Assembly (NCBI GenBank): GCA_017383485.1
Contig: JAFNXM010000002.1
Span: 1-32,241, forward strand
DNA: 32,241 nucleotides
DNA from: Bacteroidaceae bacterium
Lineage (GTDB): Bacteria > Bacteroidota > Bacteroidia > Bacteroidales > Bacteroidaceae
Direction: 5' to 3'
Shown: positions 1 through 32,241 of the stretch, in pieces
Numbering within the stretch: position 1 is the first letter of the stretch
How the letters are laid out: each line of letters opens with the position of its first letter
The notes under the pieces: generated by a model
What the model saw: only the letters and a program-made list of their open reading frames with translations
What the model was told of the DNA's origin: nothing
The model's database searches: none
Program-made: the position numbers and the translations under genes

Positions 1-38
1 CTATTGAGGATATGTTTATAAAATTAATGGAACAATGA
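1..38 (+). CDS. ABC transporter ATP-binding protein, C-terminal tail (partial)
   Basis: Only the last 12 codons are inside the window. They read IEDMFIKLMEQ and then stop at TGA (36-38). A tail of the type 'S-I-E-D-x-F-I-x-L-M' is usual at the end of ABC-2 type ATPases. The stop overlaps the next ATG by four bases (ATGA, 35-38), so this is the upstream, translationally coupled partner of the next ATPase. In YbhF-like exporters two ATPase modules sit side by side, here as separate genes. The call rests on a short tail plus context. Confidence 0.6.
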   Translation, partial: IEDMFIKLMEQ

Positions 39-775
39 ATGACGTCATCATATCTGTAAAGGATTTGACCAAATGTTTTGGTAATTTCACTGCGGTCGAC
101 CATATTTCGTTCGAAGTAAAGCTTGGTGAGATATTTGGTTTTCTTGGCGCCAATGGAGCCGGCAAGAGTACTGCCATGCGTATGCTCTGCGGATTGAGTT
201 ATCCAACCTCTGGCAGTGGAAATGTAGCTGGTTTTGATGTGATGACTCAGGGAGAAGATATTAAACGGCACATCGGTTATATGAGTCAAAAGTTTTCTCT
301 TTACAACGACTTGACTGTATGGGAAAATATCCGATTCTTTGCTGGCATCTATGGGTTATCTCGACAGGACACAATCATTCGTGCCAACGATATATTGGAT
401 AGACTTCATTTCGCCTCCGAACGCAATGTTTTGGTAGAGTCTCTACCTCTTGGTTGGAAGCAGAAGTTGGCATTTGCCGTTGCCACAATCCATCATCCCG
501 AAGTCGTTTTTCTGGACGAACCAACAGGCGGTGTAGACCCTATTACTCGTCGCCAATTTTGGGAAATGATATACGAGGCAGCTGATGCTGGCACCACAGT
601 ATTTGTGACCACGCACTATATGGACGAGGCAGAATATTGCACGCGAGTATCTATTATGGTAGATGGTCAAGTTCGAGCCCTGGACACCCCAAGCAATTTG
701 AAAAAGCAATATAGTGCCCAATCAATGGACGAAGTGTTTAGGTATTTAGCTCGTGGAGCACAGCGTGGAGAATAA
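35..775 (+). CDS. ABC transporter ATP-binding protein (YbhF/CcmA-like drug exporter)
   Basis: Cytoplasmic ATPase predicted to energise the two ABC-2 permeases encoded downstream; the substrate is unknown. The 246 residues form one nucleotide-binding domain. Walker A is GANGAGKS (38-45), the signature is LPLGWKQ (137-143) and Walker B is VVFLDEP (157-163), followed by a switch histidine in VTTHYMDEAE. The signature departs from LSGGQ in the way usual for the second ATPase of YbhF-type exporters. The ATG overlaps the stop of the preceding ATPase fragment by four bases, and the permease gene starts 11 bases after the stop, so this is an operon. Whether it exports drugs, bile salts or lipids cannot be told from sequence. 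Confidence 0.9.
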   Translation: MNDVIISVKDLTKCFGNFTAVDHISFEVKLGEIFGFLGANGAGKSTAMRMLCGLSYPTSGSGNVAGFDVMTQGEDIKRHIGYMSQKFSLYNDLTVWENIRFFAGIYGLSRQDTIIRANDILDRLHFASERNVLVESLPLGWKQKLAFAVATIHHPEVVFLDEPTGGVDPITRRQFWEMIYEAADAGTTVFVTTHYMDEAEYCTRVSIMVDGQVRALDTPSNLKKQYSAQSMDEVFRYLARGAQRGE

Positions 776-786
776 GGAGAATTGAT

Positions 787-1881
787 ATGAAAAATAATTT
801 TTTATCCTTCGTCAAAAAGGAATTTCTGCATATCTTGCGAGATGTACGCACGATGTTGATAGTCCTAATCATCCCGGTAGTGCTGATGGTGCTCTTTGGG
901 TTCGCTATATCTACGGAGATAAACAATTTAAACGTAGCAGTAGTGATGCCAGTGAAGACCTCTGCGCTATGCCAAAGTGTTGAGCGTTTAGACCACAATC
1001 CCTATTTTACAATGATTGGAGAAATCAGCGAAAGCGATGTAGACCAAGTATTGCGTAGCGGAAAAGCAGACGTCGTTGTAGTGTTTCACAAAGATTACGA
1101 CCGCCTGTTGCTCGAGCGTGCTCAAGGGGTAGATACGCCGCCTGTCATGCAGTTTGTGTTTGATGCCAGCAATACGAATACAGCGCAATCAGGTGTAATG
1201 TATTTACAAAATGTATTGACCTCAGACCTCACCCCCCAAGGGATGCTCAATCTGCATATGTTGTACAATCCACAAATGAAGTCTGCATACAATTTTGTGC
1301 CGGGCATTATGGGTTTTATCTTCATCTTGATTTGCGCGATGATGACATCTGTTTCCATCGTTCGCGAGAAGGAAGTTGGTACAATGGAAGTCTTGCTTGT
1401 ATCCCCAGCTCGACCTTTCAAAATCATATTAGCGAAGATGATACCCTACTTCGTCATTTCCTGCATCAATCTATTCACTATTTTAATGATAGCACACTTC
1501 CTGCTTGATGTGCCTATGTCTGGTGGTTGGTGGGGAATAATTGTAGTGTCTGCCATTTACTTGATACTGGCCCTTTCGCTTGGGTTGTTGATATCAGCTC
1601 TGGCATCATCTCAGGTGATAGCTTTACTTATATCAGCAATGTTGCTATTATTACCCATGATGATGCTGTCTGGTATGGTATTCCCACTCGAAAATCTGCC
1701 ATCCGTACTAAGTCCTTTGCCCAATTTTGTGCCTGCAAGATGGTATATCGAAGCAGTGCGCAAACTGATGATCATGGGCTTGCCTCTATCCTCGGTATGG
1801 CAGGAAGTACTTATCATGACACTTATGATTGTAGTGTTGATGACCATCAGTTTAAAGAGATTTAAAGATAGGTTGGAGTGA
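787..1881 (+). CDS. ABC-2 type permease (YbhS-like)
   Basis: Inner-membrane permease of 364 residues. It has the ABC-2 layout: a cytoplasmic start (FVKKEFLHILRD), one membrane segment at about 22-42, a large extracytoplasmic domain to about residue 170, then about five membrane segments. The 'REKEVGTMEVLLVSP' stretch is the family's coupling region (YbhS/YhhJ type: R-E-K-E-x-G-T-x-E-x-L). A strong ribosome-binding site, AAGGAGA, lies just before the ATG. It follows the ATPase by 11 bases and should pair with the second permease (2063-3166) as a heterodimer. The gap to that partner is unusually long because of a tandem repeat array. Confidence 0.9.
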   Translation: MKNNFLSFVKKEFLHILRDVRTMLIVLIIPVVLMVLFGFAISTEINNLNVAVVMPVKTSALCQSVERLDHNPYFTMIGEISESDVDQVLRSGKADVVVVFHKDYDRLLLERAQGVDTPPVMQFVFDASNTNTAQSGVMYLQNVLTSDLTPQGMLNLHMLYNPQMKSAYNFVPGIMGFIFILICAMMTSVSIVREKEVGTMEVLLVSPARPFKIILAKMIPYFVISCINLFTILMIAHFLLDVPMSGGWWGIIVVSAIYLILALSLGLLISALASSQVIALLISAMLLLLPMMMLSGMVFPLENLPSVLSPLPNFVPARWYIEAVRKLMIMGLPLSSVWQEVLIMTLMIVVLMTISLKRFKDRLE

Positions 1882-1927
1882 AAAAAAACTTTGGCTCGAC
1901 GTATTGATATTAACTTAAATCCCTGCC

Positions 1928-2047
1928 ACTCGTCAACTCGTCCACTCGTCAACTCGTCCACTTGTCAACTCGTCCACTCGTCAACTCGTCCACTCGTCAA
2001 CTCGTCCACTTGTCAACTTGTCAACTCGTCAACTTGTCAACTCGTCA
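1928..2047. repeat. 8-bp tandem repeat array (ACTCGTCA/ACTCGTCC/ACTTGTCA), 15 units
   Basis: Fifteen uninterrupted 8-base units run head to tail. Each reads ACT(C/T)GTC(A/C), and the first ten largely alternate ...GTCA and ...GTCC. A degenerate unit, ACTTTAAC, follows. The array fills most of the 181-base gap between the two permease genes. Eight is not a multiple of three, so any reading frame through it cycles through all frames. The open frames seen here (Ser-Thr-Arg-Gln-Leu-Val type repeats) are by-products. Related octamers recur at 32074-32127. Confidence 0.95.
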
Positions 2048-2062
2048 ACTTTAACAACCTCC

Positions 2063-3166
2063 ATGCGCAAACTATTCATACTTTTACAAAAGGAATTTAT
2101 TCAGATATTTCGCAATCCCATCATACCCCGTCTCATTTTCATCTTCCCTGTTATGGTGATGTTGGTGATGCCATGGGTCACAACGATGGATGTACGCGGC
2201 GTCAAACTATCCATTGTCGACCAGGACCACTCCACCCTGTCACGCCGTATATGTTCGGATATCAGTCATTCAGACTATTTCGTATCTGGCGATTCTGTCA
2301 CAGGTATAGCTGGGGCATTCGATTTGGTCGAAGATTGCCAGGTAGATATCATCATGCAGATACCTCAGGGGTTCGAGCGTCAACTCATGTCTCCCTCCCC
2401 CCTCTCTATTGATATATCTGCCAATGCAGTCAATGCTACCAAGGGGGCCCTGGGTGGACAATATTTGGTGCAAAGTATTCAGAAATCTTTATTGGGATAT
2501 AATAGCAATTATGGCGGTGCTACGATGTCAGATTTAGTTTCTGTGCAGTATCGATACAATCCCACCCTTGACTATCGCTATCTGATGATACCGGCACTGA
2601 TGATTATGCTCCTCATTATGATATGCGGTTTCCTGTCAGCCATCAATATTGTGCAGGAAAAGGAAAGCGGCACTATCGAGCAAATCAACGTCACCCCCTT
2701 GGGTCGATTCACCTTTGTTTTGGGCAAGCTCATCCCCTTCTGGATCATCGGACTGGTCGTGATAAGTATTGCTATGACTGTGGCATGGCTGGTCTATGGA
2801 TTGTCGCCAGCAGGTTCGCTATGGTGCATATATTTAGCGACGTTACTATTCATCCTTGGTTTTTCAGGATTTGGTGTAGCCATTGCCAATATCTCTGACA
2901 ACATTCAGCAGACCATGTTTTTGATGTTCTTCTTTATCATCATCTTTCTGCTCCTGTCGGGTTTACTCACCCCCATCAGTTCCATGCCAGAATGGGCACA
3001 AGATTTCACCCTGCTGCTCTCACCGCGCTATTACATCGAAATCATGCGCTCCGTATATCTGAAGGGTACACACTTCACAGAGTTGTGGCAGAACTATGCC
3101 CTACTCGCCCTCTTTGTCGTAGTATTCAACGTCCTGGCAGCACTGACCTACAGGCGACAGGTTTAG
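2063..3166 (+). CDS. ABC-2 type permease (YbhR-like)
   Basis: Second inner-membrane permease of the exporter, 367 residues from the chosen ATG (MRKLFILLQKEF). It has a cytoplasmic start, one membrane segment, an extracytoplasmic domain of about 140 residues, and about five further segments. The family motif VQEKESGTIEQINVTPLG marks the coupling loop. An upstream TTG at 2018 is in frame, but it lies inside the octamer array and would only add repeat-encoded residues. The ATG at 2063 starts exactly where homology to permeases begins. There is no clear ribosome-binding site. The gene is the last of the operon; the next gene converges on it. Confidence 0.9.
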   Translation: MRKLFILLQKEFIQIFRNPIIPRLIFIFPVMVMLVMPWVTTMDVRGVKLSIVDQDHSTLSRRICSDISHSDYFVSGDSVTGIAGAFDLVEDCQVDIIMQIPQGFERQLMSPSPLSIDISANAVNATKGALGGQYLVQSIQKSLLGYNSNYGGATMSDLVSVQYRYNPTLDYRYLMIPALMIMLLIMICGFLSAINIVQEKESGTIEQINVTPLGRFTFVLGKLIPFWIIGLVVISIAMTVAWLVYGLSPAGSLWCIYLATLLFILGFSGFGVAIANISDNIQQTMFLMFFFIIIFLLLSGLLTPISSMPEWAQDFTLLLSPRYYIEIMRSVYLKGTHFTELWQNYALLALFVVVFNVLAALTYRRQV

Positions 3167-3389
3167 GTGTGATGCTTGGAACAGATTTTTTTCTTCCTAT
3201 GAAATCACTGTTTCATCCCGTCAGGCAAAAATCTCATGGGCGAGAAAACGGTCTCATAGGGTAAGTTTTTTTTGCGACACATTATTTTCTGGCAAGGCAA
3301 AGCTAAGCAGTAAGCCTATAAAAACGTGAGTTCGGTATAAGCGCTATGTTATTTCATCCACGACGGCGAATCTCTCAAAGGATGATGAT

Positions 3390-3472
3390 AAAAAAGTCTT
3401 ACCTTTTTTAAATTTTGAGACGTCTCGTTGAAATTATCTAAGACTTTTTTACAACAAAACGTCGCATTTTTT
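3390..3472. repeat. Dispersed repeat copy 1 with 12-bp inverted repeat
   Basis: The core reads GAGACGTCTCGTTGAAATTA (3417-3436). GAGACGTCTC is a perfect 10-bp palindrome. A perfect 12-bp inverted repeat encloses it: AAAAAAGTCTTA at 3390-3401 and TAAGACTTTTTT at 3439-3450. A partial second copy, AAAACGTCGCATTTTTT, follows on the other orientation. Related copies lie at 10998-11068, 16216-16267, 21516-21585 and 28127-28165. Confidence 0.75.
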
Positions 3473-3666
3473 AGTACCCACTCGACACATTTGCAGATGT
3501 CGTATAGTCTACAGAAAAATCCCTGCTATAATGGCATGGCTTGCAGGCCTGTGGATGCAGATACAATGACTGGATGTTTTTATATCATAGAGACACCAAT
3601 GAATTTTTTGCCTTATGCCCCCTTTTCATCACCCCCTTTATACCCACCTCACGTCCATAAAAGCAT

Positions 3667-3697
3667 ATGGCGCCACATGCCGAGGGTGTGACGCCAT
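3667..3697 (-). terminator. Probable terminator of the protease-like gene
   Basis: ATGGCGCCACA (3667-3677) pairs with TGTGACGCCAT (3687-3697) with one mismatch and a 9-base loop. On the minus strand the hairpin is followed by GCTTTTATGG. It lies 36 bases past the stop of the large minus-strand gene. The T-tract is short, so efficiency is uncertain. Confidence 0.5.
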
Positions 3698-3733
3698 AAT
3701 TGTAGGGTTGGATTGAAAATTATATTCCGAGGA

Positions 3734-6700
3734 TTATTTCACGACCTTCTGGCCGTCCTTGATATAAACGCCTCGCTGAGTCTGTGTGACCCTGCGTCCG
3801 CTGATGTCATAGATATCTGCATCGCTATTGGTACCCAGATTTACGCCATCCACACTGACATCTTCGAACTGGATGAGGTAGTAGGACTGGATGCCCGATG
3901 TGCGAGAGATGGGCAGATATGCACGATGTGAAGCAAAGGATGAACCAGAGGGAACAAATGCGGGTTCGCCGAGCGATGTGGGGTCCAGTGAATAATAGAT
4001 ATTGGTGGACACAGGGTGACCCGATGTGTGTTCGCTGACCAGCAGGTTGTCGCCAGTGCTGGTCGGACATTGGTCGGCGGTCTTTTCAAAAGTATATTTA
4101 CCTGCTTCGCCACAGATGATGACTGGGCAGCGTGCTGGCAAGACATCAGAGAGCAATGCTGTAGCCACGGCTACGTTGTCGCGCACATCGGTGATCATGA
4201 TAGATAGGAGTCCCTCGGGGAGGCGTGCGTCGTAGGGCAGGCTGACTGTGGTATAACCTGCAGCAGGCACAGTCAGGACGTAGTCGTCTGTGGTATTGCC
4301 CTCGAGTACGGTGAAGTCGCTCTTGACCAAATCAAACTGTTGGATAGTGAAGCAGGACTTGCCCTTCATATTCACAACGAGACCGAGTGATACCTGCGAT
4401 TCGTGGCTGAGTATGAAGCTGACTTCGTTCTTGGTCGTAGTGCCAGACTTTTCGGCCATCTTGCTAAATGCAAGCGCTTTTTGTCCCAGCGCGCTGGTGC
4501 TGGGCAGTGTGCTGCCTTCGGCTACGACGAGATAGGAGTCCTCGCATTGACCTTCGTAGGTCTCGTCGTAGTGAGCGGTGAAGGTGTAGTAGCCTGCAGG
4601 CAGGGTGATGGTCTGATAAACCTTGTGGTCAGCGAGTGTAGAGAAACCGTCCCATGTGGTGGTGAATGTCATACACTGGCTCTTCTGCATATCGACGTGT
4701 GCACCTGTGGTGATGTTGCCACTCTTCACATTGCCCTCTTGCTTCCAACCCTTGAGTTCGTAGAAACGATTTGAGGGGCTTGGGTTGACCAAAGTATTGT
4801 TGTGCTCGAATGCCTTGCGATAGTTGGTCAGATAGGTAGAAGTGACCGTCTCGGGTGCAGCAGTTTCGCCAAAATTCAGGACGAATACACCGCGAGACAA
4901 TCCCCAAGCATCGCCATCGGGGCCGAATCCACTGCGTGTGGCATGATACCCCTTGGAAGTGCGGTCTTGTACCGAACCACCGCTTTGGTTGAAGTCGTAG
5001 TAGAGTACGAGTCCATCAGCCGATACGGCATTATTCACATTGGCGATAGGAGCATTGGCATAGGTGCGCAGTTTGGATACGGACAAGACTTTGTTCCACA
5101 CACGCAGTTCGTCGATAGAGCCATAGAAAGGTGTGTCGCTGCCACCGACCTGGAACTTGCCAGGCTTGTAGGTCAATGATGTGATGCCAGGGTTGCCCTT
5201 GGTGATGAGTTGGCCATCGCGATAGTATTGTACGACGCCGCTCTTGAAGGTAACGGCATAGTGGTGCCATTCGCCAGTGACGATGTAGCCCTCTTGGCTA
5301 TAGCACTTTTTGCCAGCAATGCTCAGTTGCAAGACACCCTTGTTGTTGGCCTTCAGCAACAGCGTGTTGTCGGTATCACCCATGCCGTGGGTGTAGGTGC
5401 CGAGCTGTGTAGGATTCATCCACCAATCGATGGTAAAGTCTGTCTGAGACACAGTGAATGGAGAGTTGGCAGAGATAGAAGCCGAACTACCGCCGAAGTT
5501 GAGTCCGTTCTTGCTGTCGGCATTGGCAACGTATAGCGCTTTGTTGAGTGTCTTGGAAGACATACCCGCATCGTTCTTGGCTGTGAGGGTGATGTTGTAG
5601 ACACCTGGTTGGTCGAGTGTGAGTGTAGGATTTTGTCCCATAGCTACGAATGAGTTGCCCGAGCTGACCAACTTCCATGTCCAGTCGGTAGGACCACCGG
5701 TAGACTTGTCAGTCAAAGTAAAACTTTCACCCTTCAGAATCAACGAAGGCGATACGGCAAAGTCCACCTTAGGCGCTGCAGCTTCGACGCGGATAGTCTG
5801 CGATGTGCTGCGGGTATTGCCCGAAGGTGTGCTGACGCTCAATGTGACGGTGTATGTGCCACCCTTGGCGTATGTAGTAGCGGCTTGAGTGGTCGATGCT
5901 TTCTCAACCTCTGCACCAGGCATGCTCCATTCGTAGGTATAGCCCAATTGGGGAGCATTAGGAATAAATGTGACACGTTCGCCACTCTTCACTGTAGATT
6001 GAGACATGGTGAAAGATGCATCTGCTGCAGGAGCTTCGGTGACGTAGATTGTACGTTCAGCAGTAGATGAAGCACCCGAACCCGTCTTGGCTGTCACCTT
6101 CACTGTCTTTGAACCTGTAGACTTGAATGTGACACTTGGGGCTGCTGACGAGAGGTTGTTGATGCCTGCATCACTGATGGTCCAAAGCAATTCTGACACA
6201 GACTCAGAGCAAGAAGCGGTAAGTTTCACAGGAATACCAGCATAGACATTGCCCGAAGGTGAGTTGATTGAAACCGAAGGCGAAGTGGTTGAAGGTTTCA
6301 CGCTGGGCTGTGTGGCATCATTCTTGGCAAAATTATTATTAAGCAATGTAGCATGATTGCCTCCGATATAGTCGCGTAGCATGTTCACCCCATTTTCGTC
6401 AGTGAAGGTGTCGCCACGATAGTAAGCTACAAGTCCGCTAGGCATCACGGTGCCTGTAAATTCGAGATTCTTAGCAGAAGAAATTTGAGAAGCAGAGCGT
6501 GCATAGTTCCATACACGAACTTCGTCAACCTTAGCATTCCAAGCATCACCACCAGTAGCACGGAAGTTCAAATTGCCAAAACCTCCCAAACCGCTATATG
6601 TGCTTGAAGTGATGCTACCCTTGTTCTGACCATTGATATAAGCCGTCATGACATTGCCATTGACAGTAAATGCAACGTGAGTCCAGGTGCCTGTACGCAA

Positions 6701-8686
6701 AGAATTTGCTGAAGTATTGATACGGTTGCTGGTGTCCCAACCTACTGTGAAGGTACCATTGGCATTGGCATGGAACATGAATGAGCCCCAACCTGGGCCT
6801 GCAGCTTGATTCCAGTCAGACAAAGAATTAGGACAAATCCAGAATTCTACAGTCGCTTGATTGTAGCTGCTGGTGAAGACATTAGGAATAGAGAAACCTG
6901 AGTTCTTCAGATTGACAGAAGTATTATATAAGCCATTTGGCTGGATAGGCGTACTGGTCTTCACCTGTGCAGATTCAACCTTATCATCGTCATAAAGTGC
7001 TGAAACAGCAAAGGTGGTTTGCTTAGCAGAACTATTGTATGAGGGTTGGTATGACAAGGTGTTGGCAGACACAGTGGTTTGCTTGACACCATCTACATAT
7101 ATATTATAACCTACGACATTGTGGCCAGACTTGACTGGAGCTTGCCAAGATAATGTGCTGCCAGTGAAGGTCGGATTCTGAGGAGCATAGTAAGACTCGC
7201 CATATACGACTACAGATATTATGGTCTTGTTGCCACGATTCTGGATTTGCACCTTACCACCTGGCAGATTAAATGGTGTTTCGATACCCTTTGTGTCATG
7301 TTCATAGTCCATGATACTAGCATTATGGATATATCCGCTACCTGCTGCCCAAGACTTGGTTTCAATGATAAAGAAATACTTCAAAGGCATATTTCTGTCG
7401 AACGATGCAGAAAGGTCTGTCAAGTCGTATCCGAATTCCATGGGTTCGTTGTGTACACCATCTGCCCACTTACCGAGCATTGGCACTTGGGGTGCAGGGT
7501 TAGTGTTACCATAGTTACCATCTCCGGCATACTTGAAGTGGTCGAACACTACGGTCTTTTCAGGCGAAGTAGCATTGAGGTCTGAAGAAACACCTGCGCT
7601 GAGGCAAATTTCACTACGGCGAGAATATTCCATCTTCAACTTAATGGTGCGAAGTGGGCGATAATCTTTTCTTACCTTATAGATTTCTGGATACCACCAG
7701 TCGCCTGAGAAAGAGTCGTCTTGTCTGAAGTACGAACCACCATAAGCATAGGGACAGTAAATAAAACCCTTTGATGCCCAGGTATTACCCCAAGAATTGA
7801 CAATAATCCATGCACCAACTTCGTCGGCACTCTTTTCACCATAAATACCATTGTCGTTGAGGTCGAACTCTACACGATCATCATAACCGACGATAGTCAA
7901 AGCGTGGTCTACCTGTGGACCCCAAGTATTGAGGTATTGCAGACCTACAACTCCAGCATTGCTATTTGCAGTCGTATTGGGAATAGGACGATAGGTCAGT
8001 CCGGCACTTGCTACACCGATACCGCAAATACCACCTCCGTGGAAAGAATTGTCACCACTGTGATTCCACAACCAATGTTTCACAGCTTCACGACCTTCCT
8101 CGGTACCGACGTGCATTGGGAAGTTGGCTGGGCGATACATTCTGTTGTGCATGGCTTCAAACCATTTGTCATAACCAGTCATCCAGCCGAAGTTGTTGTC
8201 ACGTTCTTCCTGATAACCAAAAAGCGAAGAATAAGTGCGACCACCATACGTTGCACTAGAAGGCACACCGACATTTTGCACAAATTCATCCTTACCCGAG
8301 TTACCATTAGTCAGCAACCACACAAAGTGTGAAGGGTAGTTGTTTTCATTCTTAGAACCATCAAGATTGCGGTACGCATTCAGCTCATGGGTGAACATGT
8401 AGCAGATACGAGATGCCGAACCACACGAACCTCCATCTTGATTGAAGACAGGAGGGAAGAACTTCAATTCAGCATTATTCACATGACTTGGACGACTTGT
8501 AGCCGCTCTCTTTTTACCATCCTCAGAGGGAAGGGATTTCTTGTAATTCATCAGACTTGGGTCGGGATTTAACGTCCCATTGTAGTCTGGATACATCTTA
8601 CGATTAACCTCCTGAGCCAATACTGTACTTGGTACGAGCAAGGCAATGAGCAAAAGGCTTGCAAGGTGTTTGCTAAATGATTTCAT
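3734..8686 (-). CDS. Secreted papain-fold (C1-like) multidomain protein with LamG, PKD and type IX secretion tail
   Basis: A 1650-residue surface or secreted protein. Domains in order: signal peptide 1-24 (cut after VLA); papain-like domain about 70-320; Fn3-like about 500-575; LamG/concanavalin-like about 590-740; three PKD-like repeats about 803-883, 888-967 and 972-1053; second LamG about 1060-1215; a galactose-binding-like region about 1290-1460; and a C-terminal segment ending in YDISGRRVTQ...GVYIKDGQKVVK, a type IX sorting signal of the Prevotella kind. The catalytic His261 (VDHALTIVGYDD) and Asn297 (WIIVNSWGNTW) of a C1 peptidase are clear. The nucleophile region, GGSCGSASR (85-93), lacks the usual Cys-Trp: Cys88 may serve, or the papain Cys25 position is Ala91. 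A DLNDNGIYGE loop (275-284) resembles a calcium site. Likely role: binding and cleaving host or dietary protein or glycoprotein. Activity is uncertain. Confidence 0.85.
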   Translation of the reverse strand: MKSFSKHLASLLLIALLVPSTVLAQEVNRKMYPDYNGTLNPDPSLMNYKKSLPSEDGKKRAATSRPSHVNNAELKFFPPVFNQDGGSCGSASRICYMFTHELNAYRNLDGSKNENNYPSHFVWLLTNGNSGKDEFVQNVGVPSSATYGGRTYSSLFGYQEERDNNFGWMTGYDKWFEAMHNRMYRPANFPMHVGTEEGREAVKHWLWNHSGDNSFHGGGICGIGVASAGLTYRPIPNTTANSNAGVVGLQYLNTWGPQVDHALTIVGYDDRVEFDLNDNGIYGEKSADEVGAWIIVNSWGNTWASKGFIYCPYAYGGSYFRQDDSFSGDWWYPEIYKVRKDYRPLRTIKLKMEYSRRSEICLSAGVSSDLNATSPEKTVVFDHFKYAGDGNYGNTNPAPQVPMLGKWADGVHNEPMEFGYDLTDLSASFDRNMPLKYFFIIETKSWAAGSGYIHNASIMDYEHDTKGIETPFNLPGGKVQIQNRGNKTIISVVVYGESYYAPQNPTFTGSTLSWQAPVKSGHNVVGYNIYVDGVKQTTVSANTLSYQPSYNSSAKQTTFAVSALYDDDKVESAQVKTSTPIQPNGLYNTSVNLKNSGFSIPNVFTSSYNQATVEFWICPNSLSDWNQAAGPGWGSFMFHANANGTFTVGWDTSNRINTSANSLRTGTWTHVAFTVNGNVMTAYINGQNKGSITSSTYSGLGGFGNLNFRATGGDAWNAKVDEVRVWNYARSASQISSAKNLEFTGTVMPSGLVAYYRGDTFTDENGVNMLRDYIGGNHATLLNNNFAKNDATQPSVKPSTTSPSVSINSPSGNVYAGIPVKLTASCSESVSELLWTISDAGINNLSSAAPSVTFKSTGSKTVKVTAKTGSGASSTAERTIYVTEAPAADASFTMSQSTVKSGERVTFIPNAPQLGYTYEWSMPGAEVEKASTTQAATTYAKGGTYTVTLSVSTPSGNTRSTSQTIRVEAAAPKVDFAVSPSLILKGESFTLTDKSTGGPTDWTWKLVSSGNSFVAMGQNPTLTLDQPGVYNITLTAKNDAGMSSKTLNKALYVANADSKNGLNFGGSSASISANSPFTVSQTDFTIDWWMNPTQLGTYTHGMGDTDNTLLLKANNKGVLQLSIAGKKCYSQEGYIVTGEWHHYAVTFKSGVVQYYRDGQLITKGNPGITSLTYKPGKFQVGGSDTPFYGSIDELRVWNKVLSVSKLRTYANAPIANVNNAVSADGLVLYYDFNQSGGSVQDRTSKGYHATRSGFGPDGDAWGLSRGVFVLNFGETAAPETVTSTYLTNYRKAFEHNNTLVNPSPSNRFYELKGWKQEGNVKSGNITTGAHVDMQKSQCMTFTTTWDGFSTLADHKVYQTITLPAGYYTFTAHYDETYEGQCEDSYLVVAEGSTLPSTSALGQKALAFSKMAEKSGTTTKNEVSFILSHESQVSLGLVVNMKGKSCFTIQQFDLVKSDFTVLEGNTTDDYVLTVPAAGYTTVSLPYDARLPEGLLSIMITDVRDNVAVATALLSDVLPARCPVIICGEAGKYTFEKTADQCPTSTGDNLLVSEHTSGHPVSTNIYYSLDPTSLGEPAFVPSGSSFASHRAYLPISRTSGIQSYYLIQFEDVSVDGVNLGTNSDADIYDISGRRVTQTQRGVYIKDGQKVVK

Positions 8687-8697
8687 AATATTATTTT

Positions 8698-8709
8698 TTA
8701 ACGCGTTAA
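8698..8709. promoter_or_regulatory. 12-bp palindrome TTAACGCGTTAA in the protease-like gene leader
   Basis: A perfect palindrome begins 12 bases upstream of the start codon of the large minus-strand gene, inside an A/T-rich stretch. Its position would suit an operator or a hairpin over the translation start. I found no convincing -7 box TAnnTTTG for this gene. Confidence 0.4.
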
Positions 8710-8770
8710 TATTTTTTGATTTTTTAGAGTGAATTTCAATGTTATCAATTATTTATCCAGGATATAAGTT

Positions 8771-10858
8771 TCAAGAGATTTCCGAGAAATTACTTTCCTT
8801 CTTCATTTCCTTCAAATGTTTCCACATCACGGCATTAGCAGGCAAAGTGTGGTTGGAATCAAGCTGTAATATTTTCTTGGCACATTCTCTCGCTTTCTCC
8901 ATAACTCCAACGTCTCGGACCAGGTGTGCTATTTTCAGATTGATAGGCAATCCGCTTTGCTGCGTACCATCAATATCGCCAGGACCACGAAGTTTCATAT
9001 CTTCCTCGGCTATTACAAACCCGTCTTGAGTCTCGGTCATCACAGCAATACGCTTTTGGGTATTTTCAGCCAGCTTGTTTTTAGTCATCAAGATGCAGTA
9101 ACTTTTATTCTCACCTCGCCCTACTCTACCTCTAAGTTGGTGCAACTGAGACAAACCAAATCGTTCAGCATTCTCAACCACCATCACAGCAGCATTGGGC
9201 ACATTCACCCCAACTTCGATGACCGTCGTAGAGACTAAAATGTGATACTTCCCTTGTTTGAAATCCTGCATCACAGCATCTTTCTCGGCAGGCAACATCT
9301 TACCATGCACTTTGCCTATTTGATATTCGGGAAATGCTGCTTCAAGATTTACAAAACCTTCCTCAAGGTTCTTCAAGTCAATTTTCTCACTTTCTGCTAT
9401 CAGGGGGTAAACGAAGTAGACCTGAACACCCATTTGTAATTGATAGCGTATACCATCGTAGAGTTTGGGTCTATCCAATTCGTGATAGTGCAGAGTTGTA
9501 ATAGGTTTTCTGCCTGGAGGCAATTCGTCTATAATAGAGACGTCCAAGTCGCCGTATACTGTCATCGCTAAAGTACGAGGTATTGGCGTAGCAGTCATTA
9601 CCAAGATATGGGGTGGATGTACATTTTTGCTCCATAGCATTGCACGTTGTTTCACACCAAAACGATGCTGTTCGTCGATTATTGCAATACCAAGATTTTT
9701 AAATACCACCGTAGGTTCAATCAGTGCATGTGTGCCGATTAATATATCTAAGCTTCCGCCTTTCAAGTCATCCAATATTTGCTTCCTTTGCTTTCCTTTG
9801 ACATTACCCGTGAGTAATTCTACACGCAGTCCTAATCCTTCGACCAAAGGCAATATCGAGGCGTAATGTTGTTCGGCAAGTATTTCAGTTGGAGCCATTA
9901 TAGTGGCCTGATAACCATTATCAATAGCTATAAGGCATGTGAGAAGTGCTACAATCGTTTTGCCCGAACCAACATCGCCTTGCAGCAAACGATTCATCTG
10001 ATAGGGACCACGCATGTCCGAACGGATTTCGCGAACCACGCGCTTTTGTGCTTCGGTCAGGGGAAATGGCAAATAAGTGTGGAAGAAGTCGTTGAAATAT
10101 TTACCGATTCTTTCACATTTCAAACCAGCATTCTTTTCCGCTTGAGACTTGGCGCTTTGCAATAAAGAGAGTTGCAGAAAAAATAGTTCCTCGAACTTCA
10201 TTCGATTGGTCGCTTGTGCCAACAAATTTGCTGACGTAGGGCGATGCAGTACTCTTATGGCTTGGTCTAATGGCATCAAGTCGTGCTCCATCAGGATTTG
10301 TTGTGGCAAAACTTCTTGCAATGGCGTCTTGTCCATCTCTAATGCAGCACTGATAATATCTTGCATCTGCTTGCTACCCAAAGCACTTTTTTTCATTCTA
10401 TCCGTAGTATGATAAAGTGCCTGCAATGTGCCATCCATAGCATTAACCTTCTCTGCATCATCCATTTCTGGATGAGCAATAGAGAAACGGCCATTCCACA
10501 TTGCGGGTTTTCCAAGCAGCAAATAGGTTTTGTTGCATTTCAGGTTCTTCTCAACAAATTTGATTTGATTAAACCATATCAAATCTACCCAACCGCTGCC
10601 ATCCGAAAAAGTAGCACGCAGTCGCTTCTTTCTGCCTTCGCCTTCGGAAGTAATATCGAATATTTGCCCCTTCAGTTGGACATACGGCATATCCTCGACG
10701 AGTTCTGAAATACGATGTACTTCTGTGCGGTCAATATATCTATATGGAAAGTGATACAACAGGTCGCCCACGGTCTTGATGCCAAGTTCTTTGTCAAGCA
10801 ACTCGGCTCTTACAGGACCTACGCCCTTGATATATTTCACATCCATATTCAGATTCAT
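8771..10858 (-). CDS. recG: ATP-dependent DNA helicase RecG
   Basis: Branch-migrating helicase acting on stalled replication forks and Holliday junctions. The 695-residue length is normal for RecG. The N-terminal wedge/helix-hairpin region begins IKGVGPVRAELLDKELGI. The OB-fold follows at about 60-150. The helicase core carries Walker A GDVGSGKT, a DEQH box (IIDEQHRFGVKQ) and the ATATPIPRT-type motif (VMTATPIPRTLAM). The C-terminal part holds the RGRVGRG motif VI and the RecG-typical LRGPGDIDGTQQSG. MNLNM offers two possible starts; the first is used. It lies 84 bases upstream of the protease-like gene on the same strand, but I see no functional link. Confidence 0.97.
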   Translation of the reverse strand: MNLNMDVKYIKGVGPVRAELLDKELGIKTVGDLLYHFPYRYIDRTEVHRISELVEDMPYVQLKGQIFDITSEGEGRKKRLRATFSDGSGWVDLIWFNQIKFVEKNLKCNKTYLLLGKPAMWNGRFSIAHPEMDDAEKVNAMDGTLQALYHTTDRMKKSALGSKQMQDIISAALEMDKTPLQEVLPQQILMEHDLMPLDQAIRVLHRPTSANLLAQATNRMKFEELFFLQLSLLQSAKSQAEKNAGLKCERIGKYFNDFFHTYLPFPLTEAQKRVVREIRSDMRGPYQMNRLLQGDVGSGKTIVALLTCLIAIDNGYQATIMAPTEILAEQHYASILPLVEGLGLRVELLTGNVKGKQRKQILDDLKGGSLDILIGTHALIEPTVVFKNLGIAIIDEQHRFGVKQRAMLWSKNVHPPHILVMTATPIPRTLAMTVYGDLDVSIIDELPPGRKPITTLHYHELDRPKLYDGIRYQLQMGVQVYFVYPLIAESEKIDLKNLEEGFVNLEAAFPEYQIGKVHGKMLPAEKDAVMQDFKQGKYHILVSTTVIEVGVNVPNAAVMVVENAERFGLSQLHQLRGRVGRGENKSYCILMTKNKLAENTQKRIAVMTETQDGFVIAEEDMKLRGPGDIDGTQQSGLPINLKIAHLVRDVGVMEKARECAKKILQLDSNHTLPANAVMWKHLKEMKKESNFSEIS

Positions 10859-10997
10859 ACCGTACAGATATTTATGCTATTATATAAATTGGATGATTTT
10901 TTTATTAAAGTAAAATTAAGTACTGAGAAATTACTTTTTTATGATTGGTATTAGTCGCTGTTTTGGCGCAAAAGAATCTGTGAAAACGAGGTAAGGC

Positions 10998-11068
10998 TTT
11001 TTTTTAACGAGGCGTCGCAAAATTTCAACAAGGTCTAATCTTTTTTCAACGAGGCGTCGCGAAATTTT
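10998..11068. repeat. Dispersed repeat copy 2 (two tandem, reverse orientation)
   Basis: Two copies lie side by side. TAACGAGGCGTCGCAAAATT starts at 11005 and CAACGAGGCGTCGCGAAATT at 11047. Each follows a run of T and they differ at two of 20 positions. Read on the other strand they match the GCGACGTCTCGTTGAAAA element seen at 21516-21585. They sit between the end of the DJ-1 gene and the start of recG, both on the minus strand. Nothing else is recognisable in this 238-base gap. Confidence 0.8.
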
Positions 11069-11096
11069 TCTACATATTTTCTTTAATCAAAAGGTA

Positions 11097-11636
11097 CTAA
11101 TATCCCATGGCCTTTTTGACCTCTTTGACGACATATTCGTCACACAAATAATTTGCGATTTCAAAGGCAAAATCTGCTGCTGAACCAGGACCATTTGCTG
11201 TGATAAGGTTGCCATCCGTCACCACACGCTTCTTCACGTATTTTCCGCCGTTTAATCCGGATTGGCAGCCTGGATAACAAGTTACTTCCTTACCTTCAAG
11301 CAAATCCCATGCACCAAGAGCCATTGGGGCAGCACAAATTGCCGCTACCAACTTACCCTTTTCAAAATGAGAAATAGTGCATTTGCGCAGACAGTCCGAT
11401 GCTTGCAGGTTGGTCACACCTGGCATTCCACCAGGCAGGATAATACATTCGGATTCGGCGATTGTACTCTTGCGGAGCAGACCATCTGCATTGACTGCTA
11501 TGCCATGTGCACCCGTAATCATACGTGCACCTGTGACGCTGAGTATTTTGACCTCAAGACCGCATCGGCGAAGTATATCTATCGTGGTAATTGCTTCGAT
11601 TTCCTCGAAACCTGTAGCCAAAAGTAAGTGTATCAT
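11097..11636 (-). CDS. DJ-1/PfpI family protein (YajL-like)
   Basis: A 179-residue cytoplasmic protein with the full DJ-1 fold signature. The conserved Glu14 lies in GFEEIEA. The nucleophilic Cys101 sits in the elbow AAICAAPMALG. GPGSAADFAFEIA near the C-terminus is typical of the YajL/DJ-1 branch rather than of ThiJ kinases. Family members act as oxidative-stress chaperones or as glyoxalase/deglycase enzymes; the exact activity is debated. It follows pdxJ on the same strand after 127 bases and may be co-transcribed. Confidence 0.9.
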   Translation of the reverse strand: MIHLLLATGFEEIEAITTIDILRRCGLEVKILSVTGARMITGAHGIAVNADGLLRKSTIAESECIILPGGMPGVTNLQASDCLRKCTISHFEKGKLVAAICAAPMALGAWDLLEGKEVTCYPGCQSGLNGGKYVKKRVVTDGNLITANGPGSAADFAFEIANYLCDEYVVKEVKKAMGY

Positions 11637-11763
11637 TTTCTTTTCAGAAATTTGTGTTTATAATCATGAGTTTTTTTAGTGCTCATATTATTTGATTTAT
11701 ATCAAATACAAATCTTTAATTAAAAGCACTTTACTTTGTTCTTATGAAAGTATTAATCTATAT

Positions 11764-12477
11764 TTATTTTAGGCAGTCCAGATATTTTTCAACTGTAGTT
11801 TTCATGCCCAAATATAATGCATCGCTGATGACTGCATGACCGATGCTCACCTCGTCCAACCATGGAATTTGTTGATGGAAATAGGTCAGGTTTTCGAGGC
11901 TTAAATCATGTCCGGCATTGAGTCCTATACCAATTGCTTTAGCATGTTGTGCGGCTTCAAGATAGGGTGCAATCGCTTCTTCTCTACCTTTCGCATAGTC
12001 TTCTGCATACATTGCAGTGTAAAGCTCTACCCTGTCAGCACCGACAGCCTTAGCACCATCAATCATTTCTGCTTTAGGGTCTACAAAGATAGATACACGG
12101 ATGCCAGCAGACTTAAATCGACAGACTACGTCTTGTAAAAAGTCATGATGAGTGATTGTGTCCCAACCATGGTCTGAGGTCAATTGGTCAGGAGCGTCGG
12201 GAACAAGTGTCACCTGAGCGGGACGTATCTCTAACACCAAATCACAAAAATCAGGTGAAGGATAGCCTTCGATATTAAATTCGGTGGAAATAGTGTCTTT
12301 CAAATCATACACATCTTGGCGAGTAATGTGGCGTTCATCAGGTCTGGGATGGACGGTGATACCCTCTGCTCCAAAAGCCTCGATATCACATGCCATTTTT
12401 ATCAAATCGGGAACATTGCCGCCACGAGCATTGCGCAGTGTAGCGATTTTATTGATATTTACACTTAACCTTGTCAT
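11764..12477 (-). CDS. pdxJ: Pyridoxine 5'-phosphate synthase PdxJ
   Basis: Catalyses the ring-closing step of pyridoxine 5'-phosphate formation in the DXP-dependent vitamin B6 pathway. The 237 residues form a TIM barrel. It starts [20 protein letters not shown] and has the catalytic segments [42 protein letters not shown] and [16 protein letters not shown]. The open frame could begin 16 codons earlier (12525), but that extension is not family-like. A candidate -7 box at 12523-12530 would also place transcription start inside it, so the internal ATG is chosen. The gene is divergent from nadK. Confidence 0.96.
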
Positions 12478-12522
12478 TGTTTTGATGTCAAAAAATATGT
12501 TTTCAAAAAGCTTTAGTGATGT

Positions 12523-12530
12523 CAAAAATA
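12523..12530 (-). promoter_or_regulatory. Candidate -7 box for pdxJ
   Basis: Read on the minus strand this is TATTTTTG, which fits TAnnTTTG, about 45 bases before the pdxJ ATG. No clear -33 TTTG accompanies it, so support is moderate. Confidence 0.4.
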
Positions 12531-12570
12531 GACGATTATCGTATGAAATACGATATTTGTTTTGTATTTG

Positions 12571-12602
12571 TTTGGTCTATCGCCACCACAATGTTAATTT
12601 TG
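12571..12602 (+). promoter_or_regulatory. Bacteroidota-type promoter for nadK
   Basis: A -33 element TTTG (12571-12574) and a -7 element TAATTTTG (12595-12602) are separated by 20 bases. This matches the established Bacteroides consensus TTTG-N19-21-TAnnTTTG. Transcription would start near 12609, about 100 bases before nadK. Confidence 0.7.
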
Positions 12603-12708
12603 CACCTATAAAAAGGGTATATCAAGGCAAAAATACAAAAAAATGCCGAAATACCTAACAAAGAAGAAAAAATATAAATCACTTTAATCTTGGATATTCT
12701 AAGCAAAT

Positions 12709-13599
12709 ATGCCTCAAAATAGTGTCACTCGAATTGCCATATTTGGCGGAATAAAGCAACATGTCAACGGTTCGTCCATCTGTCCTTTGATTCAAATGCT
12801 AAATGGGATGGGTATCGACGTCGTAGCTCCCAGCAATATGGCAGACAGTTGGATTGAAACTTGCCGACTGGGCGATGATTGTCACCTTGAAGTATTGCCT
12901 GTCGAAGAAATCGTTGCTGATTTGGCAATATCAATGGGGGGCGACGGCACATTCCTACATACCGCTGCTTGCGTCGGCGAACGTGGAATACCAATCCTTG
13001 GCATCAATGCAGGACGCCTGGGGTTCTTGGCTGACATACCCCTGTCGCAGGTTGTACCCGCTATCGAAGCAATAGTCAATGGGGAGTATGAAATCGAACA
13101 TCGTTCGGTCATCCAGGCAAGTGTTAGCAACAACGAACTAAACGGCGCACCCTATGCCCTAAACGAAGTGGCGGTGCTGAAACATGACAATTCGTCGATG
13201 ATTGAGATTGAGACGTATGTCGGTGGATGCTTGCTCAACAATTATCAAGCAGACGGATTGATTGTAGCCACACCTACAGGTTCAACGGGATATTCCCTGA
13301 GCGTCGGCGGACCTATCATAGAACCCAAATCCAATACTTTTGTCATCTCTCCAGTAGCTTCACATAGCCTTACTACACGTCCAGTGATTATTTGCGATGA
13401 CACCGAAATAGAAATGAAAGTCATTAGTCGCAGTCATAATTACCTGATTTCAATTGATGGTAGGAGCCAGAGTATGAGCGATGAGGTGACGATCAATCTG
13501 CGACGTGCTGAACACTCGATAAAAGTTGTCAAGTTGCTGAACACACATTTCTATGATACCCTCAGAAACAAAATGATGTGGGGAGCAGACAAGAGATAA
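12709..13599 (+). CDS. nadK: NAD kinase
   Basis: Phosphorylates NAD to NADP in the cytoplasm. The 296 residues carry the kinase signature MGGDGTFLH with GGDGT at 77-81. The NAD-binding segment NNYQADGLIVATPTGSTGYS and the family's SVGGPII follow. Length and motif order are those of bacterial PpnK/NadK. The pdxJ-nadK divergent pair is a familiar Bacteroidales arrangement. The gap to the next exporter gene is 91 bases without a visible terminator, so read-through is possible. Confidence 0.97.
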   Translation: MPQNSVTRIAIFGGIKQHVNGSSICPLIQMLNGMGIDVVAPSNMADSWIETCRLGDDCHLEVLPVEEIVADLAISMGGDGTFLHTAACVGERGIPILGINAGRLGFLADIPLSQVVPAIEAIVNGEYEIEHRSVIQASVSNNELNGAPYALNEVAVLKHDNSSMIEIETYVGGCLLNNYQADGLIVATPTGSTGYSLSVGGPIIEPKSNTFVISPVASHSLTTRPVIICDDTEIEMKVISRSHNYLISIDGRSQSMSDEVTINLRRAEHSIKVVKLLNTHFYDTLRNKMMWGADKR

Positions 13600-13690
13600 T
13601 GCAGAATACAGATGGGAAAGATGATATGAAATTTCGAAAGTTTTAATACACACCACCTATCCCACCCGATAGACTTAAAACACAAAAACA

Positions 13691-15352
13691 ATGAGTAAAC
13701 GTGATAAGATAAAGACCTTGCCATCAATTCTAAAATGGTTGTGGCAGACATCATCAGGTTATCGTCATCAGAGCCTACTGAATATCCTTGTGGGAGTAGT
13801 GCTCGTGGTGAGCGACCTTGCCCTGGTGTGGTGTACCAAACTGACCATCGATGTAGCAACAGGCGATAATACTCGCTTTACTTTGACCGAGACGCTTGTC
13901 ATGATTGCTTGTATCATTTTCCTACAATTGGTCATGGGAATTGTATCAAGGTGGATTAGGGCTTTGCTTGGGGCGAAAGCACAAAATCGTTTGCAACAAG
14001 GCATTTTCTCCCATCTTCTTCAAACCAACTGGAGTGATTTGAAGCGCTTTCATACGGCTGATTTAGTCAATCGTTTGGAACGTGATGTCAGGGATGTAAT
14101 GATTTTCATAACAGAGAACATCCCGAGCTTTATCACCATATCGTTGCAATTTGTAGGGGCTTTTGCTTTGCTGTTTTGGATGGACCGAACACTGGCTTGC
14201 ATTGTTGTCGTTCTGTTGCCATTATTCCTGGTGACGAGCAAACTTTATGTCCGAAAAATGCGTAAAATCTCGCACGACATTCGCAGTAGTGAAAGCTGCA
14301 TTCAGTCCGTTATTCAAGAAAGTTTGCAACACTCACTCATCATCAAGTCACTTGGTCGCGTCAATAGAATGAACGAAAAACTTGCGACTACTCAGCGAGA
14401 ATTTAGAAGCCATATTCTGCACAAGACGAAGTATTCCACTGTATCCTCGGGTATACTCAATCTTGGGTTTGCCACAGGTTATATCGTCACATTTAGTTGG
14501 GGAGTAATCAGTCTGTACCATGGCAATATCACTTATGGTTCGCTCATCGCATTTGTACAACTGGTTGGTCAAATTCAGTCTCCTGTGCGTTCTCTTACCC
14601 GTTTCATTCCATTATTCATCAATACATTTACTGCATCCGAACGTTTGATGGAATTGCAAATACTCGGCACCGAAAACGACAAAAAGCAAGTCTCGGCATC
14701 TGGTAAGTACGGCATAAGGGTAGAGTCGCTTAGCTATACTTACGACGGGGGTAAACGTAAAATTCTGGACAACTTTACCTGCGATTTCCCTCCAGGTAGT
14801 ACCACTGGCATTATCGGAGAAACGGGTGTCGGCAAGACTACATTGATACGTCATCTACTGGCCTTGTTGCCGCATGTTGAGGGAAAAGTGGAAATCTACA
14901 ACGACAGCGAACAAATCCCCGTATCCCCAGCTACACGCGAACTTTTCTCCTACGTTCCGCAAGGCAATACTTTGCTCAGTGGTAGCATTCGCGATAATCT
15001 CTATTTGGGCAATCCTGACGCTACAGACGCCCAGATTGAAGAAGTGCTATATGTCGCTGCAGCAGATTTCGTGGAGCAATTGCCACAGGGCGTAGACACC
15101 ATTTGTGGTGAGATGGGTTTCGGACTTTCCGAGGGGCAAGCCCAACGCATTGCTATTGCTCGAGCGCTTTTGAAAGATAGTCCTATCTTGTTGCTGGATG
15201 AAGTTACTTCTTCATTAGATGATGCGACCGAACAATTAGTGCTCAATCGTGTGATGCAACGTTATCCCGACAAGACACTACTCTTTATTACGCATCGCAC
15301 AGAGGTATTGCAACATTGCGACCAGGTGATTAAAATGGTCAGAAACAAATAA
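13691..15352 (+). CDS. ABC exporter half-transporter (MsbA-like, permease fused to ATPase)
   Basis: Inner-membrane exporter of 553 residues. A six-segment transmembrane domain covers about 25-310 (hydrophobic runs near 30-50, 68-85, 148-185 and 255-275). The nucleotide-binding domain follows. Walker A is GETGVGKTT (376-384), the Q-loop is in YVPQGNTLLSG, the signature is LSEGQAQR (479-486), Walker B is ILLLDE (499-504) and the H-loop is LFITHRTE. LSEGQ in place of LSGGQ is a mild variation. Such half-transporters act as homodimers; the substrate (lipid, peptide or drug) is not evident. It is 10 bases upstream of the metallo-hydrolase gene, so the two form an operon. Confidence 0.93.
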   Translation: MSKRDKIKTLPSILKWLWQTSSGYRHQSLLNILVGVVLVVSDLALVWCTKLTIDVATGDNTRFTLTETLVMIACIIFLQLVMGIVSRWIRALLGAKAQNRLQQGIFSHLLQTNWSDLKRFHTADLVNRLERDVRDVMIFITENIPSFITISLQFVGAFALLFWMDRTLACIVVVLLPLFLVTSKLYVRKMRKISHDIRSSESCIQSVIQESLQHSLIIKSLGRVNRMNEKLATTQREFRSHILHKTKYSTVSSGILNLGFATGYIVTFSWGVISLYHGNITYGSLIAFVQLVGQIQSPVRSLTRFIPLFINTFTASERLMELQILGTENDKKQVSASGKYGIRVESLSYTYDGGKRKILDNFTCDFPPGSTTGIIGETGVGKTTLIRHLLALLPHVEGKVEIYNDSEQIPVSPATRELFSYVPQGNTLLSGSIRDNLYLGNPDATDAQIEEVLYVAAADFVEQLPQGVDTICGEMGFGLSEGQAQRIAIARALLKDSPILLLDEVTSSLDDATEQLVLNRVMQRYPDKTLLFITHRTEVLQHCDQVIKMVRNK

Positions 15353-15362
15353 AACTCAGAAA

Positions 15363-16178
15363 ATGACAAAAGATAAAAATATACAACTCTACTGCTTCGG
15401 CAGTGGTAGCAGCGGCAATTGCTATTACTTGAAAATAGGCAGCACAGGCATCATCATAGACGTAGGTATCAGTCACCGTAAACTGAAGAAGTATTTCGGC
15501 GACTATGGCTTATCTATGGCAGAAATCAAGGCCATACTTGTGAGCCATTCGCATACCGACCATGTGCGAGCAGTAGGCGCGTTCTCCACCACCCTAGGCA
15601 TACCTGTCTACACCAGTCAGCAAGTGCATGAAGGTATGGAGAGAAATTTCCTGATGGCAAAGAAAGTGCTTCGTCAATATAAACAAACGGTGCTGCATGA
15701 TACACCTTTTAATATCGATGATGTGCAAATCACTGCCTTCCCCGTACCTCACGACAGCAATGGCAATAATGGTTATTTGATACAATGGGCTGAAGGCACA
15801 CTATGCTTTCTGACTGATGTTGGTGCCGTTACCCCAGAGATTATCAATTACGTCTCGCAGGCTGAACATCTGATTGTAGAAGCCAACTACGACGACACGA
15901 TGCTCGAAAATGGACCTTACTCCGAATTTCTGAAAAGAAGAATACGCAGTGGTAGCGGACACTTGTGCAATACATTGACCGCACAACTCATCACTCTATA
16001 TGCTTCGCCAAATATCAAGAACATTTGGCTCTGTCATCTCAGTCAGGAAAACAATACCCCCCAGGTGGCAGTAGAAACCATTACTGCCAAGTGCCAACAG
16101 TCAGACAGATGCGAACTGCACAATGTGCCCATCGTGGCATTAAAGCGCACAACACCACAATCATTTGACTTGAAATAA
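15363..16178 (+). CDS. MBL-fold metallo-hydrolase (YycJ/WalJ-like)
   Basis: A 271-residue cytoplasmic metallo-beta-lactamase-fold hydrolase. It opens with the subfamily signature FGSGSSGNCYYLKIG. The dinuclear-metal motif is SHSHTDH (His62, His64, Asp66, His67), and further metal ligands lie in FPVPHDSNGNNGY and LTDVG. YycJ-like proteins are predicted nucleases linked to cell-wall control or DNA metabolism; the role in Bacteroidota is not settled. It follows the ABC exporter by 10 bases. Confidence 0.9.
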   Translation: MTKDKNIQLYCFGSGSSGNCYYLKIGSTGIIIDVGISHRKLKKYFGDYGLSMAEIKAILVSHSHTDHVRAVGAFSTTLGIPVYTSQQVHEGMERNFLMAKKVLRQYKQTVLHDTPFNIDDVQITAFPVPHDSNGNNGYLIQWAEGTLCFLTDVGAVTPEIINYVSQAEHLIVEANYDDTMLENGPYSEFLKRRIRSGSGHLCNTLTAQLITLYASPNIKNIWLCHLSQENNTPQVAVETITAKCQQSDRCELHNVPIVALKRTTPQSFDLK

Positions 16179-16215
16179 CCTGGATTTGGAATGTGTAAAA
16201 AAAGCTACGACTTGT

Positions 16216-16267
16216 GAAAATTTGAAGTAATCTCGTTGAAATTACATTAGACCTAATTTTTACAAGG
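16216..16267. repeat. Dispersed repeat copy 3
   Basis: TCTCGTTGAAATTA at 16231-16244 matches copy 1 at 3423-3436 exactly. The adjoining 24 bases at 16244-16267 match, reverse-complemented, 28127-28150 with two differences. The element links the palindromic-core type and the CCTTGTAAAAA type of the family. It sits between the metallo-hydrolase and U32 genes. Confidence 0.65.
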
Positions 16268-16338
16268 TTAGGCTTTGTTCACTGCAAACACTGCTTTTCA
16301 CAAAACTATCCATCACCATCACCTTCTAAAAATAAACA

Positions 16339-18186
16339 ATGAAAGCAATCGAACTTCTCGCTCCTGCAAAAGATAAGCACATCGGCATGCAAGCTATATT
16401 GCATGGCGCTGATGCCGTATATATCGGCGGACCACAGTATGGCGCGCGCTCAGCAGTGGGCAATTCGGTTGAGGATATTGCTGAGTTGTGTCGTTTTGCC
16501 CACCTCTACCGTGCAAAAGTATATGTGACGCTCAACACGATTCTATACAACGATGAATTAGCCGAAGCTGAAAAGTTGATTCATCGCTTGTATGAAGCAG
16601 GAGTAGATGCCTTGATTACACAAGATCTGGGTTTGCTCGAAATGAACCTACCCCCTATTGCTTTGCATGCTTCCACACAGATGGACAATCGCAGTGTAGA
16701 GGATGTAGAGCACCGTATGAGCGAAGGATTTACTCGTGTAGTGCTGGCCAGGGAATTGCCCCTGACCACAATCAAAGACATTGCCAACAGATGCCAGGTG
16801 GATATAGAGGCTTTCGTCCATGGTGCATTGTGCGTCAGTTATAGTGGTCGCTGCTATGCGTCGCAATATTGCTTTGGACGTTCAGCCAACAGAGGTCAAT
16901 GTGCCCAGTTCTGCCGACTGAGTTTTGACTTGATAAATCAAAGAGGCGAGACGTTAGAGGCAGATAAGCATTTGCTCTCGTTGCGAGACATGAAGCGAAT
17001 AGAGTATTTGGAAGAAATGATGGATGCTGGTGTCATGTCATTCAAGATAGAAGGCAGGTTGAAAGACGAAAAATATGTGAAGAACGTCGTCACTGCTTAT
17101 CGTCAGGCTATAGACGAGATTTTAGCTCGTCGTCCAAATGAATTTAAGCGCGCATCAGAGGGTGTGCATACCTACGACTTTGTTCCTCATCTGCATCGCA
17201 CATTCAATCGCGAATATACTTCGTATTTTTTGATGGATGACAAGGAGGTAATCTACAACCCCAACTCTCCAAAATCATTTGGCGAATATCTGGGCACAGT
17301 GAAGTACGTTCACCGCAACAAGGTCAAGATCGACTATGCCAGGAACCTTTCTGCACGCCCTATGGCAGGTGATGGTATTTGCTATATATCACCCTTGACG
17401 GAAAAGCAAGAAGGAATTCGTGTGAATAGTGTAGAGGGAGACGAATTGTTCTTAAATACGCCAAATAATCCCCTACGTGTAGGCATGGATCTGTGGCGAA
17501 ATTTTGATATCGACTTTGACCGAGTACTGAGCAAAGATACGGCTAAGCGATTGTTGCCAATACAACTTTTGTTTACTGCAACGCCCCAAGGTTTTCTCAT
17601 CACTGCTACGGCTTATGAAAATACAGAAGTGAGCCATGAAATCATTGCTGAAAAAGTCTTGGCAAAGACTTCGGGCACGGATAATATTCGCAAGCAATTG
17701 GCAAAGTTGGGCAATACGCCCTTTGTGGCTACTGATATTAAGGTGGATTTAGATGCAGATTATTTCATCCCCACCTCTGTACTGAACGAAGGCAGAAGAA
17801 TGTTGATGGATAAGCTCGAGCGCCATTTGATTAAGCAACACCAGCGCGAGGTGCCGGGTATTCCTTCGCACGACAAGCATAGAATGGGGTACCATACGAC
17901 CAGCGAGGACAATATCAGCAACAGACTTTCGCAACAGTACTACAAAAATCACGGTGCTACTGTTGATGCCCTGGCATTCGAACTTGATGCAAGCCATTCT
18001 CAGGTCTTGATGACATGCAAACACTGCATTTTGCGACACACTGAGCGTTGCCGTAAAGTTGCAAAGAGGGCTGACGAACAATTATTCCTTAGATTGCCAG
18101 ATGGTAATACCTTCCCGCTAAAGTTCAACTGCGGAAAATGCGAAATGAAGGTGCTCAAGCCAATGAGAGAAACGAACAATAAATAA
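16339..18186 (+). CDS. U32 family 'peptidase' (probable RNA-modifying Fe-S protein)
   Basis: A 615-residue protein with an N-terminal TIM-barrel of the U32 family (ELLAPAKDKHIGMQAILHGA, then the ALHASTQMDNRS region). The family signature is at about 158-176 (EAFVHGALCVSYSGRC). Cysteines at 165, 172, 188 and 192 are the expected iron-sulfur ligands. Characterised relatives (RlhA, TrhP/TrhO-type) hydroxylate rRNA or tRNA bases, so peptidase activity is doubtful. A long C-terminal extension holds CKHC and CGKC pairs that could bind another metal. It starts 160 bases after the metallo-hydrolase gene. Confidence 0.9.
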   Translation: MKAIELLAPAKDKHIGMQAILHGADAVYIGGPQYGARSAVGNSVEDIAELCRFAHLYRAKVYVTLNTILYNDELAEAEKLIHRLYEAGVDALITQDLGLLEMNLPPIALHASTQMDNRSVEDVEHRMSEGFTRVVLARELPLTTIKDIANRCQVDIEAFVHGALCVSYSGRCYASQYCFGRSANRGQCAQFCRLSFDLINQRGETLEADKHLLSLRDMKRIEYLEEMMDAGVMSFKIEGRLKDEKYVKNVVTAYRQAIDEILARRPNEFKRASEGVHTYDFVPHLHRTFNREYTSYFLMDDKEVIYNPNSPKSFGEYLGTVKYVHRNKVKIDYARNLSARPMAGDGICYISPLTEKQEGIRVNSVEGDELFLNTPNNPLRVGMDLWRNFDIDFDRVLSKDTAKRLLPIQLLFTATPQGFLITATAYENTEVSHEIIAEKVLAKTSGTDNIRKQLAKLGNTPFVATDIKVDLDADYFIPTSVLNEGRRMLMDKLERHLIKQHQREVPGIPSHDKHRMGYHTTSEDNISNRLSQQYYKNHGATVDALAFELDASHSQVLMTCKHCILRHTERCRKVAKRADEQLFLRLPDGNTFPLKFNCGKCEMKVLKPMRETNNK

Positions 18187-18263
18187 GGTGAATCCTAAAT
18201 TTTGCAAATACTAACCAATATCTATTTCCAACCCATCCAATTCTCACGATATTACTTGTGATT

Positions 18264-19310
18264 ATGCGTAAATCAACCAATATATATCGCCTTTTAAGCC
18301 AAAAAGTAAATAGAGCGACTCTGCTTCTATCAATGATAATCATGGTGCTTACATGTGCTTCTTGCGATTATCGTGTAGATACTTCCAGCGACACTTGGCA
18401 TTTGGACAACACCTACAGGATAGACTCTGTCGCCTTTATGCGTAGCCATCACTACTGGAAGAGCGATATATTCTATGTACATACGCCCTTTACAACGGTC
18501 GATAGAAGGTACATTCATCAGCCAGATTCGATACCTCATGACTCGGTGCTGATAAGTAGTGCGCAAGAGTTGGCTATCGTGGATATATATATTGATGCGA
18601 ACGGCGAGCATCCCATCGTGTGGAACAAAGTGATAACCTTCAACGGTGCAAATGGTTGGATAAAAGAAGAGGTGTTGATGCAAAAAATAATACCCGACAA
18701 CTTTGTCTCCAAATTCATATACCATTTTAGTGAGAAAAGTACTTGGGTGTATATTGGCATAGGCATAGTGGCTGCGCTGTTAATATTTATTCATCGCAAG
18801 AAGCATCGTCCGCTTCGCTTTCCACACTATAATGACGTAGAGACGTTCTACCCCACCCTGTTGTGCTTGTTGATTTCCATCGAGGCTACAATTTATGGCA
18901 CAATTCAGCGCTTTGCGCCTGATACATGGGTCGAGTTTTACTTTCATCCCACACTCAATCCTTTTTCAGACGAACTGCCCATTGTGTTGATAGCTTTCAT
19001 CTGTGGAATTTGGTTACTTATAATCAGTTTTATAGCGGTTGTGGAAGATTTGACACACCAGTTTAATCACATCACAGACTACCTAGCCTACCTGGCCACT
19101 TTGGTTCTGCTTTGCGCAATACTTTATATTATCTTCTCGCTTTCGGTACATATATATATAGGTTATGCCTTGCTGCTGGCCTACGTCATATTTGCATTCT
19201 ACCGCCACTTTCATCATGCTACACCTCAATATACGTGTGGCAAGTGTGGGGCATTTATTGCGAAGAATGGTGTGTGTCACGAGTGTGGTGCTGTCAATGA
19301 GTTAAAGTAA
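18264..19310 (+). CDS. Uncharacterised membrane lipoprotein with SH3-like domain and C-terminal zinc ribbon
   Basis: About 348 residues; function not recognised. The N-terminus has a hydrophobic run ending in LTCASC, a plausible lipobox. An extracytoplasmic domain of about 120 residues follows, ending HPIVWNKV...NGWIKEEVLM, which resembles bacterial SH3 domains. Then come about five membrane segments and a C-terminal zinc ribbon CGKC...CHEC that should lie in the cytoplasm. Combining a lipobox with internal membrane helices is odd; the first segment may instead be an uncleaved anchor. An in-frame GTG two codons upstream (18258) is possible, but the ATG is preferred. It is followed by the porin gene after 63 bases. 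Confidence 0.75.
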   Translation: MRKSTNIYRLLSQKVNRATLLLSMIIMVLTCASCDYRVDTSSDTWHLDNTYRIDSVAFMRSHHYWKSDIFYVHTPFTTVDRRYIHQPDSIPHDSVLISSAQELAIVDIYIDANGEHPIVWNKVITFNGANGWIKEEVLMQKIIPDNFVSKFIYHFSEKSTWVYIGIGIVAALLIFIHRKKHRPLRFPHYNDVETFYPTLLCLLISIEATIYGTIQRFAPDTWVEFYFHPTLNPFSDELPIVLIAFICGIWLLIISFIAVVEDLTHQFNHITDYLAYLATLVLLCAILYIIFSLSVHIYIGYALLLAYVIFAFYRHFHHATPQYTCGKCGAFIAKNGVCHECGAVNELK

Positions 19311-19373
19311 ACGATAATAAATCAGCTATCATTACTTCGACATACAAAAAGAACTCTATTTGGTTTCATCCTT

Positions 19374-21482
19374 ATGATTATGAATAAATACTATAATATT
19401 GGCATTTTAATACTAAATATTTTTCTCATTTCGACATTGCCTGTCACAGCGCAACGTATCAATGATGAAATGGAGTCGCACGACCATTGGGGACAATTCA
19501 ATGATAGTGTGCAGACCACGGATGTTCCTGTCGGTTTGAAGGTATGGACGATAGATAAACGCTTTGCTCGTGTCACCCCAGCCGTACCTGATACAGTGCA
19601 TCATTTGTTTCAAAACGACAATCTGACTGATGGTCTTTCGGGTGAGTACAACTATCTGGGCAACCTGGGTTCTCCTCGCATCAATCGCTTGGCTATTGAG
19701 CGCAACTTCTCGCAAACAGATGCACCATTCCTTTTTGCTACCCCCTACGACTTCTTCCTGCTCGACACTGACGAATTGCAGTTCACCAACACCAAGTCTC
19801 CGATAGCGAATATCACCTATCACACCTGTGGCAACAAGCAAAATGGTGAAGACCGCATACGTGCCAGATTTGCAACCAATGCTGGTAAGAAATTTGGTAT
19901 GGGGTTTGTGCTCGACTATTCACTGGGTAGAGGTTACTATACGACTCAGACCACATCGCAGTTTGATGGTACCATTTTTGCCTCGTATCGTGGCGACAGA
20001 TATAATCTGCATACACATTATACAGGCGAACATTTGAAAACAACTGAGAATGGAGGTATCGAAGATGATTCCTACGTCACACAACCAGAACTCTTCACGC
20101 AAAAATATGGTACGGCAGATATACCCACAGTGCTCAGCAAGGCGTGGAATAAGCTCTACATCAACACACTCTACCTATCGCATCATTATAATCTTGGTAA
20201 GTTGAAAAGACAACGTAAGGGCGAGATGGCAGACTCGGTAGTAGTAGATATGGATAGTATCAGTGTGTCGAGCGAAGGGGCTGTTGTAGCCCAGGAAAAG
20301 GGTAATTTCATCCCTGTAGCACGTTTTATTCATACCTTGCAGTTTGATTACAACAAGCGCCAGTTCCTTTCCAATGCCCACCACAATGCCAATAGCACAG
20401 ACTACTTTGCTGATTTCTACTTGCCCGGTGATTCAGCATCCGACCGCACACATTATATCGATGTGGCCAATACTTTGGGCTTCGAACTGTGCGAAGGTTT
20501 TAATCCATGGATGAAGGCGGGGCTCACATTCTTTGCCAAGCATCATTTTCAGAAGTATAAATTCATCAATCTTCACCATCCCACGCAATCGTATGTGGAG
20601 AATTATCTGAACCTCGGCGCTGAAATTTCAAAACGTCAAGGCGATTTATTTCATTTCAATGCCCTGGGAGAATATCGCTTGTCTGGCAAGAAATGGAGTG
20701 AATTTAATGCAGAAGGCAATGTGGCTGTGCATATCCCTACAAAGCGCGACACGATACATCTGTTGGCTTCGGCACGAGTGCAAAACGAGATACCCAATTT
20801 CTACCTGCGTCACTTTCATGCACGCAATGCCTGGTGGGACAATACTGAACTGAAAAATCAATTTTCGGCTCATGCTAATTTCAAATTTCAATACAAAGGG
20901 ACCTCGGTGGGAGCTACATATCATACGTTGCAAAACTATACCTACCTGGCAGAACGTGCTGTTAAAATAGGGAATAGCAACCCCACGACGACCCTGCATG
21001 GAGCCGGTGTGATGCAAGCCGACAAGAATATCAGCCTGCTGGGTGTACAGTTGAAACAACACCTGCGTTTTGGTATATTCAATTGGGATATTGAGGGTAC
21101 GGCGCAGTATTCCACAGACGCCGAAGCTCTGCCTGTGCCCATCTTTTCGGGTTATACCAATATGTATCTGAAGTTTAAGATAGCAAAGGTATTGAGTACC
21201 GAATTTGGTGCTGATATGCGCTATTTCACGGCTTATTATGCACCAACCTACTCGCCCATTATGGGACAATATGCCGTACAATCGCAAGACAATCTGCAAA
21301 AGGTAGGCAATTACCCTCTGGTCAATGTCTATGCTAATTTCCACTTGAAAAAGGCTCGTTTCTACGTGATTTGCTCACATGTGAATCACAAACTTGGTGT
21401 GGGTCGCCCCTTCTATGTGCCCCATTATCCGCTGAACAGAATGGTTTTCCGCTTTGGTATTTCGTGGAATTTTAATAATTAA
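19374..21482 (+). CDS. Putative outer-membrane porin (PF14121-like)
   Basis: A 702-residue protein with a signal peptide cut after VTA (about residue 26). It is rich in alternating aromatic/polar strands and ends with an amphipathic strand closing in an aromatic-rich tail (MVFRFGISWNFNN), as outer-membrane beta-barrels do. The N-terminal part (WTIDKRF...DTVHHLFQ...SGEYNYLGNLGSPRI) and the PYDFF and NITYHTCG-like segments match the Bacteroidota 'putative porin' family from memory. The substrate is unknown. It lies downstream of the zinc-ribbon membrane protein, possibly in the same transcript, and converges with spt. Confidence 0.8.
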   Translation: MIMNKYYNIGILILNIFLISTLPVTAQRINDEMESHDHWGQFNDSVQTTDVPVGLKVWTIDKRFARVTPAVPDTVHHLFQNDNLTDGLSGEYNYLGNLGSPRINRLAIERNFSQTDAPFLFATPYDFFLLDTDELQFTNTKSPIANITYHTCGNKQNGEDRIRARFATNAGKKFGMGFVLDYSLGRGYYTTQTTSQFDGTIFASYRGDRYNLHTHYTGEHLKTTENGGIEDDSYVTQPELFTQKYGTADIPTVLSKAWNKLYINTLYLSHHYNLGKLKRQRKGEMADSVVVDMDSISVSSEGAVVAQEKGNFIPVARFIHTLQFDYNKRQFLSNAHHNANSTDYFADFYLPGDSASDRTHYIDVANTLGFELCEGFNPWMKAGLTFFAKHHFQKYKFINLHHPTQSYVENYLNLGAEISKRQGDLFHFNALGEYRLSGKKWSEFNAEGNVAVHIPTKRDTIHLLASARVQNEIPNFYLRHFHARNAWWDNTELKNQFSAHANFKFQYKGTSVGATYHTLQNYTYLAERAVKIGNSNPTTTLHGAGVMQADKNISLLGVQLKQHLRFGIFNWDIEGTAQYSTDAEALPVPIFSGYTNMYLKFKIAKVLSTEFGADMRYFTAYYAPTYSPIMGQYAVQSQDNLQKVGNYPLVNVYANFHLKKARFYVICSHVNHKLGVGRPFYVPHYPLNRMVFRFGISWNFNN

Positions 21483-21515
21483 TCCATTCGGGTTAGACCC
21501 CAATATCTCTTGTTG

Positions 21516-21585
21516 AACTTTGCGACGGCTCGTTGAAAAAAGGTTTGATGTTTTTGAAATTTTGCGACGTCTCGTTTGAAAAAAG
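21516..21585. repeat. Dispersed repeat copy 4 (two tandem, forward orientation)
   Basis: TTTGCGACGGCTCGTTGAAA (21519-21538) and TTTTGCGACGTCTCGTTTGA (21560-21579) follow each other about 41 bases apart. The two copies at 10998-11068 have a similar spacing of 42 bases, in the opposite orientation. They lie between the convergent porin and spt genes, upstream of the terminator hairpin. Confidence 0.8.
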
Positions 21586-21623
21586 AATAGACTTTTTCAC
21601 ACTGTATTTAAGTGCATAAAAAT

Positions 21624-21651
21624 AGCCTGAACTTCTTACGAGGTTCAGGCT
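21624..21651. terminator. Bidirectional terminator between porin gene and spt
   Basis: AGCCTGAAC (21624-21632) and GTTCAGGCT (21643-21651) form a 9-bp stem with a 10-base loop. TATCTTTTG follows on the plus strand, and ATTTTTATG follows on the minus strand. It can therefore end both converging transcripts. Confidence 0.8.
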
Positions 21652-21672
21652 TATCTTTTGATGTATTTGAGT

Positions 21673-22863
21673 TTAGTCTTTGATGATTTCAAGCTCTACA
21701 AATACCTTTTTGAGTGCTGCTACAGCACGGTCGACTTGTTCGTGAGTATGTGTAGCCATCAATGCTACGCGCACCAAAGTATCTTGGGGCGCACAAGCTG
21801 GAGGTATCACGGGATTGATAAATACGCCTTCTTCGAAAGCACGAGCTGTAGCAATGAAAGTCTTGTCTGGGTCACGCACATAAAGTGGAATAATGGGTGA
21901 TTCAGTTTCTCCAATTTCAAAACCTGCTTCACGGAATTTCTTCAATGCATAATTTGTCACATCCCACAGGGCTTCGATGCGTTCGGGCTCCTCTTGGAGG
22001 ATATGCAATGCTTCGAGTGCACATGCAGTGGCTGCAGGGGTGTTTGAAGCACTGAATATATATGTGCGAGCATTATGACGGAGCCAATTGGTAATGCTGA
22101 AATCTGCGGCAATGAAACCTCCGATTGAAGCCATAGACTTGCTGAAAGTACCCATAATGAGGTCGACTTCATCAGTCAAACCAAAGTGGTCGCAAACTCC
22201 TCGTCCATTCTTACCAAATACGCCCAAACCATGAGCTTCGTCTACCATAATCGTAGCATTGTACTTGTGCTTGAGTTCTACGATTTTGGGAAGGTCGGGC
22301 AAATCGCCTTCCATTGAGAACACACCGTCGACAATAATCAATTTGACTGATTCTGGCTTGCACTTTTGTAATTGTGCTTCCAGGTCTGCCATGTCATTGT
22401 GCTTGTATTTCAAGCAAGTAGCCATCGAAAGTCTACGACCGTCTACAATAGATGCATGGTCGCGATCGTCACAAATGATATAGTCCTGACGACCTACGAG
22501 AGAAGGGATGACACCCGAATTGACGGTGAAACCAGTTGAAAAGCAAAGGGCTTCATCCTTACCTACGAATTCAGCCAATTCTTTCTCCAATTGCACATGC
22601 AAATCAAGCGTACCATTCAGGAAACGTGAACCCGCACAACCTGAACCATACTTTTGCATAGCCTCGATACCTGCTTGAATCACTCGGGGGTGACCAGTCA
22701 AACCTGTATAGGCGTTGGAACCGAACATGAGCACGTTTTTACCACCCATTTCTACCTCGGTACCTTGCATACCTTCGATTTCACGGAAGTAAGGGTAAAG
22801 GCCAAGTTCCTTATACTTTTGTGGCAGGGTGTATCTTGATAATTTATCTTGGAGTAATCCCAT
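21673..22863 (-). CDS. spt: Serine palmitoyltransferase
   Basis: PLP enzyme that condenses serine with a fatty acyl-CoA (or acyl-ACP), the first step of Bacteroidota sphingolipid synthesis. The 396 residues are alpha-oxoamine synthase fold. Motifs are MFGSNAYTGLTGHPRV, the substrate/PLP-stacking His136 (DDRDHASIVDG), Asp208 and His211 (MVDEAHGLG) and the PLP lysine Lys242 in GTFSKSMASIGG. From memory it is very close along its whole length to the Bacteroides thetaiotaomicron enzyme (BT_0870), which separates it from the related KBL and BioF. The gene diverges from a lipid kinase gene and has a good promoter at 22914-22944. Confidence 0.92.
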   Translation of the reverse strand: MGLLQDKLSRYTLPQKYKELGLYPYFREIEGMQGTEVEMGGKNVLMFGSNAYTGLTGHPRVIQAGIEAMQKYGSGCAGSRFLNGTLDLHVQLEKELAEFVGKDEALCFSTGFTVNSGVIPSLVGRQDYIICDDRDHASIVDGRRLSMATCLKYKHNDMADLEAQLQKCKPESVKLIIVDGVFSMEGDLPDLPKIVELKHKYNATIMVDEAHGLGVFGKNGRGVCDHFGLTDEVDLIMGTFSKSMASIGGFIAADFSITNWLRHNARTYIFSASNTPAATACALEALHILQEEPERIEALWDVTNYALKKFREAGFEIGETESPIIPLYVRDPDKTFIATARAFEEGVFINPVIPPACAPQDTLVRVALMATHTHEQVDRAVAALKKVFVELEIIKD

Positions 22864-22913
22864 AAATTCTATGTTTTAATGATTTATATGCAGGGGTTTA
22901 GAAATTTCGACTG

Positions 22914-22944
22914 CAAAATTACGGCATTTTTTTTATTTAGACAA
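22914..22944 (-). promoter_or_regulatory. Bacteroidota-type promoter for spt
   Basis: On the minus strand the -33 TTG (complement of 22942-22944) and the -7 box TAATTTTG (complement of 22914-22921) are separated by 20 bases, matching the consensus. The leader would be about 45 bases. Confidence 0.7.
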
Positions 22945-23059
22945 CACCAATGCTCATTTATACGCAATATGTTTACTAAAGGTCCTTTCTTAGGAAAATT
23001 AAGCTTTATAAATGCGCCGTTTTAATACTTATTATATGATTGGAAACGGAAAATAATTG

Positions 23060-23067
23060 TAATTTTG
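23060..23067 (+). promoter_or_regulatory. -7 promoter box for the lipid kinase gene
   Basis: TAATTTTG fits TAnnTTTG and is followed by CAC, as in the nadK promoter. A TTG at 23040-23042 is the only -33 candidate, and its spacing of 17 is slightly short. The leader would be about 30 bases. Confidence 0.55.
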
Positions 23068-23101
23068 CACTTCAAACGACGATATTGAACGAAAGAGACG
23101 A

Positions 23102-24073
23102 ATGAAAAAGAAGATTTTGTTCATAGTAAATCCTATTTCGGGCACAAGTAATAAGAAAAATATCGTTCAGCAGATAGACAAATACCTGGACAAGGAGAAA
23201 TTTGACCATAGCATTGTCTACACAGAATATGCTGGACATGCCACAGAATTAGCACTCGAGGCTGCAGAATCGGGTGTGGATATTGTTGTGGCTGTAGGTG
23301 GGGATGGTACGATTAATGAAGTGGCCCGTTCTGTAGTGCAAACCTCTGCAGCTCTTGGGATTATCCCTTGTGGCTCGGGCAATGGGTTGGCTCGACATTT
23401 GCAAATTCCGCTTAATGTGAAGCGTAATATCGACGTCATCAATGCCTGCAACATTAGTAATTTGGACTACGGAAAAATCAACGACAAACCCTTCTTTTGC
23501 ACTTGTGGTGTAGGTTTTGATGCTTTTGTAAGCAAGAAGTTTGCAGAAGGTGGTAAGCGCGGTTTTTTATCCTACATAGAAAATACTTTGCGTGAAGGAG
23601 TGCGCTATAAATCAGAGAAGTATACCATAGAATTCGACGATCATTCAGAAAAACATGAAGCTTTCCTCATTGCCTGTGCCAATGCTTCACAATATGGTAA
23701 TAATGCGTATATCGCTCCTTTGGCTTCGATGGAAGATGGGTTGATGGACGTGATTATCATGGAGCCTTTCTATACGATAGAGTCAGCCCTTGTGCTGGTG
23801 CAGATGTTTACAAAATCTTTGCATAAGAACTCGCATGTCAAGGTCTTCAAATCTTCGAAAATCAAGATTACACGCCCCACCGAGGGTGCTGTGCATTGTG
23901 ATGGCGACCCCTTTGTGATGGGCAAAGATATTACTGTCGAGGTGTTTAAGGGTAAATTCCGTGTCGTGACTCCTTTGGTGGAAGAATTGTCAATCAGGGA
24001 GGAAGGACGAAAGGCCTTGAAGAATTTAGCGGATATTTGCCTTGAAATCCTTGATGTGAAGCATAAGAAATAA
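23102..24073 (+). CDS. Diacylglycerol kinase-family lipid kinase (YegS/DgkB-like)
   Basis: A 323-residue cytoplasmic or membrane-associated lipid kinase. It has NPISG (10-14) and the nucleotide-binding GGDGT (66-70, in AVGGDGTINEVARS). PCGSGNGLARHL is the lipid-kinase signature, and the C-terminal beta-sandwich ends with VHCDGDPF. Members phosphorylate diacylglycerol or other long-chain lipids, including sphingoid bases and ceramides in some cases. Divergence from spt suggests a role in sphingolipid or phospholipid turnover, but this is inference from position. Confidence 0.88.
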   Translation: MKKKILFIVNPISGTSNKKNIVQQIDKYLDKEKFDHSIVYTEYAGHATELALEAAESGVDIVVAVGGDGTINEVARSVVQTSAALGIIPCGSGNGLARHLQIPLNVKRNIDVINACNISNLDYGKINDKPFFCTCGVGFDAFVSKKFAEGGKRGFLSYIENTLREGVRYKSEKYTIEFDDHSEKHEAFLIACANASQYGNNAYIAPLASMEDGLMDVIIMEPFYTIESALVLVQMFTKSLHKNSHVKVFKSSKIKITRPTEGAVHCDGDPFVMGKDITVEVFKGKFRVVTPLVEELSIREEGRKALKNLADICLEILDVKHKK

Positions 24074-24110
24074 TGGCGTATAGGTCAGAAATAATTGCTT
24101 TTTCATATCC

Positions 24111-24178
24111 AAATATTCCATTGCTTTAGCTTGAACAGTGCTTTTTGCAGTTCAAATCATCCCTTGCTTTAATTTGAA
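24111..24178. repeat. Imperfect 25-bp direct repeat
   Basis: Positions 24111-24135 and 24154-24178 share 20 of 25 bases, including TTGCTTTA and TTGAA. They lie after the lipid kinase stop and before the terminator. No function is apparent. Confidence 0.5.
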
Positions 24179-24205
24179 TACTATTTACTTACGCACAAAT
24201 AATAT

Positions 24206-24241
24206 ATAAGTCCCACTGATTGTCAGTGGGACTTATTTTTT
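24206..24241. terminator. Strong bidirectional terminator between lipid kinase gene and clpX
   Basis: ATAAGTCCCACTGA (24206-24219) and TCAGTGGGACTTAT (24223-24236) form a perfect 14-bp stem with a 3-base loop, followed by TTTTT. It lies between converging genes and can serve both. Confidence 0.88.
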
Positions 24242-24272
24242 GCTTGTATTATGATTATGCGTAACTGCCTTT

Positions 24273-25508
24273 TTAGTTGTTCAAATGCTTGTCAAGGTGA
24301 GTCTCTGCGTATTCACGTGTCACTTTGAACTGCTTCTTGCGTGACGAGGGTATTTCGTACATTGCTTCCATCATGATGCTTTCTGTGATAGAGCGAAGTC
24401 CTCGTGCGCCGAGCTTATATTCATTGGCTTTGTCTACGATAAAATCCAATGCATCTTCCTCAAAAAGCAATTCCACCCCATCCATTGCAAAGAGTTTCTC
24501 GTACTGTTTGACAATGGCATTCTTGGGTTGTGTGAGGATATTCTTCAACGCCTCGCGGTCCAAGGGTAAGAGGTAGGTCAAGGCTGGCAGACGACCGATG
24601 ATTTCGGGGATAAGACCGAAAGACTTGAGGTCTTGAGGCTTGATGTATTGCATCAAATCTGTGGGGTCTATCTTTTGCAAGTTTTGTACTGAATCGAAGC
24701 CTACGACGTGGGTATTCAGGCGCTGAGCAATCTTCTTTTCAATACCATCGAATGCACCTCCACAGATGAAGAGGATATCTTTGGTATTGACCTGGATATA
24801 GTCTTGGTCAGGATGCTTTCGTCCACCTTTAGGGGGTACATTGACTATGCTACCTTCGAGCAGTTTCAACATACCTTGTTGTACCCCTTCGCCGCTGACA
24901 TCTCGTGTGATAGAGGGGTTATCACTTTTACGTGCAATTTTATCTATTTCGTCGATGAATACGATACCTCTCTCGGCTGCTTTAACATCATATTCTGCCA
25001 CTTGAAGTAAGCGTGAAAGGATACTTTCTACATCCTCGCCCACATAACCAGCTTCTGTGAATACAGTAGCATCTACTATGGTAAAGGGGACTTTCAATAG
25101 CTTTGCAATAGTTCGTGCCAAGAGGGTCTTACCCGTACCTGTCGACCCTACCATAATGATATTGGACTTTTCGATTTCTACATCATCAGTCTCACCTTTG
25201 GCTTGTCCCAAGCGCTTATAGTGGTTGTAAACAGCTACTGCAAGATGACGCTTAGCTGCCTCCTGACCAATAATATACTGGTCCAAGTATTCCTTAATAT
25301 CCTTGGGCTTAGGTATATTATTTTGGTCAAGGTTTTCGTTATTCTTGGCTGCAGTTCGTTTGCTGTATTGAAAGGCTTCTTCTACCACTCTACCAGCTTC
25401 TCGGGCACAGTCGGCACAGATATGACCCTCAAGTCCAGCTATAAGGAGGGCTACTTCATCCTCACTTCTACCGCAAAAACTACATCTATTCTTGTTTTTA
25501 TTCTTCAT
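24273..25508 (-). CDS. clpX: ATP-dependent Clp protease ATP-binding subunit ClpX
   Basis: AAA+ unfoldase that feeds substrates to ClpP. The 411 residues start with the C4 zinc finger (Cys9, Cys12, Cys31, Cys34), which binds adaptors and substrates. The AAA+ domain has Walker A GSTGTGKT (121-128), the pore-loop segment GYVGED, Walker B IVFIDEID and sensor-2 GARGLRSI. An IGF-type ClpP-docking loop is not obvious in the standard form; VVGFDS may occupy that place. The start overlaps the clpP stop by 11 bases, so the two are translationally coupled. Confidence 0.97.
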
Positions 25509-26175
25509 TAGTCTTCTTGCGTAATACTTTATCTATCATACCATAAGCCTGAGCTTCGTCAGCTGTCATCCAATAGTCGCGGTCAGAATCTGCCCATACT
25601 TTGTCAAAATCGGTGTGTGAGTGATCGGCGATGATAGTGTAAAGTTCTTTCTTCAACTTTTGAATTTCGCGTGCAGTAATCTCAATATCAGAGGCTTGAC
25701 CTTGTACGCCTCCCAAGGGTTGATGTATCATCACTCGGCTATGTGGCAATGCCGAACGCTTACCTTCTTGGCCTGCTACCAAGAGAACTGCTGCCATTGA
25801 AGCTGCCATACCTGTACAGATAGTAGCTACATCGCAGTTGATAAATTGCATAGTATCGTAGATACCCATACCTGCATATACTGAACCACCAGGAGAGTTG
25901 ATATAAATAGAAATGTCCTTGCCTGGGTCGCAAGAGTCAAGATAGAGCAATTGAGCTTGAAGGGTGTTGGCAGTATAATCATCGATGGGTGTACCAAGGA
26001 AGATAATGCGGTCCATCATCAAGCGTGAGAACACATCCATTTGTGTGACATTGAGTTGTCTTTCTTCGAGGATATAAGGGTTGAGGTATTGACTTTGAGC
26101 TTTAAGGACGTCGTCCAATACCATGCTGTTGATGCCCTGATTGGCTGTAGCAAATTTCTTGAAATCTTTGAGCAT
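25498..26175 (-). CDS. clpP: ATP-dependent Clp protease proteolytic subunit ClpP
   Basis: Serine peptidase subunit that forms the tetradecameric Clp chamber. The 225 residues carry the triad Ser126 (TGMAASMAAV), His151 (SRVMIHQPLGG) and Asp200 (SDRDYWMTADEA). INSPGGSVYAG is the oxyanion region. An N-terminal stretch of about 30 residues precedes the mature-type start, as in other Bacteroidota ClpP. It lies between tig and clpX, the usual order in the phylum. Confidence 0.97.
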   Translation of the reverse strand: MLKDFKKFATANQGINSMVLDDVLKAQSQYLNPYILEERQLNVTQMDVFSRLMMDRIIFLGTPIDDYTANTLQAQLLYLDSCDPGKDISIYINSPGGSVYAGMGIYDTMQFINCDVATICTGMAASMAAVLLVAGQEGKRSALPHSRVMIHQPLGGVQGQASDIEITAREIQKLKKELYTIIADHSHTDFDKVWADSDRDYWMTADEAQAYGMIDKVLRKKTNEE

Positions 26176-26225
26176 TTTGAATAGTATTTTGTAGAATAAT
26201 ACTTTAGCTTAAATTAGTTGAAAAG

Positions 26226-26258
26226 AGCGAAGGTGTAAATATTCACTCCCCTCGCTCC
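26226..26258 (-). terminator. Hairpin between tig and clpP (terminator or attenuator)
   Basis: GAGCGA (26226-26231) pairs with TCGCTC (26253-26258), and further G-C pairs lie within. On the minus strand the stem is followed by TTTTC. It stands after the tig stop and before clpP in the direction of transcription. It could partly uncouple clpP-clpX from tig. No TAnnTTTG box for clpP is visible after it. Confidence 0.55.
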
Positions 26259-26299
26259 TTGATTATATTAATGCTTTAATGATGCGGAATTTGCAGTCA

Positions 26300-27658
26300 T
26301 TATGCCTTTTCAAACATTTTGTTGAATTCTTCTACTGTCACAGACTTGTGTTCCAAAGTCACAACATTCTTGAGTGCAGCAGTAAGTTTTTCGTCAATGC
26401 AACGTTCTACGAGGCCTTGTACTTGTTCCTTCTTCTTAAGCATTTCAGAAGCATATTGTTCCAAGTATTCATCGGGGATATTAGCCATACCATATTGAGC
26501 GAATTGGAAGCGAGTAGCTTGGATAGCTGTCTTCTTCACATCTTCATCGTTCACCTTGATATCATTAGCCTTCACCAATTGTTCCTTGATAAGGTGCCAC
26601 TTCAGTTCTACGATGCTCTTGTCATAGTTTTCGTTGACGAAGTCTTCGCCCTTGTCAGCATTATTAGCCAACATGATTTTCTTCAACATTTCGTCGGGGA
26701 ATTCCAATTGACCTACCTTTTCTTCGAGGTATGCACGTACATCGAGCAAGAACTTGTAGTCACTGTCAGCTACGAATTGGTTTTGGAGGTTTTCTTTTAC
26801 CTTATTCTTGAATTCTTCTTCGCTCTTTACAGCACCTTCGCCATATACTTGGTCGAAGAATTCTTGGTTGAGTTCTGCAGCTACGAAGTGGCTGATTTCA
26901 TTTACTTGGAATGAGAAGTTGCCTTGGTATTGTGCAGTTTCTTCCTTCTTAATCTTGAGGAGGGCAGCCAATTCGGCGTCGCTACCTTCATAAGCCTTAG
27001 CAGGGCAGAAAGTGATCACATCGTTAGTCTTAGCAGTTGCGAAGAGTGCCTTTTGTTCTTCGTTCTTGAAGTAAGCAGGCATCAAAGAAGCCATTTCTAC
27101 TTGCAAGCCACCTTCTTTAGGCATACCAGTTTCGTCGAGTTCTGCAAGCACACCACGTACAATATCGCGGTCAGTGTAAGTATCTACATTTTCAGTATGA
27201 CCTCCACGTTGTGCCAATTGCTTCACTTGTTCTTCCACTTGTTCTTCAGACACTTGGATATCATAGTAAGCCACCTTATCATTAGCTGTGCATTCTACAG
27301 TGAATTCAGGAGCCAAAGCTACGTCGAAGATGAATTCGAAGTCTTCTTGAGTTTCGATATCTTGAGCCACTTGCTTTTCAGAAGCCATAGGTTCGCCGAG
27401 CATATTGACGTTGTTTTCACGGATGTAGTTCATGAGAGATTCACCCAGGAGCTTGTTTACTTCGTCAGCCTTTGCTTGTGCACCATACATCTTCTTGACC
27501 ATACCCATGGGCACCTTACCAGGACGGAAACCAGGCATTTGTGCCTTTTGGCAGAAGTTCTTGAGTGTCTTCTTTACGTTTTCTTCATAGTCAGCTTTTA
27601 CGAGGCTTACAGTGATTTCAGCCTTTACATTGCCTACTTTTTGTAATGAGATATTCAT
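26300..27658 (-). CDS. tig: Trigger factor
   Basis: Ribosome-bound chaperone for nascent chains. The 452 residues contain the ribosome-docking signature GFRPGKVP (43-50). A middle region is at the place of the FKBP-type PPIase domain but weakly conserved. A helical C-terminal chaperone part ends in VTVEEFNKMFEKA. The gene uses favoured codons and is probably strongly expressed. It is first in the tig-clpP-clpX cluster, with a promoter candidate about 150 bases upstream. Confidence 0.93.
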   Translation of the reverse strand: MNISLQKVGNVKAEITVSLVKADYEENVKKTLKNFCQKAQMPGFRPGKVPMGMVKKMYGAQAKADEVNKLLGESLMNYIRENNVNMLGEPMASEKQVAQDIETQEDFEFIFDVALAPEFTVECTANDKVAYYDIQVSEEQVEEQVKQLAQRGGHTENVDTYTDRDIVRGVLAELDETGMPKEGGLQVEMASLMPAYFKNEEQKALFATAKTNDVITFCPAKAYEGSDAELAALLKIKKEETAQYQGNFSFQVNEISHFVAAELNQEFFDQVYGEGAVKSEEEFKNKVKENLQNQFVADSDYKFLLDVRAYLEEKVGQLEFPDEMLKKIMLANNADKGEDFVNENYDKSIVELKWHLIKEQLVKANDIKVNDEDVKKTAIQATRFQFAQYGMANIPDEYLEQYASEMLKKKEQVQGLVERCIDEKLTAALKNVVTLEHKSVTVEEFNKMFEKA

Positions 27659-27804
27659 CTTTGCTAAGTTTTTTTTGAGTGCAGTGAGCCAGATATGAAT
27701 TACAGCCCTGCTTTCTATTTATTAATATTATTTATTATCAGAAAAATGCCGCCGTGCGAGGAGCTAAAATTGAGCACCCATTGCATCACTCGCAAATTGG
27801 CATG

Positions 27805-27834
27805 CAAATTTAGCAAATTTATTCAGAATATCAA
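27805..27834 (-). promoter_or_regulatory. Bacteroidota-type promoter for tig
   Basis: On the minus strand the -33 TTG (complement of 27832-27834) and -7 TAAATTTG (complement of 27805-27812) are 19 bases apart. A second TAAATTTG overlaps nearby (27814-27821). The leader would be about 140 bases. Confidence 0.55.
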
Positions 27835-27867
27835 GTGCTTTTGTTTATTTTTTTCTCACATATTTTG

Positions 27868-27907
27868 TCTCACGCAAATCATTAGGAGAGATTATCTCAC
27901 GCAAATC
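27868..27907. repeat. 13-bp direct repeat TCTCACGCAAATC
   Basis: Exact copies lie at 27868-27880 and 27895-27907, 27 bases apart, upstream of the tig promoter. They belong to the repeat-rich intergenic stretch. No function is evident. Confidence 0.6.
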
Positions 27908-27939
27908 TTGGGAATCTATAGAAGTTTATTCAAAATTCA

Positions 27940-28062
27940 CCACAAAGATTATTTTGGGGTTAACCACGAATGGACACCAATGAGCACGAATATTTGGAGC
28001 ACGCAAAGAAATTAGTGTTAATTCGTGGGAATTCGTGGTTAAAACCCCAAATCATTAGTGGT
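27940..28062. repeat. Large imperfect inverted repeat with CACGAAT motifs
   Basis: The left arm contains TTGGGGTTAACCACGAAT (27954-27971) and the right arm ATTCGTGGTTAAAACCCCAA (28031-28050). The arms differ by a two-base insertion, and the similarity extends outward and inward to about 50 bases per arm. Inside each arm the unit (C)CACGAAT recurs about every ten bases. Repeats of CACGAAT-like units are a known intergenic type in Bacteroidota and other phyla. An RNA copy would fold into a long hairpin. Confidence 0.75.
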
Positions 28063-28126
28063 ATAAAGAGATAACCCATTAGTGGTCAAACAAACTACTC
28101 TTCTTCTTTTCATTTTTAAGTTCTAA

Positions 28127-28165
28127 CCTTGTAAAAACTAGATCTAATGTCCGCGCGATTACATC
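28127..28165. repeat. Dispersed repeat copy 5 (partial)
   Basis: The 24 bases at 28127-28150 (CCTTGTAAAAACTAGATC and on) match the reverse complement of 16244-16267 with two differences. The following GCGCGATTACATCAGAC diverges from the palindromic core. It may be a decayed copy. Confidence 0.6.
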
Positions 28166-28286
28166 AGACTTTGCTTTCACCTTCCTAGGTATTGTTGAGA
28201 AGCGCTTTTCATCATTTTTTCTGATGCAAAGATACGCATTTTGAAAAGTATGATGTGATTTATTGCGAATTAGCATGAGGGATGGA

Positions 28287-28508
28287 GGTGGCGACATTGA
28301 CGACACGACGACAAGACTACACTAGGGTACCCCTACCCTTTTTTAGGTTTGAAGACGGGGAGAAGAATGTTAAATAAGAATTTATTATATATAATATATA
28401 TTCTATATATTTATATTTAATAAAATTTTTAATAAGTCTATTTATTCTTGTCTTTTGGGGGGTGAAGGTACCCCCAAATGTGGTGTCGCTGTCGCCAATG
28501 TCGCCGTC
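28287..28508. repeat. Nested inverted repeats flanking an A/T-rich core
   Basis: Outer arms: GGCGACATTGACGACA (28290-28305) and TGTCGCCAATGTCGCC (28490-28505), complementary at 15 of 16 positions. Inner arms carry GGTACC-centred C-tracts (28327-28338 and 28467-28476). The middle, 28380-28435, is almost pure A/T and contains the 14-bp palindrome TATTATATATAATA (28383-28396). It could be a regulatory structure or the remains of a mobile element. Confidence 0.6.
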
Positions 28509-28783
28509 ATTGTAGTGATTCAAGCCTTGTGACTCTTATACTTCCACCACAGACGAGGACGGCTATGGAGATTTATAGCAATTGAAAACATCTGTTATAA
28601 TATATGGAGTGTAGCTCAGAGGATTTATCAGCCAACTTGAACGACACGTAGATTGCGCTTTATCATGATACAAGCAGAACCAAAAGGATTCTTTTGGATG
28701 ATTAAAGTGATTGAAGATTTTCTTGCAGAGATGAGTAGTCAAAAAAAATATCGCTTGAAAGTGTGCCGTATCTAAATATTTAT

Positions 28784-28791
28784 TAACTTTG
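28784..28791 (+). promoter_or_regulatory. -7 promoter box for the NifU-like/GGGtGRT operon
   Basis: TAACTTTG fits TAnnTTTG and is followed by CCG. The start codon lies 46 bases downstream. A TTG at 28755-28757 is further away than the usual -33 spacing, so only the -7 box is well supported. Confidence 0.55.
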
Positions 28792-28836
28792 CCGTGAAAT
28801 ACGATTTTTTAAATCCATTCACTTAATTTTTTAAAT

Positions 28837-29538
28837 ATGGAATATTCTCACGAAGTACAAAACATGTGTTGCGTGGCTAAAGGCCCCAACCATGGTCCCG
28901 CTCCTATCCCCGAGGAAGGAAAGTGGGTGCAAGCTAAGGAAATCAAGGACATCTCTGGTCTGACTCACGGTGTGGGTTGGTGTGCACCACAACAAGGTGC
29001 ATGTAAGCTCACTTTGAATGTGAAGGAAGGTGTAATCGAAGAATGCTTGATTGAAACTATCGGTTGCTCTGGTATGACTCACTCTGCTGCTATGGCTAGT
29101 GAAATCCTTCCAGGTAAGACTATCCTCGAAGCATTGAACACTGACCTTGTATGTGATGCTATCAACACTGCTATGCGTGAACTCTTCTTGCAAATCGTGT
29201 ATGGACGTACACAATCTGCTTTCTCTGAAGGTGGTCTTGTAATCGGTGCTGGTCTTGAAGACTTGGGTAAGGGCTTGATTTCACAAACTGGTACTCTCTA
29301 TGGTACTAAGGTGAAGGGTTCTCGTTACTTGCAATTGACTGAAGGTTACATCACTAAGATGTTCCTTGACAAGGATGACCAAGTATGTGGTTACGAATTT
29401 GTACACATGGGCAAGTTTATGGACGCTATCAAGAAGGGTGTGCCTGCAGACGAAGCCTTGAAGAGTGTAACAGGTACCTACGGCCGTACTAAGGCTGAAG
29501 ATGGTGTTGTTAAATCAATTGACCCCCGTCACGAATAA
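28837..29538 (+). CDS. NifU-like iron-sulfur cluster scaffold-type protein
   Basis: A 233-residue cytoplasmic protein whose N-terminal half resembles the IscU/NifU scaffold fold. Cysteines at 49, 56, 70 and 77 are candidate ligands, and IETIGCSGMTHSAAMASEI parallels the FGC...A-SS segment of NifU. The cysteine spacing and flanks differ from classical IscU. The C-terminal half contains GTYGRTKAEDGVV and is not a known NifU domain. Codons are strongly biased (GGT, ACT, CGT, CAA, AAG), which implies very high expression. It is followed after 20 bases by the GGGtGRT gene; the two are usually found together. No ribosome-binding site is visible before the ATG. Confidence 0.8.
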   Translation: MEYSHEVQNMCCVAKGPNHGPAPIPEEGKWVQAKEIKDISGLTHGVGWCAPQQGACKLTLNVKEGVIEECLIETIGCSGMTHSAAMASEILPGKTILEALNTDLVCDAINTAMRELFLQIVYGRTQSAFSEGGLVIGAGLEDLGKGLISQTGTLYGTKVKGSRYLQLTEGYITKMFLDKDDQVCGYEFVHMGKFMDAIKKGVPADEALKSVTGTYGRTKAEDGVVKSIDPRHE

Positions 29539-29558
29539 AATAAGGAGGATTTGCAATT

Positions 29559-30578
29559 ATGATTAGAGAAGTAAAATTTGAAAGTCAAGACCGTCGTATC
29601 AAGCAAATTCTGGCTTGTTTGAACTCACACGGTATCTCATCTATCGAAGAAGCTAACCAAATCTGTGAAGCTGCAGGACTCGATCCCTATCAAACTTGCG
29701 AAGAAACACAGATGATTTGCTTCGAAAATGCTAAGTGGGCTTATGTAGTAGGTACTGCTATCGCATTGAAGGAAAAGGCTAAAAATGCTGTAGAAGCAGC
29801 TGAATATATCGGCGAAGGCTTGCAAGCATTCTGTGTACCAGGTTCAGTAGCTGACGACCGCAAGGTAGGTATTGGCCACGGACAATTGGCAGCTCGTTTG
29901 CTCTCAGAAGACACTAAGTGCTTTGCTTTCCTTGCTGGTCACGAATCATTTGCTGCTGCTGAAGGTGCTATCAAAATCGCACAAATGGCTAACAAGTCAA
30001 GACCCGCAGACAAACCATTGCGTTGCATCCTCTGTGGTCTTGGTAAGGATGCTGCTATGATCATCAGCCGTATCAATGGTTTTACTTACGTACAAACTAA
30101 GTTCGACTACTTCACAGGCGAACTTAATGAAGTACAACGCATTGCATATAGCAATGGTCCTCGTGCTGCAGTAAACTGCTATGGTGCTGACGACGTACGC
30201 GAAGGTGTATCTATCCTTTGGAAGGAAGATGTAGACGTATCTATCACAGGTAACTCTACTAACCCTACTCGTTTCCAACACCCAGTAGCTGGTACTTACA
30301 AGAAGGAACGTGTACTCGCTGGTAAGCCTTACTTCTCAGTAGCTTCTGGTGGTGGTACTGGTCGTACACTTCACCCAGATAATATGGCTGCTGGTCCTGC
30401 ATCTTATGGTATGACTGATACCCTCGGTCGTATGCACTCTGATGCTCAATTCGCTGGTTCTTCATCAGTTCCTGCACACGTTGAAATGATGGGTTTCCTC
30501 GGTATTGGTAACAACCCAATGGTAGGATGTACAGTAGCTTGCGCTGTTCAAGCTGACCTCTTCCTCAACAAGAAGTAA
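29559..30578 (+). CDS. GGGtGRT protein (function unknown)
   Basis: A 339-residue protein of the family named after its motif, seen here as GGGTGRT at 264-270. Other conserved-looking stretches are GHGQLAARL, LAGHESFAAAEGAIKIA, CILCGLGKDAAMII and the Cys-containing NPMVGCTVACAVQ near the end. There are no membrane segments or signal peptide. A strong Shine-Dalgarno sequence, AAGGAGG (29542-29548), stands 10 bases before the ATG, unusual in this window. Codon bias indicates very high expression. Its constant partner is the NifU-like protein, so it may receive or use an iron-sulfur cluster. No reaction is established to my knowledge. Confidence 0.85.
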   Translation: MIREVKFESQDRRIKQILACLNSHGISSIEEANQICEAAGLDPYQTCEETQMICFENAKWAYVVGTAIALKEKAKNAVEAAEYIGEGLQAFCVPGSVADDRKVGIGHGQLAARLLSEDTKCFAFLAGHESFAAAEGAIKIAQMANKSRPADKPLRCILCGLGKDAAMIISRINGFTYVQTKFDYFTGELNEVQRIAYSNGPRAAVNCYGADDVREGVSILWKEDVDVSITGNSTNPTRFQHPVAGTYKKERVLAGKPYFSVASGGGTGRTLHPDNMAAGPASYGMTDTLGRMHSDAQFAGSSSVPAHVEMMGFLGIGNNPMVGCTVACAVQADLFLNKK

Positions 30579-30604
30579 TCTTTTATTGATTAGTTATAAC
30601 AGCC

Positions 30605-30649
30605 AGAGGGTGCGTCTTGATCAACAAGATGCACCCTCTTATTTTATTG
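30605..30649 (+). terminator. Terminator of the NifU-like/GGGtGRT operon
   Basis: AGAGGGTGCGTCTTG (30605-30619) and CAAGATGCACCCTCT (30625-30639) form a 15-bp stem with one G-T pair and a 5-base loop, followed by TATTTTATTG. Confidence 0.85.
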
Positions 30650-30772
30650 TTAATCGACGATTGTTCGGCGAAAGATAACGGCCTACAAAAGGTGAATTGT
30701 GGGTATAAACTTTTTTAAAAAGAAAGCGAAACGAGGTTGGATATACAAAAGAAAAGATGCTTATTGAGGTAT

Positions 30773-31684
30773 TTATCCACGCTTACGGAATACGAGCCAT
30801 AATCCCTTGTGATTGCCTTGTTTCCTGCCTGGGAATATATCATGAGCCTTGCCCGAAGCATCACGATAAAACGTCTGATGGCCACCACCAGTGATGTAAA
30901 TGGCATCTACGAAACCATATTCACGTAATGCACTTGCAAAACTACGCATAGTCACCTTGTGCTGGCTGGTGATAAAGAAGAGCTGGTCATTCTCTGTACG
31001 TCCCATAGCACAGCGTTCCACCTTGCCATGCAGGTAATAGCGCAAAGGCATTTCTCCATCGCTCAACAGGATAAATTGTCTGAAGAAATCACCACCATTT
31101 TCCTCGATGTATTTCTTCACTTTTTCACTTTTCGAAATACCAATGACATTATTGCCGCCATACATTGCCATATAGCCTAAGCGCAAGCCCGAGAATGTTT
31201 GTTCCTTACCCTTAAGTACCAATGAACCAAGGTATTTACCAGGAGCAGTATAGTCGGCCGAACAGCAATAGAGATAAACATCCTGGTCATTTTCAGAGGG
31301 TCTTTTGGTCTCCAACCCTGCTTGCAGGCCGTGCAATTCGTATATGTTTAGTCCAATATCAAGGATTGTATCCTGGGTCAAAATGACTTGTGGCGCTTCG
31401 TCAACTATGGGGCGTTCCAGCTTCTTGATATTCTCACGTGGAGACACAGAAATACCTATGCCGATATCAAAGTTTCTCTCCCACACCTGATAGCCCACGT
31501 AGGCTATTATCGAGCAGAACAGAAGTAAAAGCATGAATATAAGCCACTTCACGCTAACCGTGTTTTTTGATGGAGCTGGCAGCTGTTCGGGGGTAACCGC
31601 GTCCTCGTCGGTTTCTATGATAAAAATAGGCACTTCGGGTTCTAGGTCCTGCTTGTTATAATCGTTATTGCTCATTTTTTTCAA
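30773..31684 (-). CDS. Membrane-anchored phosphodiester glycosidase-like protein (NAGPA/DUF2233-type)
   Basis: A 303-residue protein with an acidic cytoplasmic start, one membrane helix at about 46-64 and an extracytoplasmic domain from about 100. The domain shows the NAGPA/DUF2233 order: a short YMAMYGGNN segment where family members have A-M-N-G-G, a C-A-M-G-R stretch, then ALREYGFVDAIYITGGGHQTF, which matches 'A-L-x-x-G-x-x-D-A-L-x-L-D-G-G-G-S'. Here the usual L-D-G-G-G-S is I-T-G-G-G-H (264-269), so the active site may be altered. The family cleaves sugar-phosphodiester bonds. The start overlaps the LytTR gene stop by 20 bases, so the pair is coupled. Confidence 0.65.
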   Translation of the reverse strand: MKKMSNNDYNKQDLEPEVPIFIIETDEDAVTPEQLPAPSKNTVSVKWLIFMLLLLFCSIIAYVGYQVWERNFDIGIGISVSPRENIKKLERPIVDEAPQVILTQDTILDIGLNIYELHGLQAGLETKRPSENDQDVYLYCCSADYTAPGKYLGSLVLKGKEQTFSGLRLGYMAMYGGNNVIGISKSEKVKKYIEENGGDFFRQFILLSDGEMPLRYYLHGKVERCAMGRTENDQLFFITSQHKVTMRSFASALREYGFVDAIYITGGGHQTFYRDASGKAHDIFPGRKQGNHKGLWLVFRKRG

Positions 31685-32030
31685 TCTTTAATTCGTCCAT
31701 TAGTTTTTTTAGTGCATCTCGTGAAGCAGTCAGAGACTTAATCGATTGATTCACAGATTGCCCCGTGAACATAAGTGTTTGGTCCGTCAAATTTATGCTA
31801 AACACATAACGCTTGTTTATGATTAAACTTCTACCCACTCGTACAAAGGTATTATTTTGCAACCTTTTGAATTGTTCCTCGAAACAATGCAACTGAAAGG
31901 TCAAAGTACGGCTTCGACCATTCGTCAAATACATCTCTGAATAATTACCAGCCGCACATATATATACAATTTCATCTGTGCGAACCCGAATCAATTCTGT
32001 ACTCGTAATTATTTTAAACCATTCTGTCAT
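31665..32030 (-). CDS. Stand-alone LytTR DNA-binding protein
   Basis: A 121-residue transcription factor made of a LytTR domain without a receiver domain. Typical segments are EIVYICAAGNYSEMYLTNG, LTFQLHCFEEQF and FVRVGRSLIINKRYV (F-x-R-x-H/G-R-S-x-I-N). Such regulators bind direct repeats and often control their own operon or envelope functions. It is the first gene of a two-gene operon with the glycosidase-like membrane protein. No partner histidine kinase is in the window. Confidence 0.9.
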   Translation of the reverse strand: MTEWFKIITSTELIRVRTDEIVYICAAGNYSEMYLTNGRSRTLTFQLHCFEEQFKRLQNNTFVRVGRSLIINKRYVFSINLTDQTLMFTGQSVNQSIKSLTASRDALKKLMDELKIEKNEQ

Positions 32031-32073
32031 TATATCCTTTTAATTTTGTAATAAGTGAAGGAAATGAGAGTTT

Positions 32074-32127
32074 ACTTGTCAACTCGTCTACCAAGAACTC
32101 GTTTACTCGTCTACCAAGAACTTGTCA
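32074..32127. repeat. ACTCGTC-type octamer repeat cluster
   Basis: Units ACTTGTCA, ACTCGTCT, ACTCGTTT, ACTCGTCT and ACTTGTCA are interspersed with ACCAAGA. The 15-mer ACTCGTCTACCAAGA occurs twice (32082-32096 and 32105-32119). The octamer is the same as in the array at 1928-2047. The cluster covers the 3' end of the right-edge gene. Confidence 0.8.
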
Positions 32128-32241
32128 ACTCCGTGCTGCGGATAGGGCGGCCCAGACTCAGGATGGCAACGCCCTCGTCATACTTGCCGTAGCCCAGCTT
32201 GATGGGCACCCAGGCCCAATAGCAGCTCACGCCTGCGTTGC
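32111..32241 (-). CDS. C-terminal fragment of an unidentified gene (partial)
   Basis: The last 42 codons read NAGVSCYWAWVPIKLGYGKY and continue to ...RPIRSTELTSSW before a TAG at 32111-32113. The stretch is clearly richer in G and C than the neighbouring genes. The final residues, about LTSSW, and the stop are encoded by the octamer repeat cluster. I cannot assign a family. The frame is the only one open to the window edge on this strand. Confidence 0.5.
   Translation of the reverse strand, partial: NAGVSCYWAWVPIKLGYGKYDEGVAILSLGRPIRSTELTSSW

Follow-up and report, generated by a model that had tools for sequence, protein, structure and literature searches.

A NifU-like and GGGtGRT gene pair, tightly linked across bacterial phyla, probably encodes an uncharacterised iron-sulphur enzyme

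The analysed stretch of Bacteroidaceae DNA (32,241 nucleotides; the window) carries a gene for a NifU-like protein followed by a gene for a GGGtGRT protein. Across phyla the two genes remain tightly linked as one cassette, which distantly related bacteria, gut dwellers in many cases, inherit as a whole; according to the literature, its expression follows iron in two organisms. Since the pair is co-inherited and falls silent when iron is short, it probably forms an as yet uncharacterised iron-sulphur enzyme. More specifically, and tentatively, we favour an abundant two-protein iron-sulphur system working as one enzyme. The sequence evidence makes it possible to replace the label of two hypothetical proteins by a testable claim with named candidate ligand cysteines and iron-dependent expression.

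The preliminary description, made from the letters of the window, had suggested an undescribed iron-sulphur or sulphur-handling enzyme system. The term undescribed holds for function, none being given in the published passages available, and fails for expression and iron response, which others have already tabulated without assigning a function. The enzyme-system reading itself gains from the linkage, the kinship with scaffolds, the reported iron-dependent expression and the lack of a sequence match to a characterised enzyme; from these we infer cluster binding, complex formation and an enzymatic role. The features of the locus are:

28784..28791, + strand: possible promoter of the pair, a Bacteroidales-type -7 element TAACTTTG (TAnnTTTG pattern)
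28837..29538, + strand: NifU-like gene, an ORF of 233 amino acids
29541..29548, + strand: Shine-Dalgarno sequence TAAGGAGG of the GGGtGRT gene, an 8-nt match of -12.2 kcal/mol
29559..30578, + strand: GGGtGRT gene (PF14057), 339 amino acids, Pfam E 6.6e-181
30605..30639, + strand: intrinsic terminator of the operon, with a 15-pair stem, a 5-base loop and a T-rich tail

Analysis of 196 Clostridia genomes showed the GGGtGRT gene in 91, the NifU-like gene in 91 and both in 90. Among 149 Bacteroidales the numbers were 26 and 24, all 24 shared; the two genomes with the GGGtGRT gene only are a contig-end locus (L012) and a locus with half a gene (L026). The co-occurrence that the preliminary description had proposed to score is thus found in both groups. 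The NifU-like gene precedes the GGGtGRT gene on the same strand in all 121 loci where both ORFs are clean (some genomes are represented twice), with a median gap of 18 bases; ten gaps exceed 150 bases and the largest is 518. Only one clean ORF of the pair was obtained at 11 loci, which include loci cut at contig ends as well as L083 and L100, where the NifU-like ORF is divided over two frames. The ORF sets, restricted to sequences within 25 amino acids of the expected length, held 128 GGGtGRT and 125 NifU-like proteins, the duplicates L113-L118 and L001 being left out.

The pair also occurs in Spirochaetota, Bacilli, Collinsella, Persicobacter and Vibrio. Its presence in Vibrio and Persicobacter means that it extends beyond strict anaerobes, and the GGGtGRT gene is absent from 123 of the 149 Bacteroidales (106 of 130 when only genomes at least 90% complete are considered). 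On both grounds the pair was rejected as a strict-anaerobe marker, at which the preliminary description had hinted. That the pair is conserved was confirmed: mean column identity is 86% and 88% for its two proteins, over 25 and 24 Bacteroidales sequences. The distance correlation between the two proteins was 0.776 (r), the best of 500 label permutations reaching 0.179, although kinship of the species would by itself raise this value too.

The genomic surroundings are not shared. With the pair and antisense frames set aside, no neighbouring ORF family common to different phyla occurs in more than 4 of 113 loci, and the larger families (5 to 10 loci) stay within Bacteroidales; a role read from the neighbours was therefore rejected. 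In Collinsella, sufC-sufB-SufD-SufS-SufU, with SufU annotated as such, lie upstream of the pair, separated from it by a transposase.

Profile comparison places the NifU-like protein as a divergent relative of the U-type scaffolds, in agreement with its first description as scaffold-like. The window protein scores 20.4 bits against PF01592 (NifU_N), below the cut-off of 22, and aligns over residues 55-113 alone, the region around the second cysteine of IscU; several relatives score 22-24 bits, over the cut-off. The NCBIfam equivalog cut-offs were missed for NifU (25.5 of 187.9 bits), IscU (19.7 of 192.4) and SufU (17.1 of 92.5). Alignment to a U-type scaffold with hhalign gave a probability of 91.8% and 32% identity over 47 columns. 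The top phmmer match in the PDB, ahead of the scaffolds, was an Arp2/3 subunit (E 0.00013), which was discarded as two weak pieces. Unlike IscU and the N-terminal domain of NifU, the protein has 49 unrelated residues at its start, a CAPQQGAC loop in place of ACGD, about 95 additional residues at the C-terminus and an obligate partner gene.

The first cysteine/aspartate loop of IscU appears to have been lost from the NifU-like protein, which has invariant cysteines of its own. When the protein is aligned to human ISCU with HMMER, its Q53 lies opposite the first ligand cysteine and the aspartate that follows in ISCU is unmatched, the alignment being gapped there. Asp mutants of IscU retain the cluster. 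C77, kept in all 69 pairs compared, is opposite the second cysteine (GC motif), and the region of the third cysteine does not align. No HCS motif was found in the NifU-like protein; the invariant C106 is located 29 positions past C77. The spacing of C49, C77 and C106 (28 and 29 positions) is unlike that of IscU, as had been noted: the four ordinary scaffolds with an HCS motif, among five used of six strong scaffold loci, show 25 and 44.

Invariance was assessed over a set of 69 pairs, consisting of 31 from Bacteroidales (30 chosen at random and the window) and all non-Bacteroidales pairs, with L135/L105 and L142/L082 representing the same genomes twice. C49, C77, C106, H44 and H82 of the NifU-like protein are invariant in this set, a cysteine is present at position 11 or 12, and C56 is found in 68 pairs, being absent from Vibrio. 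Because the alignment is gapped at the first-cysteine loop and does not cover the third region, the ligands proposed below are candidates chosen by invariance alone.

Zinc-dependent or cluster-free sulphur transfer in the manner of SufU, with the GGGtGRT protein as sulphur acceptor or thiol enzyme, is a rather improbable explanation. Both proteins have conserved cysteines, and SufU, a zinc-dependent sulphurtransferase, is among the weak relatives of the NifU-like protein, in the same superfamily by a weak profile match. However, its score is below those of NifU and IscU, and the reported iron response indicates iron over zinc. In addition, the SufU zinc site consists of three Cys and one Asp, and this aspartate falls in an unmatched position of the gapped alignment.

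The GGGtGRT protein of the window is a plain full-length member of PF14057 (600.9 bits, cut-off 27, profile positions 1-323 of 327), a family for which Pfam gives a name without a function and to which the NifU-like partner does not belong. The earlier statement that it has no known reaction was upheld. No NCBIfam family exceeded its cut-off, and the PDB yielded eight weak phmmer matches (best E 0.39), and none for a 39-row profile. A Pfam scan of 39 members gave six families besides PF14057, all at E 0.015 or worse, which were dismissed as noise (the commonest, NeqB_N, in 14 of the 39). No sequence match to a characterised enzyme was obtained for this protein. The passages of the available literature that name GGGtGRT do not give a reaction; in one of them (PMC9942572) it is among putative virulence factors called by software. 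The alignment used here comprised the window protein and 38 sequences of 45 thinned, and the companion alignment the window protein and 38 sequences, nearly all from 56 thinned.

The signature GGGTGRT corresponds to residues 264-270. C36 and C121 are present in 69 of 69 pairs, C92 in 68 and C207, which varies in Persicobacter, in 67; six histidines (107, 128, 241, 272, 293 and 307) are invariant. The AlphaFold2 model showed a mean pLDDT of 79.4 and a pTM of 0.80. The loop of residues 264-304, which contains the signature, is nearly invariant, yet has a pLDDT below 50 when the protein is modelled alone, as expected if the loop becomes ordered on a partner or cofactor.

These observations are consistent with a remodelled U-type scaffold fold that would hold its cluster instead of passing it on, with C49, C77, C106 and the N-terminal cysteine as candidate ligands. 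The NifU-like chain would be the cluster-carrying subunit or, less likely, a private cluster donor, and the GGGtGRT protein its sole partner. The latter may be an alpha/beta (Rossmann-like) protein, a fold suggested by predicted secondary structure alone, whose invariant cysteines and histidines and glycine-rich GGGTGRT loop could provide an active site or docking face. The reaction might be a redox reaction or a sulphur transfer. Being costly in iron, the pair would be switched off when the metal is scarce. A further-reaching version is doubtful but conceivable: a scaffold would have been converted for good into the cluster-carrying chain of an abundant enzyme that has spread horizontally among anaerobic and facultative bacteria, in which GGGtGRT is a new catalytic fold or a new use of one, and which is a major gut and rumen protein with an unnamed iron-dependent reaction. 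If the favoured reading is true, gut anaerobes spend a notable share of their iron on one uncharacterised enzyme, and the scaffold fold has gained a structural or catalytic role.

The published iron responses are as follows. In the Bacteroides thetaiotaomicron section of PMC10434189, BT0173-74 are 11 to 12.8-fold lower on iron depletion (Table 6), a repression exceeding that of the ferritin or hydGEF genes; ferritin also falls. In the available portions of that article, mentions of NifU/GGGtGRT were found in this section and none under P. gingivalis or P. intermedia. For Clostridium pasteurianum, Table 2 of PMC5395762 lists a GGGtGRT spot that is 7.1-fold (early) and 2.2-fold (late) higher with iron, and the same paper reports a NifU-related protein, encoded by the next locus tag, as 2.4 and 3.7-fold higher early and 1.6 and 2.9-fold higher late. 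The excerpt of PMC7671984 holds a single NifU mention, without bearing on the pair.

Regarding abundance, a "nitrogen-fixing protein NifU" belongs to the top 25 protein families of the rumen in three of three cows (0.28, 1.72 and 1.47%; PMC6043501) and is probably the present NifU-like family. The metaproteome lists seen, including that one, place the pair proteins beside glycolytic enzymes, and gut and rumen tables of changing proteins include both members. Such company would suit an ordinary, metal-free enzyme of central metabolism whose NifU-like chain is just structural and whose iron control is indirect, and some conserved cysteines do vary (C56 in Vibrio, C207 in Persicobacter). We consider this explanation unlikely, given that C49, C77 and C106 of one protein and C36 and C121 of the other are kept in all 69 pairs and that the B. 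thetaiotaomicron repression surpasses that of ferritin or hydGEF (PMC10434189).

A third explanation, that the abundant pair soaks up plentiful iron as an iron or iron-sulphur store standing in for ferritin, was examined through ferritin itself. Ferritin (PF00210, E<=1e-8) was detected in 35 of 92 Clostridia with the pair and 73 of 104 without it (odds ratio 0.26, p 7.5e-6); when 20 genomes with weak matches only were not counted as having ferritin, the figures were 32 of 92 and 56 of 104 (odds ratio 0.46, p 0.0095), both comparisons being without phylogenetic correction. The partly complementary occurrence resembles what such a store would show, as does iron-replete expression that drops together with ferritin in the B. 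thetaiotaomicron data reported. However, B. thetaiotaomicron has both the pair and ferritin, the statistics lack phylogenetic correction, and the Pfam scan of the pair gave no ferritin match. Each chain has just four or five conserved cysteines, and strong conservation of the whole protein together with an enzyme-like glycine-rich loop is unexpected in a store. We regard this explanation as quite improbable.

The pair could also serve accessory iron-sulphur assembly, with the NifU-like protein as a transient scaffold and the GGGtGRT protein as a carrier or chaperone supplying clusters to other enzymes. The relationship to U-type scaffolds, the SUF genes beside the pair in Collinsella and expression when iron is plentiful agree with this proposal, which we nevertheless consider unlikely, if less so than the other alternatives. 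The first cysteine and the aspartate of IscU, the latter linked to cluster transfer, seem to be missing, and the published abundance is unusual for an assembly factor. Such factors are usually in greater, not smaller, demand during iron shortage.

Moreover, a strong PF01592 protein was already present in 78 of 92 pair-bearing Clostridia, compared with 95 of 104 without the pair (p 0.18). An ordinary scaffold thus occurs at about the same frequency whether or not the pair is there, so that the NifU-like gene is additional, and its role as a replacement was rejected. The genome of the window (63.55% complete), three named Bacteroidales and one of seven further genomes tested have the NifU-like protein as their sole PF01592 relative (E<=0.1). 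HydG, counted at E<=1e-60 (131 genomes, 129 of them over the curated cut-off), occurs in 72 of 92 Clostridia with the pair and 59 of 104 without (p 0.0015, uncorrected for phylogeny). This weak association does not single out a client pathway, and [FeFe]-hydrogenase maturation was rejected as client.

The expression signals attributed to the locus by the preliminary description, namely extreme codon bias in both genes, the best ribosome-binding site at the second gene and a strong terminator, were all recovered. The effective number of codons (ENC) is 32.8 and 34.7 for the two genes, 33.1 for the adjoining trigger factor and 45.6-58.8 for the other 18 window ORFs of at least 150 amino acids; in view of the trigger factor, the bias is real but not peculiar to the pair. 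Ranked within its locus, ENC is lowest for the GGGtGRT gene in 61 of 86 cases and for the NifU-like gene in 41 of 84. A locus needed four or more other ORFs to enter this ranking, and some loci, such as L170 and L082, dropped out since a longer antisense frame had taken the place of a pair gene. The Vibrio pair lacks codon bias (ENC 55.1), indicating that high expression is not universal.

The Shine-Dalgarno sequence of the GGGtGRT gene is the strongest of 21 window ORFs (runner-up -9.3 kcal/mol), whereas the NifU-like gene of the window has no match longer than 3 nt. Among loci labelled Bacteroidales, 67 of 92 GGGtGRT genes and 2 of 85 NifU-like genes are preceded by a similar motif; in the remaining loci, among which one Bacteroides locus (L099) was counted, the NifU-like gene also has it (28 of 38). 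TAnnTTTG is the Bacteroidales -7 consensus. Of 122 loci from all phyla, 74 carry it within 160 bases 5' of the NifU-like gene (raw count); no well-placed -33 part accompanying the -7 element was seen 5' of the NifU-like gene. Rfam gave no match anywhere in the window at gathering scores, and an RNA switch was rejected. Eight of the 15 pairs of the terminator stem are G-C, followed by TATTTTATTG, and the RNA fold of this stretch is -26.7 kcal/mol. Tyrosine-recombinase elements seem to integrate repeatedly at the 3' end of the GGGtGRT gene.

Sequence analysis of the window recovered the features of the pair named in the preliminary description, namely both ORFs, their codon bias, a ribosome-binding site and a terminator:

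28837-29538, + strand, NifU-like ORF, 233 aa
29559-30578, + strand, GGGtGRT ORF, 339 aa, full-length PF14057 match (E 6.6e-181)
30605-30639, terminator, 15-pair stem

The two ORFs lie on the same strand and are separated by 20 bases only. The codon bias, described as extreme, was found for both genes (effective number of codons 32.8 and 34.7) but is not special to them: trigger factor, upstream of the pair, is equally biased (33.1). Values for the remaining 18 long ORFs of the window ranged from 45.6 to 58.8. The strongest Shine-Dalgarno sequence among the 21 ORFs scored belongs to the GGGtGRT gene, and none worth mention was found for the NifU-like gene. The same asymmetry was seen in Bacteroidales-labelled relatives (67/92 GGGtGRT genes, 2/85 NifU-like genes) and is absent from other phyla, where 28 of 38 loci have a Shine-Dalgarno sequence before the NifU-like gene.

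The NifU-like and GGGtGRT genes are one unit. Of 149 Bacteroidales genomes drawn evenly, 26 matched PF14057; the NifU-like profile matched 24, none of them outside those 26. The two exceptions are a locus at a contig end (L012) and a half gene (L026). Among 196 Clostridia genomes each gene was found in 91, with 90 genomes having the two together: the sole GGGtGRT-only genome (G458) holds a fragment beginning at contig base 1, and the sole NifU-only genome (G312) a partial match. For the named-genome collection, the best 80 of at least 589 matching stretches were examined, and the NifU-like gene lay upstream of GGGtGRT in 79 of these, cut by the contig edge in a few and split over two frames in two (L083, L100); the remaining locus (L081) starts inside the GGGtGRT gene. 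All 121 loci in which both ORFs are clean have them on the same strand with the NifU-like gene first, and the gap has a median of 18 bases, exceeding 150 in ten loci, with a maximum of 518. These co-occurrence and collinearity data bear out the earlier claim of a conserved pair. Within-family distances correlate between the two families (0.776 over 69 pairs; maximum of 500 label permutations, 0.179), which could stem from shared species history too. Apart from the pair and its antisense frames, no ORF family shared between phyla was present in more than four of 113 loci. In a Parabacteroides locus (L171) the pair is interrupted by a 63-aa hypothetical ORF (5791-5982) and flanked by TlpA, OsmC and nitroreductase genes; in locus L103 the gap within the pair is 192 bases.

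PF14057 was found in 1 of 148 genomes of a Bacteroidota phylum draw (the window's own), in 9 of 120 Spirochaetota, where the NifU-like gene adjoins in eight and the ninth is split across two contigs, and in 1 of 14 control genomes (Bacteroides ihuae). The class Bacilli, drawn around an uncultured member and searched for GGGtGRT alone, gave 25 of 247, with the NifU-like gene present beside GGGtGRT in one locus (L106). A tblastn search of the plasmid collection returned 10 records, including Collinsella, Subdoligranulum, Persicobacter and Vibrio; several are 0.8 to 1.8 Mb long and might be chromosomes or bins deposited as plasmids. Since neither Vibrio nor Persicobacter is a strict anaerobe, the pair is no strict-anaerobe trait.

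A tree was built from 69 concatenated pairs; its details are rough, because the bootstrap had not quite settled. Three label changes each were needed for the Bacteroidota (without Persicobacter), Bacillota and Spirochaetota rows, of which the starred branches force at least two, two and three, respectively. One clade of 12 rows joins Persicobacter with four Bacteroidales, four spirochaetal and three clostridial rows. We read this tree as joint transfer of both genes from phylum to phylum.

Published data, in the portions available, link the pair to iron. In B. thetaiotaomicron, the counterparts BT0173-74, listed as 'GGGtGRT protein, nitrogen-fixing protein NifU', fell 11 to 12.8-fold under iron depletion (P printed as 0); the drop was smaller for ferritin (2.7-fold) and for hydGEF (2.9 to 3.6-fold) (PMC10434189). 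In C. pasteurianum grown with iron, the GGGtGRT spot rose 7.1-fold early and 2.2-fold late, and two spots of a NifU-related protein with a neighbouring locus tag rose 2.4 and 3.7-fold early and 1.6 and 2.9-fold late (PMC5395762). A 'nitrogen-fixing protein NifU' was among the top 25 protein families in three of three cows (0.28, 1.72 and 1.47%; PMC6043501); we infer that this is the pair's family, since two records give its NifU-like member that name. Both proteins were expressed in several taxa of the chicken caecum, where GGGtGRT was called poorly characterised (PMC11204068). Five further papers name one or both when tabulating or listing proteins that change (PMC7035244, PMC12014591, PMC13041051, PMC12643325, PMC12101220), and another gives GGGtGRT as a putative virulence factor of C. 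innocuum, called by software (PMC9942572). The system is thus not undescribed, as had been suggested, with regard to expression and iron response; the term holds for its chemistry, no reaction for either protein having been found in the portions of the literature covered (few subscription papers, no preprints). We know of no sequence support for the virulence-factor label. The reported expression is partly matched by codon bias in the relatives. Within its locus, GGGtGRT ranks lowest for effective codon number in 61 of 86 cases and the NifU-like gene in 41 of 84; the bias is absent from the Vibrio pair.

The pair joins a relative of U-type scaffolds to the orphan family GGGtGRT. The NifU-like protein matched NifU_N (PF01592) over residues 55-113 only, at 20.4 bits, under the cut-off of 22; its profile matched five ordinary U-type scaffolds of pair-bearing genomes with 91.8% probability over 47 columns only. 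Aligned with human ISCU, C77 falls at the second ligand cysteine; the place of the first is taken by Q53, and the aspartate two residues further along has no match. Four of the five ordinary scaffolds have their third cysteine in an HCS motif, 44 positions past the second, whereas the NifU-like protein lacks HCS and has the invariant C106 29 positions past C77, in agreement with the cysteine spacing unlike IscU noted earlier. Across 69 diverse pairs C49, C77, C106, H44 and H82 are invariant, position 11 or 12 always holds a cysteine, and C56 is missing in one (Vibrio). On these alignments the protein is a putative remodelled scaffold. The IscU aspartate favours cluster release; a protein that has lost it would be expected to retain its cluster.

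In GGGtGRT, all 69 pairs keep C36, C121 and six histidines; C92 is present in 68 and C207 in 67. An AlphaFold2 model (mean pLDDT 79.4, pTM 0.80) shows a helical N-terminal part (10-115); at 121-262 strands alternate with helices, which suggests a Rossmann-like domain. The GGGTGRT signature lies in segment 264-304, which has pLDDT under 50 and is followed by two helices. Nearly invariant yet undefined in the monomer model, this segment is what one expects of a candidate partner or cofactor site; poor modelling from so shallow an alignment (39 close sequences) would give the same picture.

These findings identify the pair as an iron-linked, strongly conserved two-gene unit without known function. 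A tentative reading, given slightly less than an even chance, is an iron-sulphur enzyme complex in which the NifU-like subunit carries the cluster; accessory assembly, storage, sulphur transfer and a metal-free role jointly share the remainder. The 196 Clostridia genomes were divided into 92 with at least one pair gene and 104 without. Replacement of the ordinary scaffold was rejected, because a PF01592 protein (E<=1e-8) is similarly frequent with and without the pair (78/92 vs 95/104, p 0.18, kinship ignored). In favour of storage, ferritin (E<=1e-8) is rarer with the pair (35/92 vs 73/104, p 7.5e-6), also when 20 genomes with weak matches only, suspected to be rubrerythrins, are scored as lacking ferritin (32/92 vs 56/104, p 0.0095), both tests ignoring kinship. 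HydG is more frequent with the pair (72/92 vs 59/104, p 0.0015, kinship again ignored). In Collinsella the SUF genes lie upstream of the pair, separated from it by a transposase.

The 3' end of the GGGtGRT gene (about 30396-30578 in the window) looks like a recurrent integration site, apparently used in Bacteroidales and Clostridia by mobile elements whose tyrosine recombinases fall into three groups. No relevant report was found in the literature searched. Short 3' copies lie near an intact gene in six loci (L064, L065, L045, L191, L198, L200), with exact matches of 26 to 96 bases to it; similar signs were seen in L179 and in viral loci L149-L167. All 19 loci of the viral collection that encode a GGGtGRT relative contain the 3' part, and 13 nothing before residue 272; 5' pieces are undetectable there because both search patterns lie in the 3' part. 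Eleven of the 19 carry a related integrase (five of these eleven were the source of the queries), and none was found within the examined stretch of the other eight. Ten ORFs near such 3' ends were tested: nine are Pfam phage integrases, which BLAST sorts into three groups, and the remaining one, from L045, is an AAA/DUF4143 protein. L064, L065, L045 and L199 yielded no integrase. No second copy was seen among the ORFs of the window. On one viral contig (L153, L160) there are two copies of the 3' part at a distance of about 14 kb, and a separate integrase gene follows each of them, an apparent tandem insertion at one site. In genome G842 the GGGtGRT match (C78:11187-12095) ends at profile position 303 and 3' pieces lie on other contigs (C50:18696-18839, C46:17288-17356), possibly another insertion case. 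In L052 an inverted 20-residue GGGtGRT piece (7111-7236, - strand) lies just downstream of the intact gene, with 45 exact bases in common.
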